Assembly (NCBI GenBank): GCA_947259405.1
Contig: CAMYLY010000007.1
Span: 1-64,000 of the forward strand
Direction of reading: 5' to 3'
Source of the DNA: an uncultured Gemmatimonadales bacterium
Lineage (GTDB): Bacteria > Gemmatimonadota > Gemmatimonadetes > Gemmatimonadales > GWC2-71-9
Length of the DNA stretch: 64,000 nucleotides
Notes under the pieces: generated by a model
The model's database searches: none
What the model was told of the DNA's origin: nothing
The model's input: the letters and a program-made list of their open reading frames with translations, nothing else
Shown: one piece after another, positions 1-64,000 of the stretch
Position numbering within the stretch: the first letter of the stretch is position 1
How the letters are laid out: the number at the start of each line of letters is the position of its first letter
Program-made: the position numbers and the translations under genes

Positions 1-2
1 CC

Positions 3-245
3 CTCTTCGAGGACAACGCGCGCCGGATCGACAGAATGGATGTGGCCGCCGGCAGCCTGGTCAAGGCGTTGATCATGGAACTGGAACGCCGGCGCACGTA
101 CCTGCGCCTGCACGAGCCCGAAGCCGGCGCGCACAGGGTCGGTTACACCCTCGCCCAGGGCGACCGCCGTCAGGTACTCCGTCTCGCCCGCGCGCTCGGC
201 TTCGCCAATGCAACCGACACCACGCTCGAGGTGGGGGATGCCTAG
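3..245 (+). CDS. C-terminal part of an unrecognised protein (cut by window edge)
   Basis: An open frame enters from the left edge and ends at a TAG at 243-245, giving at least 80 residues. The visible part is Arg/Leu/Glu-rich and probably helical, with no motif I recognise. Its last codons overlap the start of the next gene, which begins at 238 behind a GAGGTGGGGG sequence, so the two are probably co-transcribed and translationally coupled. The function is unknown. Confidence 0.5.
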   Translation, partial: LFEDNARRIDRMDVAAGSLVKALIMELERRRTYLRLHEPEAGAHRVGYTLAQGDRRQVLRLARALGFANATDTTLEVGDA

Positions 246-960
246 GGCCATTGGCGCCGCAATCCTCGCCGGCTTCGTCATCGTCATCCTCCTCAACACG
301 ACATGGAGGAATCAACGGAAGATCGCCAACGCGAATGCCGCGGCCGCCCATCTCGAGCACGAACGCGACTCACTGGTGCGCCAAGTCGCGATCCGCGAGA
401 CGCAACAATCGGCCCTCATCAGTGAGCGCCGAACATACGAGACCCAGATCGCGGATCTACGTGCATCGGTGTCCCAACTCGAACGCCGACGCGCCGAGGA
501 ACAATTCACGATACGACGGATCCGCACCACGGGCGCGCTCCAACACCATCTGCGCACCGTCTTCCCGGAACTCGGTGACTCGGCGTGGGGCATCACCACC
601 GTCCCACTGCACAATGGCGATACGGTGGGGCTCGAGTACCTCATGGTCCCCGCGTGGTTCGCCGAGGTGTTTGCAATCGATCGCGCGAACGCACGGTCGT
701 GGGAAGCGCAACGCGACCGCCTGCTCGAGACCGACTCGCTCAGAGTCGTGATCGCCGCCTTGCAGGATTCGGTGACCGTTCTCGAAGCCTCGAATGGCGC
801 CGCGTATGCGAGCGGCTATCGGTCGGCGCATATCGCCTACGACCAACTCAATCGCCGCTACGTCGCCGAGCTCCGGAAGCCGCAGCTCCGAATCGCGCCC
901 GTCATTGGCATTCTGGGCGCCGTGGGTGTGGGTCTGGTGGTGGGGCGCGTACTCCCATGA
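238..960 (+). CDS. Membrane-anchored coiled-coil protein of unknown function
   Basis: The protein is about 240 residues. I chose the ATG at 238 because GAGGTGGGGG lies just upstream; an earlier in-frame ATG at 208 has no such site. Residues 4-21 form a hydrophobic N-terminal segment (AIGAAILAGFVIVILL). A long Glu/Arg/Gln-rich coiled-coil region follows to about residue 95, with heptad-like spacing. The C-terminus ends in a second hydrophobic, glycine-rich segment (VIGILGAVGVGLVVGRVL). This predicts a protein tethered at both ends with a soluble middle part. The gene overlaps the preceding gene by 8 bases. I do not recognise the family; spanin-like or cell-envelope scaffold roles are possible but unsupported. 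Confidence 0.7.
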   Translation: MPRAIGAAILAGFVIVILLNTTWRNQRKIANANAAAAHLEHERDSLVRQVAIRETQQSALISERRTYETQIADLRASVSQLERRRAEEQFTIRRIRTTGALQHHLRTVFPELGDSAWGITTVPLHNGDTVGLEYLMVPAWFAEVFAIDRANARSWEAQRDRLLETDSLRVVIAALQDSVTVLEASNGAAYASGYRSAHIAYDQLNRRYVAELRKPQLRIAPVIGILGAVGVGLVVGRVLP

Positions 961-1078
961 CGGGCGGACAAGCGGACGGGCGGACCGTCGGACCAACACC
1001 GCGCGGCGTGACAACGCCACAAAGGCCGCGGCGCCATCTAAGGCCAAGCCCACGAGCGAGTTACGCAAACAAAGACGC

Positions 1079-1306
1079 CTTTTCGGCACGTCGTCCCGAA
1101 GCTTCGGTAGGCCGTCCCGAAGCTCCGTCACGCCGTACCCAAGCTTCGCCACGCCGTACCCGACGTTCGGCACGTCATGCCGGACCTTCGGCACGTCACA
1201 CCCGAGCTTCGGCACACCCTGCCCGACGTTCGGCACGCCATGCCGGAGTGTCGGCACGCGGCGCCGGACGTTCGGCATCACGTACCGAAGCTTCGACACA
1301 CCTGTC
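1079..1306 (+). repeat. Degenerate 21-bp tandem repeat with palindromic core
   Basis: About ten to eleven consecutive 21-bp units lie between the two neighbouring genes. The unit reads roughly CACGYCRTRCCCGAMSTTCGG. Many units contain the perfect 12-bp palindrome CCGAAGCTTCGG or a variant such as CCGACGTTCGG. The array fills most of the 377-bp gap before the Fn3 gene. Because 21 is a multiple of three, all frames stay open through it, which produces spurious long open frames on both strands. Confidence 0.85.
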
Positions 1307-1337
1307 CCAGAGTCCCCCACCCAACAAGGAGGTCACG

Positions 1338-1943
1338 ATGGCCCGCTTCCCAGAAGCCGAACCCGAGATCGCAGCGCTTGCCGCACTCGTCGTCGAAGGG
1401 CTCGGCAAGGCCGAAACCGACTTTCCGGCGCCCCCGGTGCCGGCTCCCGACCTGCAGGCCAAGCTCGAGGCGTATGCCGCCGCGCGCGCGGCCACGGTCT
1501 TGGCCGAAACCGCCTTCCGCGAACAACACGCGATCAAGGACGAAACGCTGGACGACTTGGTCGACGGCATGAAAGCCGACTTGCGGTACGCCGAGATCAC
1601 CGTCCGCGATCGCCCGGAGAAACTCAGCCAACTCGGTTGGGCCGGCCGGCGGGGCGGATCCAAGCTCGTCAGCCCCGGCGAAGTGCGGAACATCAGCATC
1701 GCCGCCGAAGGCGATACGTGGGCCGTGCTCCGCTGGAAGCAACCGGTCGACGGCGGCAAGCCCGCGTTCTACAAGATCCAACGCCAGTCGGACGGCGCAC
1801 CGTGGGAAGACGCCGGCACGTCGACTAACACCGAGCAGTTGATGAGCAACCAACCGCGCGGCGTCGAGATCCACTTCCGCGTGAGCGCGGTCAACAAGGC
1901 GGGCGAGGGCGCGCCGAGTGCGACCGTGACGATGGTTTTGTAG
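1338..1943 (+). CDS. Fibronectin type III domain protein
   Basis: This is a 201-residue protein. The ATG at 1338 is fixed by a near-perfect AAGGAGGT at 1326-1333. The first 110 residues are Ala/Glu-rich and helical. The C-terminal part, about residues 112-200, has the layout of a single Fn3 fold: a PGEVRNISI strand, LRWKQPVDGGKP, a YKIQRQ strand and a final VSAVNKAGEGAPS. There is no signal peptide or membrane segment. Fn3 domains usually mediate protein binding; the partner is unknown. The open frame extends far upstream in the same phase, but only through the 21-bp repeats, so the internal ATG with the ribosome site is the credible start. Confidence 0.8.
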   Translation: MARFPEAEPEIAALAALVVEGLGKAETDFPAPPVPAPDLQAKLEAYAAARAATVLAETAFREQHAIKDETLDDLVDGMKADLRYAEITVRDRPEKLSQLGWAGRRGGSKLVSPGEVRNISIAAEGDTWAVLRWKQPVDGGKPAFYKIQRQSDGAPWEDAGTSTNTEQLMSNQPRGVEIHFRVSAVNKAGEGAPSATVTMVL

Positions 1944-2027
1944 CCTCACCCCCGGCCAACTTCGCGGTAGGATCGGGAATGGTCGTGCCCCCTCTCCACA
2001 CAGTGGAGAGGGGGACAGGGGGTGAGG
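1944..2027 (+). repeat. 84-bp inverted-repeat element (R1 family), copy 1
   Basis: The unit begins CCTCACCCCC and ends GGGGGTGAGG, so its ends are 10-bp perfect inverted repeats. It contains an internal hairpin, CCCCCTCTCC-ACACAGT-GGAGAGGGGG. A second unit of exactly the same length lies at 2491-2574, and the right half (from CGTGCCCCCTCTCC on) is identical between them. Read on the minus strand it encodes the PLSPSPLCGEG-type peptide. I see no target-site duplication. Confidence 0.85.
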
Positions 2028-2071
2028 CTCCAGCGGCGGCTTAAGCCGTCGAAACCCCAGGGAGAGACGAT

Positions 2072-2572
2072 ATGAATTTGAGAAACACCTCCATCTGGCT
2101 CCCCAGTGCTCTGTCACTCGCAATCGTCGCGACCATCGTCGCACTCGCTGTCGCGGCGGAGTTGCCGGCGTTGTCCGACTCCCGTCATCAGTGGACGCCG
2201 TTCGTGTTCACCTACTTGGGCGTGACGCTGTACATGCTACAAAAGGCCAAGCGCCACCGCGCGGAATTCGACGCGCGCTATCTGCCCGACTACTGCTATC
2301 GCGCGGCACAGGCCGCCGTCTACCTGTACGTCGTCATGACGCTGATCGCGCGCGGGCACGCGCGTGAGTTCGCCTCATGGCCGCCAAGTGTGGTTGGCTT
2401 GTTTGTAGGGTTGTTTATCGAGCAGGTAGAAGACGCGGTGCAGGGTATTGGGCTGCGATTGGCGGGAGCGGTGGCGATGGTGTTCCCGAGCCTCACCCCC
2501 GGCCACGATCGCGGCCAGATGGTGTCTCCTCGTGCCCCCTCTCCACACAGTGGAGAGGGGGACAGGGGGTGA
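2072..2572 (+). CDS. Small multi-pass membrane protein of unknown function
   Basis: The predicted product is 166 residues, with ATG at 2072 behind GGGAGAG. Hydrophobic segments at about residues 9-27, 42-54, 78-92 and 104-117 suggest three or four membrane passes. The last 27 or so codons run through the second 84-bp repeat element (2491-2574), so the C-terminal PSLTPGHD... tail is repeat-derived. The native gene probably ended elsewhere and was fused to the element by its insertion. I do not recognise the family. Confidence 0.65.
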   Translation: MNLRNTSIWLPSALSLAIVATIVALAVAAELPALSDSRHQWTPFVFTYLGVTLYMLQKAKRHRAEFDARYLPDYCYRAAQAAVYLYVVMTLIARGHAREFASWPPSVVGLFVGLFIEQVEDAVQGIGLRLAGAVAMVFPSLTPGHDRGQMVSPRAPSPHSGEGDRG

Positions 2573-2574
2573 GG
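2491..2574 (+). repeat. 84-bp inverted-repeat element (R1 family), copy 2
   Basis: It has the same length, ends and internal hairpin as the copy at 1944-2027 and the same orientation. The left half has diverged and the right half is identical. It supplies the 3' end of the upstream membrane-protein reading frame and abuts the convergent gene ending at 2582. Confidence 0.85.
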
Positions 2575-2581
2575 TATGCCG

Positions 2582-2884
2582 TTAGCCGCGGAACCAGAGC
2601 CCCAGGATCGGGATGAGGACCATGGCCCACGCGCCGAACATCCAACGGGTCTGGGCGTTGATCCGCCGTTCGATCGTCGTTTCCAACTGGGCAAAGCGGG
2701 TCTCGAACTCGGCAAAGCGCCGGTCGAGGTGCGCTTCGAACCGCTGGAAGTTCTGCTCGTTGAGGTCCCGCAAGTCCGATCGATACGTGGCATCCACTTG
2801 GTTAAACCATTCCACGAGCTCGTTGGCGATCTCGTCGCCAAGACGCTCGTAAAAAGCCTTCGACAGCTTTGCCGTGACCGGCAT
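2582..2884 (-). CDS. Short coiled-coil protein with C-terminal membrane anchor
   Basis: This is a 100-residue protein starting MPVTAKLSKAFYERLGDE. I chose the start at 2884 because AGGAGT lies about 6 bases upstream; an earlier ATG at 2917 has no site. The N-terminal two thirds are acidic and amphipathic (ANELVEWFNQVD, then FEAHLDRRFAEFETRFAQLE), and a hydrophobic C-terminal segment (WMFGAWAMVLIPILGLWF) anchors it. This layout matches the small DUF1640-like coiled-coil families seen in many bacteria. The function is unknown. Confidence 0.75.
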   Translation of the reverse strand: MPVTAKLSKAFYERLGDEIANELVEWFNQVDATYRSDLRDLNEQNFQRFEAHLDRRFAEFETRFAQLETTIERRINAQTRWMFGAWAMVLIPILGLWFRG

Positions 2885-2992
2885 CGGCGGACTCCTGATT
2901 GTGGCCCGCCGCCACAATACAACCTACGCTCGGCAAGCCGAGTACCGAAAGAGCGCGAACGGGGTGCCGGGTATCGCAGGCTTCGGACAGGC

Positions 2993-3529
2993 TCACTCGA
3001 CCGGCTGTCGCTTGGCCAATTCTCGCATCAGACACCAGTGCAGCTCACGACCGAGCTGGAAGAACCCATGTGCCGAGAGGACACGATGCTGGGGAGATCC
3101 GCGGTACGACTCCGGTACGACATGACCGTCTACGACCTCGAAGGCCCCGATGATATCCTCGGGTGGGACCTCTCCCTCCGGTGTAGGCGTCCGCTGGTCG
3201 ATGATGTAGATCCATCCAGATCCTTGCTGCTGAGCCTCTGCCCGCAACGGCGGTTGGTTCGGTGCGTGGTGCGCGATGACGTGATGGAGAAAGTCGACGA
3301 ACACCGTGTTACGGGCGAAGTTTTCCGACGTGATTTGATCGTCTTTTCCCAACAGGTGGGAGAGTCTGCCGACGATGGCTTCCGGAATGAGGCCGCCTTG
3401 GCGGGTTGCTTGCTCCGGTGGGACGATCGTGACGAGGTCGGTGATGCCTTCAGGCAGGTCGACGCGGTAGACATAGATCGGCGCAACGGAATCGCCCCAG
3501 GGAGATACTTCGTTGCTTGGGTCCTGCAT
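2993..3529 (-). CDS. Hypothetical protein
   Basis: This is a 178-residue, soluble-looking, acidic protein with no signal peptide or membrane segment. GTG at 3532 and ATG at 3529 are adjacent possible starts, and neither has a clear ribosome site. Coding character is good and the frame is clear of overlaps with its neighbours. I recognise no motif. It is followed on the same strand by the coiled-coil gene (2884-2582). Confidence 0.55.
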   Translation of the reverse strand: MQDPSNEVSPWGDSVAPIYVYRVDLPEGITDLVTIVPPEQATRQGGLIPEAIVGRLSHLLGKDDQITSENFARNTVFVDFLHHVIAHHAPNQPPLRAEAQQQGSGWIYIIDQRTPTPEGEVPPEDIIGAFEVVDGHVVPESYRGSPQHRVLSAHGFFQLGRELHWCLMRELAKRQPVE

Positions 3530-3580
3530 CACGCGGTCATGTTCGCGGTGTCTGCGTCATCCGGCGATAAGAAGCCCCGC

Positions 3581-4771
3581 TCAGGTGGCTGCGGGATCCG
3601 CCACGCCGTACCGCACGATCTGCGGGACATCGAACTCCCCGAGCTCCATGCCCCAGACCTGGAATCCTCGCGCAAACATCATGGTGAACCCCTTCGGCAG
3701 TTCGACGGTCCCAAGTGGACTCCCGTCGTTGGCGATGATCCGCCACGTGACGGCAGGTTCGCCGAGTTCCTCCGCTCGCAACCAGAGGCGGCCATCGTGC
3801 CCGACGAGGAGGGCGCTGACCGGCGGGTGGTACTCGGGGAGGTACAGGCCTTCGCGGGCCCAGCGTTCTGCATTGGCCGGCGTGACCCGCCCGCGGAGAA
3901 AATCCGAGTTCGCGAACTCGTCGACGATGCTGTCGACCATCTCGGTGCGAAGAGGCACGGGCTCATACGCATAGGCCCGATCGAACACGGTGTCACCGCG
4001 GATACGCCACGAAGTGACGGTGAACGTCGGAGCTGCGCCCTCGGGCGCCGAGTCGAACCTGATGCGTGTAGCGGTCGCGTCGTACCTGGAGATACTCAGG
4101 TGTTCCGAATCGCTGAACGGCTGACGCCGGTACGTACCAAAGGTGCGGTTCTCTCGATCGGCGATCTCCCATATGGAATGACCAAACGAGCGCCATGCGA
4201 TGGTGTCTCGTACGTTGCCGGCGGTGTCCATCGTCGCGATGTAGCTCTCGGTCATTTCGCCGCTCGCGACCAGGTGTGCCGGTGCACCCGGGCTGCCGAC
4301 AATGGTGCCATCGGGCAGGCGGCTCGATGGCCGGACCGGATATTCGGTCGGTGCATCGGTCAGCTTCAGGGGAATACGTTCGGACCCGAGAAAGTCACCC
4401 TCGAGGTCGAAGTAGGAGAAGCGGTACTGCCCGCGGTCCAGAATCCAGAGGGTGTCGCCGACGATGGCCATTCTGCCGATCTGGTCGAACTCGCCTGGGC
4501 CCTGCCCGTGTCTGCCGATGGTCCGTATGAACGCGCCGGACTGGTCGTGCATACGGATTTCACTTTGCTGAGAATGCCCGGTGTAGATCGTGCCGTCGGG
4601 GCCGACCTGGAGTTCACGGAACCACGTGAAGGCGGTTTCGGCGTCGTCCGGGCTTCCGATGCGCAGCTCCTCGGTCGCCAGCATCTCGGCCGCATCGAAA
4701 CCGTCACCGTCAGCGGCTGGCCCGGTGCACGCAATGCTCGCGATGAGAGGCAACATAGTAAGGCGACGCAC
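3581..4771 (-). CDS. Six-bladed beta-propeller lipoprotein
   Basis: This is a 396-residue protein. The GTG at 4771 is supported by AGGGGGA upstream; an in-frame ATG at 4756 is the alternative. The N-terminus (LPLIASIAC) is a lipoprotein signal with the acceptor Cys near residue 15. The body shows propeller-like repeats: FRELQVGPDGTIYTG, RTIGRHGQGPGEF, IGRMAIVGDTLWILD, and VGHDGRLWLRAEE near the end. The RHGQGPGEF motif is typical of the BF2222/NHL-like 6-bladed propeller family. Such proteins are exported and usually bind ligands or partners; no catalytic residues are evident. Confidence 0.75.
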   Translation of the reverse strand: MRRLTMLPLIASIACTGPAADGDGFDAAEMLATEELRIGSPDDAETAFTWFRELQVGPDGTIYTGHSQQSEIRMHDQSGAFIRTIGRHGQGPGEFDQIGRMAIVGDTLWILDRGQYRFSYFDLEGDFLGSERIPLKLTDAPTEYPVRPSSRLPDGTIVGSPGAPAHLVASGEMTESYIATMDTAGNVRDTIAWRSFGHSIWEIADRENRTFGTYRRQPFSDSEHLSISRYDATATRIRFDSAPEGAAPTFTVTSWRIRGDTVFDRAYAYEPVPLRTEMVDSIVDEFANSDFLRGRVTPANAERWAREGLYLPEYHPPVSALLVGHDGRLWLRAEELGEPAVTWRIIANDGSPLGTVELPKGFTMMFARGFQVWGMELGEFDVPQIVRYGVADPAAT

Positions 4772-4855
4772 GTGGTCCCCCTGTTGGGTCTTACCTCAAC
4801 TACGCTCCGGGGCACGAAGATGGCAATGCACGTGTCGCCGGGAGCGTGCCCCGCG

Positions 4856-5518
4856 TCAACAGGAGATGTTGACCTGCCATTCGCACATGCGTTTGTCCTC
4901 GTATCGGACGAGCCGATGGCCTGTGTCCGTCACTGCGAAGAAGTACCAACGCAGCGCCCAGATCCGCATACCGTGACCGTCGGCGCTGCTGCTCATGCTC
5001 GCCCAGACCCTGAGGGTGTCGTTCGCGATCCGATCAACCCGCTGCACCTTCATGGAGGGGCGGTCATAGGTGCCGAGCGAATCAACGAACTCGGTGAGCA
5101 ACGCCTGCCGCAGATACCGTGTGATGTGCACGGTGTCCGGCAACGACGAATCGAATGTTGGCATGTAGTCGATCCAATCGGACGGCGGAAGCCGATTCTC
5201 GCGGGACGGCAAGCCGCTCTGCACGATGGCCCGTTCGCGGATGACCCACGGGCCCAGCGGATGTGTCCACATGACCGAGAAGAGGCGGGTACTCGTCCAG
5301 ACGGTGCCGGTCGAGTCGACGCCCGCTCGGGTGACTGTGTAGTAGGTGCCCCAGTTCTCGAAAATGTCCGCAAACGGTCCGTCGATCTCGATCGACGCCG
5401 ACTCGAGCGCTGTTCCCGAATCCGCCTGCAACACGAACGTGCGCAGCGTGTCCGGGGCGGCACGTTGGGCAAGGGCAGGGGACGTGAAGAGCAGGAGCAG
5501 CGCGGTGCTTCGAATCAT
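4856..5518 (-). CDS. Secreted protein of unknown function
   Basis: This is a 220-residue protein with a classical signal peptide (MIRSTALLLLFTSPALAQ, cleavage after ALA-Q). The mature start, LRTFVLQADSGTALESASIEI, resembles the first strands of carboxypeptidase-regulatory-like domains, but the rest does not let me confirm that. It ends with two cysteines (MCEWQVNISC). The upstream GGGGAAGGG is an acceptable ribosome site. It lies 84 bases upstream of the propeller lipoprotein on the same strand. Confidence 0.6.
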   Translation of the reverse strand: MIRSTALLLLFTSPALAQRAAPDTLRTFVLQADSGTALESASIEIDGPFADIFENWGTYYTVTRAGVDSTGTVWTSTRLFSVMWTHPLGPWVIRERAIVQSGLPSRENRLPPSDWIDYMPTFDSSLPDTVHITRYLRQALLTEFVDSLGTYDRPSMKVQRVDRIANDTLRVWASMSSSADGHGMRIWALRWYFFAVTDTGHRLVRYEDKRMCEWQVNISC

Positions 5519-5547
5519 GGCGGCCCTTCCCCTTGGCGAGCGTGGGT

Positions 5548-5940
5548 CTATGGCGCGAGCAATGCGGCGGCCGGCGCGGGACCTGCGTCCACAAGTCGTT
5601 TTGACACCGGATCGATCCGAAGGTTCAACCCCTCCAATGACCGCGCACCCAAGAGCACCAGGTCGCCCGACTCACCGAAGACCACGTCATCCGTGGCCCG
5701 CTTGCCAACGGCGTGCACAAAGGCCGGCCCAGTCCAGCGCTCGAGGACCGTGCCGTCGGCTTGCCGGAACTGCCACTGGGCGTACCGCTCGATACCGAGT
5801 GACTCCAGCACCTCGGCCGGAATCCACGAGAGCTCGGCACCCGTATCGACAAGTACGGATTGCAGCGTGCGGCGTTCTCCGGGACGCGCCGGATTCTCGA
5901 TAGCGATATCGATGCGAAAGGTCTCCATGTCGTCGGTCAT
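5548..5940 (-). CDS. Retropepsin-like aspartic protease family protein
   Basis: This is a 130-residue protein with a GAGGAG ribosome site before the ATG at 5940. It carries the single-lobe aspartyl protease hallmarks: a catalytic-type VDTGAELSWIP at about residues 31-41, then the hydrophobic VLLGARSLEGL segment near residue 96 that corresponds to the second conserved hydrophobic-hydrophobic-Gly motif. Proteins of this size act as homodimers in the clan AA family. There is no signal peptide, so a cytoplasmic location is likely. Substrates are unknown. Confidence 0.8.
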   Translation of the reverse strand: MTDDMETFRIDIAIENPARPGERRTLQSVLVDTGAELSWIPAEVLESLGIERYAQWQFRQADGTVLERWTGPAFVHAVGKRATDDVVFGESGDLVLLGARSLEGLNLRIDPVSKRLVDAGPAPAAALLAP

Positions 5941-6037
5941 GTTAGCTCCTCAGACTCTGCCGAGTAGTACCATCTTGCGGCGGTACGTGTCAATCCGTCG
6001 CGCCTTCTGTCCCATCTGTCCCCTGAGTCCCCTCTTT

Positions 6038-6050
6038 CCCATCTTCTGAA
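6038..6050 (+). promoter_or_regulatory. CCATCTT element directly before a kinase start
   Basis: CCCATCTT ends five bases before the ATG at 6051, and there is no Shine-Dalgarno sequence. The same element occurs at the same distance before other kinase starts in this window (32040, 40722, 46369, 59711). The position fits a -10 box of a leaderless transcript; this is inference. Confidence 0.4.
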
Positions 6051-7706
6051 ATGCCTCCCGACCCCTCCATCCCCCTCCAACGCGCCCTGGCCGGCCGTTA
6101 TACGCTCGAAGGCGAACTCGGCCGCGGCGGTATGGGCATCGTGTATCTCGCCGAAGAGATCGCGCTCGAGCGCAAGGTCGCCCTCAAGGTGTTGCCGCCC
6201 GTGGTCGCGGCATCTCGCCGTCGTCGCGAGCGACTGCTCCGCGAAGCACGGACCGCCGCCAAGCTGTCGCATCCCAACATCGTGCCCATCCTCGCGGCCG
6301 ACGAAGTGGACGAGTTCGTGTTCTTCACGATGGCGTACGTGGAGGGAGAGACGCTCGCGCGTCGCGTGCGCGTGCGCGGGCCGCTCTCGGCCGACGAGGT
6401 TACGCATGTGTTACGTGAGGTGGCGGGTGCGGTCGCCTACGCGCACGAGCGTGGGGTGATTCACCGCGACCTCAAAGCGGAGAACATCATCCTGGAGCAT
6501 GCCACGGGTCGCGCGCTGGTGATGGACTTCGGTATCGCGCGCGTCGCGAGCGAACCCGACGTGATCGACGCCGGGAAGGTTGCCGGCACCGCGCAGTACA
6601 TGAGCCCGGAGCAGGCGCAGGGGCTCGACGTGGACGAGCGGACCGACGTGTACGCGCTGGGAGTGGTGGGCTACTTCGCGTCGACGGGCCGATTGCCGTT
6701 CCAAGGGTCGACACCCAAGGAGGTGATGGAGCAGCAGATACATGCACCACCGCCGCCGCTCGTGCCCGTGACGCCGGGATTCCATGCACCGGTGGTGGCG
6801 ACCGTGGAGCGGTGTTTGGAGAAATATCCGGGCGACCGCTTCCAGAGTGCGGCCGACCTCGTCGCCCAGTTGGGCGTGCCTGGTGACGTGCCCGCGCCGC
6901 TCCGCTATCTCGTGCGTCGATATCGCGACTCCATTTATGGCAACGACGCCGTGGCCCTCCTCGGTGCACTCGCGGCGATTCAGTTGTTTGGCGCGCTCTG
7001 GGTCGGCAAGTGGGGCACGGCCGCTTTGGCCGGTGGCTTTCTCGCGCTGCTTGTCGTGGGTGCCGTCGCCTCGCTGTTACCGGTCACGCGCCGCGTGTTG
7101 CAGAACGGGTACTCGCGCTCGGACATCGTTGGCGCGCTCACGCAGGATGTCGCGACCCACAGGGAAGAGTTGGCATTTCGCTATGGGTGGCGCGCCGGAT
7201 TGGTCGAACGTCTCGCCCGTGCCGTCACGTTCGCCGGCGTCGGACTCTGGAAGAGCCGGTTCGGGGTGTGGGCGGCGAAGCTCGCGGGGGTCGGTCTCAA
7301 GCGTCGCCTTCGCAACGCCGAGTCCGACCGCGGGCCGGAAGCCATCGTCGTATCAGCCGATCGCCTGTATCAAAACCTTCCCGAAGCGGCGCGTCGGGCG
7401 CTCGGCGATCTGCCCGACATGTTGCGACGGCTGGAGCGGCAGACGATGGGGACGCGGACCTTGATCGCCGAACTCGAGGCGGGGTTGGCGAGTGGGGGTG
7501 ACGTAGCCTCCGCGTTGTCTCGAGAACGTGAGCGGATGAGCGAGACGATCGATGCGCTCGAGGCGATTCGGTTGGCGCTGGAGCGGTTGGCCGACGGTGA
7601 TGGGTCGGTTCAGGAGGTGAGTGCGGAGCTTGGCCGGGCGCGAGAGGTGGGGGATGTGGTGGATGGGGTCGTGGAGCCTGAGAGTAAGGTGTTGTCCGGG
7701 GGGTGA
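6051..7706 (+). CDS. Transmembrane serine/threonine protein kinase
   Basis: This is a 551-residue kinase. The Gly-rich loop LGRGGMGIV is at residues 23-31, the catalytic Lys is K46 (VALK), HRDLKAEN starts at 138, DFG is at 159-161 and SPEQ is in place of APE. All residues needed for catalysis are present. Two membrane segments follow at about residues 303-322 and 328-350, and a C-terminal region of about 200 residues is rich in Arg/Glu helices. It is the first of three consecutive kinase genes. There is no Shine-Dalgarno site; the start lies just after a CCATCTT element. No sensor domain outside the membrane is evident. Confidence 0.9.
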   Translation: MPPDPSIPLQRALAGRYTLEGELGRGGMGIVYLAEEIALERKVALKVLPPVVAASRRRRERLLREARTAAKLSHPNIVPILAADEVDEFVFFTMAYVEGETLARRVRVRGPLSADEVTHVLREVAGAVAYAHERGVIHRDLKAENIILEHATGRALVMDFGIARVASEPDVIDAGKVAGTAQYMSPEQAQGLDVDERTDVYALGVVGYFASTGRLPFQGSTPKEVMEQQIHAPPPPLVPVTPGFHAPVVATVERCLEKYPGDRFQSAADLVAQLGVPGDVPAPLRYLVRRYRDSIYGNDAVALLGALAAIQLFGALWVGKWGTAALAGGFLALLVVGAVASLLPVTRRVLQNGYSRSDIVGALTQDVATHREELAFRYGWRAGLVERLARAVTFAGVGLWKSRFGVWAAKLAGVGLKRRLRNAESDRGPEAIVVSADRLYQNLPEAARRALGDLPDMLRRLERQTMGTRTLIAELEAGLASGGDVASALSRERERMSETIDALEAIRLALERLADGDGSVQEVSAELGRAREVGDVVDGVVEPESKVLSGG

Positions 7707-7861
7707 GGAATACCCGGTGGTATGCTCAGTGGAGGCCGGTGACCGACATGGGTTTTGAGCCACAGGAGTTTTGTGGCACTGGAGGCCGGCGGTGTAGCGG
7801 GTTTTGGAGAGCATGCTTCTTGAGAGGAAGGGGAAGGCGGAAAAGGGAAAGGGGAAAGGGG

Positions 7862-7896
7862 AAAGCCGAGGCGGGAGAGATCCCGGCCTCGGCTTT
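7862..7896 (-). terminator. Hairpin terminator of RNA unit A
   Basis: Eleven-bp outer arms AAAGCCGAGGC/GCCTCGGCTTT enclose a GGGA...TCCC inner stem. The same hairpin with small compensated changes ends units B, C and E. A purine-rich tract at about 7826-7861 lies beyond it. Confidence 0.75.
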
Positions 7897-7981
7897 CTTG
7901 CGTGGCGGCAGATGCCACTGAAACATCGCAACTGTCTTAATCTAGCCCTCGCTCTTCGGTTCTCCAAGATGGCGCGGTGGG

Positions 7982-8065
7982 TGCCGACGGTGAGATTCGA
8001 ACGCACGCGGGCCGAAGCCCAGAAACTTGCGATGTTTCCGCGTCTGCCAATTCCGCCACGCCGGC
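7982..8065 (-). tRNA. Class II tRNA-like gene, Leu-type body, nominal anticodon CGC
   Basis: The folded body is exactly 84 nt: acceptor GCCGGCG/CGTCGGC (one G-U), Leu-type D arm GCGGAATTGGCAGACGC, anticodon stem GAAAC/GTTTC with loop ATCGCAA, variable arm GGGC-TTCG-GCCC, T loop TTCGAAT with one T-stem mismatch, and discriminator A. CCA is not encoded; CCCACC follows. By canonical numbering the anticodon is CGC (an Ala codon reader) on a Leu-like body. It could be a decayed or repurposed tRNA rather than a working one. Confidence 0.65.
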
Positions 8066-8164
8066 ACCACTTCGTTCGATTCGGCGGCCATGGCATTTCT
8101 GACGCGGGCCCAACGAGTCTCCATCGAAACCGCGCGCACAAGGTGTGTTGGTGAGGTGGCTAGA

Positions 8165-8196
8165 GTGGGATCTGTTTGTTGCGTGTGATGCCCAAT
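8165..8196 (-). promoter_or_regulatory. Promoter-like block of RNA unit A
   Basis: Reading on the minus strand, TTGGGC is followed after about 15-17 nt by ACAGATCCCAC. Equivalent blocks stand at the same place before units B (TTGGCC), C and E (TTGACC), sharing the core CGCAANANAACGATCCCAC. The transcript start is inferred near 8161. Confidence 0.5.
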
Positions 8197-8218
8197 TCGA
8201 TGCGGTGCCGGCCTGAAG

Positions 8219-8270
8219 GGCGTCCTTTAGGACGCGTCGCGTACGCGCCGAGCCGACGCTTCAGCGTCGG
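8219..8270 (+). repeat. Paired palindrome element (R2 family), intact copy
   Basis: Two hairpins lie in tandem: GCGTCCTTTAGGACGC and CCGACGCTTCAGCGTCGG, joined by GTCGCGTACGCGCCGAG. This is the uninterrupted counterpart of the copy at 18649-18739. It sits immediately upstream of the promoter block of RNA unit A. Confidence 0.8.
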
Positions 8271-8413
8271 ATTAACGCACGGCGCGAGGGAAAAAGAGAA
8301 GATCGAGGCGGGAGAGATCCCGGCCTCGGCTTTCTTGGCGTGGGGGGCTTGCTCGCCGCTTTCGCATCACGGGTGTATGTTCGCGGCGACACCTCGCCTG
8401 AGCGTGGGACCTC

Positions 8414-10126
8414 GTGACGACGGATCAGGACTCTCAGCCCCGCATTATCGCCGGACGCTATCGCATCATCGGCGTTGCCGGTAAGGGCCCGCTCTCGATG
8501 GTTTATGAGGCCGATGATCAGCGGAGTGACCGCAAGGTCGCCGTGAAGATTCCCCATGTCGCTCCGATCGTCGATCGTTTTCTCCGCGAGATCCATGTCG
8601 CGGAGCGCCTCACCCATCCACACATCCTCCCCATCCTCGAAGCTGGCGAGCACGAGGGTACGGTGTACAGCGTGTGGCCCTTCCTGCCGAATGCTTCGTT
8701 ACGCAATCGCCTCAATCGCGATCGATTGGTTCCGCTGGGAGAGGCGTTGGGCATTGCGACGCAGATCTCGGACGCGCTCGGCTATCTCCACGACAACGAT
8801 ATGGTGCACATGGGGGTGAAGCCGGAGAATATCCTCCTCGAGGATAGTCAGGCCCTCCTGTCCGATTTCGGCCTGATCCGCTCCCTCTCGGTCAGTGGCG
8901 CCGGTGGGTACCTGTCGGACGAAGGGCTCGTGCTGGGTACACCCGACTACATGAGTCCGGAGCAGGTCAGTGGCGAGGACGTGGATGAGAGAACCGATGT
9001 GTACGCGCTGGGGTGCGTGCTCTACGAGATGCTTTCGGGCGATCCGCCATTCCCCGCATCCACCTCCACGGCCGGCCAGACCAGGCAATTCCAGGATTCG
9101 CCGTCACCGCCAGCGCTGACCACCTCTGGCGCCCGCAAAGGAATCTTGCGACGGCATCTAGACAGTGCGAGCGTGGTGCCGCAGCCCGTGTGGCATGCCA
9201 TCGAGCGTTCGTTAGAGAGGAAGCCCGAGGCGCGCTTCGCCGGCGGACACCAGCTCCTTGGTGCGCTACTCGATCTCATGAACCTGGTCGATCGGCCCCA
9301 ATCGCCCACGCAAATCGACCGACCGCCGTGTGAACACATTCGCGACGCGCTCGCCCATCGCTATCGCATCATCAAGAAGATCGGCCAGGGTGGTATGGCC
9401 GCCGTGTGCCTGGCAGAAGACCTCTGGTATGAGCGCAAGGTGGCGATCAAAGCATTGCTGCCCGAGCGTGCAGCGCCCCTGGATGTCACCCGGTTCTTGA
9501 GAGAAATGCGGATGACCGCCAAGCTCAGCCATCCGCACATCCTCCAGCTGTTCGAGGCCGGTGACGCGAAGGGCCTCCCGTACTACGTGATGCCGTACGT
9601 GAAGGGAGGCTCGTTGCGGACGATGCTCAACGAGCGGCGGACGCTCCCGGCCAAAGAAGCCATCAAGATCGCGATCATCGTAGCCGACGCCCTGCAGTGT
9701 GCGCATGACGAAGGCCTGGTGCATCGCGATATCAAGCCCGACAACATCTTATTGCATCACGGTCACCCGGTCGTGGCGGATTTTGGAATTGCACGCGGGC
9801 TCGATGCGGCGATGGAAGACCGCATTACCAGGGAAGGCTACGGTGTCGGGACACCCCCCTACGCGAGCCCAGAGCAGATGTCAGGTCAGGCCATCGATGT
9901 TCGGACCGATGTGTATTCGCTGGGGTGCGTGATGTTCGAAATGTTGGTGGGAGACGCGCCGGCGTTCGGCTCGACGCGCGAGGGTCTGACCGCCACGCTC
10001 GATGCGGTCGACTTTGGGACCCGTGCCGCCGCCAAGGAACCGCTGGTGACCGCGTTGAGTTTCAACGCGGACGAACGCCACGCGTCCGCGCGCGAGTTTC
10101 GAAACGCGCTCGCGGCCGCCACGTAG
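8414..10126 (+). CDS. Tandem pseudokinase-kinase (double Ser/Thr kinase domain) protein
   Basis: This is a 570-residue protein starting at GTG 8414, with two kinase domains. The first (about 15-290) keeps the VAVK lysine (K45) and DFG (151-153), but its catalytic loop reads HMGVKPEN (132-139) instead of HRDxKPEN and its Gly loop is eroded (GVAGKGPLSMV), so it should be catalytically dead. The second (about 317-570) is canonical: IGQGGMAAV, K346, HRDIKPDN at 437 and DFG at 456-458. No membrane segment is seen, so it is probably cytosolic. The order pseudokinase then kinase suggests allosteric control of the second domain by the first; that is inference by analogy with JAK-type kinases. Confidence 0.9.
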   Translation: MTTDQDSQPRIIAGRYRIIGVAGKGPLSMVYEADDQRSDRKVAVKIPHVAPIVDRFLREIHVAERLTHPHILPILEAGEHEGTVYSVWPFLPNASLRNRLNRDRLVPLGEALGIATQISDALGYLHDNDMVHMGVKPENILLEDSQALLSDFGLIRSLSVSGAGGYLSDEGLVLGTPDYMSPEQVSGEDVDERTDVYALGCVLYEMLSGDPPFPASTSTAGQTRQFQDSPSPPALTTSGARKGILRRHLDSASVVPQPVWHAIERSLERKPEARFAGGHQLLGALLDLMNLVDRPQSPTQIDRPPCEHIRDALAHRYRIIKKIGQGGMAAVCLAEDLWYERKVAIKALLPERAAPLDVTRFLREMRMTAKLSHPHILQLFEAGDAKGLPYYVMPYVKGGSLRTMLNERRTLPAKEAIKIAIIVADALQCAHDEGLVHRDIKPDNILLHHGHPVVADFGIARGLDAAMEDRITREGYGVGTPPYASPEQMSGQAIDVRTDVYSLGCVMFEMLVGDAPAFGSTREGLTATLDAVDFGTRAAAKEPLVTALSFNADERHASAREFRNALAAAT

Positions 10127-10176
10127 CGCCTGCCGGCGTCGGTGTGCCGGCGTCACGTATGCTGTGGGGCAGGTGC

Positions 10177-10209
10177 GCTATTCGATGGGCTGAAGCCCAC
10201 GCTCGGCTG
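10177..10209 (+). repeat. Short palindrome related to the R2 family
   Basis: GATGGGCTGAAGCCCACGCTCGGCTG contains the GGGCTGAAGCCC palindrome followed by GCTCGGC, the layout also seen at 54588-54616. It lies in the 213-base gap between two kinase genes. Confidence 0.55.
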
Positions 10210-10338
10210 TCACGTCTGAAGACGAACATGCCGCTGAAGCAGCTGGGGTGAGCCGAGCGACGCGTTGACGCGTTCGCCGTTGGGGTGGGGCCATCTCGCT
10301 GGTGCGCTTTTTTCCCCGGGTCCCGCCATATTTGTCAC

Positions 10339-11970
10339 GTGCCTGCACCCGGATCCGCGTCACCAACCTGCGCCAATTGCGGCACCACGCTTCCCGACCC
10401 CGTGGGGCCGTGTCCGGTCTGCAAGAGTGACCCGACGGTCCCGACCGTCCCGGTCCCGCCCGCCGAGGATGAACTGGCGGCCGTCCGCGCCGCGCTCGAC
10501 GAGGACTACGAGGTCTTTGCCGAGCTGGGCCGCGGGGCCATGGCGATTGTCTACCGGGCTCGGGAGCGCCGTCTTGAGCGTGTGGTCGCGATCAAGGTGT
10601 TGCCCGTCGCGCGGAGCAACGATCGGACCGTGGTCGAGCGGTTCCAGCGGGAGGCACGCACGGCCGCCCAGCTCGAACACCCGAACATCATCCCGATCCA
10701 CCGCGTAGGCGAGGCAGGGCGCGTGTCGTTCTTCACGATGAAGTTCGTGAAGGGACCGTCGCTCGGATCGATCCTGGACGACAAGGGGAAACTTCCGCCG
10801 ACCGATATCCAGCGCATGCTCGAAGAAGTCGGGAGCGCGCTCGACTACGCATGGCGGCGCGGCGTCGTGCATCGCGACATCAAGCCGGACAACATTCTGC
10901 AGGAAGCGGAATCGAGGCGCTTTCTCGTGACGGATTTCGGCATCGCGCGGTCGGCTGACGCGTCACGACTCACGGAGACCGGCACGTCCGTCGGCACGCC
11001 CCGGTACATGAGTCCCGAGCAGGCCAGCGCGCAAGAGATCGATGGGCGGAGCGACATCTACAGTCTGGGGGTGGTGGCATACGAATGTCTCACGGGCCGA
11101 CCGCCGTTTGACGAGGGCGACAGTATGGCCGTGCTGTACGCGCACGTGCATACACCGTTGCCGCGGCCGGCCCTCACGACGAACGAGGAACGCGCGCTGT
11201 ACCGGGTCGTGGAGCGGATGCTGGCCAAGGATCCCGCCCAGCGATTTCAGTCAGGTCAGGAACTCCTGCATGCACTCGCCGGGTTGGCGGAGACGGATGG
11301 TGCGAGGACGGGGGAACCGGCACGAGCCTCCGGTGCTGGTGAGGCCGTTCGGAAGAAGCTCGAATCTCTCGAGCCCGCGGCGGCGGCGGCCGGCAAGGCC
11401 GTGAAGCGCGCCAGCGTCGTGGCCAAGCGCGAGACGGCCCGCGCCTGGGCGACCGCCGCGCCACGGATCGCGGAGTGGATCGCGCGCGCGGCCCGCTCGC
11501 GACCTGTGCGGTGGACCATGGCGTCGCCGCGCCGATTCCTCGCGGTCGCCGGTGCCGCCGTCGTCGTGTGGTGGGGAGGGAAGACGACACTGCACTTCGC
11601 CTTCAAGCACGGATCCCGTTGCCCGGAGAACGGTGCGTTTCAGATCCTGCTGGATCCGATCGGCACCGCTCCAACGGGACGCGATCTCGACGTGTACTAC
11701 GACGTCTGTGGCCTCGAACGCGGGACGCCGTATACCGTCCGGCTCCAGGTGTCGCGGGGCGCCGGTGGTGTCCGCGGCCTGTTCGGCGGCCGGACGAGTC
11801 CCGTTGCGGTGAGCTTCGACGAAGAAGCGCGCGGGCCCGCCAGTCGGCGGCATCGTACTGTCGAGCTGCCGGAGCTGGAGGCCGGGAGCTACGCGCTCGA
11901 ACTCACGGTCGAGCAATCCGACGGTGGAGATGCGTCGCGCAGGCACGACTTCCAACTGGTGGAGCGGTAG
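10339..11970 (+). CDS. Ser/Thr protein kinase with N-terminal zinc ribbon and C-terminal exported domain
   Basis: This is a 543-residue kinase if the GTG at 10339 is used. That codon follows CATATTTGTCAC, a -10-like box, and gives an N-terminus that starts at the zinc ribbon; the frame is open to 10285. Residues 11-28 hold a CANC...CPVC four-cysteine ribbon. The kinase has LGRGAMAIV at about 63-71, K86, HRDIKPDN at 178 and DFG at 199-201. An Ala/Arg-rich linker leads to one membrane segment near 395-415, then an exported domain of about 130 residues containing two cysteines. It is the third kinase in the block. The zinc ribbon could be a sensor or binding module; the signal is unknown. Confidence 0.88.
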   Translation: MPAPGSASPTCANCGTTLPDPVGPCPVCKSDPTVPTVPVPPAEDELAAVRAALDEDYEVFAELGRGAMAIVYRARERRLERVVAIKVLPVARSNDRTVVERFQREARTAAQLEHPNIIPIHRVGEAGRVSFFTMKFVKGPSLGSILDDKGKLPPTDIQRMLEEVGSALDYAWRRGVVHRDIKPDNILQEAESRRFLVTDFGIARSADASRLTETGTSVGTPRYMSPEQASAQEIDGRSDIYSLGVVAYECLTGRPPFDEGDSMAVLYAHVHTPLPRPALTTNEERALYRVVERMLAKDPAQRFQSGQELLHALAGLAETDGARTGEPARASGAGEAVRKKLESLEPAAAAAGKAVKRASVVAKRETARAWATAAPRIAEWIARAARSRPVRWTMASPRRFLAVAGAAVVVWWGGKTTLHFAFKHGSRCPENGAFQILLDPIGTAPTGRDLDVYYDVCGLERGTPYTVRLQVSRGAGGVRGLFGGRTSPVAVSFDEEARGPASRRHRTVELPELEAGSYALELTVEQSDGGDASRRHDFQLVER

Positions 11971-12167
11971 CGAGACGACCTGAGGGAAACGGCCGAGGCG
12001 CGCTGTACCCGCCCGAAGACGTTCGGTGCTGGTCATGAGTTGAATAGAGGGCGGAGTGATGGAGAGGAATGGGAATCGAGATCAGGGAGTAGGATCGGTG
12101 GTGGGGCAGGCGCCGGTATCCTTTTCCTGCATGTAGGAGTTTGGGTTTTGCGAAGGCCCGCGCTTCG

Positions 12168-14348
12168 TCAGGAAATCCAACGCATGGACCGCACCACCGC
12201 CCACCCACCATCCCGTCGCTCGAACTCGAAGCTCACGCCCCCCCCGCAGTTGCAGACGCCGCGACTGTAGGGTCGTAAGGTGACGTTCGCGTAGTACCGG
12301 TCGCCGGTCTTGCGAATCGGGCCGACGACCCACCCCATCTGCAGCCCGTCCGAGGGAACGCGTGCCATCACGGAGTCTGCCGTCATCACCTGGAAGAGGT
12401 GGAACCACGGTTCGATCGCCACCGGCAGGATGCCGTCGCTTACGAGAATACGCTGATCGGGACGTTCGTCATGGACCCACGGGGCTTCGATCGCATTCCC
12501 GGCGGTGTCTTCGATCGATACTTCCCCGACGATGTATCCGATCAGCATGCGTTGGAGCTCGACGAGCGTCGTCGAATCCGTGACGGCCTGAGGTCGAAGC
12601 AGATCGTACGCCAACGCGCGCTCATCGTCGGGGCCAACGAGGAGTGTGCGGAGCCATGGCCACGCGGTCGTGTCCGCGAGCCTTTGCAGGTAATGCGCGA
12701 CGGCCGCGCGCGTGTCATAGTCGTGCGTATCGTGGAATCGCTCACGCATGTCTTCCGTGAGGTCACGACCCTCGGATCGCAGTCGCATCTTCGCCGCGTC
12801 CAGCCCACCGCGTCGCGTCACGTGATCGAAATATTGGGTGAGAGCCTCGGGCGCGGCATCTACACCAGGGAAGGGAACGATGTTGTAGTCATCTTCCTCA
12901 CGGACACCCCAACCGTTGTACGTCGCCCCCTGGTCACCGGCCATCCAGCCGAGCACGACGGGCCCGTACCGCAACGTGGGGTTCACGAGAGAGGCGACCT
13001 CGCGCCGGTAGCGGACGGGGTCGGACTGGTAGGCGCCCAGATAGAGCAGGTCGCGGCTCCATGGGTCATCCGTCGACCGTGCGGCATCCATGAAGAGCGG
13101 GCCTGCCTCTGGCACGAACCCGGCGCTCCGCGTGATCACACGCATCGCGGTGGTGAGAAGTTTTTCTCGGGCGACCAGGCGTCGGCGGACGGCAAGGCGC
13201 GGCGTCAGTTCGCGAATCAGCCATCGAGCTTCGTCGGTACCCAGCATCGAATCCGCACTCAGAGAGCCATACGGTATCGCCATGAACGTGGCCCAGGGTG
13301 CGACCCGGGTTGGCTCGGCAAGCAGGAGCCCTAGGAGTGCCGGGTTGGTGCGGCGGTCCACGGACAGGATTGCCCGGTCGACTTCCGCGCGAATCTCCGG
13401 GTCATTCGCCTCTCGTCTGAGTCGCACGAGAGAGTCGAGTGCGGCGATGCTGGTGTCGGCCAACGCCGCCAGTTCAGCAAACGGTTCTTCGGGGAGCTGC
13501 AACGAGTCGTCGTCAGGATACCGTCCATGCACCACGAAGTAGTTGCCCCGTCTCCGTTCCAGTGCGCGTGGATCTTCACCCCATGCGGCAGCGATCCTGA
13601 CGACCAATGTGCCGTACACATGGTTTGTGTCGCCGTCGGGGTTCACGTAGGTCATGGACCCGCGGAGTTGGCCGTCGAGATCGAGCGAATCCAAAAGGAG
13701 GTCCTCGGTCATGAGCGCGCGCCCAAACACGGATCCCGTTAGATCGGTACGGACCGCAGTCCCACGTCGATGCAGATTGGTTTCGATGATCTGGAAGGAC
13801 TCGAGGTCCACGTTATGAGAGACGAACACCGGGTGACGCGATGGGTCAACGGACCGCCGCGGATTCACGTATCGCGTCGTCTCCACGGTGAGTGTGTCGG
13901 TACAAGCGGCCATGATGAGCGGGTCGAATGGCCGACTGTTTTCGCCACCGTCCCGCAACGGCACGATCATGGTCAGTGCCACGGCAGCCAGCGAACTAAT
14001 GCTCCTGTGAAACGATTTATCGCAATGCATCACGGCCGCGCTGGTCAGGACCTCAGCGACACCGCCGTTCGGCGACGCGACCATCGAGACCCTTGTTGGT
14101 GCGTCGCCGATCGTGATGGTGATCGGGACCGTTCCGAAACTCGGCCACGGATGCAATGATTCCGGTTTGAATATGAACGTGGAATCGTGAGCCACGACGT
14201 CGGAAGGAGGGAGACCGTCGGCAGCCCACCACGAGGTCTGGCGGGCCACGAAGACGCGCCCGGGTCCAGGGCCCAGTGCCTCCTGGGCCGGCAATGTGCC
14301 CGGCGATGTCATGAGCAGCGCGGACATGGCAATGAAGCGATGTCGCAT
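12168..14348 (-). CDS. Large secreted protein of unknown function
   Basis: This is a 726-residue protein with a signal peptide (MRHRFIAMSALLMTSPGTLPAQ) and a GAGGAGG ribosome site. The mature part is long, mostly alpha-helical in the middle (many Leu/Arg/Asp-rich segments such as IRELTPRLAVRRRL, suggestive of HEAT-like repeats), and ends in a beta-rich domain with a CNCGGG cluster. I recognise no catalytic motif. It stands alone on the minus strand between a kinase and the DUF559 gene. Export to the periplasm or beyond is well supported; the role is not. Confidence 0.7.
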   Translation of the reverse strand: MRHRFIAMSALLMTSPGTLPAQEALGPGPGRVFVARQTSWWAADGLPPSDVVAHDSTFIFKPESLHPWPSFGTVPITITIGDAPTRVSMVASPNGGVAEVLTSAAVMHCDKSFHRSISSLAAVALTMIVPLRDGGENSRPFDPLIMAACTDTLTVETTRYVNPRRSVDPSRHPVFVSHNVDLESFQIIETNLHRRGTAVRTDLTGSVFGRALMTEDLLLDSLDLDGQLRGSMTYVNPDGDTNHVYGTLVVRIAAAWGEDPRALERRRGNYFVVHGRYPDDDSLQLPEEPFAELAALADTSIAALDSLVRLRREANDPEIRAEVDRAILSVDRRTNPALLGLLLAEPTRVAPWATFMAIPYGSLSADSMLGTDEARWLIRELTPRLAVRRRLVAREKLLTTAMRVITRSAGFVPEAGPLFMDAARSTDDPWSRDLLYLGAYQSDPVRYRREVASLVNPTLRYGPVVLGWMAGDQGATYNGWGVREEDDYNIVPFPGVDAAPEALTQYFDHVTRRGGLDAAKMRLRSEGRDLTEDMRERFHDTHDYDTRAAVAHYLQRLADTTAWPWLRTLLVGPDDERALAYDLLRPQAVTDSTTLVELQRMLIGYIVGEVSIEDTAGNAIEAPWVHDERPDQRILVSDGILPVAIEPWFHLFQVMTADSVMARVPSDGLQMGWVVGPIRKTGDRYYANVTLRPYSRGVCNCGGGVSFEFERRDGGWAVVRSMRWIS

Positions 14349-14476
14349 GAGACCCTCCTCACGTAGCTACCCACCGATGTCGATCGGGGTCCTGCCGTTT
14401 CGGGAGGTCACGGCGAGTGAGGTTCGGTCGCCAACTCCCGCAGCACCTCAACCAACCTCACCGTCGCCCACCTCAC

Positions 14477-14994
14477 CCTGTCCCTCCTCACCCTGTCCCT
14501 CTCCTCTTCGAGGAGAGGGGACCTAAGGACGGTTCGCGTCGCGGACGTCCCGGACCACGGCTTCGAGTCGCTCGGCAGTGACCTCATGATTCTTCATACG
14601 TACTACTGTGTAACCCGCCTTGCGCAAGATCGCGTCACGCTCGGCGTCATGGGCCATCTGCAGAGGTTTGGTGTGAATGGATCCGTCGAGTTCGAGGACG
14701 AGCCGCAGTCTGTGACAGTAGAAATCGACGACATAACTCCCGAGTACATGCTGCCGGCGGAACTTGAGACCGAACAGCCGGCGGCTGCGGAGCAGTTCCC
14801 AAGCTCGCCGCTCTGCCGGGGTTGAGTGACGGCGGAGTTTCCGGGCGAACTCCGTGTGTTTGGTGGGTGATTTGGCCACCTGAAATGATCGGTATCCTCA
14901 GAGTGTTCCATAGCACCGAATTAGTGCGGCCGGTACTTCGAATCTGCGTTCCCCTCTCCCGTTTGGGAGAGGGGACAGGGTGAGGAGGGACAGG
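14477..14994. mobile_element. DUF559 gene bracketed by 22-bp perfect inverted repeats
   Basis: The same 22-bp sequence, beginning CCTGTCCCTCC and ending CACCCTGTCC, stands at 14477-14498 and inverted at 14973-14994. Just inside each copy is a hairpin (CTCTCCTC-TTC-GAGGAGAG on the left, CCCCTCTCCC-GTTT-GGGAGAGGGG on the right). Between them is only the DUF559 endonuclease gene. The ends are of the same sequence type as the 84-bp R1 elements, so this may be the autonomous member of that family. Mobility is inference. Confidence 0.55.
14523..14879 (-). CDS. DUF559 / Vsr-like endonuclease-domain protein
   Basis: This is a 118-residue protein. The sequence follows the DUF559 pattern: TPAERRAWELLRSRRL, then FRRQHVLGSYVVDFYCHRLRLVLELDGS, then DAERDAILRKAGYTVVRMKNHEV. 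The VVDFYC and LELDGSIH strands correspond to the restriction-endonuclease-like core related to very-short-patch repair nucleases. No partner methylase is present. Its immediate neighbours on both sides are inverted copies of a palindromic repeat, which suggests a role in spreading that repeat rather than host DNA repair. Nuclease activity has not been shown for most of this family. Confidence 0.85.
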   Translation of the reverse strand: MAKSPTKHTEFARKLRRHSTPAERRAWELLRSRRLFGLKFRRQHVLGSYVVDFYCHRLRLVLELDGSIHTKPLQMAHDAERDAILRKAGYTVVRMKNHEVTAERLEAVVRDVRDANRP

Positions 14995-15005
14995 CGGCGG
15001 CGCAA

Positions 15006-15044
15006 GAAAAGCCGAGGCGGGAAGATCCCGGCCTCGGCTTTCTT
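15006..15044 (-). terminator. Hairpin terminator of RNA unit B
   Basis: AAAAGCCGAGGC pairs with GCCTCGGCTTTCTT around a GGGAAGATCCC inner stem. It is the same hairpin as in units A and C. Confidence 0.75.
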
Positions 15045-15128
15045 GGCGTAGCGGGAGACGCTACGGAGACTTAGCAAGTACGTGAAACCTATGCTCGGCC
15101 TACGGCCCCGTGCAAGTGGCGCGGTGGG

Positions 15129-15212
15129 TGCCGGCGGTGGGACTCGAACCCACACGAGCTTGCGCTCCGAGACTTGCTAAGTCTGTACGTCTGCCAATTC
15201 CGCCACGCCGGC
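15129..15212 (-). tRNA. Class II tRNA-like gene, Leu-type body, nominal anticodon AGC
   Basis: An 84-nt body with perfect acceptor stem GCCGGCG/CGCCGGC, the Leu-type D arm, variable arm GAGC-GCAA-GCTC, T arm GTGGG-TTCGAGT-CCCAC and discriminator A. The anticodon stem CAGAC/GTCTC has a mismatch at its base, and the loop is TTAGCAA, which puts AGC (an Ala codon reader) in the anticodon position. CCA is not encoded. All other stems are well formed. Confidence 0.7.
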
Positions 15213-15313
15213 CACCACTTCCTTCGATGTCGGCGGCCATGGCATTGCGACGTGGACCTCACAAGTCTCCATCGAAACCGCGTGCACAAGGTGTGTTCGT
15301 GAGCTGTTTGGCG

Positions 15314-15343
15314 TGGGATCGTTCTATTGCGCGTGATGGCCAA
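15314..15343 (-). promoter_or_regulatory. Promoter-like block of RNA unit B
   Basis: TTGGCC followed by ATCACGCGCAATAGAACG and then ATCCCAC on the minus strand matches the blocks before units A, C and E. A degenerate palindrome (GCGTCCTTCAAACGCGCC) lies just upstream at 15352-15369. Confidence 0.5.
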
Positions 15344-15393
15344 TTCGATGCGCGTCCTTCAAACGCGCCGCGCAGCGTCGGGAATGCCGTCAA

Positions 15394-15822
15394 CTAGTCG
15401 AAATCAACATCGAACTCAGCGCCACCCCAATCGCCGGCGTCACCACCGTCGTCGCCGTCATCACCGTCGCGATGGTGGTGGTGGACCCACACTCCACGAT
15501 CTCTGCCGCCTCCGCCTGGTTCCCATTCATCAGCAGCCCAGTGATCGCGGCCTCTGCCAAAGACGTTGTTCGCGATCGATCGCGTGGCCCACATTCCTCC
15601 TCCGAAGAGCAGGAGGAACGCAAAGACCGCGAGGGCCACTCCATGGAGATCCCCCGTTTCGAGTCCGCCCATAGCCAGCAACGCGGCCCCCGCGCTTGCA
15701 CCGACAAGCGTCGTCACATACCCCAGGACAATGACGAAGGCCCCGGTGTTCGGCGCATCCACGCGCGTCTGTAGCCATTCGGACTCATATGCCGTACTGC
15801 TCACTTGCCTTTGGTGAACCAC
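15394..15822 (-). CDS. Two-pass membrane protein with His/Asp-rich C-terminal tail
   Basis: This is a 142-residue protein with two hydrophobic segments at about residues 28-50 and 62-78. The C-terminal 40 residues are very rich in Gly, Asp, His and Trp (for example VWVHHHHRDGDDGDD) and would be cytoplasmic or periplasmic depending on topology. Such a tail could bind metal ions; that is inference. No family is recognised. It lies between RNA unit B and the collagen-like lipoprotein gene. Confidence 0.6.
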   Translation of the reverse strand: MVHQRQVSSTAYESEWLQTRVDAPNTGAFVIVLGYVTTLVGASAGAALLAMGGLETGDLHGVALAVFAFLLLFGGGMWATRSIANNVFGRGRDHWAADEWEPGGGGRDRGVWVHHHHRDGDDGDDGGDAGDWGGAEFDVDFD

Positions 15823-15855
15823 AGCTCCTAAAAGGATGCAGGATGAACGGTCCGT

Positions 15856-16323
15856 CTATTGACGAGTGAGCAAATAGAGAACGCCGGTGCCGAGCAGGTA
15901 GCCCGACCCATCTGGCTCGAACCCCAACACGAACTTCAGCGAATCGCTCGTCACCACCACGTTCTCGAATTGCGCGAGGAGAGGAGGGGTCGGCGCGAAC
16001 ACGTTCGGTGTCGTGACCACAATGCTTGTGCCGAAGGCCAAATAGGCTCCGGTCAAGTCTGTTCCGCCGTCGGTGAAGATATCGGACGTGTGCGTCCCAT
16101 CCGACGCAAACGTAATTGTGCGTGTCCCCGCATCCAGAAACGCGGTTCCGTCCGCGTTGGACACCATCTTCGCGCCACTCCAGGTACCGACGATGTCCGT
16201 GGACCCCAGCATTGTGGTCGGACCCTCGGGTCCTACAGGGCCCTCTGGGCCAACGGGCCCAATCTCTCCTTCACATCCGAGGCATGCGAGCAGCAACAGA
16301 ACGTGGACTCGACGGGTCTTCAT
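15856..16323 (-). CDS. Lipoprotein with collagen-like Gly-Pro repeat
   Basis: This is a 155-residue protein. I chose the ATG at 16323 because GGGGAGG lies just upstream and a signal follows at once (MKTRRVHVLLLLACLGC, lipobox Cys at 17). Immediately after the lipid-anchor Cys is a short collagen-type stretch (GEIGPVGPEGPVGPEGP). The rest looks like a small beta-barrel domain (DIVGTWSGAKM, TFASDGTHTSDIFTDG) of lipocalin-like or META-like flavour. It is probably anchored in the outer membrane. The partner is unknown. Confidence 0.8.
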   Translation of the reverse strand: MKTRRVHVLLLLACLGCEGEIGPVGPEGPVGPEGPTTMLGSTDIVGTWSGAKMVSNADGTAFLDAGTRTITFASDGTHTSDIFTDGGTDLTGAYLAFGTSIVVTTPNVFAPTPPLLAQFENVVVTSDSLKFVLGFEPDGSGYLLGTGVLYLLTRQ

Positions 16324-16862
16324 GACAGCCTCCCCAAGAATACCGGTTACAACCCTCGATCGCTGGTGTGCACTTCCCTTACCCGAACAACCGCTCCCAC
16401 CACGACCGCTTCCGCGGCTCCGCCTGTCGGCCTGCCCTCCTAGCGCCGTACTCCGACGTACTCTGTCTCCAATTCGTAACGGCCGTCCGTGTGACCGATC
16501 ACCGTAACGGTACCGTGCAGCTCGGTTCGCAGAATGTCGTTGGCCACTGCTTCGTAGTAGCGAAGTGCCCACGGGTCTGGGTGACCGTACGCATTGGTCG
16601 CGCTCCCGGCCAGCCGTCGTGTTCACACGGCGCGAAACCCAGAACCTGTCCACTGCGAAACGAATCTCGCCATTTCGGGGCAGTTCCTAACCCAAAATGG
16701 AATGGGATTCCTCATGGTCTAAAGGCAAGTTATTGGACAACAACGATTTACGTTTGGCACAGTGGTTGCTTGATCACGTGTCGGAGCTATCTCGATCATG
16801 GGTCCACCACCTCGGACCGCACTATGTCCGGTCGGGCCCGACAACCCAAGGAGACGTCGTTG
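16324..16862. other. Intergenic stretch with a possible coding relic
   Basis: No intact gene is seen. On the minus strand a 60-codon frame without a start, 16440-16618, ends in VIGHTDGRYELETEYVGVRR and looks protein-like, so it may be the tail of a decayed gene. The right end holds the AAGGAGA ribosome site of the next gene. Divergent promoters for the flanking lipoproteins must also lie here. Confidence 0.3.
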
Positions 16863-18014
16863 ATGAATCAATCGCATTCCGTATTTCCGGTCGCCGTTGT
16901 GGTGGCTGTCTTGGCCGGGTGCAGTGCCGGCCAAACGCCGATCGCGCAGGCCCCGGATCCCGTTATCCAGCAGCAGCAGGAGCAGATCGCGTCGCTGCAG
17001 GATTCAGTGAGCCATCTGTCCGAAAACTTGAGTGCCAAAGAAGCCGAAGCGATGCGGAGTGCTCGGGAAGCTGAGGAAGCGAAGGTGAGATTGAGCCAGG
17101 CCTCAGCGACTGGCACGGGGTTGACTGATCTCCTTCCTCCGAACGCAAGCGCGGGTGAGTGCTACGCCCGTGTGTTCGTGCCGCCGACGTACAAGACGCT
17201 GTCGGAGCGTGTGATGTCGCACGATTCCGTCGTAGACGTGACCGTCATACCGGCGAGGTACGAGTGGGGTGAGGAGCGCGTGTTAGTTCGTGAGGCCTCA
17301 ACGCGCCTCGAGGTGATTCCAGCCACGTACGAGTGGAAAGAAGAGCGCGTGCTCGTTCGGGCTGCGTCGACGCGTCTCGAAGAGATCCCCGCGGTCTATG
17401 AGACACGGCAAGAGCGCGTCGTTGACGTGCCGGAGCACACGGTTTGGAAAAAGGGCCGTGGTGCCATCGAGCGCATCGATGAAGCGACTGGCGAGATCAT
17501 GTGTCTCGTCACGGTGCCGGCAACGTACAAGACAGTGACGCGACGGGTACTGGTGCAGGCGCCGACCACGAGGGAAGTGACTATTCCCGCCGAGTACGAA
17601 ACGGTTCGGACTCGCGTCGTTAAGACGCCGGCTACGACCCGTACGGTCGAGATCCCCGCGGAGTACGAGACGGTGCGGGTTCAGAAAGTTGCGACGCCAG
17701 CGCGTCAGCAGCGTACCGTAACGCCACCGACGTACGAGACGGTGACGCGGCAGGAGCTGGACAAAGAAGGATATATGGAGTGGCGTTCCATTCTGTGTGA
17801 GACGAATGTGACGCGTGGCGTCATTGCCGATGTCCAGCGCGCGTTGCTGCGCAATGGGCACAACCCTGGTCCGATTGACGGTGTGATCGGTAGTCAAACC
17901 ATGGCCGCGGTGCGTTCGTATCAGCGCGCGAATGGTCTGGCGTCCGGCCAGTTGACCATGGAAACGCTCCAGAAGCTTGGTGTGCAGCTTTCCGGCGCTG
18001 CAGCCTCCCAATAG
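16863..18014 (+). CDS. Lipoprotein with repeated IPAxYE segments and peptidoglycan-binding domain
   Basis: This is a 383-residue protein starting at ATG 16863 behind AAGGAGA. It has a lipoprotein signal ending VLAGC (Cys near 20), then a Gln/Glu-rich coiled coil (residues 35-75). The centre is built of repeated strands of the type VxxPATYEWKEERVLVRxASTR and IPAEYETVRxRVVxxPA, about eight copies. The C-terminus (about 315-375) is a PG_binding_1 domain: VIADVQRALLRNGHNPGPIDGVIGSQTMAAVRSYQ. The protein should link the outer membrane to peptidoglycan, as OmpA- or Pal-like anchors do. Repeat copy number may vary between strains. Confidence 0.85.
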   Translation: MNQSHSVFPVAVVVAVLAGCSAGQTPIAQAPDPVIQQQQEQIASLQDSVSHLSENLSAKEAEAMRSAREAEEAKVRLSQASATGTGLTDLLPPNASAGECYARVFVPPTYKTLSERVMSHDSVVDVTVIPARYEWGEERVLVREASTRLEVIPATYEWKEERVLVRAASTRLEEIPAVYETRQERVVDVPEHTVWKKGRGAIERIDEATGEIMCLVTVPATYKTVTRRVLVQAPTTREVTIPAEYETVRTRVVKTPATTRTVEIPAEYETVRVQKVATPARQQRTVTPPTYETVTRQELDKEGYMEWRSILCETNVTRGVIADVQRALLRNGHNPGPIDGVIGSQTMAAVRSYQRANGLASGQLTMETLQKLGVQLSGAAASQ

Positions 18015-18185
18015 CAGGTAGGACAAGTAGACGCCGAAAGCTGGCGTCGATAGATCCCGGGGGTGCGGACTACGCGCCCTCGGGATTCGTCGTGTCGGGG
18101 GTAGGTCCCTGGCACGGGACCGATTCACCGGCATCGGCTCTGCCAACCGTGCAAGGATAGCCACCCCCGGGACGCCGATGGCGGG

Positions 18186-18212
18186 TGTTGAGCCGACGCT
18201 TCAGCGTCGGAA
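18186..18212 (+). repeat. R2-family palindrome, half copy
   Basis: GAGCCGACGCTTCAGCGTCGGAAC corresponds to the right half of the intact R2 element at 8219-8270. It lies about 24 bases beyond the terminator of RNA unit C. Confidence 0.7.
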
Positions 18213-18235
18213 CTCGCACGACGGCGGGCAAAACG

Positions 18236-18270
18236 AAAGCCGAGGCGGGAACGATCCCGGCCTCGGCTTT
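18236..18270 (-). terminator. Hairpin terminator of RNA unit C
   Basis: AAAGCCGAGGC and GCCTCGGCTTT form the stem around GGGAACGATCCC. It is nearly identical to the terminators of A and B. Confidence 0.75.
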
Positions 18271-18359
18271 CTTGGCGTGGCGAAACACGCTCCTCACAAG
18301 TCTGACGATTAACCCAATCTAAACTCGGGACGATGCCACGCGCAATTGACGCGGTGGGG

Positions 18360-18443
18360 TGCCGGCGGTGGGATTCGAACCCACACGGACTTGCGTCCCC
18401 AAGATCGTCAGACCTGTGCGTCTGCCAATTCCGCCACGCCGGC
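18360..18443 (-). tRNA. Class II tRNA-like gene, Leu-type body, nominal anticodon GAC
   Basis: The 84-nt body has perfect acceptor (GCCGGCG/CGCCGGC) and T (GTGGG-TTCGAAT-CCCAC) stems, Leu-type D arm, variable arm GGAC-GCAA-GTCC and discriminator A. The anticodon stem CAGGT/TCTTG is weak (a T-T closing mismatch and a G-U), and the loop CTGACGA places GAC (a Val codon reader) at 34-36. No encoded CCA is seen. Confidence 0.7.
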
Positions 18444-18544
18444 CACCACTTGCTTCGATGTCAGCGGCCATGGCAATGCGACGCGGGCCCAACGGATCTC
18501 GATCGAAACCGCGGCACAAGATGGGTTGGCAGGCCGGTGAGTGT

Positions 18545-18575
18545 GGCATCGTTTTCTTGCGGGTGGTGCTCACAT
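18545..18575 (-). promoter_or_regulatory. Promoter-like block of RNA unit C
   Basis: ACCACCCGCAAGAAAACGATGCCACAC on the minus strand aligns with the blocks before A, B and E; the -35-like half (TGAGCA) is the least conserved. An imperfect GGACGGTA tandem repeat follows upstream at about 18590-18632. Confidence 0.4.
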
Positions 18576-18648
18576 CAGCGCGGCGGCAATAGGACGGTAG
18601 GACGGTAAGACGGTAGGTCGCTGGGACGGTAGGGGCTGAGATAGTTTG

Positions 18649-18739
18649 GCGTCCTTTAGGACGCGTCGCGGGTTCCCCTCTCCACATCGTGGCGAGGGGA
18701 CAGGGGTGAGGCAGCGCCGAGCCGATGCTTCAGCGTCGG
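18649..18739 (+). repeat. R2 palindrome element interrupted by an R1 element
   Basis: The left half (GGCGTCCTTTAGGACGC...GTCGCG, 18649-18670) and right half (CGCCGAGCC...CTTCAGCGTCGG, 18715-18739) match the intact element at 8219-8270. Between them, at 18671-18714, is a 44-bp R1-type sequence with CCCCTCTCC, GGCGAGGGG and ACAGGGGTGAGG. Confidence 0.8.
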
Positions 18740-18753
18740 AACACACGGAAAAA

Positions 18754-18976
18754 GAGAGCCGAGGAAGGAGCAATCCCAATCTCGGCTTTCTCTGGCGCGG
18801 CAACCGACGCCGCTGAAACATCGCAAGCACCTGAATCTAGCTCGCGCTCGGGCGTTCACCAAGATGGCACGGTGGGTGCCGACGGTGAGATTCGTTGCGC
18901 AACCGTTAGGCAAGCAGAGCAAGCATCACGACCAGCGATGCGCAGCTCAACTCACACGGGCCGAAGCCGTGAGATG
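18754..18976 (-). pseudogene. Broken copy D of the tRNA-like RNA unit
   Basis: A decayed terminator hairpin (18754-18791), the small hairpin, an antisense segment identical in its core to copy A (TTGCGATGTTTC), and the 3' part of the tRNA body (acceptor strand and T loop, about 18877-18894) are recognisable. At 18895 the match stops for about 58 bases, then resumes with the variable-arm sequence CACACGGGCCGAAGCC (18953-18968). It then stops for good, with no anticodon, D arm, leader or promoter. Confidence 0.7.
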
Positions 18977-18994
18977 CGTGAGGGCGACGCATCG

Positions 18995-20308
18995 TCAACC
19001 GCGGAGCGCCCATCGGACCAGGTTGGCAAACTTGGGCGGCGTCCCCTGCATCAGGATTCCGACGCGAAAGATGCGTCCGCCGGCCCAGACCAACAGGATG
19101 AGGGTCAGAATGACGCCGATGAGCCCGACCCACGGTTGCCATGCGGGTACGCCACCGGGGACCCCCTGTCGGAGCAGCATCAAGAGTGGTGTGAAGAGGG
19201 GGAAGAGCGACATGCCGGTGGCGAAGGCCGAGTTCGGGTTCATGACGATGGGCATCAGCACGAACATCGGGATCAGCACAGGGAGGATGCTCGGGAAGAC
19301 CATCGACTGCGCCTCGGTGGCGTCGTTGCATGCGGAACCAAGGGCGGCGCCAAGCGCGCCAAACATCAACACCGCCGCAATCATGTAGGCGAGGAACCAC
19401 GGCACGATGTCGTACGGGATGTACTCACCGTAGCCGAGATAACGCACGGTCAGGATGCCACCCACGAGATAGACCGACGCGGCCGTGAGCGACACACCCA
19501 CACCGCCCAACAGCTTGCCCATCATGAATTCGAAGGGTCGCACGCAGCCGAGCATCACCTCGGCGATGCGCTGGGATTTTTCTTCGGTGACTGCTTGCAG
19601 CAGCGGTGAGGCTCCCATCATGATCATGAGGAGCATCAACATCACGGGGACGAGGGGGAGCAGTAGGGCTTGCAGTTCGGTGCGACGCTCGGCGCCCGTG
19701 ACTTCACCGGTCTCGGGGTCGAGCGACACGAGCCCGAGACCCTGCGGGGTCATCCAGTCGAAGAGATCGGGCACGATGGTCGGGTCGACGCCGGCGTCCA
19801 TGAGTCGCAGGCGGCGGAGTTCGGTGTTCAACGGGCGTTCGATCCACTGCCGCACCTCGTCGATTGCCGGATTCTCCGCGTAATACCGCGCTCCCGCTCC
19901 CGCGGAAGCCTGCCTCGGATGGATCACGTCCGCACCGATTTCCAGCACGGCGTGCAACGCCCCCCGTCGCACGCGGTTCGAGAGTTCCAACAGCTGCTGT
20001 GTCCAATCCTCCGCGGGCGCGACGAGCTCGATGAGGTACGCCGGCTTCGTCTTCTTCCCGCTCTCCGCGTCGACGACCTCGGTCTCGTTCCGTGACTGTG
20101 CCGCTCGCCGGAGGACGTCGCCGATCACCCCAGATCGATCGATCACGGCGATGCGCTTGTCGCTCGTATCGACGCGGTCGCGAAAGAACGCCATGCCGAT
20201 CGCGCTGCCGCCCATCACGACGGGCGCCAGGATCAGCCCGAGGATGAATCCCTTGGTCTTGACGATCGCCTTGTACTCGCGTTGGGCGACCCGCAAGATC
20301 TTACGCAT
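18995..20308 (-). CDS. ABC-2 type transporter permease (NatB-like)
   Basis: This is a 437-residue permease. The start at 20308 (MRKILRVAQREYKAIVKTKGF) overlaps the end of the ATPase gene by 8 bases, typical for this pair. One N-terminal membrane segment (FILGLILAPVVMGGSAIGMAFF) is followed by an exported loop of about 200 residues, then five or more C-terminal segments. The segment EEKSQRIAEVMLGCVRPFEFMMGKLLGG carries the EKxxRxxE signature of NatB/YhaP-type ABC-2 permeases. With the adjacent ATPase it forms an exporter, classically of Na+ or small compounds; the substrate here is unknown. Confidence 0.88.
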   Translation of the reverse strand: MRKILRVAQREYKAIVKTKGFILGLILAPVVMGGSAIGMAFFRDRVDTSDKRIAVIDRSGVIGDVLRRAAQSRNETEVVDAESGKKTKPAYLIELVAPAEDWTQQLLELSNRVRRGALHAVLEIGADVIHPRQASAGAGARYYAENPAIDEVRQWIERPLNTELRRLRLMDAGVDPTIVPDLFDWMTPQGLGLVSLDPETGEVTGAERRTELQALLLPLVPVMLMLLMIMMGASPLLQAVTEEKSQRIAEVMLGCVRPFEFMMGKLLGGVGVSLTAASVYLVGGILTVRYLGYGEYIPYDIVPWFLAYMIAAVLMFGALGAALGSACNDATEAQSMVFPSILPVLIPMFVLMPIVMNPNSAFATGMSLFPLFTPLLMLLRQGVPGGVPAWQPWVGLIGVILTLILLVWAGGRIFRVGILMQGTPPKFANLVRWALRG

Positions 20309-21212
20309 CCGATGCCCTCTCGGCGTCGGGTCCGGCGATCCGCACGAAGATGTCGTGCAGGGACGGTTTGGCGATTTCGAAGCTGGTGAGTCTCGTGCGA
20401 CCCATGACGTCCGCAAGGATGCGGTCTGGATCCGCGCCTTCACGGATCCGCAGTTCCTGCAGTTGACCAAAGTCCGTGACCTTCTCCACCCCCGGCACTG
20501 CGGAAAGCGCCTGCCCGCCCTCGACGCACCGAACCCTGATGGTGTCGCTGCCAAAGGTGTCCTGGATCGACGCGAGTGTCCCGTCGAGCACCTTGCGGCC
20601 TTTGAAGATCATGAAGATGAAATCGCACATCTTCTCGGCCATGCCCATGTCGTGCGTGCTGAAGATGACCGTGGTGCCACGAGCCTGAAGGCCGAGCACG
20701 GCATCTCGGATCACGTCGGTATTGACGGGATCCAGTCCCGTAAACGGTTCGTCCAGGATGACGAGTTCGGGGTTCGAGACCACGGTCGCGATGAACTGCA
20801 CCTTCTGGCTCATTCCCTTACTCAGTGTCTCTATTTTCTTGTCGGCCCACTCGTCGAGATCGAGATGGTGCAGCCACCGTTCCACAGCGCTCCGGACATC
20901 GCCATTCTGTTTTAAGCCGCCGTAGAATTGGAGGAGTTCCCGCACCTTCATCTTCTTGTACAATCCGCGTTCCTCGGGCATGTACCCGATGCGGTTGGTG
21001 CACGCGCCGTGCAGTGCTTCCCCGAACACGTGGATGGTGCCCCGGTCCGGATAGAGGATGTTCATGATCATGCGGAGGGTCGTGGTCTTGCCGGATCCGT
21101 TGGGGCCGATGAAGCCGTAGACGCTTCCTTCGGGAACGCCGAGTGACAGATCATCCACGGCGACCGTCTTGCCGAATTGCTTCGTGACCGAATCGATTTG
21201 GACGGCGGTCAT
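20301..21212 (-). CDS. ABC transporter ATP-binding protein (NatA-like)
   Basis: This is a 303-residue ATPase starting at ATG 21212 behind GAGGAGGGG. Walker A is GPNGSGKT (36-43), the signature is LSKGM (130-134, in place of LSGGQ), Walker B is VILDEP (151-156) and the switch His is in STHDM (near 187). The C-terminal 80 residues form the DUF4162 tail common to NatA/YhaQ proteins. It is translationally coupled to the permease gene and follows the molybdenum hydroxylase genes by about 60 bases, so all may share one transcript. Confidence 0.9.
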   Translation of the reverse strand: MTAVQIDSVTKQFGKTVAVDDLSLGVPEGSVYGFIGPNGSGKTTTLRMIMNILYPDRGTIHVFGEALHGACTNRIGYMPEERGLYKKMKVRELLQFYGGLKQNGDVRSAVERWLHHLDLDEWADKKIETLSKGMSQKVQFIATVVSNPELVILDEPFTGLDPVNTDVIRDAVLGLQARGTTVIFSTHDMGMAEKMCDFIFMIFKGRKVLDGTLASIQDTFGSDTIRVRCVEGGQALSAVPGVEKVTDFGQLQELRIREGADPDRILADVMGRTRLTSFEIAKPSLHDIFVRIAGPDAERASDA

Positions 21213-21273
21213 ACGGCACCCCTCCTCAACACGACAGCCCTCCTGTCCGTGAGCCCACCGCCCTTGCGATCCC

Positions 21274-23463
21274 TTACATCTGACGTTCGAGGTGGGGCGC
21301 GAACGGTTGGGCGCGCATCCGGGTGCCGGTCGCGCGATACAGGGCGTTGGCCAGGGCCCCAAAGATCGGTGGGAAGGGCGGTTCCCCCAACCCCGTTGGG
21401 TCGATGCCATTCTCGACGAAATGCACGTCGATCGCCTTGGGCGCCTCGCTGTGACGAATGGTACGGTACGTGTCGAAGTTGTCGTGGGCCGGCACGCCTT
21501 CTTCGAATGTCATGGAACCGTACAGGGCATTGCCGATGCCATCCACGATGGCGCCCTCTGCCATGTTGCTGGCGGCGTCCGGGTTCACCACGATGCCACA
21601 GTCCAGCGCACAGCACACGCGGCTCACGACCGGCGTCCCGTCTTCGACGACGATGTCCAGCACGTGCGCCGCATACGTGTTGTGGCAGAAGTAGGCGGCC
21701 ACACCGCGGGAAACGCCAGGTGTCGCTTCCTCGTCCCAGCGCGACTTCTCACGGACCAGCTTCAGCACACCGGCGTAGCGGGCGGCGTCGTAGTCGTTGT
21801 CCTCGCCGACCGGTCGTGTCCTCGCCCGTTCCAACAGTTCGAGACGGAATGCCATGGGATCTTTCCCCATCGCCTCGGCGAGTTCGTCGAGAAACGACTG
21901 TTCGACCCCGGCCATGAAGTTTGACCGCGGTGCGCGAAACGCCCCGATGGTGATGTTGGATTCGAGCGACCACTCCTCGGCGAGGTAGTTGTCCACCGCA
22001 CCCGCCGGGAACCGGTTGGCATGGAGCGGACTCTCCGGGATCCCTCCGGCCTTCACGTGAAAGGCGATCAGGTTGTTGTCGGCATCCAGCGCCGCCCGGT
22101 ACGTCGCATGGTAGGCTGGACGAAAGGCGCCGAACGTCATGTCGTCTTCCCTCGTGTACATCAGCTTGACCGGCGCATTCACCTGCCGAGAGATCACTGC
22201 CGCTTCCACCATGTGGTGACCGTAGGCTCGCCGGCCGAATCCACCGCCCATGCGTGTCAACGCAATGTCGATCTTCTCGGGCGGCAGGCCCAGTCGGGCC
22301 GACAGGGTGCGCTCGATGAACTCGGGTGCCTGAATGGGTCCGGCCACTTCCGCCTGGTCCGCCGTCACATGGGCAAAGCAGGTCATCGGCTCCATGGCGT
22401 TGTGAGCGAGAAACGGTGCCGTGTAGGTGCCCTCGACGATCTTCGCCGCCCTGGCGAACGCGGCCTCGGGGTCGCCATCCCGACGCACCACCCGGCCGGG
22501 CTTGGCCGCCATCTCGGCCATCCGCGCGTCGTGGTCCGTAGTGCTCTCGAGCGCCTCGATCGGTTCCCACTCGATCTGCAGTGCCCTCTTGGCGTTCATC
22601 ACTTCCCAGGTCGTGTTGCCCACGACGGCGACCAGTTCCGGGAAGGCGTTCGTATCGAAGTAGTTCCGCTCGTACCCGTCTTCGAACGTCTTGAACGTGA
22701 AGACGTCCGTGATGCCGGGCATGGACCTAGCGGCCGCATCGTCCACCGCTTTCGGTCTCATCCCGAACGCCGGGGGGTGTGCAGTCATCGCGACGAGCGT
22801 CCCATCCCAGTGTTGGTCCATCGTGAACAGCGGCTGTCCCGTCACGATCTTGTGCCCGTCGACGTTCTTCTGCGACGTGCCGATGATCTGAAAATCCTCG
22901 AGGTCTTTGAGCTGCACCTGTTCCGGCACCGGCATCGTTGCTGCCGCCGAGGCCATGGCACCGTAGCCCGCCGACCGCTCGCTCGCGTTGTGGTAGAGGA
23001 CGCCGTCCGCGGTTGTGACCTCGTCTACGGGAACCCGCCACGCGTGCGCCGCCGCCTCGCGGAGCATGTGCCGGGCCGCGGCGCCGGCCATACGGAGCCC
23101 CCGCCACGCCCGCCTGATACCCTGACTCCCGCCCGTGAACTGACGGTCGAAGACCTCGTTATTGAAGCGCGCTTGCTCGACGACGACCTGCCTCCAGTCC
23201 ACATCGAGTTCTTCGGCCACGATCATGGGCATGGACGTCTTCACGTTTTGGCCGAATTCCGGGTTCGGCGACAAAATCGTGACCGTGCCATCCGCGCCGA
23301 TCTTCACGTAGCCGTTGAGTTCGACGAGTGACTCGGGCACGTCGTCCAGTGCCTCGAGGTCCATGGCGGCGAGCCAGTTGAAGCCCAGCACCATGCCGCC
23401 CCCGGCAACGGCGGACACCTTCAGAAAGGATCGTCTGTTATACGTCGTCTGGATGAGAGCCAC
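21274..23463 (-). CDS. Molybdopterin-binding large subunit, xanthine dehydrogenase/IorB family (Tat-exported)
   Basis: This is a 729-residue protein with a twin-arginine signal (NRRSFLKVSAVAGGGMVLG). Family motifs are clear: a TRMGGGFGRRAYGHH loop in the middle, GAFRAPRSN, and GIDPTGLGEPPFPP near the end with the glutamate that lies next to molybdenum. There is no FAD-binding subunit gene, so it belongs to the two-subunit isoquinoline oxidoreductase/aldehyde dehydrogenase type that passes electrons to a cytochrome. The [2Fe-2S] subunit gene is 68 bases upstream. It acts in the periplasm; the substrate (aldehyde or N-heterocycle) cannot be told. Confidence 0.9.
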   Translation of the reverse strand: MALIQTTYNRRSFLKVSAVAGGGMVLGFNWLAAMDLEALDDVPESLVELNGYVKIGADGTVTILSPNPEFGQNVKTSMPMIVAEELDVDWRQVVVEQARFNNEVFDRQFTGGSQGIRRAWRGLRMAGAAARHMLREAAAHAWRVPVDEVTTADGVLYHNASERSAGYGAMASAAATMPVPEQVQLKDLEDFQIIGTSQKNVDGHKIVTGQPLFTMDQHWDGTLVAMTAHPPAFGMRPKAVDDAAARSMPGITDVFTFKTFEDGYERNYFDTNAFPELVAVVGNTTWEVMNAKRALQIEWEPIEALESTTDHDARMAEMAAKPGRVVRRDGDPEAAFARAAKIVEGTYTAPFLAHNAMEPMTCFAHVTADQAEVAGPIQAPEFIERTLSARLGLPPEKIDIALTRMGGGFGRRAYGHHMVEAAVISRQVNAPVKLMYTREDDMTFGAFRPAYHATYRAALDADNNLIAFHVKAGGIPESPLHANRFPAGAVDNYLAEEWSLESNITIGAFRAPRSNFMAGVEQSFLDELAEAMGKDPMAFRLELLERARTRPVGEDNDYDAARYAGVLKLVREKSRWDEEATPGVSRGVAAYFCHNTYAAHVLDIVVEDGTPVVSRVCCALDCGIVVNPDAASNMAEGAIVDGIGNALYGSMTFEEGVPAHDNFDTYRTIRHSEAPKAIDVHFVENGIDPTGLGEPPFPPIFGALANALYRATGTRMRAQPFAPHLERQM

Positions 23464-23531
23464 TGGAAGTTCCTCGCAAAGAAATGAGGTGGATCACCTA
23501 ACGCGATCGAGCGGGAACGAGCGCACGGCCC

Positions 23532-24002
23532 TTAGGCCTCAGTGTTCGCCGCCACCTTGATGGCGGCATGGATGCGCAGGTAGGTACCGCAGCGGCAGAT
23601 GTTCCCGTTCATCCCGGCATCGATCTCCTCGTCACTGGGAGCGGGATGCTGGTTCAACAGCGCGGCTGCGCTCATGATCTGCCCACTCTGGCAATACCCG
23701 CACTGTGCCACATCCTCTTCGAGCCAGGCCTGCTGCACCGGATGGGTCCCGTTGGGCGAAAGCCCCTCGATCGTCGTGATGCGTTGATTGCCTACACTCG
23801 ACACCGGCAGGATGCACGAGCGAACCGCGGCGCCATTCAGGTGAATCGTGCACGCGCCGCATTGCGCGATGCCGCAGCCATACTTCGTTCCCACCAGCTG
23901 CAGATGGTCGCGCAGGACCCACAGGAGGGGTGTGCGGGGATCGACGTCGACGTCGACGGTCTTGCCGTTTACGGACAGGGTAATTGGCGCCATGGCTGCC
24001 AT
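23532..24002 (-). CDS. [2Fe-2S] subunit of the molybdenum hydroxylase
   Basis: This is a 156-residue protein ([18 protein letters not shown]). The plant-ferredoxin-type cluster site is [15 protein letters not shown] with a following Cys in RSCILP. The second, helical cluster site is CGYCQSGQ plus CRCGTYLRI. The spacing and length match IorA/CoxS-type small subunits. It carries electrons from the molybdenum centre of the next gene product. Starts at 24002 or 23993 are both possible; neither has a strong ribosome site. It lacks its own signal and would be co-exported with the Tat subunit. Confidence 0.9.
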
Positions 24003-24028
24003 CGATTCGGACAGAGTGAAAATGCGAT

Positions 24029-24457
24029 TCAGTCTATCGACATGAATCGGCGTTTCAGGGTACCCCATATGATACCGAGGCGCAGGGATAAGGCGAAACT
24101 CCGGCGTTGAGGGACAGACACTTCTCTCCACCATGCGTAGCCGCAGTGCGGACACGGGACATGTCTCGAGTTTAGATGATAGACAACGAACTGATACGCC
24201 TTCTCGCACTTCGAGCACGTGGTCCAACCCTGTGGCAGTTCCTCTGTAGTCACGTCCTCGAGGCTCATCCCACGCGCGCAGTGTGGACATGCAGCACAGT
24301 GCACGGAATAATCGCGCTTGCACCATCCGCAGATCGTGGTCCGATCCTGCGGCCGCTCCTGCTTGGCAGCGTCGGGACCGCACTGGGGGCACGGCCCCCA
24401 CGCGGCCATGTAGTTGCGGCCGCACGTGGAGCATTGCTGGAAACGCTTACCGAACAC
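24029..24457 (-). CDS. Multi-zinc-ribbon protein
   Basis: This is a 142-residue protein with three pairs of Cys knuckles: CSTCGRNY...[13 protein letters not shown]...CPHC and CSKCEKAY...CPHCGYAWW. Spacing within each pair fits separate zinc ribbons or rubredoxin-like knuckles. There is no signal peptide. It is first in the minus-strand run leading to the molybdenum hydroxylase genes, ending 27 bases before them, though a functional link is not shown. Roles in nucleic acid or protein binding are typical for such small ribbons. Confidence 0.7.
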
Positions 24458-24488
24458 GCGCCGTCGCTCCGCTCCTCGGGTTCTGCCG

Positions 24489-24620
24489 AGCGTTCGACTA
24501 GTCGTCGCCGAACTCGAGATCGAGGATGGTGATGCCCTGAGCGTCGACTACATGGTGTGCTATCGAGTCAACGGGCGGTGGAAGATCGTGGCCAATACGT
24601 TCGTGGTGTTGCGGCCTTGA
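24489..24620 (+). pseudogene. C-terminal relic of an NTF2/SnoaL-like protein
   Basis: The plus-strand frame ending at TGA 24618-24620 reads DGDALSVDYMVCYRVNGRWKIV and then ANTFVVLRP. That is the typical final strands of SnoaL/lumazine-binding NTF2-fold proteins (YRVNGRWKIV). No matching N-terminal part precedes it, so it looks like a 5'-truncated gene overlapped by the start of the zinc-ribbon gene. Confidence 0.45.
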
Positions 24621-24646
24621 GGCACCACTATGACTTCGTGCCCGTG

Positions 24647-25630
24647 CTAGACGGACCCCCGGTCACCCTCGTATTCCGATCCATCGACCACGTGTACGAC
24701 AGGCCTCGCACCCCGCCGCACCGTGAGCTCAAAGAGGTCCGGCCGCGCGTAGTGGCCGGCGGCGTCCAGTTGCCAACGAGGCCCGATCAACGCATGCGGT
24801 TCGACGGCGGCGTAGAGTATTCCTTCTACCGAATCCAAGGGCCCCGCCACGATCTTTCCGTCCGGATCCACGATCACGCTGAGCCCCGGATTGATCCAGC
24901 CATCGACATCACCGAGGTACTCGTTTTTGAACTCGAGGGAATCCGGAATGTCGTCCTTATGGAATGCCTGGCAGGCTCCGACTACAAAACATCGACCCTC
25001 CTTGGCCACGTGCCGCATGGAGGAAATCCACGGCTCACCCCGGTCCCACGTGAGCGCAGCATGGATCTGCTCACCTCCCGCCAACAAGGCGTATCGCGCC
25101 AGCGGCATGTAGTGCTCCCAGCAGAGCAACCCGCCGAGTCGACCGAAGGGAAGGTCGAACACTTCGAGACCGGCCTCGGCTCCCTGCCCCCAGACCAGTC
25201 GTTCCCCCGTTGTGGGAATCAGCTTGCGATGCTTTCCCAGCACCTCTCCGTCCGAGCCGATGTAGAGGATGGTGTCGTAGAGGGTCGAGTTGCTTGCCTC
25301 CGAATTCCTTTCATTCACTCCAATTACGACGGTCATGCCGCATTCCGCCGCGGTCTCTCCAAGACGCTTCGTCTCTGGACCCGGGATCGTGATTGCATTG
25401 CGATGGAGTTCGCTATACAACGCTCGCAATGGGTGCGTATGACCTGATGGGATGAACCACACCCAAACCGGAAAGCACGGCACGAAGGCCTCTGGAAACA
25501 CCGCGAGCGTCGCTCCCCCTTCTGCCGCCTCCCGGATCAGACCACAGGCCTTGTCAACGCTCGCGTCCCGGTCGAGGAACACCGATGACGCTTGTATCGC
25601 TGCAATCTTGAAGGAAGTCGATGTTGCCAC
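24647..25630 (-). CDS. Nitrilase
   Basis: This is a 327-residue carbon-nitrogen hydrolase. The catalytic triad is visible: E47 in FPEAFVP, K136 in HRKLIPT and C170 in GGLLCWEHYMPLARY. The CWEHYMPL context is that of true nitrilases (nitrile to carboxylic acid plus ammonia) rather than amidases. The length is right for the family and it is cytosolic. It starts at a GTG without a clear ribosome site. It stands alone between an NTF2-like relic and an intergenic stretch; the physiological substrate cannot be read from the sequence. Confidence 0.9.
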   Translation of the reverse strand: MATSTSFKIAAIQASSVFLDRDASVDKACGLIREAAEGGATLAVFPEAFVPCFPVWVWFIPSGHTHPLRALYSELHRNAITIPGPETKRLGETAAECGMTVVIGVNERNSEASNSTLYDTILYIGSDGEVLGKHRKLIPTTGERLVWGQGAEAGLEVFDLPFGRLGGLLCWEHYMPLARYALLAGGEQIHAALTWDRGEPWISSMRHVAKEGRCFVVGACQAFHKDDIPDSLEFKNEYLGDVDGWINPGLSVIVDPDGKIVAGPLDSVEGILYAAVEPHALIGPRWQLDAAGHYARPDLFELTVRRGARPVVHVVDGSEYEGDRGSV

Positions 25631-26030
25631 GGGTCATCACTCGTCTGAGGGGGGGCGCCTAACGCATGCTGCTGCTGAGCAGCATAGCCCTATGTCGCGC
25701 GCGTTCGCAACACAGCAACGCGATCGGCCCAGTCGCCGGAAGCGCAACTTCTACTGCGGCGGTCCGATCAGCTCCTAGATCCCACGCTATGGCGACGCAC
25801 GCCGAACCGGTCGCAAGCATGATCCGAGCTTGGGGAAGGTACGCCTCCGCGAAAAGGAGGGACCGTGACACCCGATAACGATCGAGCAAGCCGAGACCTG
25901 CAGGTCATGTGTGCGTTCGTAGCGGCGTTCGAAGTGTTCAGCAAGCACATCACTACACAGGTACGCGCACTCTTCTCCGACGACGTCGACCCCACGGTGC
26001 GACCGATCATCTCGCCCCCAGTCGCACGCT
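25631..26030. other. Intergenic stretch; possible short plus-strand gene remnant
   Basis: A GTG at 25865 follows AAAAGGAGGGACC, an excellent ribosome site, and starts MTPDNDRASRDLQVMCAFVAA. The frame runs on into the convergent lipoprotein gene and loses protein-like character near residue 55, so it is probably truncated or frameshifted. Nothing else is recognised here. Confidence 0.25.
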
Positions 26031-26516
26031 TCAGCCCGCGCCAGGGGTCGGGCGCCGTACAGGCCTGCTGGCGGACTGCGTGTGCACCACCATCCACGAA
26101 TCGTTCACCCACCGGAACAGGTACGTGGCGTGACCTCGGTTGTGGATGTTGCGCCCATCGGCAATGGTGAGTTGGATTTCGGTGTCGACGACGGCCCAGG
26201 CGAACGTTCCCTCGAAGTGGGCTTGCACGTTCGAGTAGCCTAGCCGTAATCCTAACTCGGCTTCAGGGGCGACATGGTTGTCCACCAGATCCTGTAAGCC
26301 CACGTTCTCTCCACCTCCCTCGAAATACCGAGCGCCCTTCCAATCGAGGTAGTGAACGTAGAACGGCGTCCCATCGCCTTGCTCCCACCCGACGCGCACA
26401 TCTTCGAGCACCGCCTCGAGCAGCGCGGGATCGTGAATCGGCGCGTCTACGTCCGAGGCGGTACACCCCGCAAGCAACACGCTTCCTACAAGCACCGTCG
26501 TGAGTCGTTTCTGCAT
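26031..26516 (-). CDS. NTF2-like (DUF4440/SnoaL-type) lipoprotein
   Basis: This is a 161-residue protein starting MQKRLTTVLVGSVLLAGC, a lipoprotein signal with the Cys at 18; GGAG lies 8 bases upstream. The rest has the cone-shaped NTF2 fold pattern: LEAVLEDVRVGWEQGDGTPF, then HFEGTFAWAVVDTEIQLTI, then HATYLFRWVNDSWMVVHTQ. The final aromatic-rich strands are characteristic. Members bind small ligands or are inactive relatives of steroid isomerases. Its start may alternatively be the ATG at 26528. Confidence 0.75.
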   Translation of the reverse strand: MQKRLTTVLVGSVLLAGCTASDVDAPIHDPALLEAVLEDVRVGWEQGDGTPFYVHYLDWKGARYFEGGGENVGLQDLVDNHVAPEAELGLRLGYSNVQAHFEGTFAWAVVDTEIQLTIADGRNIHNRGHATYLFRWVNDSWMVVHTQSASRPVRRPTPGAG

Positions 26517-26628
26517 CAGGGGCTCCATGTTGTGGATCGGCCAGAAGGTAGGGACCGACACCAGCCCGCGCGACCCTCATCCGCCGGTCGCGCGTGCACC
26601 GCCGGATCCGGACAATTTCGCGCGTTTG

Positions 26629-27054
26629 TTAGACGGCCGCTTCGAGAAGGTCCAGGAGACCGTCGGGATAAAGAGGTATCGGTGGTCGGTCCGCGAGCGA
26701 GATCCATCGAGCCTCCGAGCCCCAGACATCCTCGTGGAGAGGGAGGCGGTCCATCTCGTAAAAGGTCGGGTCGACGAAGTGGGCATCGTAAACGGCCACC
26801 ACCTCGTGGCCCGGAGTGCCCTCCCACGTGAAGATGTTTTCGAGGACTCCGAGGCGGACCAGCCCGGTGACTTCCGCCTGGAGCTCCTCGCGGATCTCGC
26901 GGCGGAGCGCGTCCTCGGCGGTCTCGCCGAATTCCACAGATCCGCCGATCGGTCGGAGAAAGGCCTCCTGCTTCACGCCGTCGTAGCCTTCGCCGACCAG
27001 GATGCGACCCTCGTGTCGGAACAGGCACAGCACGACGAAGCGGATGGAGGACAT
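26629..27054 (-). CDS. NUDIX hydrolase
   Basis: This is a 141-residue protein with a complete Nudix box: GGSVEFGETAEDALRREIREEL fits Gx5Ex7REUxEExGU apart from the last Gly (QAE). The FTWEGTPGHEVVAVYDAHF strand and WISLADRP segment are usual for the family. It hydrolyses a nucleoside diphosphate linked to another group, with Mg2+; the substrate is not predictable. It is cytosolic. It lies 51 bases downstream of the Gfo/Idh/MocA gene on the same strand. Confidence 0.88.
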   Translation of the reverse strand: MSSIRFVVLCLFRHEGRILVGEGYDGVKQEAFLRPIGGSVEFGETAEDALRREIREELQAEVTGLVRLGVLENIFTWEGTPGHEVVAVYDAHFVDPTFYEMDRLPLHEDVWGSEARWISLADRPPIPLYPDGLLDLLEAAV

Positions 27055-27105
27055 GGGGCTTAGACGGGAAGGGCGAGCACGCTCGCTGTCCTTCAGGGGA
27101 ATCCG

Positions 27106-28251
27106 CTAACGCCCGCTTCGCTCGCTCTCGCGGCCCGCCTGCCAGCTGGCGTCGAGAAGCGTCTGGGTGCGCTCCGTCCCCGTCATCCACTGCTCGCGCA
27201 GCGCCCGGTCGGTCGCAGCCGCCGCCATGTCCTCGAACATCAGGACGGCCGCGCGCTTCGCCGAGGGGACGGTGATCTCCTGCCGTCCCTGCGCCGGACC
27301 GCGGGCCATGAAGCCGGCCGAGCCGTCGGCGTTGTCGAACAAGAAGTCGTCCATGTACAGCACACCCGACGTCCCCGAGATCCGCACGTCCGCCACCATG
27401 GCGCCCGATTCGAAGCCGCAGTTCCAGGTCGACGTCACGCCGCCGGCGAACTGGAGGACGCCGCTGCCGGCGGAGACCGCCCCCGTCTCCTCGTCGCGGC
27501 TGAGGAACGCGGCGGCGCCTTCGACCTCGACGTCCGGCGGCAGGTACTCCACGGCGGCTCGCAGGTTGTACCAACCGGCGTCGCCGATCGCCCCCATGGG
27601 CTCGAGCTCCGGGTTGTAACGGATGTTGGATCGGTTGGTCAGGTTGAACTGGAACGCTGACGCGAGTGACCACACCCTCCCCACGAGCTCTTCAGATCGC
27701 GCCCTGATCTCAGAGGTCCGAGGGTGGTGAGGAAAGTGCGTCCCGTCCATGAAGGCGACATCGTGCTCCCGGCAGGTGGCGACGATCCGACGCACGGAGT
27801 CGAGGCTCGCAAACGGCTTTTCGCCCAGCACGTGCTTGCCTCCGCCCGCGGCGGCGAGACAGATCTCCTCCCGCACGCTGGTGGGCGTGGCGACGTAGAT
27901 GGCGTCTACCACGTCCGACGCGATCATGTCCGCCCACGAGTCGAACGCGTGCGCCACGCCATGTCGGTCCGCGTAGGCCCTCGCGGTCTCCATCCGCCGA
28001 CTCGAGACCGCAGCGAGCTCGGCGTTCTCCGCCCGCTCGATCATGTCCGCCATGCGGGTCGCGATCGATCCGGTACCGACGACACCCCAGCGCAGGGTAC
28101 TCGCCGGTCGGGCGCTGGCGGACCGGCCCGTCACCAGGCTCGCGGTACCGAACGCCCCGGCGCCGAGCGCGCTGGTCGCCGCCACACGGACGAAGCCGCG
28201 GCGGGTCAGACCGCCTCCACTGTGCCTTCCGTCCTCCGTTTTGCCCTGCAT
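27106..28251 (-). CDS. Gfo/Idh/MocA family oxidoreductase, Tat-exported
   Basis: This is a 381-residue protein. ATG 28251 follows AGGAGGAGG. A Tat signal (LTRRGFVRVAATSALGAGAF) precedes the Rossmann fold, which begins LRWGVVGTGSIATRMADMI. The EKP motif (HVLGEKPFA) places the catalytic-site lysine, and a DAGWYNL motif matches the usual DxGxH-like region. It binds NAD(P) and oxidises or reduces a sugar or related compound. Export of a dinucleotide-dependent enzyme implies tightly bound cofactor, as in glucose-fructose oxidoreductase. Confidence 0.88.
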   Translation of the reverse strand: MQGKTEDGRHSGGGLTRRGFVRVAATSALGAGAFGTASLVTGRSASARPASTLRWGVVGTGSIATRMADMIERAENAELAAVSSRRMETARAYADRHGVAHAFDSWADMIASDVVDAIYVATPTSVREEICLAAAGGGKHVLGEKPFASLDSVRRIVATCREHDVAFMDGTHFPHHPRTSEIRARSEELVGRVWSLASAFQFNLTNRSNIRYNPELEPMGAIGDAGWYNLRAAVEYLPPDVEVEGAAAFLSRDEETGAVSAGSGVLQFAGGVTSTWNCGFESGAMVADVRISGTSGVLYMDDFLFDNADGSAGFMARGPAQGRQEITVPSAKRAAVLMFEDMAAAATDRALREQWMTGTERTQTLLDASWQAGRESERSGR

Positions 28252-28421
28252 CGCAGTCCTCCTCCTGTGCTGGGAAGGTGTGCGCGGCACGGAACGCGAA
28301 ATCGCCGCGCCCTAACCCATTGGAATTCTGCTGCACGACCCACAAGCTGACAAACCACAAGTGCTGCCAGACTGATCCCGCGCCTTACCCTGACAGCAGC
28401 AATTCCCTGTTAAAGGGAGGC

Positions 28422-29102
28422 TCACGCGGGGTGCCACTCGGGCCGCGCAGCGTTCAAGCGGAGAACTGACCAACCGGCCACGAAAACGATGAAGAGGTCA
28501 TCGCACGTCACCAGGACACGCTGGACCAAGCCCATGAAGCCCAACATCGGTCCAGGATGGATGGCGGGCGGGAGGAAGCCCAGCCCTCCGAGCGTGAGGT
28601 ACATAAAGACACCCCACGACAGCAGGCCAACCAGCCCCAGGATCAGGCTAACTCTCGCCGGACCTGCCCACCCGGTGCCGTTTCTGGCCGCGAAAGCGAA
28701 GAAGAGTGCGGCAACCACCGGTAACGCCATCCCGACCAACCCCAAGAGCATGTGAACAATCATGCGCGTCCCCATCGCCTCATGCGGGCAGCCCGGATCG
28801 CACGGAACCGCAGCGATACCGAGGTTTGCCAATCCGACCATGGCGATGATCATCACCGCCACCCGCCCGCTGGAGGAGCGAGCCCAGAGTCTGTACAGGG
28901 CGGGGGTCGCGACCAGCAGCAGCACGCCAACCGGTACGACGCCGAGAAGTGTCGCGATCTCGCGATGCGGGGCGTCCAAGGCCATCGTCTCGCTGATGAA
29001 GTCCCGCCGCAAGGAATAGCCAGGCGTGATGAAGCCAATCCAGTACCAGGCCGCGTTTCGGATCACCGTTGCTGCGATGATCATGTAGAAGACTGATTGC
29101 AT
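28422..29102 (-). CDS. DUF998 membrane protein
   Basis: This is a 226-residue integral membrane protein with six or so hydrophobic segments. The N-terminal RRDFISETMALDAPHRE between the first two segments and the GLANLGIAAVPCDPGCPHEAMGTRMIVHMLLG segment are typical of DUF998 (FISELGA... and PCD...H motifs). The function of this family is unknown. There is no obvious ribosome site. It is a single gene between Gfo/Idh/MocA and DUF2007 genes. Confidence 0.8.
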   Translation of the reverse strand: MQSVFYMIIAATVIRNAAWYWIGFITPGYSLRRDFISETMALDAPHREIATLLGVVPVGVLLLVATPALYRLWARSSSGRVAVMIIAMVGLANLGIAAVPCDPGCPHEAMGTRMIVHMLLGLVGMALPVVAALFFAFAARNGTGWAGPARVSLILGLVGLLSWGVFMYLTLGGLGFLPPAIHPGPMLGFMGLVQRVLVTCDDLFIVFVAGWSVLRLNAARPEWHPA

Positions 29103-29279
29103 CGCGGACCTGAGCCTCCTAACGTCTTTGGCGTTCAGCGGCGGCGCGAAGCGCCGTCCGTCTGCAACGCCGTGTTGGCCAGCCCAATTTACGATCCTGA
29201 CGAGCCGCGCTCGAGGTAGATCTCGGCCCCCGTCAAGAACATCTGGATTGAGATGGCCACCTGTGCCCCGGCACCGTCT

Positions 29280-30440
29280 CTATCCCACCAGCAAGAGCGT
29301 GATGGAAGTCACGAAGACGACGATCCCGACAATCATCATCAGCATGCCCCAGCCTTTCGTAACCTCATCATAGATGTAGTACGCATCTCCCAGTGGATCG
29401 CGGGCTTTCAGAAAACGGTACCCCATGCCGATGAATATCCCGGCGATGCCTCCCGCGAACGCGAGACCGAAGCCGACAATGATCCACCGAACGTCACCGG
29501 GTCGTGGTGCGCGGATTTCCTGGAGGCGTCGTTCCCAAAGCTCCGCTCTTTCCCGATCGGTGACGACGACGCCCCGGTGCCACAGCAGCCGGTCGGCGGC
29601 ACGCACCGTCTCCGGATCCCATTCGTCGGGTTTCGCCATCACATCCAGGAGTTCTTGATTGGTGAAGTCAGCGATGAGGTCATCGGTCTCCGATGCGGGT
29701 TGGCCGGCGTGCTCCGGTTGAAGAATCTCGGCCGCACGGCTCACCTCTGAGCCCCGAACCTTCAGGTGGATAGCACCGAACGACGTCTTGAGCGTGAACG
29801 CGGGGTTGAGGGTCTCGTGTTCTCGTTCGATGACGCAGACGATACCGTGCTGGTCCAGCGTGGCAGCCGCGTCCCCGGCCTCGATGGGGTCGGTGTAGTC
29901 GGAGAGCGTCACGAATGGGTCGGGTGCGAAGGGGTCGTCGTCTGCCTCATCGCTGTCTTCAGGGCTGGGCGATTCGGGCCCGGGGCTCTCGGCCACGATT
30001 TGGCGGCTCACGAACTTCCCGTCGTCGAAATCGATCACGCGATAGTGTGAGAGCGGAATGAGCGGAAGCCCAACGAGAATCCACAGTCGAGCGACATAGG
30101 AACCACAGGTCGGGCACTCGTCCCGTCTCCCAAGTAGGGTGGGCCCAATGGGAATCGTCGAGTGCCCGAGAACGCGCCCCTTCCTTCCGGAGCTTTGCGG
30201 CGACGTCGAGGCTTGGCAACGGTCGCAGAAGAACGATGCGATGATCCCAACCGGCCCCGGCGCCAAGGCCTCCACCTCCTCCGCCGTGTGCAGTCCCCGT
30301 TTGAGCACTTCGGTGGCAATGGCGTCCCAGATGTCTGGGTAGCGGTAGGCTGCTCGCCCGAGGTACAACTCCGCGAGCAGTGCTTCATCGTGGAGCTGCG
30401 TGTAGTGCTCGATGAGACCCGTGTGGTCGGCGTCGTTCAT
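29280..30440 (-). CDS. Membrane protein with zinc-binding segment and DUF2007-like domain
   Basis: This is a 386-residue protein. Residues 70-125 contain two Cys pairs (FFCDRCQ and DECPTCGSYVARLW) that probably bind zinc. Residues about 180-250 (LSDYTDPIEAGDAAATLDQHGIVCVIEREH) match the DUF2007 putative signal-transducing domain. Two membrane segments near the C-terminus (WIIVGFGLAFAGGIAGIFIG and MLMMIVGIVVFVTSITLLLV) anchor it. The middle is acidic. Role unknown; regulatory or sensing by family name only. Confidence 0.75.
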   Translation of the reverse strand: MNDADHTGLIEHYTQLHDEALLAELYLGRAAYRYPDIWDAIATEVLKRGLHTAEEVEALAPGPVGIIASFFCDRCQASTSPQSSGRKGRVLGHSTIPIGPTLLGRRDECPTCGSYVARLWILVGLPLIPLSHYRVIDFDDGKFVSRQIVAESPGPESPSPEDSDEADDDPFAPDPFVTLSDYTDPIEAGDAAATLDQHGIVCVIEREHETLNPAFTLKTSFGAIHLKVRGSEVSRAAEILQPEHAGQPASETDDLIADFTNQELLDVMAKPDEWDPETVRAADRLLWHRGVVVTDRERAELWERRLQEIRAPRPGDVRWIIVGFGLAFAGGIAGIFIGMGYRFLKARDPLGDAYYIYDEVTKGWGMLMMIVGIVVFVTSITLLLVG

Positions 30441-30458
30441 ACGATGGAGAGTGCGGGA

Positions 30459-30719
30459 CTACTGCAGATCCCCGAGTATCTCCGCCAATACCAGCCGAGA
30501 ACCCTTAGCGGCATCGGGACCCTTCGGCGCGCCCTCGGAGATGTCCGTGACCTCGAGGATTTGGGCCTCGAAGGCGTGGGCCGCGAGGTCGTAGTCCGGG
30601 ACGATGGAGTCCGGGCTCAGGATCGGATCATCCCCGTGCGGGTCCCCTGGATGGGGTCGCCCAGCGTCAGTGTGCTTAAGGATGTGAGCTGCACGGGGTC
30701 CTCCGGATTTCGAGCTGTT
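30459..30719 (-). pseudogene. Frameshifted coding relic of unknown family
   Basis: Two minus-strand frames join by a one-base shift near 30628. The first reads ARNPEDPVQLTSLSTLTLGD and ends in a stop. The second continues DDPILSPDSIVPDYDLAAHA through to LVLAEILGDLQ and a stop at 30459-30461. Each half looks like real protein, and together they read as one continuous domain. There is no intact start. The rest of the gap to 30818 shows nothing clear. Confidence 0.3.
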
Positions 30720-30818
30720 GCATGATATCCGGGGTGCATCAAGTGACGATCAATTCAGGAGTAAGCTTGCCTCACGGCGTTCGCATCCCGCAGTGATTCG
30801 TTAGGTGTAGGTTATGTC

Positions 30819-31877
30819 ATGACATTGCTCGTCGTCTACCTGGCCATCGCCATCGGGGTGTCCTTTTTGTGCTCGATTCTGGAGGCGGTGCTCCTGTCGG
30901 TCACTCCGAGCTATGTGGAGAACCTTGCGAGCGAGCGGCCACGCGCCGGTGCCTGGGTCAACCGGGTGCGCGAGCGTCTCGACGAATCTCTCGCCGCGAT
31001 CCTGATTCTGCACACCTTCGCCCATACCATGGGAGCGGCCGGTGTCGGGTCGCAGGCCTTGCAGCTCTTCGGCGCGCGCTGGGAGACGCTGATCGCGGTC
31101 CTGCTGACGCTCGTGATCCTGTATTTCTCCGAAATCATCCCGAAGACGCTCGGCGCGACGTTCTGGCGGCCGCTCGCCGTGCCTTCCGCGATCCTGATCC
31201 ATTGGCTGGTGAAACTGACGTATCCACTGGTATGGCTGGCCACGAGCCTGACCCGGCTGTTCAGGAGCAAGCGCGAGGACGAGGTCACGCGCGAGGAAAT
31301 CCTCGCGATGGTAGCACTCGGGCGTAGAGACGGCGCGCTGGGCGCGCAGGAAGACGAATACCTGGCGAATGTGCTGGCGTTGCGCGAAATCACGACCGAG
31401 CAAGTGCTGACACCGCGCACGGTCGTGCACATGTTGCCGCAGACGCAAAGCGTCGCCGATGCGCTTGAGAAACCGGCGACCAGACGATTCTCGCGCATAC
31501 CAATCTACGGCAACGACCTCGACCACATTACCGGACTGGTGTTGCGTGCCGACCTGTACGAAGCGGAGCGCAACGGACACGGTGGCGACCCGGTGCATAA
31601 GTATGCCAAACCGATTCTTCGGGTCTCGGAGCGCCTGCCGGTCCAGCAGCTACTGGACAAGTTCATCAAGACGCATGCGCACCTGTTCCTGGTCGAGGAC
31701 GAGTTCGGCCAGCCCACCGGCATCGTCACCCTGGAGGATGCGATCGAGACCTTGCTCGGGCGCGAAATCGTCGATGAAAGCGACCTCGTGGCCGATATGC
31801 AGGAGTTGGCACGCGGCAAGTACCGCGAGCGCCTGCGCGAGGTCAAACGGAAGTCCAAGTTGGACAACGGCGCTTAG
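30819..31877 (+). CDS. CNNM/HlyC-type transporter protein with CBS pair
   Basis: This is a 352-residue protein. Residues 1-150 form the DUF21/CNNM membrane domain with the signature SEIIPKTLGA. Residues about 190-320 are a CBS-domain pair (TPRTVVHMLPQTQSVADAL...RFSRIPIYG and the later IVTLEDAIETLLGREIVDESD). The CorC_HlyC C-terminal domain of longer relatives is missing. Family members handle Mg2+/Co2+ export or ion homeostasis. The start at 30819 has no strong ribosome site. Confidence 0.88.
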   Translation: MTLLVVYLAIAIGVSFLCSILEAVLLSVTPSYVENLASERPRAGAWVNRVRERLDESLAAILILHTFAHTMGAAGVGSQALQLFGARWETLIAVLLTLVILYFSEIIPKTLGATFWRPLAVPSAILIHWLVKLTYPLVWLATSLTRLFRSKREDEVTREEILAMVALGRRDGALGAQEDEYLANVLALREITTEQVLTPRTVVHMLPQTQSVADALEKPATRRFSRIPIYGNDLDHITGLVLRADLYEAERNGHGGDPVHKYAKPILRVSERLPVQQLLDKFIKTHAHLFLVEDEFGQPTGIVTLEDAIETLLGREIVDESDLVADMQELARGKYRERLREVKRKSKLDNGA

Positions 31878-32039
31878 TCCTGACTGCTGCAGCCATCGAG
31901 AGTGGGATCGTTCTGGTGCGCGCTGTGGTCGAATCAGAGCGCGGGCCTGTTGACCGACTTCATTCGGGGAGGCGTGGGCAGGCCGCTCGCCGCGACCTTC
32001 CACCTCCACGCGCTCCTCGCGCTTCATCGCCGCACCTTC

Positions 32040-32052
32040 CATCTTCCACACC
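32040..32052 (+). promoter_or_regulatory. CCATCTT element before a mini-ORF leading to a kinase gene
   Basis: CCATCTTCCACACC precedes an ATG at 32053. That ATG opens a nine-codon frame (MTEIPSRRS) stopping at 32080-32082, one base before the kinase ATG at 32084. No Shine-Dalgarno sequence is present. Confidence 0.4.
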
Positions 32053-32083
32053 ATGACCGAGATCCCGTCTCGACGCTCCTGAG

Positions 32084-34441
32084 ATGTCCGGTTTCTGGCA
32101 CCGCCTCAAGACAGCGATCGTTGACCTCGGCATGGGGTGGCAGGAGTCTGCTGATCCGCCGGACCTTGGTGCGGCCACAGACCAGCTTCCGGCGAACTTA
32201 CTGAGCGCGTTCGGTAAGGCACTTGCCGGCCGATATGTCCTGGCCGAGGAGGTTGGGAGTGGAGGCATGGCGCTGGTCTTCCGTGCGCGCGACGTCAAAC
32301 ATGACCGAGACGTGGCACTGAAGATCCTGCGTCCCGAGCTGACGTCGAAGGTCGGCCGCGAGCGGTTTCTCCGAGAGATCAAGCTCGCAGCGCGCCTGAC
32401 GCACCCGCATATCCTCCCGCTCCACGACTCTGGTGAGGCGGCAGGACTCCTGTACTTTGTGATGCCGTTTGTCGAAGGCGTTTCGCTTCGCGATCGCCTG
32501 AGCGAGGAGCCTCGGCTCTCGGTCGAAGAGGCGCTCGAGATCGCCCGCGCCGTGGCTGCCGCGCTCGACTATGCCCATCGCCAGCAGGTCGTGCATCGCG
32601 ACATCAAGCCCGAGAACATCATGATTCTCGATGGGGTAGCGATGGTGACCGACTTCGGCATTGGCAAAGCGTTGAGCGTCGCGGGGACCGAGCGACTGAC
32701 TCAGACGGGCTCCGCGATCGGGACCCCCGCCTATATGAGTCCGGAACAGATGTACGGCGAAGGAGAACTCGATGGGCGCAGCGACATCTACAGCTTGGGC
32801 TGCATGCTCTATGAAATGCTGACGGTCCAGCAATTGTTTACCGGGCCGTCGCCGCAGGCGCTGCTTGCGCGTCGGGCGACCCGTCCTCTTCCCGAACTCG
32901 ACTTCCCCGACGCCGTACCCGACCACGTTCAGGAAGCGGTTCGTGCCGCGCTGGCCGAGGCGCCGGACGACCGCCCGAGCACCAGCGCCCAGCTCGCCGA
33001 TTGGCTGATCACACCGATGCAGTCGGAAGCAGTAAGGCGCGCGCCGCCCGCGCCACCGCCGCCCAAATCCGAGATGTCGATTGCCGTGCTTCCGTTCACC
33101 AACATGAGCGGCGATCCGGGAAACGAGTATTTCAGCGACGGCATCACCGAAGAGATCATCAACGCGCTCGCGCAGCTCAAGGACCTTCGCGTCGCGGCCC
33201 GGACGTCCGCATTTGCCTTCAAGGGGGAGACGCCGGACATCGGCGACGTCGGCGCAAAGCTCAACGTCGCGACGGTCCTCGAGGGAAGTGTTCGGGTGGC
33301 CGGTACACGCCTTCGCGTGACCGCACAGCTCATCAACGTTGCTGACGGTTATCACCTGTGGTCGGAACGCTTTGACCGCGAGATGGACGATGTGTTTGAC
33401 ATTCAGGACGAGATCGCCACGACCATTGCGAACCGGCTGGAGGTCACCATCGCGGGCCGGACGGGCGAGCTGTTGGTCAAGCCACCGACCGGGAATCTCG
33501 AGGCCTATGAGCTCTACCTGAAAGGCCGGTACATGTGGAACAAGCGTACCAAGGACGGCCTCGAGGAAGCGGAGAAGTACTTTCGCCAGGCGATCGAGCG
33601 ACATGACGGGTACGCACTCGCGTACTCCGGTCTCGCGGATGCCTACCTCCTGCTCGGGTCGTACGGCCACCTGACTCGGCAGGAGTCGCACGTCAAAGCA
33701 AAGGCGGCGGCAGAAAAGGCGATCGAGTTGGATGAAACGCTTGCTGAGGCCCACACATCCCGGGGGCAAGTACTGCGGTCGGAGCGCGACTGGCTGGGTG
33801 AAGAGCGGGAATACCTACGGGCGATCGCCCTCAATCCGAACTACGCGACGGCGCACCAGTGGTATGCGACGTTGCTCGCCGCGTTCGGTCGGCACGAGGA
33901 ATCCGTTCGCGAGATCCAACGCGCGCAGGAACTCGATCCGCTCTCGCACGCGATCTGCACGGCTGCCGGCGTCGTATTGATCATGGCCCGCGACTACGCC
34001 GGGGCGATTGAGCAGTTCGAGAAGGCCCTGGAACTCGAGCCGGGTTTCCTGTCGGCGCAGGGCCTCCGCGAGGGAGCCCTCACCGCGGTCGGGCGGTACG
34101 ACGAGGCGATCCCGATGATGGAGCGCGGGATCGAATTGAATCCCGAGGATGGCGACAGGCGTGCTCTGGTCGGCTACGCGTACGCGAAGTCGGGGGACGA
34201 GACCAGGGCAAGGGAACTGCTGGAGCAGGCAATAGCGCTGGGGGCCGGCGATGGTGCGATGGCCGTGCTCTACGCTGTGCTGGGTGACCACGATCGCGCA
34301 ATCGAGTGCCTCGAGCGAGCCTTCGATGAGGAAGTGTGGGGGTTCTTGATGTTCAACATCAGGGTGTTTCCCTTCCTCGATCCGCTGCGTTCGGACCCGC
34401 GGTTCCAGGACATGGTCCGCCGGATGAAGTTCCCGGAGTAG
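32084..34441 (+). CDS. Ser/Thr protein kinase with TolB-like and TPR domains
   Basis: This is a 785-residue protein. The kinase domain (about 50-310) is intact: VGSGGMALVF, K80, HRDIKPEN at 171 and DFG at 190-192. A proline-rich linker leads to a TolB-like/FlgO-type domain (IAVLPFTNMSGDPGNEYFSDGITEEI, about 334-470), the module that also occurs in adenylate-cyclase and winged-helix TPR proteins. At least six TPR units follow to the end. No membrane segment is seen, so it is probably cytosolic. It shares this plan with the kinase at 57307-59697, which does have a membrane segment. Confidence 0.9.
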   Translation: MSGFWHRLKTAIVDLGMGWQESADPPDLGAATDQLPANLLSAFGKALAGRYVLAEEVGSGGMALVFRARDVKHDRDVALKILRPELTSKVGRERFLREIKLAARLTHPHILPLHDSGEAAGLLYFVMPFVEGVSLRDRLSEEPRLSVEEALEIARAVAAALDYAHRQQVVHRDIKPENIMILDGVAMVTDFGIGKALSVAGTERLTQTGSAIGTPAYMSPEQMYGEGELDGRSDIYSLGCMLYEMLTVQQLFTGPSPQALLARRATRPLPELDFPDAVPDHVQEAVRAALAEAPDDRPSTSAQLADWLITPMQSEAVRRAPPAPPPPKSEMSIAVLPFTNMSGDPGNEYFSDGITEEIINALAQLKDLRVAARTSAFAFKGETPDIGDVGAKLNVATVLEGSVRVAGTRLRVTAQLINVADGYHLWSERFDREMDDVFDIQDEIATTIANRLEVTIAGRTGELLVKPPTGNLEAYELYLKGRYMWNKRTKDGLEEAEKYFRQAIERHDGYALAYSGLADAYLLLGSYGHLTRQESHVKAKAAAEKAIELDETLAEAHTSRGQVLRSERDWLGEEREYLRAIALNPNYATAHQWYATLLAAFGRHEESVREIQRAQELDPLSHAICTAAGVVLIMARDYAGAIEQFEKALELEPGFLSAQGLREGALTAVGRYDEAIPMMERGIELNPEDGDRRALVGYAYAKSGDETRARELLEQAIALGAGDGAMAVLYAVLGDHDRAIECLERAFDEEVWGFLMFNIRVFPFLDPLRSDPRFQDMVRRMKFPE

Positions 34442-34537
34442 TGTCTGCCGCCGCGCCCCGGCCTCCGGAATCGTCGGTGGCGGTCTTCCAACATGGAGAC
34501 CATGTTAGCTGTGGAGTCTCATTCGAAATGGAGAAGC

Positions 34538-35182
34538 ATGTCGATGTCCAAGCCCAAGATCACACCCACGGAAAATGGCCCCTATCTGATCGAAGGAATC
34601 GATGCCGTGGTGCGATACACGGATGGAAAGGAGTTTCCGATCGATGGCAAGGCGGCCCTGTGCCGCTGCGGCGGGTCGAAGAACAAACCGTTTTGTGACG
34701 GAAGCCACAAGCGGAACGGTTTCACGAGCGCCAAAGACCCCGATCGAACTCCGGATACGCTCGAAGACCATACGGGAAATGGCATCACCATTCACGACAA
34801 CCGCGGACTATGTGCGCACGCCGGACGGTGCACCGACGGGCTTCCCGTCGTGTTTCGGCTGGGCACCGAGCCGTGGATTGCGGCGAGCGCCGCGGATGCG
34901 GAGACCATCGCAAAGACGATTCAGCAGTGTCCGTCGGGGGCGCTGTCGTACAGCATCAACGAAACGTTGTATCGAGATCACGGTGGAGACGCGGTTGTCG
35001 CGCTGGCGCCGAACGGACCGTATGTGATTCGCGGCGGGGCGGAGCTGGCCAACACCGAGTTCAACGACGGTGGCACCACGGACCACATGACCCTGTGTCG
35101 CTGTGGGGCATCGCAGAACAAGCCGTTCTGCAGTGGGGCCCACTGGAACGTGCAATTCGATGAGGACGCACCGAGGAAGTGA
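34538..35182 (+). CDS. CDGSH iron-sulfur protein with two CDGSH-type sites and a Fer4-like centre
   Basis: This is a 214-residue protein; I chose ATG 34538, with GGAG five bases upstream. The N-terminal CDGSH site is CRCGGSKNKPFCDGSHKRNGF, and a C-terminal variant is CRCGASQNKPFCSGAHWNVQF (C-x-C...C...H in both). Between them, HDNRGLCAHAGRCTDGLPVVF...QQCPSGALSY matches the DUF1271/Fer4_19 segment. This three-part layout is known for bacterial CDGSH proteins of redox function. It would bind two [2Fe-2S] clusters and probably one more Fe-S centre. Confidence 0.9.
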   Translation: MSMSKPKITPTENGPYLIEGIDAVVRYTDGKEFPIDGKAALCRCGGSKNKPFCDGSHKRNGFTSAKDPDRTPDTLEDHTGNGITIHDNRGLCAHAGRCTDGLPVVFRLGTEPWIAASAADAETIAKTIQQCPSGALSYSINETLYRDHGGDAVVALAPNGPYVIRGGAELANTEFNDGGTTDHMTLCRCGASQNKPFCSGAHWNVQFDEDAPRK

Positions 35183-35189
35183 GTCTACG

Positions 35190-35654
35190 TCACGGGCGTG
35201 TCATTCCCATCTTCGCCTTCGCCTCGGCGCTCCATTCCCAGAGGACGTTGATGATGACCCAACGATCCTCGACCTTCCCAACGTGGAGATAGTCCACCCA
35301 GTCAGTGGCGACGACCTTGACGCTGGCGGCCCCCTCGTAGATGTCGAGAATCGACACGTCCTTTCGCCGTTGATCAGCTGGTGTGGAGCTCCCTTCTCCC
35401 CGCGAGGCAGCATGGATGAGTTGGTCCGCGGTCGTTTCCCTGACGGTCACGCGACCTCGTCGATGTTCGACGACGCGTTTCGCCAGGTTGGGGTGTAATG
35501 CCTGCGCCATTCGTGTCGAGTCGCCTTGATACCAGCCCTCGATATAGTCGAGTGCGACCTGCCGAATCGCCTGTGAGTCTGCGGATGTCTGAGCGTGCCC
35601 ATCGGCGGTCGAAGTGAATAACATGATAAGAGCAAGTGCGACGAGCGTCTTCAT
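35190..35654 (-). CDS. Secreted lumazine-binding/NTF2-like protein
   Basis: This is a 154-residue protein starting at ATG 35654 behind GGAGGGGG. A signal peptide (MKTLVALALIMLFTSTADGHAQ) is followed by an NTF2-type fold: AIRQVALDYIEGWYQGDSTRMAQALHPNLAKR, and VATDWVDYLHVGKVEDRWVIINVLWEW at the end. This matches the Lumazine_bd_2 family, whose members are mostly uncharacterised. It is convergent with the CDGSH gene, with only 7 bases between the stops. Confidence 0.85.
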   Translation of the reverse strand: MKTLVALALIMLFTSTADGHAQTSADSQAIRQVALDYIEGWYQGDSTRMAQALHPNLAKRVVEHRRGRVTVRETTADQLIHAASRGEGSSTPADQRRKDVSILDIYEGAASVKVVATDWVDYLHVGKVEDRWVIINVLWEWSAEAKAKMGMTRP

Positions 35655-35754
35655 TGTCAGAACCCCCTCCAATTGATCATGGACCGGCCAATCGAAACCT
35701 AAACTGTGGGGCCACGCCCGCCATCACAGTCCCGTTCATTCCTTATAGGTTGTT

Positions 35755-35800
35755 GGTGTCCAAGGTCACCTACGGAGGCACGGGATGAAGGCGACAGCGG
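35755..35800 (+). pseudogene. 5' fragment of a duplicated thiamine-binding (UPF0045) gene
   Basis: About 46 bases, from GTCCAAGG through the ribosome-site region TACGGAGGCACGGG and ATG to AAGGCGACAGCGGAG, closely match 40252-40297, the upstream region and first codons of the intact gene at 40280. At 35801 the match ends exactly where an R1 half-element (GAGGGGGACAGGGGGTGAGG) begins. Confidence 0.75.
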
Positions 35801-35821
35801 AGAGGGGGACAGGGGGTGAGG
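35801..35821 (+). repeat. R1 half-element
   Basis: GAGAGGGGGACAGGGGGTGAG is the right half of the 84-bp R1 element. It lies between the truncated UPF0045 fragment and a DUF559 relic. Confidence 0.75.
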
Positions 35822-35885
35822 CGGCGGACGATGGCCTCGAGTTTCTCGGCGCTCGTCCTGCGGTTGTGACAAGTGACTTTGACGG
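35822..35885 (-). pseudogene. C-terminal relic of a DUF559 gene
   Basis: The minus-strand frame reads VKVTCHNRRTSAEKLEAIVRRL, which aligns with VVRMKNHEVTAERLEAVVRDV at the C-terminus of the intact DUF559 protein (14523-14879). It runs straight into the R1 half-element, the same gene-repeat order as at 14.5 kb. No other part of the gene remains. Confidence 0.6.
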
Positions 35886-35919
35886 CCACGGGTCCGATCC
35901 CGCATACTAACCATCGACC

Positions 35920-36660
35920 ATGCGCTACCTCGCTCTCTTCACGCTGTTCGCGGTCATGGGCACCGCCTCCGCTCACGCGCAGCGCGCGGTCGAATGGGGT
36001 GTGTGGACGCCCGTCGCTTGCTACCCGGGATTGGATTTCAGAATCGGGCACACGGGGCCGCCTCTGGCAGACGGGTACTACGTCGTGCATGCGCAATTCC
36101 GGAACCGGTACCGCAGAACGATCTTCTTCGACTATGCGGTGCGCGAACCGGGTACGGACACGCCGGTCGAGTACCGCACGCTCGAGGGGATTGAGCGGCG
36201 CGGCGTGGGGCCGGTCACCGAGTTCGTAGGTGACTACTCACCCGAGTTCTTCCTGCGCGTCCCGCCAGGCGACCCGGCGGAAGTCGTGGTCGACAACGTG
36301 CGTATGGAAGCGGATGAAGGACGCTACGTCGCCGGCGAGCCTGGCTGTGCCATGGCGACCGTGAGTGGAGCAACGGCTCCAGCCAGGCCGCGACTCACCA
36401 ATCCGATTCGCGCCCGCACGGAGCGATCGCACGACTTGACCACGTCGCGGATCTTCATGCTGAACGAGTCGGACGAGACGCTCACGGTCTCCGTGATTCT
36501 CCACGACTGCGAGAACATCCGAAACCCCTGTGACGTGCCGATCAACTTCGACGGTCGCCTCGACCCGGGAGAAGAGACGCAGGTCCTCATCGTGAGGCCG
36601 CGCACCCGCTCGCGCACGTGGAGCTTCAAGTATCGGTTCAGTTGGGATCGGGTACCGTAG
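35920..36660 (+). CDS. Secreted protein of unknown function
   Basis: This is a 246-residue protein with a signal peptide (MRYLALFTLFAVMGTASAHAQ). The mature part is beta-rich with four cysteines, of which HDCENIRNPCDVP near residue 197 is a close pair. Segments such as YYVVHAQFRNRYRRTIFFDYAVRE suggest immunoglobulin-like strands. There is no Shine-Dalgarno site; GCATACTAACC lies 12 bases before the ATG. The family is not recognised. Confidence 0.65.
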   Translation: MRYLALFTLFAVMGTASAHAQRAVEWGVWTPVACYPGLDFRIGHTGPPLADGYYVVHAQFRNRYRRTIFFDYAVREPGTDTPVEYRTLEGIERRGVGPVTEFVGDYSPEFFLRVPPGDPAEVVVDNVRMEADEGRYVAGEPGCAMATVSGATAPARPRLTNPIRARTERSHDLTTSRIFMLNESDETLTVSVILHDCENIRNPCDVPINFDGRLDPGEETQVLIVRPRTRSRTWSFKYRFSWDRVP

Positions 36661-36674
36661 GAACAGCAGTCTGC

Positions 36675-36698
36675 GGTCCTTTAGGACGCGTCGCGTGT
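36675..36698 (+). repeat. R2-family palindrome, left half
   Basis: GGTCCTTTAGGACGCGTCGCGTG matches the left hairpin of the intact R2 element at 8219. Confidence 0.6.
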
Positions 36699-36906
36699 GC
36701 ACCGAGCTGTTCCTCGCAGCGTTCGCCAGTCTCGCCAGCTCCCGTCGCGGCGCACCCAGGTGGGGAGTCGCATGGACGGTAAAGACACAATCGTGGTCGG
36801 ATCCGTCAAGCCGACGTGGACGGTCCCGTCCTACCGACCTCCCGTCCCGCGCCGTACGTTTGCATTCATCTCCGCGGCCCTCTCAACCACCAACCTGAAC
36901 GACACC

Positions 36907-39900
36907 ATGACACACACCATCGCTCGCACCGTTTTGCTGCTGACTGCGCTCACCGTTTCGGGCTCCGCGCTCACCGCGCAGCAGGCCGATCGCCTCGCGA
37001 CCACGGACTACGGCGCCCTGGCCTTCCGCAACATCGGTCCCGCCTTCAACGGCGGACGCATCGCCGACATCGCCATCCACCCCCACGACGGCAGCATATG
37101 GTACGTGGCGGTGGGATCCGGTGGCGTCTGGAAGACCGTCAACGCCGGGACCACGTGGGAGCCGATCTTCGACGACCAACCCTCGTACTCCATCGGATCG
37201 GTCGCGATCGATCCGTCGAACCCCGCGACCGTGTGGGTCGGCACCGGCGAGAACGTGGGCGGGCGGCACGTGGGATTCGGTGACGGCGTCTACAAGAGCA
37301 CGGACGGCGGCAAGACGTGGACGAACATGGGGCTTGCCGCTTCGGAGCACATCTCCACGATGGTCGTTCACCCCGAGAACTCCGACGTCGTGTGGGTGTC
37401 GGTCCAGGGTCCGCTCTGGACCCCCGGCGGCGAGCGTGGCCTGTACAAGACCGCCGACGGCGGCGTGACCTGGCGGAAGGTGCTGGGCGAGGGTGAATGG
37501 ACCGGCGTCACCGACGTCGTGATGGATCCGCGTGACCCCGACGTGCTGTATGCCGCGAGCTGGGACCGGCACCGCACCGTGGCGGCATACATGGGTGGCG
37601 GGCCCCGCAGCGGCATCCACAACTCCACCGACGGCGGTGAGACGTGGACCGAACTCACGACCGGACTGCCGTCCTCCAACCTGGGGAAGATCGGACTCGC
37701 CGTCTCGTGGCAGGACCCCGACATCGTGTATGCGGCGATCGAGGAGGATCGCCGCTCGGGCGGCCTGTACCGGTCCACCAATCGCGGCGGGTCGTGGACC
37801 AAGATGTCGGACGCGGTCTCGGGCGGCACGGGCCCGCACTACTACCAGGAGCTGTACGCGTCACCCCACCGGTTCGGGCGGCTCTACCTGGTGAGCAATA
37901 CGACGCTGGTTTCCGACGACCACGGCGCCACCTTCCGGCGGATGCCCCAGGAGAAGAAACACGGGGACGACCACGCGATCGCGTTTCAGAAAGACGATGC
38001 GGATTACCTGCTGGTCGGGAGCGACGGCGGGTTGTACGAGACGTTCGACGACATGGTCACGTGGCGCTTTCTGCGCAACATGCCGGTGATGCAGTACTAC
38101 AAGATCTCGACGGACGACGCCGAGCCGTTCTACTTCGTCTATGGCGGCACGCAGGACAACGGATCCAACGGCGGGCCGTCTCGCACCGACAACGTGCACG
38201 GCATCCGCAATGCCGATTGGTTCACGACGCTCGGCGCTGACGGTCACGGCTCCGCGACGGAGGCCGGTAACCCGAACATCATCTACGGTGAATTTCAGCA
38301 GGGCGTGCTCTGGCGCGTGGATCGCCTTACCGGCGAGCAAGTGTTCATCCAACCGCAGCCTCGCGAAGGAGAGGGCTTCGAGCGCTACAACTGGGACGCG
38401 CCGATCGAGATGAGCCCGCACAGCCCGACGCGCATGTACTTCGCGTCGCATCGCGTGTGGCGGACGGACGATCGCGGCGACAGCTGGACACCCATCTCCG
38501 GTGACCTCACGCGCAACGAGGAGCGCATCACGCTGCCGATCATGGGCCGGCAACAGAGCTGGGAGAACTCCTGGGACGTTGGCGCCATGTCCACCTACAA
38601 CACGATCACGTCGCTTGGCGAGTCACCGCTCCTCGACGGGGTGATCTACGCCGGCACGGATGACGGCCTGTTCCACGCCACCGAAGACGGTGGCGCAACG
38701 TGGCGCCGGCTCGACGTGGGCAGCATCTCGGGCGTGCCCGACCATGCGTTCGTCAACGACATCAAGGCGGACCTGTTCGACGCGAACACGGTCTACATGG
38801 CACTCGACAACCACAAGTCCGGCGACTTCCGTCCATACCTGGTCAAGAGCACCGACCGGGGCCGGTCGTGGCGCTCGATCGCGGGCGACCTGCCGGAGCG
38901 TCACCTCGTGTGGCGCGTGGTGCAGGACCACGTCGACCCGAACCTGATGTTCGCGGCGACCGAGTTCGGGATCTTCTTCACCCCAAACGGCGGGGCCCGC
39001 TGGATCGAACTCGAGGCTGGTGTGCCGACGATTTCGTTCCGCGACATCATCATTCAACGCACGCACGAGGACGTCGTGGCGGCATCGTTCGGCCGCGGCA
39101 TTTTCGTCTTGGACGACTACACCGCGCTCCGGAACCTTAGCGAGACCATGCTGGCCCGCGAGGGGACGATCTTTCCGGTGAGAGCCGCGCATTGGTTCAT
39201 ACCACGAGAGATCATGCATTCCGAGGGTGACGACGTTTACCAAGCGGAGAATCCACCGTACGGCGCCGTGTTCACCTACTACCTGCGTGACGGTTACAAG
39301 TCGATGGAGGCCGAGCGCCAAGAGCGGGAACGCGCGGTCGCCATGGATCAGAACGTGCCGTTCCCCGGATGGGAGGCCTTGGAGCAGGAGATGCGAGAGC
39401 AGGGCCCCACGGTGCAGATCGTCGTGCGCGACCAGACCGGGACGGTGGTGAACCGCGTGAACGGTTCCGCCACTGCCGGCTTCCACCGTATCAACTGGGA
39501 GCTGGACCACGCCAGCTCGGCGATCGTCGATGCGGGTGATACCGGCACGGGCAACGGGTTCCCAGCCTTGCCGGGCACGTACACGGCCACACTGGTCAAG
39601 ATCGAGGACGGCGCGGTCACCGCGTTGGCGGGACCGGAGTCGTTCGACGTCATCCCGCTGCGGGACGGGGCGTTGCCCGGCGCGTCCAACGCCGTGATCG
39701 CGGCGTTCCGTGCCGAGATGGAGTCGTTCCTGCACGACCTGCAACGCACCAACACGGCCCTGACGGAGCAGATCGAAACCGTCGAGGCCATGCAGACCGC
39801 GCTCCTGCGAGCCACGCGGGGCGATACGGCACTGACGCGCCGGCTGTACGAAACGCGGCTCACGTTGCTGGAGCTGCGGAAAGCGGTCGAGGGGAGCGAA

Positions 39901-40134
39901 GCGAAAGACGAGATCGGCGAGGACGGTCCGCCGTCACCGGGAAACCGCTACTCCACCGGTGCGAGGGGGTTGGGTACGAGTTACGGGCCCACGCCGATGC
40001 ATCGGGAGGCGGTGCAGGCCGGGCGCAACGAACTTGCCGCGTTGCAGGCCGAGTTGACCCGGATCGTGGAGCAGGTGATGCCGGCGCTCGAGCGTGCGCT
40101 GGAGGCTGCGGGGGCGCCGCCGATCCAGCGATAA
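36907..40134 (+). CDS. Exported BNR/VPS10-type beta-propeller protein
   Basis: This is a 1075-residue protein. I chose ATG 36907 because a signal peptide follows (MTHTIARTVLLLTALTVSGSALTAQQ); the frame is open further upstream without a credible start. It contains many Asp-box/BNR strands of the type VYKSTDGGKTWTNMGL, HNSTDGGETWTELTTGLPSS and LYRSTNRGGSWTKM, forming two large propellers over about residues 40-750. A C-terminal region of beta domains plus a helical end follows. It belongs to the sortilin/VPS10-like glycosyl-hydrolase-fold family common in this kind of genome. Enzyme activity is not shown. The gene is isolated and plus-strand. Confidence 0.88.
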   Translation: MTHTIARTVLLLTALTVSGSALTAQQADRLATTDYGALAFRNIGPAFNGGRIADIAIHPHDGSIWYVAVGSGGVWKTVNAGTTWEPIFDDQPSYSIGSVAIDPSNPATVWVGTGENVGGRHVGFGDGVYKSTDGGKTWTNMGLAASEHISTMVVHPENSDVVWVSVQGPLWTPGGERGLYKTADGGVTWRKVLGEGEWTGVTDVVMDPRDPDVLYAASWDRHRTVAAYMGGGPRSGIHNSTDGGETWTELTTGLPSSNLGKIGLAVSWQDPDIVYAAIEEDRRSGGLYRSTNRGGSWTKMSDAVSGGTGPHYYQELYASPHRFGRLYLVSNTTLVSDDHGATFRRMPQEKKHGDDHAIAFQKDDADYLLVGSDGGLYETFDDMVTWRFLRNMPVMQYYKISTDDAEPFYFVYGGTQDNGSNGGPSRTDNVHGIRNADWFTTLGADGHGSATEAGNPNIIYGEFQQGVLWRVDRLTGEQVFIQPQPREGEGFERYNWDAPIEMSPHSPTRMYFASHRVWRTDDRGDSWTPISGDLTRNEERITLPIMGRQQSWENSWDVGAMSTYNTITSLGESPLLDGVIYAGTDDGLFHATEDGGATWRRLDVGSISGVPDHAFVNDIKADLFDANTVYMALDNHKSGDFRPYLVKSTDRGRSWRSIAGDLPERHLVWRVVQDHVDPNLMFAATEFGIFFTPNGGARWIELEAGVPTISFRDIIIQRTHEDVVAASFGRGIFVLDDYTALRNLSETMLAREGTIFPVRAAHWFIPREIMHSEGDDVYQAENPPYGAVFTYYLRDGYKSMEAERQERERAVAMDQNVPFPGWEALEQEMREQGPTVQIVVRDQTGTVVNRVNGSATAGFHRINWELDHASSAIVDAGDTGTGNGFPALPGTYTATLVKIEDGAVTALAGPESFDVIPLRDGALPGASNAVIAAFRAEMESFLHDLQRTNTALTEQIETVEAMQTALLRATRGDTALTRRLYETRLTLLELRKAVEGSEAKDEIGEDGPPSPGNRYSTGARGLGTSYGPTPMHREAVQAGRNELAALQAELTRIVEQVMPALERALEAAGAPPIQR

Positions 40135-40279
40135 CCCTCGCGACGCGCCGACCACCGTGCATTTGCGGGTTGGAGGCGGGAGATTAGGGGGTTGGGTGGG
40201 TGAACTGGGAAAACGCTAATGACCGCCCCCGGGTATCCCCTAGCTCAGTCGAGTCCAAGGGTGCATACGGAGGCACGGG

Positions 40280-40558
40280 ATGAAAGCGACAGCGGAGATT
40301 CAGGTCATACCCATCGGCGTGGGTATTTCAGTTCGGAAGGAAGTGCAGCGGGCGCACGAACTGCTGCAACAGTCGGGGTTGACGGTGGCATTGCACGCGT
40401 ATGGGACCAACGTCGAGGGTGAGTTGAACGCCATCCTCGACGCGGTTCGAACCGTACACGAGACGCTGCACGCGGAGGGTGTCCCGCGGCTCTCGACGGC
40501 GGTGAAGCTGGGCACGCGCACCGACAAAGAACCGTCGCTCGGTGGCAAGATGTTCTAG
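40280..40558 (+). CDS. MTH1187/YkoF-type thiamine-binding protein (UPF0045)
   Basis: This is a 92-residue protein. The sequence ATAEIQVIPIGVGISVRKEV...LHAYGTNVEGELNAILDAVRTVHE...LSTAVKLGTRTDKEP is the full UPF0045 family pattern; members bind thiamine or hydroxymethylpyrimidine as ferredoxin-fold homo-oligomers. A GGAGGCACGGG ribosome site precedes the ATG. The first 18 or so bases of coding sequence and the upstream region are duplicated at 35755-35800. Confidence 0.9.
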   Translation: MKATAEIQVIPIGVGISVRKEVQRAHELLQQSGLTVALHAYGTNVEGELNAILDAVRTVHETLHAEGVPRLSTAVKLGTRTDKEPSLGGKMF

Positions 40559-40721
40559 CGTGGTGCCGGTAGAGATCACCGGCCGCCGGAACACGCCGCT
40601 CGCCTCCACCTCCATCCCCACCTAAACGGGTGGGTGCGAGACATGCAACGGACGGTGCGTCAAGCCACGCAACGGTAACGAGCGCACCCCGTCCCCTCTG
40701 TCCCTTCCGTCCCATCTGTCC

Positions 40722-40734
40722 CATCTTACCCGCC
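40722..40734 (+). promoter_or_regulatory. CCATCTT element before a coupled leader ORF
   Basis: CCCATCTTACCCGCC stands before ATG 40735. That ATG opens a 30-codon frame, MSDATSRLDSNAEAFARR..., ending in TGA at 40825-40827, which overlaps the kinase start as ATGA. Pyrimidine-rich sequence precedes it, as it does before the kinase at 6051. Confidence 0.4.
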
Positions 40735-40761
40735 ATGTCCGACGCTACCTCCCGTCTCGAT

Positions 40762-40816
40762 TCGAACGCTGAAGCGTTCGCTCGGCGCTGCGCCGAGCGG
40801 CGGCTTCAGCCGCGGA
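40762..40816 (+). repeat. Three adjacent palindromes of R2 type inside the kinase leader ORF
   Basis: CGAACGCTGAAGCGTTCG, GCTCGGCGCTGCGCCGAGC and GCGGCGGCTTCAGCCGC lie end to end. They fill the middle of the leader reading frame between 40735 and the kinase ATG. Confidence 0.75.
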
Positions 40817-40823
40817 ACCGACG

Positions 40824-43427
<2,604 letters not shown>

Positions 43428-43468
43428 GCGTGCGGCACGGCTTGCCATCAATGGAAAGGCTGGCCCGC

Positions 43469-46003
43469 TCAGAAGCTCAGCGTCAATCCGAAGGCGAAGC
43501 TGGAGCGCCAGATGGTCGGATTGAACGCGTCTCCCACCGCCAGTTCCAGGTTGGGATCCAGGAAGCCGATATCGGAGCCTCGGCGATGCACGAACATCGT
43601 ATAGTCCACGCGCACGCTCAGATCGAGCCCGCCGGGCGGCGGTCGCACGCTCCGGAGGGGAATCCATTCGAAGCCCAAACCACCATGCATGGTGTTCGGC
43701 GGGAAGATGTTGTCGAATCCTTTCAAGGACGGTTTCCGTATCCACGGAGAGTCGGATGCATCCATTGGTTCGGGTGGGTCGGTCGAGCTGCCCGTCGCGG
43801 TCCTGGAATTCTCCAGCCGATACCACGAAAGCCCGTAGCCCAGCTTGAGATACGGCTGGAAGCCTCCGGTTGCGAGGTTATAGCGGAGGCTACCTGCGTA
43901 TTCCCAGAAATTGAGTTCGGATTCGACGAGAAAGGCGTCGATCGTCCCCTGTCTTGGTGCGATGGCGGCAAATGCGACCTTCGACCGGGAGTGTCGCAGG
44001 CTGTTCTCCGACACGATGCGACGGCCCAGGAAGAGTGACACGCCGAAGATACCGGAGACGGCGTCCTCCACGAATTGCAGTTCGTCTATGCCGATAATCG
44101 CGAACGTGGTGTCGAAGCCCGCGTCCAAGAACCGCTGATCGAGCTCCGCAACTTGCAGGCGGTTGAGGTGAAGTTCGGTGAACTCCTTGGACATGAGATG
44201 GACCGCCACACCGGCGCCCACACCAACCTGCCGGAAAGGAATATTCTCCGTCGGGTAGAACTGTGGATCGACGCCGGTCACGGCTGCTTTCGCCGGGCCG
44301 ATGATCGCGCGTGTGAGCAGGTCCATCGGCGGCAGTGTCAGCAGTGGCAATATGATGAAGTTCAGCACCCCGAGCTGGTTTGACAGCTGATCCTCGACTC
44401 CAAGTGGGAACAGTGCCAGGAAGCGATGCGGGTCGTATTGGCCGTAGCCAGACACTTCGGCCACGCGGCTCCAACTGCCGTTGTGGGCCGGTCCGGGTGG
44501 TGCCAGGTTGCCAGTCTCGGCGTGCGCCACGACACCGGCAAACGGAGACTCTGAGGCAGGGTATCCCCAACGGATCGGAAGAATCAACCAAGACCAATCC
44601 TGTCGGGTGTTCACCTCATGGTGCACGGGATCGACCAGACGTTCCCAGTCGGGAAGGATCTCCAGTCGCTCCGCTGCGTCGTATGGCATGACATAGGTGG
44701 GCCAGGCAGTCCGTTCTGCATCGGCAAACTTCCGGTGATCGAATGATCGCTTGATCTGCTCGGTCGCTCCCGCGGGTCCGACGCCTTTGTACTGCCCAGG
44801 AAACGGGTACGTCCCGTGCGAATCGCGATTCCACCCACCAGGCTGCGCAATCAGTTGATCCCATCCTTTGTTGTCGGCGCCTACGTATCCGATCGGATGG
44901 GTGTTGACGCGGGTCTCTTCATCGTCGAGGTACGCGAGTCGTCGAGTCTGCGTCGCCATCCACCGCTCGCCCCGCCGCTCCTCCGGCCACCGTTTGAGCG
45001 CTGCTTCCCACGCGTCGCCCCGTAGATACACGTTGGGACGGTCGAACCGGAGCGTCATCACCCGATGGTGGAAATAGAACTCGATCCACTTCATCACCAA
45101 CTCGTCCGAGGCGGTGCCACGCCCATCCAAGATGGCGCGTACTTCCTCGGCGGTAAGCAACCGTTCGACTGCTGCCCGCGGCGTGACCGCCACGTTCATG
45201 TGCTCCCAATCACCCTCGTGATCGTTGCCACCGTCGTTGAACGGGTAGAAGAACCAGAACTGCAGGACGAGTTCGTAGCCGACGGTCCCGCCGGTCCCTT
45301 GCCGCTCGTGGAGGAACGGGTGCACGTAGGATTTCGCAAACGCACGTAGCCGCCGCGGTGCGCCACCGCTGTAGCTGTCCTCGTAGATCGCCCGCCACGA
45401 TGCGGGATCCTCGCCCGGAAAATCGAAGAACAGGATCTTGAATAGGTCGGGGCCCTCGTCCACGACCCTACGGCCCCCGCGGCGATCGGTGGTATTGAAC
45501 GGATGGAACGCCTCGAGGAGTCGCCGAAGCCGGCAGTCATCGGATGACCCCGAGGCGACGAAGGTCAGACAGGGGTCGCTGGCGACCGCCAGCACGTCGA
45601 TCGTTTCTTCGCCAACTCGCTCATTACGACCGCCGGCCACGTCCCAGGTGTCCACGAAGAGCGGAAAACTCGAACGGTCGTCCCCGAACCGCTTGAAATC
45701 CATGGGAAAGGCGGTGGTGTGCATCACCATGTTCGGTGCGAACATCACGGCCAACTCCATCAGTCGCGCGTGCCGGCGATCGTCGATGCCATCCCGTGGC
45801 GCCCGATCGACATAGCCCGGCGCCGTCGTGTCGCCGAAGAGATGGAGCCGGCTCGTCGCGGCGGTGCCACCGACGAGACGCGGATGCACCAATGGGAAGT
45901 AGCGGATGTACTCGTCTCGCGGAATGTTCTGCGCCTGGAGGGCGGTGTCCGTGAGCACCGCGGCCAAAGCGATCAGCGTGAAACCCCGGAGGACGATTCT
46001 CAT
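43469..46003 (-). CDS. Exported Vps62-like protein with C-terminal barrel-like region
   Basis: This is an 844-residue protein. I chose ATG 46003 because a signal peptide follows (MRIVLRGFTLIALAAVLTDTALQAQ). The motif FNDGGNDHEGDWEHMNV at about 256-272 is the hallmark of Vps62/DUF946-like proteins (HxGDWEH). The C-terminal 250 residues have alternating beta strands and end in FAFGLTLSF, an aromatic C-terminus typical of outer-membrane barrels. The function is unknown. It is convergent with the kinase gene ending at 43427. Confidence 0.7.
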   Translation of the reverse strand: MRIVLRGFTLIALAAVLTDTALQAQNIPRDEYIRYFPLVHPRLVGGTAATSRLHLFGDTTAPGYVDRAPRDGIDDRRHARLMELAVMFAPNMVMHTTAFPMDFKRFGDDRSSFPLFVDTWDVAGGRNERVGEETIDVLAVASDPCLTFVASGSSDDCRLRRLLEAFHPFNTTDRRGGRRVVDEGPDLFKILFFDFPGEDPASWRAIYEDSYSGGAPRRLRAFAKSYVHPFLHERQGTGGTVGYELVLQFWFFYPFNDGGNDHEGDWEHMNVAVTPRAAVERLLTAEEVRAILDGRGTASDELVMKWIEFYFHHRVMTLRFDRPNVYLRGDAWEAALKRWPEERRGERWMATQTRRLAYLDDEETRVNTHPIGYVGADNKGWDQLIAQPGGWNRDSHGTYPFPGQYKGVGPAGATEQIKRSFDHRKFADAERTAWPTYVMPYDAAERLEILPDWERLVDPVHHEVNTRQDWSWLILPIRWGYPASESPFAGVVAHAETGNLAPPGPAHNGSWSRVAEVSGYGQYDPHRFLALFPLGVEDQLSNQLGVLNFIILPLLTLPPMDLLTRAIIGPAKAAVTGVDPQFYPTENIPFRQVGVGAGVAVHLMSKEFTELHLNRLQVAELDQRFLDAGFDTTFAIIGIDELQFVEDAVSGIFGVSLFLGRRIVSENSLRHSRSKVAFAAIAPRQGTIDAFLVESELNFWEYAGSLRYNLATGGFQPYLKLGYGLSWYRLENSRTATGSSTDPPEPMDASDSPWIRKPSLKGFDNIFPPNTMHGGLGFEWIPLRSVRPPPGGLDLSVRVDYTMFVHRRGSDIGFLDPNLELAVGDAFNPTIWRSSFAFGLTLSF

Positions 46004-46368
46004 CGCTCTACAAACATGCGCGTCGATTTCCCCGTTCGCTACAGAGAGACAGGATGGGAGGCGCACCGGGCACGATCGCGGGCACCATGGCGGTGGCACC
46101 GATTTCGTGGATGAGCAACGCGCCAAACGGTGGATTGCGTAGGACAATGTCGAGGAGTCCGGCCACGTTGTGGTAGCCCCACGCTTCGAAACGCTGGAAA
46201 CGAGGTAGTACTAGTAGAGTGGGTGGGTGTTTGACCCCAAGGAGCTGAGACCGAGACTTGGATGAGATCCAGTCGCAGATTACGCTGACCTACCGCCAGG
46301 CTCCTAGCCGTGGCCGTGGAGGTGGTGGTGCGGCAGGCCGTGCCCCTCGCGGACCACGCGTGTGATCT
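46004..46368. other. Intergenic stretch, nothing recognised
   Basis: No gene, RNA or repeat of the families described elsewhere is seen. Promoters for the minus-strand Vps62-like gene and the plus-strand kinase relic must lie here. The sequence TAGTACTAGTAGAGTGGGTGGG near 46206 is locally unusual. Confidence 0.3.
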
Positions 46369-46382
46369 CCATCTTATCCGCC

Positions 46383-46484
46383 ATGACCGACCTCGCCTCC
46401 CGCCTCTCCACCGCCCTTGGCGACCGCTACCGCATCGAGCACGAGCTCGGCGCGGGCGGGATGGCCACCGTCTTCCTCGGGTGC
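46383..46484 (+). pseudogene. N-terminal relic of a Ser/Thr kinase gene
   Basis: ATG 46383, after CCATCTTATCCGCC, opens MTDLASRLSTALGDRYRIEH followed by ELGAGGMATVFLG, the N-terminus and Gly-rich loop of a kinase. After about 34 codons homology stops abruptly (CACWGKATS...) and no catalytic domain follows. The upstream CCATCTT element is the same as that of intact kinase genes. Confidence 0.8.
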
Positions 46485-46640
46485 GCTTGTTGGGGCAAGG
46501 CCACGAGCACGCCACCTAGCAATCTGCGCCGAGTGATTGCACTTCGCGGCCTGATTTGCACCACCAGCCCGTGAGCGGCTAGGAATACCGGGCCGTTCCG
46601 GGAAGGCGACGCCGGCCCGGGGCATGCAGTTCCATGACCC

Positions 46641-47378
46641 ATGGTGACCGAGCGTGAAGCGAGCCGACTCACGGCCCCATTCGTTGCCTTGGGGTTGCTT
46701 GTCACGTTGGTGATAGGCGTGGGCGTCCTCGCGTCGCAGCCGTTCATCACGCTCCTGGCTGCGTACTCGTCACTCGCCTTCATCGCCTACGCGAGGTTCG
46801 TCCGACGTGCGGCGAACGGCTTCGACGTCATCTTCTGGGCGCTGCCGGGTGCCGTCGCCGCGAGCGTGGTCACGATTCCTGTGAATCAGCCGTGGTTGGT
46901 GAGCGGGCCGGAACCGACCGTGACCGCCGCAGGAGTGGGTTTGCTCTTTGGAGCGACGACAGGCGCCTGCATCGCGTTCGTGCGATCGATGGTGCCACGA
47001 CTCTCGACGGGAGTGGCGACCTGGACGCTCGGCCTACTCGCTGGCGTCGTCGCGCTCGCTGCCGTCTCGTTCCCCGTTTGCGGATGCTCGACCCATGCCA
47101 GGGCCTATCTCGCCGCCATGAAATCCGATCTACGGAATCTTGCCACGGCGCAGGAAGCGCACTACGCCGACCACGGTGCGTATGCCGCCGCCGTCGCTGA
47201 TGTTCGTGGGTACTCGGCCACAAGCGGCGTTCACGTTCAAGTCGTAGCGAAGGCCGATAGCGGCTGGTTGGCGGTGGCGGCGCACGATCGCTTTGACACC
47301 GTGTGTCAGATCTTCGTCGGTCGAGGGGTCCCGCAGCACGGTACCGAGGGTCAACCGCACTGCATCGAGGGCGATTAG
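46641..47378 (+). CDS. Membrane protein with C-terminal pilin-like domain
   Basis: This is a 245-residue protein. Five hydrophobic segments occupy residues about 10-150. The C-terminal 95 residues read THARAYLAAMKSDLRNLATAQEAHYADHGAYAAAVADV...VVAKADSGWLAVAAHD, which is the globular-domain pattern of type IV pilin-like proteins, although the N-terminal pilin helix is replaced by the multi-pass region. It ends CQIFVGRGVPQHGTEGQPHCIEGD. A small relic of a second such C-terminus is at 48250-48294. The start at 46641 is uncertain. Confidence 0.65.
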   Translation: MVTEREASRLTAPFVALGLLVTLVIGVGVLASQPFITLLAAYSSLAFIAYARFVRRAANGFDVIFWALPGAVAASVVTIPVNQPWLVSGPEPTVTAAGVGLLFGATTGACIAFVRSMVPRLSTGVATWTLGLLAGVVALAAVSFPVCGCSTHARAYLAAMKSDLRNLATAQEAHYADHGAYAAAVADVRGYSATSGVHVQVVAKADSGWLAVAAHDRFDTVCQIFVGRGVPQHGTEGQPHCIEGD

Positions 47379-47401
47379 GTCCGACTCGGCGGTGCCTCGC
47401 A

Positions 47402-47920
47402 CTACCGCCACGTGTAGCCCAGACCGATCCCAAGCAATTCCCCAACGCTATTGAGCGACGGATCGACGCCGATCGCGTAAGCGACACCGAACGAAACCAT
47501 GAACGTGAAGCCGGCGACCGCGGAAAACTGATACCCAGCCTGGATGCCCGGTCCATAGTGTCGGGAACTTCCCTGCGGGCCTGTCTGAATGCCAACTTGG
47601 GTAACTGAGATTTCGAGAAATCCTCGGTGTCTGAGCCCCGACGTAAACCCGCGCACACCGACGGCTGGCGTGATCCCATGCGCGTCTCCTCGATCGATCT
47701 CGGGGGTGTATCCCAAGCCTGCAAAAAGCGAGATACGGTCACCGGCAACGTAATACTCGCCTTGCATCCCCAACCAACCCAGAGCGTTGCCAACTCCCGC
47801 GAGGAGTGTTACGACGCGCTCGTGAGGATTGGAGACAGTCGAATCCTGCGCCACGCCAAGCGTGGGAACGAGGATGAGTGATCCGAGCACGACAGCGATT
47901 CGCAACGGCCCTCTCCTCAT
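47402..47920 (-). CDS. Small outer-membrane beta-barrel-like protein
   Basis: This is a 172-residue protein with a signal peptide (MRRGPLRIAVVLGSLILVPTLGVAQ). The mature protein alternates hydrophobic residues in strands such as GEYYVAGDRISLFAGLGYTPE, GFLEISVTQVGIQT, GIQAGYQFSAVAGFTFMVSFGVAYAIG and a terminal LGIGLGYTWR, consistent with an eight-stranded barrel. The C-terminal aromatic-then-Arg end is less typical. The function is unknown. Confidence 0.65.
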   Translation of the reverse strand: MRRGPLRIAVVLGSLILVPTLGVAQDSTVSNPHERVVTLLAGVGNALGWLGMQGEYYVAGDRISLFAGLGYTPEIDRGDAHGITPAVGVRGFTSGLRHRGFLEISVTQVGIQTGPQGSSRHYGPGIQAGYQFSAVAGFTFMVSFGVAYAIGVDPSLNSVGELLGIGLGYTWR

Positions 47921-47974
47921 GTGGCAGCCGACCGGCGTGGGTGACTTCGGTCTTCCGTCAGCGGCCCCGGTACG

Positions 47975-48124
47975 TCAACCCTCTAAGCGTTCCTTTCGTT
48001 GGATGTAGTGCATCAGGTCTGCGACGCGTGCCCAGAGGCTTGCCAATGTTACGGCACACCCTCCCCCGATGACGAGGGCCAACTTGCCGAGCACGACAAA
48101 CGCTTCTGTGGTTTCTGGGTCCAT
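47975..48124 (-). CDS. 49-residue single-pass membrane protein
   Basis: The frame MDPETTEAFVVLGKLALVIG continues with GGGCAVTLASLWARVADLMHY and ends QRKERLEG. One membrane helix covers about residues 11-31, and the C-terminus is basic. Codon use is GC-rich in third positions like its neighbours. The ribosome site is weak. No family is recognised; it could be a real small protein or a gene remnant. Confidence 0.45.
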   Translation of the reverse strand: MDPETTEAFVVLGKLALVIGGGCAVTLASLWARVADLMHYIQRKERLEG

Positions 48125-48249
48125 GGCGGCTGTCACTCAGGGCCGAGACAAGATCTGCCCGGTTCTTCCCTACCTCGCTGTCTTCACCGTGGCGCTCGGC
48201 GCTTGAAGGCGCGGTGAAGGCGGTGTGAAGTGTGGCTCGCCTTGCCGCC

Positions 48250-48294
48250 CCATGGTTACCGGAGGGCAGCCGCACTGTCCTCGAGGGCGACTAA
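48250..48294 (+). pseudogene. Frameshifted C-terminal relic of a pilin-like membrane protein
   Basis: GGTTACCGGAGGGCAGCCGC followed by ACTGT and CTCGAGGGCGACTAA aligns with the last codons of the gene at 46641-47378 (TEGQPHCIEGD stop). One extra base breaks the frame between the Cys codon and LEGD. Only about 45 bases are recognisable. Confidence 0.45.
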
Positions 48295-48306
48295 AGGATG
48301 ATCGAG

Positions 48307-50508
48307 CTACGGATGTCGCCCGATCCCGCTGTAGATCTCTTCTTCCCGCGTAGGACGCCGAATCTCGTACCCGCTGGGCGGTGTGAGTCCGAGCAGGTGC
48401 GTGACGAAATAATCCCAGTGCCGCCGGATCACGTACGGATCGCCAACGAAGCTGTGATACCAGTTGGGTAGGAGGAGTTGGTCGAAGTCCTTGTTCGCTT
48501 TAATGAGCGCATCGATGAGACGGATGGTGCCTGCGGGGTGCACGTTCTCATCCATCTCAGCCCAAATGATCAGCAACTTTCCCTGCAAGTTGGCCGCGTT
48601 CGTGGGATTGGCCTGCGGGTCCCAGTCGGAGTCTTCCAACAGTCCCTGATGTTTTTCGCCCCAGCGTGCCAGGTACACACGGTTATCGTGATTTCCAGCG
48701 GCCGACACGCCAACCTTGTAGAAATCCGGGTAATCGAGCATCGCGTGCCCCGTCGCAAATCCGCCCCCTGAACGTCCATAGACGCCCATGCGTTCGAGAT
48801 CCATGTAGGGACGCTCTCGCGCCAACTCCCGGAGCCCCGTGACGTGGTCGGGCAGTCCTCCCGCGTCCTGCATGTTCCGGTACGACACGTCATGAAAGGC
48901 TTTGGACCGCAGCGGCGTTCCCATCCCGTCCAGGGTGACGACGATGAAGCCGAGTTCCGCCAAGGCCTGCGCGTCCCAGAATCGCCAGGGGGAGCCGAAG
49001 CCGCCGCCGAACCCTTTTGGGGTCACGATGATCTGCGGGCCGGGGTAAAGATCGTCGATAACGGGGTAGGATTTGGTGGAGTCAAAATCACTGGGGAAGA
49101 AAAGCGCACCATAGATGTCTGTCTCACCATCACGTCCCTTCACCACGACCGGTTCGGGAAAGCGGTAGCCCCGCTCGAGGAGCCGCGAGAGGTCGGCGGC
49201 CTCCAACGTGCGGACGACGTGCCCGTTCGCGTCGCGCAGTACGGTAACTGGCGTCGTGTCGATCCGTGAATACGTATCGATGAAATACCGCCCCGTGGGA
49301 GACGGCGCGATGTCGTGATCGGCGTGTTCGGGTGTCAGGAGTTCGGGTTCGCCACCATCGAGGCCTACGCGGTACAGGTGGCGCAGGTACGGATCGCGTC
49401 CTGCCTCTCGGCCACCCGCCGTGAAGTAGAGCATCCGTCCGGGTTCGTCGACGTGGATGATGTCGCGCACCTGCCACGCTCCGCCCGTGAGCTGCCGCTT
49501 CACGGCACCGGTGATGCCGTCGTAGAGGTAGAGATGTCCCCAACCGTCACGTTCCGACCACCAGATGATCTCCGCGCCGTCATCCAGGAACCGAACGTTG
49601 GGCTGGTTGCCGCTCCACGGGTTCAGCTCGACGAACGAATCACCGCGCTCCACCAGAACGGTGCGCGTGGCACCGGTGCCGGCGTCCGCCACGCGCAACC
49701 GGAACTCGGTTTCACCGCGATTGTAGTCGACGAAGTAGATACGCGTGCCAGCCTCGTCCCACCACACGTAGTTCCACTCGAACGGTGAGCGATACGTGGC
49801 GATAATCGGATCGGTGTCAAGCCATACCTCGTCGCCGGTCTCGATATCGAACACCACCATGCGCGCGAGGGGCAGGACCGAGTCCCCAGGGAGGGCGTAC
49901 CGATAGGTGTGAAGGACCGGACGCATCCCTTCCGGCGGTACCGATTGCACCAGCGCCATCGGACGCACGTTGTGTTGATCCAACCGGTGCGTCACGAGTC
50001 GCTTGGAATCGGGTGACCACAGTGCCGCAGGAGGATGCACGATTCCAAAACGCGCCTCCATAATCGGATACAAACGTCCCTCGGACAGTTCGCCGTAGCC
50101 GTCGAGCGGTGCGCCATCGGTCGTCAGGGCCTGTACGCGACCGTCGACGTGGCCGACGTAGAGGTTGTGATCGCGCACGAACGCCGCGAGCCGTCCGTCG
50201 GGCGACCGCAACACCCCGGGCTCCGTGGCCGGCGTGCTCGGTGGGTCGAATGGACGAGGTGCGGTGCCGGCATCCGGATCGACCATGAGCACGCGCGGAC
50301 CGTCTGCCGTCTCAACGCGATACCAGAAGCGGTCACCCTCGTCAAGCCAATGGGCATCGATCGTGGCACGCGTCACAAGGTGCCGTGCGTTCCATACGAG
50401 CAAGCTCTCGGCGCGGGCGTACCTGGCGGTTGGCAGCTGTGCCGTTGCCATCGGAGCGATTCCGGAGGCGGCGACGATCGCGAGTATCAGACGGGTCGAG
50501 TTGTGCAT
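48307..50508 (-). CDS. Secreted S9 family (dipeptidyl-peptidase IV-like) serine peptidase
   Basis: This is a 733-residue protein with a signal peptide (MHNSTRLILAIVAASGIAPMATAQ). Residues about 60-440 form the DPP4 N-terminal propeller (LRSPDGRLAAFVRDHNLYV, ALWSPDSKRLVTHR). The C-terminal hydrolase domain has Ser580 in GRSGGGFATG, Asp653 in WAEMDENVHP and His685 in PNWYHSF. It should cleave dipeptides from peptide N-termini in the periplasm. The nucleophile context GRSGGG differs from the usual GWSYGG. The start at 50508 begins the signal peptide; the frame is open further upstream without meaning. It is divergent from the molybdopterin oxidoreductase gene. Confidence 0.92.
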   Translation of the reverse strand: MHNSTRLILAIVAASGIAPMATAQLPTARYARAESLLVWNARHLVTRATIDAHWLDEGDRFWYRVETADGPRVLMVDPDAGTAPRPFDPPSTPATEPGVLRSPDGRLAAFVRDHNLYVGHVDGRVQALTTDGAPLDGYGELSEGRLYPIMEARFGIVHPPAALWSPDSKRLVTHRLDQHNVRPMALVQSVPPEGMRPVLHTYRYALPGDSVLPLARMVVFDIETGDEVWLDTDPIIATYRSPFEWNYVWWDEAGTRIYFVDYNRGETEFRLRVADAGTGATRTVLVERGDSFVELNPWSGNQPNVRFLDDGAEIIWWSERDGWGHLYLYDGITGAVKRQLTGGAWQVRDIIHVDEPGRMLYFTAGGREAGRDPYLRHLYRVGLDGGEPELLTPEHADHDIAPSPTGRYFIDTYSRIDTTPVTVLRDANGHVVRTLEAADLSRLLERGYRFPEPVVVKGRDGETDIYGALFFPSDFDSTKSYPVIDDLYPGPQIIVTPKGFGGGFGSPWRFWDAQALAELGFIVVTLDGMGTPLRSKAFHDVSYRNMQDAGGLPDHVTGLRELARERPYMDLERMGVYGRSGGGFATGHAMLDYPDFYKVGVSAAGNHDNRVYLARWGEKHQGLLEDSDWDPQANPTNAANLQGKLLIIWAEMDENVHPAGTIRLIDALIKANKDFDQLLLPNWYHSFVGDPYVIRRHWDYFVTHLLGLTPPSGYEIRRPTREEEIYSGIGRHP

Positions 50509-50639
50509 GCAGGCGAAGATAGGAGTCGGGGGGGCGGAGAGACAGTGGGAGCGAGTGGCGGCGGCTCCAGGTGGGAGGATAGATGGGTCAGAGGGGACAA
50601 GGGCGGGCAGGGGGGGCTCGGGGGCTGGCCCCCAGCGGT

Positions 50640-50650
50640 ATCTTCCTTCC
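50640..50650 (+). promoter_or_regulatory. TATCTT element directly before a start codon
   Basis: GGTATCTTCCTTCC ends at the ATG 50651 with no Shine-Dalgarno sequence. It resembles the CCATCTT elements before kinase starts in position and sequence. Confidence 0.35.
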
Positions 50651-52660
50651 ATGCCACCCACCACCCTCCCGACCACCTGCCCCATGGACTGTCCCGACAC
50701 CTGCAGTCTCGATGTGTCGGTGGTGAACGGGCGAGTACAAAGCATCGGGGCGGGGAGCGGGAATCCCGATACCGACGGGTTCATATGCACCAAGGTTCGG
50801 CGCTTCACGCGTCGGCAGTACCACGACGATCGCCTGTTGTATCCGGAGCGACGCATCGGTCCCAAGGGCAGCGGCCGCTATGAGCGCATCTCGTGGGACG
50901 ACGCGATCGGCGAGATCACAACTCGGTTTCGGGCGACGGCCGAGGAGTGGGGACCGGAGGCCATCCTCCCGTACCACTATGGCGGGTCGAACGGGAAGCT
51001 GAGCGACGAGCGACTCGATCATCTCTACTTTGCGAAGCTCGGCGCCTCACGGTTGGGCAAGACGATCTGTGCGGTGCCGACGACGCTCGTCGCGCAGGGG
51101 ATGTACGGACGGATGCCGGGCGTGCCGTTCGCCGAATATGCCAACGCGCAGTGCATCGTGATCTGGGGTGCCAATCCCAAGGCATCCAACATCCACCTGG
51201 TCCCGTACCTCAAGGCGGCGAAACGCAACGGCGCGTTCGTCATCGTCGTCGATCCGGCGCGGAACTTCTCGGAGCAAGAGGTCGACCTCCACCTCGAGGT
51301 GCTGCCCGGCGCCGACCTGCCGCTCGCGCTCGGACTCATCAAGATCTGGCGCGATCGCGGCATGCTCGATTCCGTATTTCTTAAAGAGCACTGCGTCGAT
51401 GCGGATGCGTTGTTGAACGCCGCCAACGCATGGCCGGTCGACCGCGCGGCGGAGGCGGCCGGTGTCGCGCGGTCGGACATCGAGACCTTCGCCGAGCAAT
51501 ATGCGAAGGCGTCGCCCGCGGTTCTCAGGTGTGGGTGGGGGCTCGAGCGCAACGTGAACGGCGGTCAGGCCGTGGCGGCGGTGATCGCGATGCCGGCACT
51601 ACTCGGCAAGTTCGGCGTGCCGGGCGGCGGCTACACGATGAGCAACGGCGGTGCGTACCGCTTCACGCACCCGCCCGTGCCCATCCCGGAGTGGCGCACG
51701 CGCGAGATCAACATGACGCAGCTGGGTGCGGTGTTGACCGAACCGCTCGACCCACCGGTCAAAGGTCTCTTTGTCTACAATGCCAACCCGGTGGCGACCA
51801 CGCCGGACCAGAACCGTGTTATAAGAGGATTAGAGCGGGACGATCTCTTCACCGTCGTCTTCGACCAGGTCCGCACGGACACGGCGCGCTACGCGGACAT
51901 CGTGCTTCCGGCGACGACGTTCCTTGAACACTGGGACGTCCGGGTGGCCTACGGTGCGTATGTGGTGGGCGGCACGCAGCCGGTGGTGACGCCCGAAGGC
52001 GAGCCGCAGTCGAACCACGACGTGTTCGCGGCATTAGGTCGCGCGATGGGGTGGGAGGACGAGCCGTTCCACTGGGATCAGGAGACCGCGTTTCGAAAAG
52101 TGGCGGAAGCCGTGTCGGCAAACGGCGATGCGATGGACGTGGATCGCCTCGCGGACGGCGCCGTGCAACGGACGTACACCGGCGGTGTCGTGCAGTTTGA
52201 GACCGTGTTCCCGCGCACGCCGGACAAGAAGGTCCATCTTACACCCGACGTGTTGGGGGCCGAGCCGTACCAGTATCGGGAGGTCGGCAACTCGGCGTTC
52301 CCACTGGCGCTCATCAGCCCGGCGAACGACAAGATGGTCTCGAGCAGTTTCGGCGAGTACAACTATCCCGAGCTGTTCGTGGACATGCACGAGGACGACG
52401 CAGCTGCGCGCGGCATTGCCGACCGTGACACCGTCCGCGTGTTCAACGACCTCGGCGAGGTCGTGTGCCGAGCGCGCGTGCGCGGCAAGGTACGGCGCGG
52501 GGTGGTGCTGATGCCGAAGGGTGCGTGGCGCAAGTCGTCCATGAACGGCATGACGTCGACGGCGCTCTGTCCGGCGACGGTGAACGAGGTCGGTGGGGCG
52601 GCGCGGTTCAACGACGCGAGAGTGGAGGTAGAGCCTCGTCCTTCGGGAGAGGGGACGTAG
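50651..52660 (+). CDS. Molybdopterin oxidoreductase (DMSO reductase superfamily)
   Basis: This is a 669-residue protein with no Tat signal, so it is cytosolic. The N-terminal [4Fe-4S] site is C10-P-M-D-C14-P-D-T-C18 with the fourth ligand C46 in GFICTKV. The three cofactor-binding domains follow (WGANPKASNIHL, YNANPVATTPDQNRV), and the C-terminal molydopterin dinucleotide-binding domain ends MPKGAWRKSSMNGMTSTALCPATVNEVGG. The ATG at 50651 was chosen because the iron-sulfur motif begins just after it; the longer upstream frame overlaps the peptidase gene. The substrate is unknown. It is adjacent to no electron-transfer subunit. Confidence 0.9.
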   Translation: MPPTTLPTTCPMDCPDTCSLDVSVVNGRVQSIGAGSGNPDTDGFICTKVRRFTRRQYHDDRLLYPERRIGPKGSGRYERISWDDAIGEITTRFRATAEEWGPEAILPYHYGGSNGKLSDERLDHLYFAKLGASRLGKTICAVPTTLVAQGMYGRMPGVPFAEYANAQCIVIWGANPKASNIHLVPYLKAAKRNGAFVIVVDPARNFSEQEVDLHLEVLPGADLPLALGLIKIWRDRGMLDSVFLKEHCVDADALLNAANAWPVDRAAEAAGVARSDIETFAEQYAKASPAVLRCGWGLERNVNGGQAVAAVIAMPALLGKFGVPGGGYTMSNGGAYRFTHPPVPIPEWRTREINMTQLGAVLTEPLDPPVKGLFVYNANPVATTPDQNRVIRGLERDDLFTVVFDQVRTDTARYADIVLPATTFLEHWDVRVAYGAYVVGGTQPVVTPEGEPQSNHDVFAALGRAMGWEDEPFHWDQETAFRKVAEAVSANGDAMDVDRLADGAVQRTYTGGVVQFETVFPRTPDKKVHLTPDVLGAEPYQYREVGNSAFPLALISPANDKMVSSSFGEYNYPELFVDMHEDDAAARGIADRDTVRVFNDLGEVVCRARVRGKVRRGVVLMPKGAWRKSSMNGMTSTALCPATVNEVGGAARFNDARVEVEPRPSGEGT

Positions 52661-52752
52661 GGGGCACAGGCGGAGCTGGAACCAGCGGCGCACGAATCCG
52701 TAGGGAGCGTGGGCCGTGTTTCCAGCTTGACGCTAACCGAAGGAGATTTCCG

Positions 52753-54183
52753 ATGTGGATCCCACTGATCGTGCGAAGGGTCATTGTTCTCACCGTGTTC
52801 ATGTCTTCGGTGGCCGCTGTCCCCGGTGCTGCGCAGGCTCCTCAAGACATGCGGGCCGTGCTCATCACGGGAACCAGCTCTGGTATCGGACTTCGGATGA
52901 CGGAAGTCCTCTCGCAGAACGGGTTCTTCGTGTACGCGGGAGCCCGCAAGGCCGAGGACCTCGCACGTCTGGACGCGATGGAAAACGTGAAGGCCGTGCG
53001 GCTGGATGTCACGATCCAGAGTGAGATCGATGCCGCGGTGGAACTCGTGCGGGCAGAAGGAAGGGGGCTTTACGGGCTGATCAACAACGCGGGCGTCTCG
53101 GTCATCGGGCCCATGATCGAGCAACGCGAAGAGGACATGATGTTCCTCCTCGACGTGAACCTGTTGGGGCCGTACCGCATCACGAAGGCCTTCGCGGACC
53201 TGCTCATCGAGAGCGGGGGCCGCGTTATGACTGTCAGCTCCATCGCCGGCGTTCTGTCCGGCCCGTTCAGCGGCGCGTATAGCATGAGCAAGCATGGAGT
53301 CGAGGCTTACACCGACGCGCTCGCGGCGGAGCTAGGGCGCTTCGGCGTAGCAGTCGCCGCTGTCGAGCCCGGGAACTACAAGTCCCAAATCGTGGCCAAC
53401 ATGGTGGAGCGCATGAAGCGGACCGGCTACTCGGCCGAAGGATCCAGGTACGGCTCGATGCTGGACCTCATCACCGGCCCACTCGATCGGTCCCAATTTG
53501 ACGAGCCCGACGACGTCGCGTTGGCGGCACTCGACTTCCTTACGAGCGACGAACCCAAGCGGCGCTACATGGTCGTCTCGAATCAGCTCGAGGCCGAGAT
53601 CACCATTCGGCAGGCGCTTCAAGAGCTGGTCCAGTTCAACGAACGGCATCGGTTCTCGTACTCCCGGGACGAACTGGTGCGGATGCTGGACGAGGTTCTC
53701 GGTAATGCTCCGCCCACGTCGTCTGGCACCTCTGGCGGCAGCCTACAGGAGGCGGCCATGGGCGGCGATGTTCAGGCCGTTCGACAGCTCATCGCAGCCG
53801 GGGAGGACCTCAATGTGCGGGAGCCAATGGGAGGATCGAGTCCTCTCATGACCGCAGCCACGTTTGGCCATACCGAGGTGGCCCGGGTGCTGATCGAGGC
53901 GGGGGCTGATCTGGACCAACAGAACAACGACGGATCCACCGCGCTCATCTCGGCGGCGTTCTTCTGTCGAACCGAGATCGTCGAGGCCTTGCTCGCCGCC
54001 GGCGCCGACAAGAGCATCAGAAACAGCATGGGGTCGACGGCCCTGGACATCGTTGCCGCACCATTCGACGACGTCAAAGGCTTCTATGATTTCGTCGGGG
54101 AGATGCTCCGACCGTTCGGGCTCGAGCTGGACTACGATCGGATCAGAGCGACCCGTCCCAGAATCGCGGAGATGCTACGGTAG
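52753..54183 (+). CDS. Exported short-chain dehydrogenase fused to ankyrin repeats
   Basis: This is a 476-residue protein starting at ATG 52753 behind AAGGAGA. A signal peptide (IVRRVIVLTVFMSSVAAVPGAAQA) precedes a complete SDR domain: TGTSSGIG (39-46), NNAG (111-114), S162/S163, Y176 and K180 of the catalytic set. From about 325 to 440 there are three ankyrin units (GGDVQAVRQLIAAGEDLNVRE, FGHTEVARVLIEAGADLDQQ, FCRTEIVEALLAAGADKSIR). An exported SDR with ankyrins is unusual. It presumably acts in the periplasm with a tightly held NAD(P), or the signal anchors it. Confidence 0.9.
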   Translation: MWIPLIVRRVIVLTVFMSSVAAVPGAAQAPQDMRAVLITGTSSGIGLRMTEVLSQNGFFVYAGARKAEDLARLDAMENVKAVRLDVTIQSEIDAAVELVRAEGRGLYGLINNAGVSVIGPMIEQREEDMMFLLDVNLLGPYRITKAFADLLIESGGRVMTVSSIAGVLSGPFSGAYSMSKHGVEAYTDALAAELGRFGVAVAAVEPGNYKSQIVANMVERMKRTGYSAEGSRYGSMLDLITGPLDRSQFDEPDDVALAALDFLTSDEPKRRYMVVSNQLEAEITIRQALQELVQFNERHRFSYSRDELVRMLDEVLGNAPPTSSGTSGGSLQEAAMGGDVQAVRQLIAAGEDLNVREPMGGSSPLMTAATFGHTEVARVLIEAGADLDQQNNDGSTALISAAFFCRTEIVEALLAAGADKSIRNSMGSTALDIVAAPFDDVKGFYDFVGEMLRPFGLELDYDRIRATRPRIAEMLR

Positions 54184-54234
54184 CGCCTTCGGGTTCTTGG
54201 TCTCCGTCGGGAGAGGGAACGTAAACGTACGAAG

Positions 54235-54271
54235 AAAAGCCGAGGTGGGTTAGAACCCAGCCTCGGCTTTT
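54235..54271 (-). terminator. Hairpin terminator of RNA unit E
   Basis: AAAAGCCGAGG/CCTCGGCTTTT form the outer stem. The inner stem TGGGTT/AACCCA replaces GGGA/TCCC of the other copies, with compensated bases. Confidence 0.75.
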
Positions 54272-54358
54272 CTGGCGTAGCAGAAGACGCTACACAAGCC
54301 TGACAAGCCTCAATCCAAGTCTAACTGTGCGCTTCGATGCCAACAATGGTGCGGCGGG

Positions 54359-54442
54359 TACCGGCGACAGGATTCGAACCTGTATGGGCTCTCGCCCGGA
54401 GGCTTGTCAGTCCTCTGCGTCTGCCAATTCCGCCACGCCGGT
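54359..54442 (-). tRNA. Class II tRNA-like gene, Leu-type body, nominal anticodon GAC
   Basis: The 84-nt body has acceptor ACCGGCG/CGCCGGT (an A-T first pair replacing G-C, compensated), Leu-type D arm, variable arm GGGC-GAGA-GCCC, T arm ACAGG-TTCGAAT-CCTGT and discriminator A. The anticodon stem GAGGA/GCCTC has an A-G closing mismatch, and the loop CTGACAA places GAC (Val) at 34-36. CCA is not encoded. Confidence 0.7.
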
Positions 54443-54533
54443 ACCGCTTCCTTCGATTCGGCGGCCATGGCATCGTGACGCGGGCCCGACAAGTCTGCAT
54501 CGAAACCGCAGGTGCAAGGTGTGTTGGCTGGTG

Positions 54534-54563
54534 CGGGATCGTTTTGTTGCGGGTAAGGGTCAA
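54534..54563 (-). promoter_or_regulatory. Promoter-like block of RNA unit E
   Basis: TTGACC, then CTTACCCGCAACAAAACGAT and CCCGC on the minus strand. It has the best -35 match of the four copies. A GATGGCTGAAGCCATC palindrome lies upstream at 54590-54605. Confidence 0.5.
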
Positions 54564-54587
54564 ATCGGGGCGGGACAACGCGTCGTT

Positions 54588-54616
54588 TTCGATGGCTGAA
54601 GCCATCGCTCGGCGGC
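54588..54616 (+). repeat. Short palindrome related to the R2 family
   Basis: CGATGGCTGAAGCCATCGCTCGGCGG has the palindrome-plus-CTCGGC layout also seen at 10177. It stands just upstream of the promoter block of RNA unit E. Confidence 0.55.
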
Positions 54617-54784
54617 ACCTTTGGCAGCCGACGCGCGAGCGATTACGGCCCTTTGCGAGCTCAACGCGTGACCGAGGAGTCGTCCTTCATCTGGACTTCA
54701 GAGAAAATCCATACTTCGTGGTTGACAGTGGCTGGTCTGGCCCTCATTTGAACCTGAGTCGACCAGTGTGGAAGGGGGGCAGCC

Positions 54785-55687
54785 ATGCGCAGCGTGAAGA
54801 TCTTAGCACCAATCCCGTTTGTCGCCGTCGCACTTCTCGTCGCGTGCGGAGATGCGAATGTCACGGCGCTCAATGAACTCGAGTCCGGAGTCGCGATCCC
54901 TACCGGCACTGTGGCGCTGCTGGTGGGTCCGCCCGATGACCACACGGCATGTCAGGACGACGTGGCGCACAAGCCGGGCCTCGAGGAGCCGTACACGTCC
55001 TCGTGCACGACCTGCCACGGATCTAACCTCACCGGGGATTACGGACCATCCTGCTACACCTGTCACGAAAAGGAATGGGAGGAGAGCAATCCGAACCCGC
55101 CGGTCGGCCACACGGTCGACAAGGACGGCGTGTTCCATGCGAGCGGATTGAAGGATCCGTACACCGCGTCGTGCACGACCTGTCACGGGTCGAGCCTCAG
55201 GGGTGACATCGGACCGTCCTGCTATACGTGCCACGAAAAGGAATGGGAGGAGGAGAACCCGAATCCACCGACCGGCCACACGGTCGAGAAGGACGGCGTG
55301 TTCCATGCGAGCGGATTGAAGGATCCCTACACCTCGTCGTGCACGACCTGTCATGGGCCAAGCCTCAGGGGTGATGTCGGACCGTCCTGCTATACGTGCC
55401 ACGAAAAGGAATGGGACGAGCAGAACCCGAATCCCCCAGCGGGTCACACGGTCGAACAGGACGGCGTGTTCCACGCGCCCGGGCTGGACTCCCCATTTAC
55501 GAACTGCGCGGCCTGTCACGGACCGAGCCTCATGGGAGACGCCGGGCCGTCGTGCTACTCGTGTCACGACCGCAAGTGGGAGGAATCCGTGGGAGCGTGT
55601 CGGGATGACGATGCCGACGACGAACACGACGACGAACACGACGACGAGGACGACGACGAGGACGACGACGAGGAGGAGCACCGGTAG
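54785..55687 (+). CDS. Octaheme c-type cytochrome lipoprotein with acidic tail
   Basis: This is a 300-residue protein; ATG 54785 follows GGAAGGGGGG. A lipoprotein signal (VAVALLVACGD, Cys near 21) precedes four tandem units of about 53 residues. Each carries two CxxCH heme sites: CTTCHGS...CYTCHEKEWEE three times, then CAACHGP...CYSCHDRKWEE, eight in all. Units share GHTVxxDGVFHAxGLxxP. The last 30 residues are almost entirely Asp, Glu and His (DDDADDEHDDEHDDE...). It should be an outer-membrane or periplasmic electron carrier; the tail could bind metal ions or minerals. Confidence 0.92.
   Translation: MRSVKILAPIPFVAVALLVACGDANVTALNELESGVAIPTGTVALLVGPPDDHTACQDDVAHKPGLEEPYTSSCTTCHGSNLTGDYGPSCYTCHEKEWEESNPNPPVGHTVDKDGVFHASGLKDPYTASCTTCHGSSLRGDIGPSCYTCHEKEWEEENPNPPTGHTVEKDGVFHASGLKDPYTSSCTTCHGPSLRGDVGPSCYTCHEKEWDEQNPNPPAGHTVEQDGVFHAPGLDSPFTNCAACHGPSLMGDAGPSCYSCHDRKWEESVGACRDDDADDEHDDEHDDEDDDEDDDEEEHR
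54985..55600 (+). repeat. Four tandem heme-pair coding units of about 159 bp
   Basis: Units two and three are nearly identical at DNA level (for example GGACGGCGTGTTCCATGCGA in both), showing recent internal duplication within the cytochrome gene. The first and last are more diverged. Confidence 0.85.
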
Positions 55688-55923
55688 CCCCGTACGTCCG
55701 TCGACACGTAGCACCGACCACGGGAGCGCCGCGCCTCCACGGCTGGACCACAGGCTGAGGCGAGGTCTAATGCGATGTGGCGGTGGCGTCCTGAGGTGCG
55801 GATTAGCGAGTGAACGGTCGCAGCAAGACGTTCGCTCCGATTGGCCGTGAAGTGGTTCGTCAGAACCAAGTCAGGTGCATGTTTCGCACATACGCTTCCA
55901 CGTGAAGATCTGCTTCCTAGTCC

Positions 55924-56901
55924 ATGTTCCAGACCGACCTTGTTATTTGGCTCCAATCGCTAGGCTCGCCGATCGTGACGTGGCTGCTGTCTACCGTCAC
56001 GCTGCTCGGCTATGCACCCGTCTACATCGCACTGATCATCACGTTGGCCTTCGGCATGCGCTTGCGTCCGAGCCTTGCGGTGCTCCTTGGGGTTCTGCTG
56101 ACGGTACTCGCGACAGAGACCCTGAAGACGACCTTCGCACTTCCCAGGCCCAGCGACATCGACGCTCGAGTACAAGAGCCGGGTGACGCCACGCAACCTA
56201 TACCGGTCGTCGAGCGAGGTGGTGGCGCGGACTTCTGGGCATTGCCGACTGCCGACGCCATTGCGGCCGTCCGAGAAAAACCAGACCCGAGCTACGGATT
56301 GCCCTCTGGCCACGTCAGCATAGCCACGGTCTTCTTACTCGGCGTGGCGCTGTTCTTTCGGTCCAGGCCTGTGCTGGTGTTCGCTGCCTTCTGGATTCCG
56401 TTGATGGCACTCTCGAGGATGTATCTGGGTCGGCACTTTCTTGCCGACGTACTCGGCGGTGTCGTCGTCGGTGTCCTCGGCGCCCTGGTCGCTGTCGCGC
56501 TACTTGGCCGGCACGACCGAGAGGAGCCTTCGCAAAATCCGGTAGCTGCCCTCACGCCTATAGCCCTGGTCAGCCTCTTGCTCCTGATCCTGATGCCGTT
56601 CGTTCCGTCGCTCGATGCCGAGAACGTGGGACGGTTCGTCGGCGCCGTCGTGGCGTACGGTGTAGTGCTCATCACAGGGTTTCCGTCCGACCGTGGTTCG
56701 CCGTGGCAACGCGGCGGGCGAATACTCACCGGCGTCGCAATGTACTTCGCGACGAGTGGACTCTTTGGCGCCTTGTTCGATGCAACGGGTTGGGAAGGCA
56801 CCCGTGTTGGTGAGCTGTCGGTGGCGGTACTCATCATGGCGATCGGCTTGGCGGGCACCGTGGCCGTGGCGAGGAGGATACGACTGTACGTCCCCGCCTA
56901 G
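55924..56901 (+). CDS. PAP2 superfamily membrane phosphatase
   Basis: This is a 325-residue protein with about eight membrane segments. The three phosphatase motifs are present: KTTFALPRP (about 67-75), PSGH (near 128) and SRMYLGRHFLADV (near 160). They bind the phosphate and carry the catalytic His residues. Substrates in this family include undecaprenyl diphosphate and phosphatidic acid. The C-terminal half adds three or more membrane segments beyond the core fold. There is no clear ribosome site upstream of ATG 55924. Confidence 0.9.
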   Translation: MFQTDLVIWLQSLGSPIVTWLLSTVTLLGYAPVYIALIITLAFGMRLRPSLAVLLGVLLTVLATETLKTTFALPRPSDIDARVQEPGDATQPIPVVERGGGADFWALPTADAIAAVREKPDPSYGLPSGHVSIATVFLLGVALFFRSRPVLVFAAFWIPLMALSRMYLGRHFLADVLGGVVVGVLGALVAVALLGRHDREEPSQNPVAALTPIALVSLLLLILMPFVPSLDAENVGRFVGAVVAYGVVLITGFPSDRGSPWQRGGRILTGVAMYFATSGLFGALFDATGWEGTRVGELSVAVLIMAIGLAGTVAVARRIRLYVPA

Positions 56902-57037
56902 GGTGTGACCAGACCTATCGCCCGTAGCTATGTCGAACGATCTTGCTAGGAATGCGCAATCGTATCTCAAGGCTCCCGGTAGGCTCGCTTCTTCTGATCC
57001 TAGGCTGCGGTGACGGTCTGGCTCCGGATGCGACCCG

Positions 57038-57310
57038 ATCGGCAAGCGCATCACGTACGAGACAGAAACCGCGGACGACAATGCCGCGCAGGTCGACCGC
57101 ACCATCGTGGGCGTGACTCGCAACGTACGCCACTATGAGTTGGAAAGCCCGTCGCGCATCCAGATGTACATCTCGATGGCGCAGAGTCGGCGGTCATGGA
57201 CGACGTCCATGTACATCGTGGCCAAGACCGCGAGGCCTCCGATGGCGTTCATGGAACCGATACGCCGTGAGCTGACGGCGATGGTCCCGAGGGTCTGGCC
57301 CGAAGCCTAG
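57038..57310 (+). pseudogene. Fragment of an ADOP/MacB-type ABC permease
   Basis: An open stretch without a start reads IGKRITYE...DRTIVGVTRNVRHYELESPSRIQMYISMAQ...TSMYIVAKT...EPIRRELTAMVPRVWPEA stop. This matches the periplasmic core domain of ADOP-family FtsX-like permeases (IGKRI, IVGVxxDVRHxxL, RREL). The N-terminal membrane helix and the C-terminal three helices are absent. The preceding sequence to 56901 shows nothing intact. Confidence 0.6.
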
Positions 57311-59697
57311 CGCGACGTCAGGCCGATGTCGGCGAGGATCGCCCGAAAGCGCGGATCGTCGCGAAGCGCGGCTAACTCGGGCCGCGTGGTCGTCGCGCTC
57401 AAGTCTGGGTGACGTTCTAGGTGCGCACTCTCCAGCACCGAGAGGGCCTCTTCACTCTCGCCGACAAGCTGGTGAAGCACGGCCAGCTCAACCGGACTCG
57501 CTTGCACCATTGCGGCCACTGCTGACTGTAGGTGCCCAGCGAGTCCGTCTTGGGCGAACCGCGCGGCGGCCGCGGCAAAGCTGCGGAAGGGCTCGGGGTC
57601 GGCTCCCCCAAGTTCTGCGTACCGCTCGAGCGCATCTGTGGCGTCCGCCGGACGATCTTCCATGAGGAACAGGTTCCCGAGGTCCAACCAGGTCTGGGGT
57701 TCGTTTGCGTTCAGCTGGAGAATCTCCTGGCCGGCCCTTATGGCTTCTGCGTATTGACCGTCCGCCCGAAGAACCCTCAAGAGAGTGTGCCAGGCCTCAG
57801 TGGACAGTCGGTCCCGCTCGACCGCGACCCGCGCATGTATCAGTGCACCATCGACCCGCCCCAGAGTCGCCAGGAGGTCTGCGTAGCGCTGTCGCACCAA
57901 CGGGTCCTCAGGTGCAATTTCGAGCGCCCGCACATATTCCGCCTCGGCCCCGCGCCAATCGAAGGACTTGAACTTGACCAACCCCAGGGAAGCTCGTGCC
58001 TTGGCGAGTGTCGGATTCAGGCGAAGGGCTGTTTCGGCGGCAGCACGCGCTGCTGCGAGGGTGCCGGGTCCCTGCGCCTCTGCCGAATGCTGCAAAACGC
58101 CGAGGTGCGCGTCCGAGAGACCCGAGTAGGCATCGGCAAAGTTGGAATCGTAGCCGATGGCCATCGTGAAGTTGTTGACGGCGTCGAGGGCGCCCTCCCC
58201 GGTTCGTCGGCTCAGGTTGAACTGACCCCACAAGTATTTGTCATGGGCCACCGGATTCCTGGTCAGGGCCTCGACCGTCAGGACATCTTGGCTGCCCCGC
58301 AGTTCCCCGAGTAACGCCGACACCAGGGACCGAGAGATTTCCTCCTGGACGGCGAAGACGTCATCGACAGTCCGCTCATATCGATTGTTCCAGATCTGGA
58401 GGCCGTCCGTGGCGTCCACCAGCCGCGCGGTAATCACTATCCTCTCGCCCGACTTGCGCACGTTTCCTTCGAGGATCGCTTGCACGTCAAGCTGCCGCCC
58501 AATCGTGCGGGCGTCATCATTGGTGTTCTTGAACGTCCGCGCCGATCGGCGAGGCGCAACGCGAAGGCCTTCGACTCTGGAGAGCACGTCGACGAGCTCG
58601 TCAGCCAACCCGTCCGCGAAGTACTCGTTGGAGGAATCGTCGCTCAGGTCGTCGAAGGGTAGCACCGCGATAGATGCGATCGGCTCGGCGACCGCGCGCT
58701 CCGAGGTGCTCGTGAGCGAGCCGCTGCCACCGCCGATCAGCTGCCAGCCGAGCACCGCGGCAATCACCAATATCACCAGGGCAGAGACCGGAATCATCAC
58801 GCGGCGGCGCAACGACTTTGCAGCGAATCCCGATGTGGCTGTTCGGGTGACCATTCCGCCCGAGTGAAGGGCATCGAGCGCCACAACCAACGCCTCGGCT
58901 GTCTTGAACCGATCCGCGGGGGTCTTGGCCAGCAGGGACAAGATGACATCTTCGAGTGCTGGTGTGATCGACGGGCGCATGGTGCTGGGAGGCGGCACGT
59001 TGTCCATCGTGTGGCGTGCCATCATCCCTTGCGCCGTGGGCGCGGGAAACGGAATCTGCCCGACCAGCATTTCGTAGAGCACGCACCCGAGGCTGTAGAG
59101 GTCGCTTCGCGCGTCGACGTTGGGATCTGCGGCCGACTGTTCGGGACTCATGTACGCCGGAGTGCCGATGGCCATTCCCGTTTGTGTGAGACTAGCCCCA
59201 CCTGCCGCGCTCACCGCGCGCGAGATGCCGAAGTCCGCAACGAAAGCGTGCCCCTCGGACAGCAGTATGTTCTCCGGCTTGATGTCGCGGTGTACCAGCC
59301 CTCGGTCGTGGGCGTGGGCCAACGCCTTCGCAACCTCGCGCGCGATCCGGATCGCGTCTTCGATGGCTAGCTGCATTTCGCGATTCAACAAATCGCGCAG
59401 GGATTCGCCGATCACGAGGGGCATGACGTAGTACAGGAATCCGTCCGCCTCGCCTGAGTCGTACAACGCAAGGATGTGGGGGTGGCTCAGCTTGGCGGTT
59501 GCACGAATCTCTTGCAGGAAGCGCGAAGCGCCCAGCGAGGCCGCAAGCTCGGTCCGCAACACTTTCACGGCGACCTTGCGATCGTGCTTCAAGTCCACCG
59601 CGACGTAGACCGTCGCCATCCCACCTTCGCCCAACTGGTGTTCGAGTTCATAGCGGTCGGCGAGAGCGGCTTTCAGACGCTCGAAGGGTTCTGGCAT
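57307..59697 (-). CDS. Transmembrane Ser/Thr protein kinase with TolB-like and TPR domains
   Basis: This is a 796-residue protein. I chose ATG 59697 (MPEPFERLKAALADRYELEH) because CCCATCTTTCC lies just upstream, as before other kinases; an in-frame ATG at 59718 is the alternative. The kinase is intact: LGEGGMATV, K45, HRDIKPEN at 136 and DFG at 155-157. A membrane segment (MIPVSALVILVIAAVLGWQL, about 305-325) leads to a TolB-like domain (IAVLPFDDLSDDSSNEYFADGLADEL) and TPR units to the end. The plan matches the kinase at 32084 plus a membrane anchor. Confidence 0.92.
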   Translation of the reverse strand: MPEPFERLKAALADRYELEHQLGEGGMATVYVAVDLKHDRKVAVKVLRTELAASLGASRFLQEIRATAKLSHPHILALYDSGEADGFLYYVMPLVIGESLRDLLNREMQLAIEDAIRIAREVAKALAHAHDRGLVHRDIKPENILLSEGHAFVADFGISRAVSAAGGASLTQTGMAIGTPAYMSPEQSAADPNVDARSDLYSLGCVLYEMLVGQIPFPAPTAQGMMARHTMDNVPPPSTMRPSITPALEDVILSLLAKTPADRFKTAEALVVALDALHSGGMVTRTATSGFAAKSLRRRVMIPVSALVILVIAAVLGWQLIGGGSGSLTSTSERAVAEPIASIAVLPFDDLSDDSSNEYFADGLADELVDVLSRVEGLRVAPRRSARTFKNTNDDARTIGRQLDVQAILEGNVRKSGERIVITARLVDATDGLQIWNNRYERTVDDVFAVQEEISRSLVSALLGELRGSQDVLTVEALTRNPVAHDKYLWGQFNLSRRTGEGALDAVNNFTMAIGYDSNFADAYSGLSDAHLGVLQHSAEAQGPGTLAAARAAAETALRLNPTLAKARASLGLVKFKSFDWRGAEAEYVRALEIAPEDPLVRQRYADLLATLGRVDGALIHARVAVERDRLSTEAWHTLLRVLRADGQYAEAIRAGQEILQLNANEPQTWLDLGNLFLMEDRPADATDALERYAELGGADPEPFRSFAAAAARFAQDGLAGHLQSAVAAMVQASPVELAVLHQLVGESEEALSVLESAHLERHPDLSATTTRPELAALRDDPRFRAILADIGLTSR

Positions 59698-59801
59698 ATA
59701 CAAGGAAAGATGGGGCATCGTGGTCAGAACCGGAATTGGATCCGGTTCCGTGCGCCCGTCTGCAACTCACCGCTTCCACCCATCCAGACTGCCGGGCGTG
59801 T

Positions 59802-59954
59802 TTCGTGAAACAGTCCGTGAACCCCTTTCGGCGTCTGAGGAACGGCCAGATCGAAGGAGCGCACCGGGGAGGTACGCTCCAATTACTTGTCCCACAGCCA
59901 CTTCGACGGTGTCCGAGAAGGGCACGTTGGAGGCACGAGCGTTGCCCTAGCGGG
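59802..59954 (+). repeat. 153-bp direct repeat upstream of a lipoprotein gene, copy 1
   Basis: Runs from TTCGTGAAACAGTCCGTGAA to GCCCTAGCGGG. It is about 85 percent identical to 60705-60857 by eye. Shared features are the TCGTGAAACAGTCCGTGAAC pair of GTGAA half-sites, a GAGCG...CGCTC hairpin, CAATTACTTGTCCC, and GGCACGTTGGAGG. It lies 40 bases before the start of the next gene. Confidence 0.85.
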
Positions 59955-59993
59955 CCTGTTGGTGATCCACAACGTGACTCAGAGGAGGTGGCT

Positions 59994-60578
59994 ATGATGA
60001 AACCCCATCTCGCAGTTACCCTCGCCACGGCAGTCGTGGCCTTGGCCTGCACGGACGCGAATCAAATCACGAATCCCGAAAGCGGCCTCGATAGGCCGTT
60101 GCTGTCCAACAGGCCCGACAACACTGGCGTGGTAACGGCCAATGGTTGGTACGAAGAGGACGAGATCTACTACATCTTTGGCGGGATAGAGGAGGGCGTG
60201 AGCGAACGAGGTCGCAATGCACTCTACCTCATAGGCGACGACCGTGCCTTTCAGGCCAACGTCGCGCTTCACATTCCCGGTGAGCCTGGCTACTCCCCGC
60301 ACTGGAACGTCACCCTGGTGCACACCGCCGAGGGGGTGACCGTCCAGGACATCCTCAACGCAGGTCTGGCCTCGGGACGGTTCGCAGAGGAGCAGGTACT
60401 CTTCGATGACGCGGAAGACATCTTGATGGCGGAGGCACGAGGCTTGGTGGTCCTCGAGCGACCGGGAGTTGTCGTGCTTTGTCCTATTATCTCGGAAGAG
60501 GCGGCCGAAGCGCCCGGGAATACGGAATTGCCGGAAGACGAGTTTCCCAATGCGTTCGACTTAAACGGGGGCTTCTAG
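59994..60578 (+). CDS. Lipoprotein of unknown function
   Basis: This is a 194-residue protein; ATG 59994 or 59997 follows AGAGGAGGTGG. The lipoprotein signal (LAVTLATAVVALACTD) has the Cys near 19. The mature part is acidic with a GWYEEDEIYYIFGGIEEG segment and IPGEPGYSPHWNVTLVHTAEGVTVQDILNAGL, with no motif I recognise. It is preceded by the first 153-bp repeat and followed by a strong hairpin. Confidence 0.75.
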   Translation: MMKPHLAVTLATAVVALACTDANQITNPESGLDRPLLSNRPDNTGVVTANGWYEEDEIYYIFGGIEEGVSERGRNALYLIGDDRAFQANVALHIPGEPGYSPHWNVTLVHTAEGVTVQDILNAGLASGRFAEEQVLFDDAEDILMAEARGLVVLERPGVVVLCPIISEEAAEAPGNTELPEDEFPNAFDLNGGF

Positions 60579-60644
60579 GGTCCCGGACCGGTTGGACCCG
60601 CCGATCGGCGGGCGACAACCTCTCGATGTACTCCATCCTTTCAT

Positions 60645-60670
60645 GAGCCTCGCCCTCTTGGGCGAGGCTC
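60645..60670 (+). terminator. Perfect 11-bp hairpin after the lipoprotein gene
   Basis: GAGCCTCGCCC-TCTT-GGGCGAGGCTC, 66 bases after the stop. There is no long T run, but it is the only strong hairpin in the gap. Confidence 0.65.
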
Positions 60671-60704
60671 GATGTTTGAAGGCGAGATCCGGCCCAGGAC
60701 GTGG

Positions 60705-60857
60705 TTCGTGAAACAGTCCGTGAACCCTTTTCGGCGTCTGAGGAACGGCCAGACCGAATGAGCGCGCCGGGTGGGGACGCTCCAATTACTTGTCCCGCAG
60801 CCACTTCGAAGGTGTCTGAGAAAAGGCACGTTGGAGGTACGAGCATTGCCCTAGCGA
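60705..60857 (+). repeat. 153-bp direct repeat upstream of a propeller gene, copy 2
   Basis: Matches 59802-59954 with scattered substitutions and single-base gaps; the GTGAA pair, GAGCG/CGCTC hairpin and CAATTACTTGTCCC are conserved. It ends about 166 bases before the ATG at 61024. The remainder of the gap shows no gene. Confidence 0.85.
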
Positions 60858-61023
60858 AGTCGTTGCTCGAGCGACGGCGCGACACGGTCGCGGCCGACCA
60901 TTCGCATGTGCGTGAGTGGAAACTGGCCATCGATCGTGAACCGCCGTTCGGCGGTCGGCGCTCGCACGCACAGCGGCGGCATCGGCCGCGACATCATCAA
61001 CTTCGTATTAGGGAGGTGCGCAA

Positions 61024-62169
61024 ATGCGAACGAATCGCCATTTGTGGCTCGTCACGCTCGCCGGTCTGGCCACCGCGGCCTGTTCCGAGGGACCGCTCAA
61101 GCCCGGGACAGAGCTCAGTCTCACCGCGTCATTGGCAGGGCTGGAAGGCCCCGGTGCCGTCTACCTGATGAACAATGCGACCGAAGGCAACGCGGTCATC
61201 GTGTTCGATCGCTCGGCCGACGGCCACCTGACGCCCGCCGGCAGCTATGCGACGGGTGGGACCGGCACCGGCGGCGGCCTTGGCAACCAGGGGTCCGTGA
61301 TACTCACGAAGGACAAACGACATCTGTACGTGGTGAACGCCGGCAGCGACGACATCTCGGCGTTCCGCGTCACGCGGGCGGGGCCGCAGCTCCTTGGTCC
61401 GAGCGTTCCGGCGGGCGGCGAGCGGCCGATTAGTCTGACCGTGCATGGCAACCTGCTCTACGTGCTCAACGCCGGAGGCTCCGGCGGCATCGCTGGGTTT
61501 GGCATCGGGACGGACGGAGCGCCGACACCGATCCCCGGGTCAATCCAACCGCTCAGCTCGACTACAGCCGGTGCCGCGCAAATCCAGTTCAGTCCCGACG
61601 GCCGCATATTGGTGGTGACCGAAAAGGCGACCAATATGATCAGCACGTACACGGTCGGATCCGACGGAGTCGCGAGCGGTCCCAACGTTCAAGCCTCGGC
61701 CGGTCAGACGCCGTTCGGCTTCAACTTCAACCAGCGCGGCGACCTGGTCGTGTCCGAGGCCGTCGGCGGCGCGCCGGACGCGAGCACAGCCTCCTCCTAC
61801 CGGCTGGATCGCGATGGCAACTTGGCACTGATTTCCGGCCAGGTAGCCACGACCCAGACGGCGGCCTGCTGGATCGCCATCGGCCAGAACGGCACGTTCG
61901 CCTACACCACGAACACGGGGAGCGGCACCATCTCCTCCCTGGCGATCGGCGCTGGCGCCACGTTGACGCTGGTCGAGGCGGTGGCGGGCAGCAGCGGCCC
62001 CGGCAGTCGGCCGCTTGATGCAGCCTTCACGCCCGGCGGGCGCTTCCTGTATGTCCGCAACGGCTCCGGCAATGTTGGCGCGTTCCGCGTCGAGGGGAGA
62101 GGAGGATTGACGCACATCGGTGACTTCGGTGAGCTACCGCGCGGGACCAACGGCATGGCGGCTCGGTAG
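61024..62169 (+). CDS. Lactonase-family seven-bladed propeller lipoprotein
   Basis: This is a 381-residue protein; ATG 61024 follows AGGGAGG. A lipoprotein signal (HLWLVTLAGLATAAC) precedes repeated YVVNAGSDDISAFRV, LYVLNAGGSGGIAGFGI, SPDGRILVVTEKATNMISTYTV and FTPGGRFLYVRNGSGNVGAFRV strands. These fit the 6-phosphogluconolactonase-like (Pgl) propeller family. Whether this exported member is an enzyme is doubtful; many are binding proteins. It sits behind the second copy of the 153-bp repeat. Confidence 0.85.
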   Translation: MRTNRHLWLVTLAGLATAACSEGPLKPGTELSLTASLAGLEGPGAVYLMNNATEGNAVIVFDRSADGHLTPAGSYATGGTGTGGGLGNQGSVILTKDKRHLYVVNAGSDDISAFRVTRAGPQLLGPSVPAGGERPISLTVHGNLLYVLNAGGSGGIAGFGIGTDGAPTPIPGSIQPLSSTTAGAAQIQFSPDGRILVVTEKATNMISTYTVGSDGVASGPNVQASAGQTPFGFNFNQRGDLVVSEAVGGAPDASTASSYRLDRDGNLALISGQVATTQTAACWIAIGQNGTFAYTTNTGSGTISSLAIGAGATLTLVEAVAGSSGPGSRPLDAAFTPGGRFLYVRNGSGNVGAFRVEGRGGLTHIGDFGELPRGTNGMAAR

Positions 62170-62216
62170 TCACGGTCCAAGCCTCGAAGGTCGCGCAGTC
62201 GCTCACAGCGAAAACA

Positions 62217-62250
62217 GGTCCACCGGCCGCGTTGCAGCGGCCGGTGGACC
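62217..62250. terminator. Bidirectional terminator between convergent genes
   Basis: GGTCCACCGGCCGC-GTTGCA-GCGGCCGGTGGACC is a perfect 14-bp stem between the stop codons of the propeller gene and the regulator gene. AAAA stands just before it on the plus strand. Confidence 0.8.
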
Positions 62251-62266
62251 CAAGGCACGTCTTTGA

Positions 62267-63595
62267 TCATCGAAGCCCGTACTGCCCCAACCAGCGCCAC
62301 AGGGTCGTGCGACTGACGCCCAGCAGCTCGGCCGCCCTGCCTCGGTGCCCACCCGCTTCTTTGAGCGCCTGGATTGTTGCTGCGCTCTTCGTCAACTCAC
62401 CAACCGAGAGCATCTCTTCTCTCCAGGCGCCTCGAACGCGCTCCGGGAGGTCCGTCGCGGCAAGCTGGTTGCCTCGCGCACTGATCCGTGCCCGCTCCAG
62501 CACGGCCAGGAGCTCCCGGACGTTCCCGGGCCAGTCGTAGCACTCCAGCGTTCGCATAGCCAGGTCGGTATAGCGGCTTGTTCGCTCACCCTGTGGGTCC
62601 GCGACCGTCAACGCATGCTCCATCAGGAGCGAGATGTCTTCGGGCCGCTCCCGGAGGGGTGGAATCTCGATCGTGTACACGGTCAGTCGATAGTAGAGAT
62701 CCGCACGCAATCGACCGGATCTGACGGCCTCCTCCAGATCCCACTGCGTCGCTGCGATGATGCGGACATCGACGTTGTTCGGTTGCACGGCTCCCAGGCG
62801 GCGCACCTCCCGCTCCTGAATTGCCCGGAGGAGCCGGACCTGCACTGCGGGTGGTATTTCACCGACCTCGTCGAGGAAGATCGTTCCCCCGTCGGCGGCC
62901 TCGAAAAGACCGGGCTTGTCCACGACGGCCCCTGTGAACGCGCCCTTTGTGTGGCCGAAAAGCTCGGACTCCAGGAGGGTCTCGGAGAGCGCCACGGTAT
63001 CCACCACGACATAGGGCCGGTCCCGGCGATGGGAGCACGCGTGAATGGCCCCCGCCACGAGCTCTTTTCCCGTGCCCGTCTCGCCGGAGATGAGGATGGT
63101 CGACTCGGTGGGCGCCACCTCCTGGATCTGCGTGATCACTCGTCTGATGCCCGGTGAACTGCCGACGATCCGGTGAAACGGGAGGCCAGGTTCCTCGGGC
63201 GAGGCCAGGGTAGCGGGCCGGCTGGCGACCTGGCTGCGGATTTCTTCCGGCGCACACGGCTTCTGGAGGAACCCATCCGCCTCCGGATAGAGAGCGCGCG
63301 CCGCGGCCTCCATGAGGGGACACCCCGTCACCACCACCATGCGGGCCCCCGTCCGGTTCCGGAGCACCGACTCCACCCCGTCGAGGAGCCCTTGGTGGGG
63401 AACACACACGTCCACGAGGACCGCGTCGACCCCCCCAGCCTCAAGCGCCGAGATCACTTCGAGAGGGCTTTCCTCCCAGAGGACCCTGTAGCCCTCCGGA
63501 GCGAGGACGTGCCGTGCGAAGGACTGGAAGGTTCCGAGCCGGTCCAGTACCAGGACTGTGGGCGCGACCTGCTCCGGACCTCGCCGGATCTCCAT
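62267..63595 (-). CDS. NtrC-family sigma-54-dependent response regulator
   Basis: This is a 442-residue protein; ATG 63595 follows GAGGAG. The receiver domain (1-125) has phospho-acceptor D62 in VDVCVP and K112 in QKP, but only one acidic residue near the N-terminus (VLVLDRLG), so its chemistry may be altered. The AAA+ domain has Walker A GETGTGKE (171-178), the sigma-54 contact loop GAFTGA (218-223), Walker [10 protein letters not shown] and arginine-finger-region LRERPEDI. The C-terminal Fis helix-turn-helix is [26 protein letters not shown]. No partner sensor kinase is in view. Confidence 0.93.
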
Positions 63596-63711
63596 ACATC
63601 TCCTCTTCGAAGAAGCCCTGGTAGCATACCCCAGTGTTAACGCTCACAGCGATGCAATTGGTGGGTGTTAGATGATTCTCACGATCCTCTAATCGTCCGC
63701 GAGGGCGCTTG

Positions 63712-64000
63712 ATGAGAGCGGCTGGAACATGCGACGGATGGCGCTCCATGAAACGCCGCTACCCCACGGTCTACGTGCCCTTCGCGCAGCACCCCACCGG
63801 CGCAAACGCGTTCTTGGTGTGGACCGCCGGTGACAGCTCCGTGCTGCACCAACGTCTTAAGGACGTCCTCTGGCAGTTCAACGCGAGCATGCCGGTCCAG
63901 CTCGAGACGACCATGGCGGACGTCCTTGGCGAGTCCGTCCAGGAGAGACGATTCCTGTTGACCATTGTCGGGCTCTCCGCGGTGTTGGCGTTCGTGCTCG
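63712..64000 (+). pseudogene. 5'-truncated ADOP-family ABC permease, runs off the window
   Basis: The frame from 63712 reads MRAAGTCDGWRSMKRRYPTV then YVPFAQHPTGANAFLVWTAG and LETTMADVLGESVQERRFLL, followed by TIVGLSAVLAFVL. That is the C-terminal part of the MacB-like periplasmic domain and the second membrane helix of ADOP permeases. The first half of a normal gene (about 450 codons) is missing upstream, where the divergent regulator begins. It may be a remnant or a very short member. Confidence 0.6.

Follow-up and report, generated by a model that had tools for sequence, protein, structure and literature searches.

What kind of RNA joins a tRNA body to a tail that is antisense to the anticodon arm of that same tRNA? 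The locus raising this question lies in a 64-kb stretch of Gemmatimonadales DNA, analysed here at its full length and called the window, whose minus strand carries the intact units A, B, C and E and a broken one, D (Table 1). A sequence-only reading of the window had described the four intact units at these places, with 84-nt class II bodies and with tails complementary to their own anticodon arms over 12, 13, 15 (including one G-U pair) and 12 nt in A, B, C and E, respectively. The positions and the ARAGORN predictions, which call all four bodies as class II tRNAs of 84 nt with the anticodons CGC, AGC, GAC and GAC, agree with that description, and the antisense lengths were reproduced exactly. 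In an Rfam scan RF00005, the tRNA family, matched three of the four bodies at gathering level (B, C and E) as well as six units from other genomes, and it was the only Rfam family that matched the units, in the window or elsewhere. We likewise found no described RNA class with such a layout, as had been claimed. Features that the earlier description did not contain are a promoter between body and tail, antisense that reaches the acceptor stem, non-Leu anticodons on a tRNA-Leu body, and unit D.

Table 1. Features of the units in the 64-kb window
Feature	Position	Strand	Remarks
Unit A, tRNA-Leu-like body	7982-8065	-	anticodon CGC (reads GCG, Ala); ARAGORN
Unit A, antisense sRNA	7860-7931	-	anticodon arm paired by the first 12 nt, TTGCGATGTTTC
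Unit A, conserved leader	8066-8196	-	presumed tRNA promoter region
Unit B, tRNA-Leu-like body	15129-15212	-	anticodon AGC (GCU, Ala); ARAGORN, RF00005
Unit B, antisense sRNA, hairpin and terminator	15007-15079	-	13 nt on the anticodon arm
Unit B, sRNA promoter	15086-15115	-	-35 TTGCAC, spacer 18, -10 TAGGTT
Unit B, leader	15213-15340	-	
Unit C, tRNA-Leu-like body	18360-18443	-	anticodon GAC (GUC, Val); ARAGORN, RF00005
Unit C, antisense sRNA	18235-18309	-	15 nt pair with the anticodon arm, including one G-U
Unit C, leader	18444-18568	-	
Unit D, degenerate fifth copy, full span	18747-18999		
Unit D, orphan sRNA	18755-18829	-	5' segment CTTGCGATGTTTC fits the anticodon arm of unit A
Unit D, tRNA-body remnant	18830-18999	-	5' half lost; T-loop insertion of about 54 nt (about 18895-18948)
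Unit E, tRNA-Leu-like body	54359-54442	-	anticodon GAC (GUC, Val); ARAGORN, RF00005
Unit E, antisense sRNA, hairpin and terminator	54236-54311	-	12 nt on the anticodon arm
Unit E, leader	54443-54554	-	
Terminator remnants and REP-like palindromes (CGACGCTGAAGCGTCGG) adjoining units	8304-8347; about 18205; about 18740		

The units had been taken for members of a dispersed RNA family, and the searches bear this out. Using blastn against 100 relatives, we recovered homologues with the same layout and different loops, and a covariance model of the cloverleaf plus terminator (R1), built from 17 sequences, was then run on 102 genomes of the family and 395 of the phylum. With this model nearly all full-length units scored at least about 102 bits, and ordinary tRNA-Leu genes about 100 bits and below. 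The search gave 66 antisense-bearing units in 37 Gemmatimonadota genomes, 62 of them in the 36 genomes other than that of the window. Besides this set, two genuine units were present in a MAG labelled Deltaproteobacteria (G418; L150, L154, L161), which may be mislabelled, mixed or a true case outside Gemmatimonadota; a 16S search across the genome set, G418 included, gave no match in any genome. Among GTDB representatives, a pattern scan picked up Gemmatimonadota MAGs and the same Deltaproteobacteria-labelled MAG (L150), the remaining matches outside Gemmatimonadota being ordinary tRNAs. The phylum of Consotaella (L153), with 399 genomes searched, yielded only true tRNA-Leu genes above 104 bits and no unit. 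Scoring was done on 67 units with readable loops, with 1 to 8 units per genome and the highest numbers in G053 (eight) and G022 (six). Three units (L074, L075 and L077, from G250, G234 and G287) form a distinct subgroup within another family of the class, with GCC anticodons, for Gly, and an acceptor stem that differs from the rest (GCCCCCG); the sRNA of L074 tracks the acceptor change too (CACGG).

Loop and tail were claimed to covary in a way that simple duplication does not explain, and the enlarged set strongly supports this. Antisense of at least 11 nt to the unit's own anticodon arm (range 11-25 nt) is present in 66 of the 67 units, the exception being L076, which has none, so that the outcome that would have told against the claim, independent variation of loop and tail among homologues, is not what we found. 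With G-U pairs allowed, the longest run across the 67 units averaged 16.4 nt on the unit's own arm versus 8.1 nt on the arms of other units, and the proportion of Watson-Crick pairs per paired position was 92.3%, compared with 48.7 +/- 1.3% when partners were shuffled (maximum 53.3% in 1000 shuffles). Removing similar arms, which left 45 units, hardly altered the result (92.3% versus 49.1%). All 66 of these units pair the three anticodon positions (34, 35 and 36), using as many as five pair types at one position, and 63-66 of them pair positions 28-31 of the 5' stem. In control sets the longest run averaged 7.3 nt for ordinary tRNA-Leu genes (n=30; maximum 9) and 7.8 nt for 46 other tRNAs. Non-cognate arms, shuffled partners and ordinary tRNAs together rule out chance or simple duplication as the source of the match.

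The antisense extends back across the D-arm to the acceptor stem, mirroring about 36 nt of the tRNA, 27 of them exactly on average. Taken alone, the D-arm/acceptor part scored above 95% of shuffles in only 33 of 66 units, indicating looser conservation than in the anticodon arm. Co-folding and alignment indicate that the hairpin of the sRNA is also derived from antisense of the D-arm and acceptor, and the simplest origin for the whole sRNA would be an inverted duplication of the tRNA 5' half. Predicted duplex energies separate own pairs (-35 kcal/mol) from other pairs (-17.6), and in genomes with 3-8 units the own pair was predicted to be the strongest in nearly every row; the sRNA of one G034 unit (L119:10783-10983), for example, reached -48.8 with its own tRNA and -36.9 with the next best tRNA of the genome. 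Among the paralogues of one genome the 5' segment of the sRNA varies, always following its own anticodon. The orphan sRNA of unit D is predicted to bind the anticodon arm of unit A at -29.6 kcal/mol, versus -22.0 for A's own sRNA.

The earlier description treated the tail as part of one RNA, and here only the match between tail and loop stood, since in nearly every unit a sigma70-type promoter lies between body and tail with its predicted +1 on the first antisense base, which makes the tail a separate sRNA gene. The promoter has the form TTGACT-N17-TAnnnT, and the distance from the -10 element to the first antisense base is 3-9 nt, mostly 5-7; in unit A the elements just upstream of the sRNA are -35 TTGGAG and -10 TAGATT. 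Scored by offset, promoter strength peaked at 7.05 at offset 0, the antisense start, compared with about 4.3 far away and about 4.6 (4.58) in shuffled sequence. The predicted sRNA is ~76 nt long and consists of the antisense segment, the hairpin and a terminator stem of about 14 bp. The region ahead of the tRNA was less clear: the leader has GGTTAC/GATGAC near -110 and a peak of TAnnnT between -85 and -80, and its best overall promoter score equalled that of shuffled sequence, so no clear promoter for the tRNA half emerged. In most units a leader stretch about 60 to 50 nt upstream of the tRNA resembles the antisense segment, with a weak excess over chance and with a perfect 12-nt copy in L081 as the strongest case; it may represent a lid in cis or else an old antisense copy.

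The bodies closely match the host tRNA-Leu(CAG) outside the anticodon arm, as compared in G034. The LeuRS elements A73, C2:G71, U8, A14, A15, GG and U48 are present in 57-66 of the 67 units, those without them being mostly units with T-arm insertions, and G3:U70, the AlaRS signal, occurs once among the units. As class II Leu-type tRNAs (RF00005) the bodies therefore have the cloverleaf, the model match and the LeuRS elements and lack the Leu anticodon: the anticodons are for Ala (30), Val (20), Asp (4), Gly (4), Glu (3), Thr (2) and Pro, Ile, Arg and Ser (1 each), and Leu accounts for 0/67. In 12 ORFs of the window, the targeted codons average 40 per 1000 versus 16 for the average sense codon, and many of the top ranks are among them (GCG 1, GAC 2, GAG 3, GCC 4, GTG 5, GGC 7, CGC 8 and GTC 9). 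Leu codons make up 9.1% of use, yet no Leu anticodon occurs; the probability of this under usage-weighted drawing is 0.0017 if the units are independent, which they are not fully. Position 34 is C or G in 65/67 units and position 33 is T or C, with C33 in place of U33 in 15/67 loops, where it could weaken decoding. Since ValRS reads A35/C36 and accepts A73, the Val-type units, which have all three, could in part be charged with Val and be harmless. The loops otherwise retain a functional anticodon-loop form, and this, together with the targeting of frequent codons and the retention of LeuRS elements, speaks against the suggestion that the variable stretch is a guide displayed on a tRNA-shaped scaffold. 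The elements scored are those reported for E. coli, where a review lists A73, A15-U48, G18G19 and A20a, together with tertiary contacts, as determinants of Leu identity and states that the anticodon does not belong to them (PMC9976931).

We consider it probable, at roughly 60%, that each unit encodes a missense tRNA carrying leucine together with an antisense RNA dedicated to restraining it, the two forming an RNA-RNA module resembling a toxin-antitoxin pair. From the layout we infer transcription of both genes, charging, mistranslation, toxicity and neutralisation, as follows. Gene 1 would produce a tRNA in which a non-Leu anticodon is set in a tRNA-Leu body, and LeuRS would charge it with leucine, as expected because bacterial LeuRS ignores the anticodon; Ser and Ala bodies share this indifference to the anticodon. 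The leucylated tRNA would then insert leucine where frequent codons call for Ala, Val, Asp, Glu or Gly, and would thereby be poisonous. Gene 2, just downstream, would yield from its own sigma70 promoter the ~76-nt RNA, whose 5' ~36 nt are antisense to most of the tRNA 5' half and match it most closely at the anticodon arm; hairpin and terminator come after this segment. This sRNA would pair with the anticodon arm of its cognate tRNA or the precursor, opening the D-arm and acceptor and blocking decoding, folding or charging. Should synthesis of the sRNA stop or fail, the short sRNA would be lost and the more stable tRNA freed to act; new codon specificities would arise by coupled change of the anticodon arm and the antisense.

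Units in which only one half survives bear on this proposal. An insertion of roughly 40-65 nt at a single T-loop site interrupts the tRNA in unit D and in L105, L121, L123, L127, L134 and L138; several of the inserts contain inverted repeats, that of L127 being REP-like (GCGGCTGAAGCCGC), and a small, site-preferring palindromic element may inactivate these tRNAs. In L224 (G026:C9) the whole tRNA body is gone between the leader and the 3' end, and in L229 (G106:C64) most of it is replaced by a REP-like palindrome, the antisense and the upstream region being kept in both, which makes them possible orphan antitoxins. A broken tRNA beside an intact sRNA, as in D, L224, L229 and the six other units with T-loop insertions, is the asymmetry that a toxin-antitoxin pair would leave, in a search not designed for tRNA-only remnants.

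The units sit among varied chromosomal genes without a common partner. The most frequent neighbour families included no transposase or integrase, which disfavours a mobile element, and in an empty-site comparison the sole near-identical flank sits at a contig end. Searches for carriage by phages or plasmids likewise found none, every match being tRNA-Leu-like and covering about 40% of the query. No aminoacyl synthetase was found among the 25 most frequent neighbour families in either set, and among the commonest families there was neither a Cas gene or CRISPR link nor any defence gene besides Ser/Thr kinases. A link to defence islands was dismissed, the PADLOC matches being to kinase-type models (PD-T4-6 and similar) that in fact represent Ser/Thr kinases. 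Repeats like the palindromes that adjoin the units in the window occur in many copies in the genomes of the genus of G026, and in three places (L225, L226 and L227) the hairpin-plus-terminator end of the sRNA stands alone just 3' of protein genes, as if reused as a terminator.

Some observations count against a poison. Ala or Val codons are three quarters of the targets (50/67), and leucine is a mild replacement for either; L076 lacks antisense, and the promoter of the tRNA half is not clear, both of which weigh against a toxin-antitoxin reading. The sRNA might instead hold a missense tRNA low until stress frees it and the proteome is diversified without killing. The prevalence of mild changes fits such regulated mistranslation, as do the chromosomal sites among varied genes without mobile-element neighbours and the fact that Actinomycetes keep a mistranslating tRNA, tRNA-ProX, whose role is unknown (PMC11415595). 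We nevertheless regard it as unlikely: the most-used codons are targeted, so that even a mild replacement would be costly, Asp, Glu, Gly and Arg codons are targeted as well, and broken tRNA halves recur.

One proposal of the sequence-only reading was a single RNA alternating between an open and a closed anticodon loop, a cis switch in which the tRNA transcript would extend as far as the terminator and its tail would fold onto the anticodon arm. Inspection without a formal scan revealed no terminator between the halves, which share a single one, so a long read-through transcript with pairing in cis may also exist, and cofolding agrees with the pairing. As the principal mode of action we consider this very unlikely, because the sigma70-type promoter between the halves starts at the antisense and because sRNA halves persist with that promoter where the tRNA half is gone.

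More doubtful still is that the tRNA is a decoy, baiting an anticodon nuclease or another tRNA-attacking effector, with the sRNA tuning its level. Many anticodons and several copies per genome would suit a bait, but a decoy would tolerate the loss of LeuRS elements, which are kept, the genuine tRNAs for the targeted amino acids have other bodies, and the neighbourhood holds no defence genes besides Ser/Thr kinases. Least credible is that the sRNA truly targets mRNAs and is soaked up by the tRNA-like RNA, for although spacers of tRNA precursors act as sponges for some sRNAs and the order of 5' segment, hairpin and terminator is like that of trans-acting sRNAs, the 5' segments of paralogues diverge in one genome while tracking their own anticodons, and LeuRS identity and frequent-codon anticodons would be needless.

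How does the putative missense tRNA with its antisense RNA compare with known systems? As in type VIII systems, in which RNA opposes RNA, both parts would be RNA genes, the sRNA by its predicted promoter and its terminator, and the antitoxin is predicted to be specific to its own toxin. Type I antisense RNAs of the hok/sok type are likewise short, with their own promoter and terminator, and are presumed unstable beside a stable target; the target in our units differs in being a tRNA that encodes no protein. The SdsR/RyeA pair is similar in that toxin and antitoxin are both small RNAs and base pairing brings about neutralisation (PMC6610125), but these are made from opposite strands of one locus, whereas the antitoxin here would come from a separate downstream gene on the same strand that an inverted duplication probably produced, and its presumed target, the toxin, is a tRNA. 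In CreTA, too, an RNA toxin hits translation through a tRNA and the antitoxin is RNA (PMC8501985); CreT, however, sequesters a tRNA, and CreA represses transcription via a CRISPR effector. The nearest natural tRNA is tRNA-ProX of the soil bacteria Streptomyces and Kitasatospora, found with ProRSx and causing mistranslation when expressed in E. coli (PMC11415595), which also combines the body of one amino acid with the anticodon of another. It has a class I Pro body, A34 and A33 and a dedicated ProRSx, and no antisense RNA is described with it there; our units, by contrast, have a Leu body, ten target amino acids, an antisense partner (66/67) and no synthetase among the commonest neighbour families. 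We found no account of an antisense-controlled tRNA toxin, or of a mistranslating tRNA joined with an RNA-RNA pair, in the open-licence papers searched, and other descriptions are possible.

The units thus look like a previously undescribed poison-and-antidote pair made of RNA only. That they constitute a new all-RNA class of toxin-antitoxin system, with a leucylated missense tRNA acting at the most-used codons as toxin, an anti-tRNA born of inverted duplication, and coupled diversification to new codons, is a proposition we hold to be evenly balanced. Since gene finders would label the units as extra tRNA-Ala or tRNA-Val genes, as ARAGORN does, the tRNA gene sets of Gemmatimonadota are likely misread. 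If the proposed reading is true, these cells hold code-breaking tRNAs, each restrained by a matched antisense RNA; a tRNA would serve as a toxin and as a source of regulated missense translation, and the family would represent a natural, covarying RNA pair that gains new specificities inside one genome.

What the first reader, a model, noticed from the sequence alone, without database searches (positions are those of the whole stretch)
15129..15212. Leu-type tRNA bodies with Ala and Val anticodons
Seen: all four tRNA bodies have Leu hallmarks (long variable arm, GCGGAATTGGCAGACGC D arm with A14 and GG, discriminator A73) but canonical numbering puts CGC, AGC, GAC and GAC in the anticodon. Established: bacterial LeuRS relies on the body and A73 and largely ignores the anticodon. 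Inference: if matured and charged, such molecules would insert Leu at Ala or Val codons; sequestering the loop by the tail would then be protective, or the molecules act as decoys for anticodon nucleases. CCA is not encoded, and three of the four anticodon stems are imperfect, so they may never act in translation.
Basis: partly seen in the sequence, partly recalled or inferred. Interest (0 to 1): 0.78.

Follow-up and report, generated by a model that had tools for sequence, protein, structure and literature searches.

The report
Leu-bodied tRNAs paired with antisense sRNAs
This bacterial genome carries four copies of a compact RNA-only module in which a leucine-type tRNA with the wrong anticodon sits next to a tiny RNA gene whose first bases are the exact antisense of that tRNA's anticodon arm, which looks like a mistranslation-causing RNA kept in check by its own antidote.

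Summary
All four minus-strand bodies (7982-8065, 15129-15212, 18360-18443, 54359-54442) are well-formed class II tRNAs with every E. coli-type LeuRS determinant but anticodons CGC, AGC, GAC and GAC. In 55 of 55 modules collected, almost all Gemmatimonadota, a sigma70-type promoter (TTGact-17-TAnnnT) lies between the tRNA body and the antisense. The antisense therefore marks the 5' end of a separate ~75-nt sRNA gene (antisense, hairpin, intrinsic terminator). Anticodon arm and sRNA co-diverge to a different matched pair in nearly every module (own perfect match 13.1 nt, cross 5.3), while the body stays Leu-like and the anticodon stem stays paired. 56 ordinary tRNA-Leu genes lack the antisense. 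No module has a Leu anticodon; most read the genome's commonest codons. The leader is an imperfect antisense of the tRNA's 5' half. The window also holds an orphan sRNA, intact beside a destroyed tRNA body, that still matches the 7982-8065 module. Best reading: an RNA-only toxin-antitoxin-like module, a mis-sense Leu-tRNA guarded by antisense sRNA. Architecture is shown; aminoacylation, toxicity and neutralisation are inferred. I found no described counterpart.

The parts
15129..15212 (-). Leu-type tRNA body, anticodon AGC (reads GCU Ala), the finding itself
15213..15300 (-). leader, imperfect antisense of the tRNA 5' half (D arm and anticodon arm); possible cis lock
15110..15115 (-). -35 element of sRNA promoter (TTGCAC)
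   Evidence: coordinates
15086..15091 (-). -10 element of sRNA promoter (TAGGTT)
15004..15080 (-). sRNA gene: 5' antisense of the anticodon arm (15067-15079), hairpin, intrinsic terminator
7982..8065 (-). Leu-type tRNA body, anticodon CGC (reads GCG Ala)
8066..8150 (-). leader of the 7982-8065 module
7939..7967 (-). sRNA promoter TTGGAG-17-TAGATT
7862..7933 (-). sRNA gene with antisense at 7920-7931, hairpin, terminator
18360..18443 (-). Leu-type tRNA body, anticodon GAC (reads GUC Val)
18444..18530 (-). leader of the 18360-18443 module
18316..18345 (-). sRNA promoter TTGCGC-18-TAGATT
18230..18311 (-). sRNA gene with antisense at 18300-18309, hairpin, terminator
54359..54442 (-). Leu-type tRNA body, anticodon GAC (reads GUC Val)
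54443..54530 (-). leader of the 54359-54442 module
54318..54346 (-). sRNA promoter TTGTTG-17-TAGACT
54232..54313 (-). sRNA gene with antisense at 54300-54311, hairpin, terminator
18749..18829 (-). orphan sRNA gene: tRNA body reduced to a damaged T arm and 3' acceptor strand, but promoter (TTGGTG-17-TAGATT, 18834-18862), antisense (18815-18827, 13/13 match to the CGC module's anticodon arm), hairpin and terminator intact

Best explanation
Each locus is an RNA-only, toxin-antitoxin-like module of two RNA genes. Gene 1 is a full tRNA-Leu body whose anticodon was changed to read an abundant non-Leu codon. Because LeuRS does not read the anticodon, the mature molecule would be charged with leucine and put Leu at Ala, Val, Gly, Glu, Asp, Arg or Thr codons, harming the proteome. 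Gene 2, directly downstream under its own sigma70-type promoter, makes a ~75-nt terminated sRNA whose 5' end is perfectly antisense to that tRNA's anticodon arm, so it can unfold and mask the anticodon. The leader, antisense to the tRNA's 5' half, may hold the precursor in an inactive fold until processed. Matched arm/antisense pairs diverge together, giving each module its own specificity. Shown: architecture, promoter, terminator, co-divergence, Leu identity set, anticodon bias, orphan sRNA. Inferred: charging, mistranslation, toxicity, neutralisation, a trigger.
For: 55/55 modules have TTGnnn-16..18-nAnnnT between body and antisense, against 9% of 56 tRNA-Leu and 8% of shuffles; the antisense starts 5-7 nt after the -10 in 45/55. 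Terminator found in 53/55, sRNA mostly 64-82 nt. Longest perfect match own 13.1 nt, cross 5.3; duplex energy own -34.7, cross -16.8 kcal/mol. 0 of 56 true tRNA-Leu have a >=9-nt antisense and no module has a Leu anticodon. LeuRS determinants A14, A15, G18, G19, A20a, A73 invariant in 49/49, U48 in 47/49 (determinants from PMC9976931). Anticodon stem 5 or 4 bp in 56/58 despite hypervariability, stem and sRNA strands covarying; bodies >90% identical outside the arm have arms only 60% identical. Decoded codons average 38.3 per 1000 against 16.4 uniform and 35.6 for position-shuffled anticodons, none of 5000 shuffles reaching it. Leader pairs with own 5' half at -36.8, shuffled -27.6, real tRNA-Leu -26.2. 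Orphan sRNA still matches the CGC module, -29.3 against -16 to -18 for the others. No shared neighbour gene family other than common kinases.
Against: No expression, charging or growth data. U33 is C in 14/58, which usually weakens decoding. No sigma70 promoter precedes the tRNA body; only weak upstream motifs were found, so transcription of the tRNA is unproven. Trailers mostly start CCC/CCG instead of CCA. Val-anticodon bodies might be charged by ValRS. The precedent, nematode nev-tRNAs, are leucylated in vitro yet gave no detectable mistranslation (PMC4300185). Leader pairing with at least 8 arm bases is in the minimum-energy fold of only 26/52 modules. Modules are related, so counts are not independent, and most were found with a pattern requiring C/U36 and a purine at 37.
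Confidence: 0.5

Rival explanations
1. Same molecules, different purpose: regulated, tolerable mistranslation. The sRNA tunes a mis-sense Leu-tRNA so that stress or infection releases Leu misincorporation as an adaptive response; it is not an addiction module.
For: Explains Leu identity, abundant-codon anticodons and masking equally well; moderate mistranslation can protect bacteria against oxidative stress (PMC4330365, title and abstract only).
Against: Patchy distribution (32 of 395 phylum genomes), several mutually distinct pairs per genome and an orphan sRNA look more like selfish or addiction modules than a core stress response.
Confidence: 0.17
2. The sRNA is the effector and acts on mRNAs or other RNAs in trans; the tRNA-like RNA is a stable sponge or decoy that titrates it.
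For: The sRNA has a free 5' seed and intrinsic terminator, and tRNA-linked sponges are known (E. coli leuZ 3' spacer; general knowledge, not looked up).
Against: A sponge needs neither an intact Leu identity set, a paired anticodon stem, abundant-codon anticodons, nor avoidance of Leu anticodons; the seed differs in nearly every module, so no shared target is likely.
Confidence: 0.1
3. A single co-transcript in which the antisense is a cis-acting 3' tail that locks the pre-tRNA; processing releases tRNA.
For: No terminator separates the body from the sRNA, so read-through is possible; antisense distance is fairly constant, 42-72 nt.
Against: A promoter with near-ideal spacing precedes the antisense in 55/55; an orphan sRNA survives without a usable tRNA body.
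Confidence: 0.1
4. Anticodon-nuclease or phage-defence decoy: the tRNA-like RNA is bait whose cleavage releases or destroys the sRNA and signals infection.
For: Anticodon arm is the hypervariable part.
Against: Anticodons do not match the nuclease targets I recall (Lys UUU, Glu, Arg, Tyr), no defence genes recur nearby, and no match with a well-placed antisense appeared in the viral contigs scanned.
Confidence: 0.05
5. Ordinary Val/Ala/Gly tRNAs with odd bodies, charged with the amino acid of their anticodon and used for decoding.
For: ValRS and some other synthetases read the anticodon; several anticodons are Val.
Against: The commonest anticodon is Ala CGC but G3-U70, needed by AlaRS, occurs in at most 1 of 49 bodies; a dedicated antisense makes no sense for a useful tRNA; ordinary tRNA-Leu genes have none.
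Confidence: 0.05

Closest known systems
Type VIII toxin-antitoxin systems (SdsR/RyeA; CreTA)
   Same: RNA toxin with RNA antitoxin, no protein in the module; CreT also attacks decoding (it sequesters rare tRNAs, PMC8501985)
   Different: here the presumed toxin is itself a tRNA; the antitoxin is a separate sRNA with its own promoter, antisense to the anticodon arm; no CRISPR repeat or Cascade guide features were seen (not searched for specifically)
Type I toxin-antitoxin systems (hok/sok, tisB/istR-1)
   Same: antisense RNA antitoxin with its own promoter, and a structured toxin transcript that may need processing (general knowledge)
   Different: no toxic peptide is encoded; the antisense is not from the overlapping opposite strand
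Nematode nev-tRNAs (PMC4300185)
   Same: class II, leucine-accepting tRNA bodies with non-Leu anticodons
   Different: eukaryotic, no antisense partner RNA described, anticodons Gly CCC and Ile UAU, no measurable mistranslation
Bacterial allo-tRNAs and other chimeric class II tRNAs (recalled; not looked up)
   Same: bacterial tRNAs whose body and anticodon disagree
   Different: allo-tRNAs are Ser-type with 8/4 or 9/3 folds and no sRNA partner
Bacterial Y RNAs (YrlA; recalled)
   Same: stand-alone bacterial RNA with a tRNA-like part
   Different: Y RNAs lack a full Leu tRNA body and have no anticodon-specific antisense partner; no Rfam Y RNA hit in the window

Membership tests
Functional tRNA-Leu (class II tRNA) | Complete cloverleaf with long variable arm and canonical invariant bases | tested here: met
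   Rfam RF00005 41-51 bits, ARAGORN, stems paired with covariation
Functional tRNA-Leu (class II tRNA) | LeuRS determinants A73, A14, A15-U48, G18G19, A20a | tested here: met
   invariant in 49/49 except U48 47/49; list from PMC9976931
Functional tRNA-Leu (class II tRNA) | Leu anticodon (NAG, UAA, CAA) | tested here: not met
   0 of 55 modules
Functional tRNA-Leu (class II tRNA) | CCA-ended and leucylated in the cell | not testable with these tools
   needs tRNA-seq or charging assay
RNA-only toxin-antitoxin (type VIII-like) | Two adjacent RNA genes, no protein needed | tested here: met
   no recurring neighbour protein family except common kinases; modules lie in intergenic stretches
RNA-only toxin-antitoxin (type VIII-like) | Antitoxin RNA specifically complementary to toxin RNA | tested here: met
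   own 13.1 nt, cross 5.3 nt; duplex -34.7, cross -16.8 kcal/mol
RNA-only toxin-antitoxin (type VIII-like) | Antitoxin may occur without toxin, toxin not without antitoxin | tested here: inconclusive
   one orphan sRNA in the window; among Gemmatimonadota bodies with non-Leu anticodons only L164 lacks an sRNA and L114 pairs with a mismatch
RNA-only toxin-antitoxin (type VIII-like) | RNA 1 is toxic and RNA 2 neutralises it | not testable with these tools
   needs expression in a laboratory strain
CreTA | CRISPR-repeat-like antitoxin RNA used by Cascade | not tested
   sRNA structure (5' antisense, hairpin, terminator) does not resemble a crRNA with two repeat handles, but no repeat or cas search was made
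Nematode nev-tRNA | Leu-type class II body with non-Leu anticodon | tested here: met
Nematode nev-tRNA | Nematode origin, no antisense partner | tested here: not met
   antisense sRNA in 55/55 modules; bacterial genomes

The most novel reading that the evidence does not exclude
A toxin-antitoxin class in which the toxin is a genuine, aminoacylated mis-sense tRNA: LeuRS's blindness to the anticodon lets evolution retarget the anticodon freely, and a tiny antisense sRNA tracks each change, giving several mutually distinct modules in one genome.
Probability: 0.45. Interest if true: 0.95.

Novelty: categorically new. Interest (0 to 1): 0.87.

Why it matters
No described system that I found pairs a tRNA gene with a dedicated antisense sRNA against its own anticodon arm. 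If the inferred function holds, it is a toxin whose poison is the genetic code itself: a tRNA that makes ribosomes put leucine at common Ala, Val or Gly codons, silenced by 15-20 bases of antisense. That would show mistranslation used as a selfish, addictive or defensive device in bacteria, give a natural set of mis-sense tRNA/antisense pairs of matched specificity, and make directly testable how much mistranslation a bacterium tolerates. Even without toxicity it is an unannotated two-RNA family in which the anticodon arm is hypervariable yet under three-way pairing constraint.

Tried and rejected
A cis-tail-only reading was dropped when the -10/-35 pattern appeared in alignment A2 and in 55/55 modules. 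A first anticodon tally gave spurious CAA/TAA 'Leu' modules because the D-loop pattern was greedy; with the frame corrected none remained. Matches L053, L076 and L138 with 8-10 nt antisense at odd distances were removed as chance. A conserved neighbour gene was sought and not found except common Ser/Thr kinases. A sigma70 promoter upstream of the tRNA was sought and not found; GRTKAC near -108 and ATCnTG near -82 are enriched but weak. Mobile carriage: no module-length match in plasmids or phages; viral contigs held pattern matches but none with a well-placed antisense. Occurrence outside Gemmatimonadota is rare: 1 of 247 genomes of one phylum and 1 of 246 of another in pattern searches. Paper searches found no description, but the library lacks most subscription journals and preprints. 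No tRNA isotype model was available.

Full report
Check of the observation. The window holds four tRNA-like genes, all on the minus strand, with anticodons CGC, AGC, GAC and GAC; all four are accepted by the Rfam tRNA model in the whole-genome search, at 41-51 bits. Their bodies are of Leu type. The same genome has ordinary tRNA-Leu genes with TAG, CAG and GAG anticodons on other contigs. The four lie within 47 kb of one contig, and a BLAST of the whole element finds no other complete copy in the 3.06 Mb assembly, which is 61% complete. The alignment of the four shows conservation over about 350 nt: a leader, the body, and a downstream part ending in a strong terminator.

The tail is an sRNA gene. 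In the BLAST hits from related genomes, all ten further Leu bodies with a non-Leu anticodon carried 11-18 nt of perfect antisense to their anticodon arm shortly downstream, while true tRNA-Leu genes did not. A larger set was built from pattern and BLAST searches. After framing the anticodon arm correctly and removing three chance matches, 55 modules remained; the 56 true tRNA-Leu genes in the same loci had no antisense of 9 nt or more. All 55 modules have TTGnnn-like and nAnnnT hexamers before the antisense with a 15-18 nt spacer (17 in 44). A fixed scan with spacers of 16-18 finds such a site in all modules, 9% of tRNA-Leu loci and 8% of shuffles. The antisense begins 5-7 nt past the -10 in 45 of 55, where transcription would start. 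A terminator follows in 53 of 55, giving an RNA of about 75 nt: 15-20 nt of antisense, a small hairpin and the terminator. The antisense is thus the 5' end of an sRNA. No terminator separates it from the tRNA body, so read-through into a cis tail remains possible.

Co-divergence. The longest perfect match between a module's anticodon arm and its own sRNA averages 13.1 nt, against 5.3 nt between modules. Predicted duplex energy is -34.7 against -16.8 kcal/mol, and the own arm is the best of all 55 targets in 44 cases. Among bodies more than 90% identical outside the arm, the arm itself is only 60% identical, and so is the sRNA 5' end. The anticodon stem nevertheless stays paired (5 bp in 43, 4 bp in 13 of 58), and all five stem pairs show five or six pair types each. 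The register for counting sRNA pairs was set by the longest match, so near-complete pairing at its centre is partly by construction.

The tRNA looks functional. A14, A15, G18, G19, A20a and A73 are invariant and U48 nearly so; these are the determinants reported for E. coli tRNA-Leu, where the anticodon is not one (PMC9976931). A37 is kept in 56 of 58 and U33 in 44 of 58, the rest having C33. Anticodons are never Leu. Most are CGC, CAC, GAC, GCG, GCC and CTC, reading codons that rank among the commonest in this window (GCG first, GAC second, GAG third), with a mean frequency of 38.3 per 1000 against 16.4 for a uniform choice and 35.6 for anticodons shuffled position by position. Part of the C36 preference reflects the search pattern, but a search with no constraint at position 36 in 39 mostly pre-selected genomes added only a few modules with G36. 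My inference is that C36 also avoids dependence on hypermodified base 37.

Leader and upstream region. The 85 nt before the body are an imperfect antisense of its 5' half: duplex energy -36.8, against -27.6 for shuffled leaders and -26.2 for real tRNA-Leu upstream regions. The leader also covaries with the anticodon arm (no permutation of 5000 reached the observed score; related sequences make this number optimistic). In the four window modules the predicted fold of leader plus body sequesters the D and anticodon arms; over all modules at least 8 of 17 arm bases pair with the leader in 26 of 52, against 4 of 56 controls. The tRNA has no recognisable sigma70 promoter. Motifs like GRTKAC and ATCnTG occur upstream in about 30% of modules against 3% of shuffles, so a different sigma factor is a possibility, not a result.

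The orphan. At 18749-18900 (minus) lies a copy most like the 7982-8065 module. Its tRNA is reduced to a damaged T arm and 3' acceptor strand, but promoter, antisense, hairpin and terminator are intact. Its antisense matches 13 of 13 bases of the CGC module's anticodon arm, with -29.3 kcal/mol against -15.9 to -17.9 for the other three. An sRNA that outlives its tRNA is what one expects of an antitoxin, but it is a single case.

Distribution and context. In a pattern search 32 of 395 genomes of the phylum matched, a few of them by chance, with up to several copies per genome. Organism names from the public collection put most modules in Gemmatimonadota, with single genomes labelled Acidobacteria, Planctomycetota, Deltaproteobacteria and Chloroflexi; searches of 247 and 246 genomes of two other phyla found no module outside the genomes already known. 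Neighbouring genes share no family beyond common protein kinases; the genes next to the window modules are mostly kinases, a DUF559 protein and unknowns. Plasmid and phage collections hold only tRNA-length matches.

Interpretation. The architecture is shown. The function is inferred: a tRNA that LeuRS would charge but whose anticodon is wrong is a mis-sense tRNA, and masking by a co-evolving antisense sRNA, a leader lock, several mutually distinct copies per genome, patchy distribution and an orphan sRNA together resemble a toxin-antitoxin module made of RNA alone. The nematode nev-tRNAs show that Leu-bodied tRNAs with other anticodons can be leucylated in vitro and matured, though no mistranslation was detected there (PMC4300185). 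CreT shows that small RNAs can poison decoding (PMC8501985). I found no description of a tRNA with its own antisense sRNA, within an open-access library only.

Limits. No expression data; draft metagenome-assembled genomes; related sequences; most modules came from a pattern with C or U at 36 and a purine at 37; minimum-energy folds only. I put the structural description at about 0.95 and the toxin-antitoxin reading at about 0.5.

Noticed in passing
L053:4043-4380, L113, L125, L152, L164: Leu-type tRNA bodies with anticodon TGC (Ala) but no antisense sRNA, in Azospirillum (two in tandem, CCA encoded), Desulfovibrionaceae, Chloroflexi, Zixiibacteriota and one Gemmatimonadota record; apparently a separate class of body/anticodon mismatch.
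   Followed up: no
L094, L095, L117, L149: Leu-type bodies with a GTC (Asp) anticodon and no antisense sRNA in Lysobacter, Alphaproteobacteria, Chloroflexi and Planctomycetia records.
   Followed up: no
window 14523-14879 (-): A DUF559 (endonuclease-fold) gene lies directly downstream of the 15129-15212 module on the same strand.
   Followed up: partly
L277 (G036:C96) 60-409: Two Leu-type bodies 319 bases apart with different odd anticodons, suggesting local duplication followed by divergence.
   Followed up: no
window 54984-55487: Three tandem 168-nt repeats (77-84% identical to the first) inside a cytochrome-c-like gene.
   Followed up: no
positions about -108 and -82 upstream of module tRNA bodies: Enriched GRTKAC and ATCnTG motifs at fairly constant positions, possibly an alternative-sigma promoter.
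   Followed up: partly
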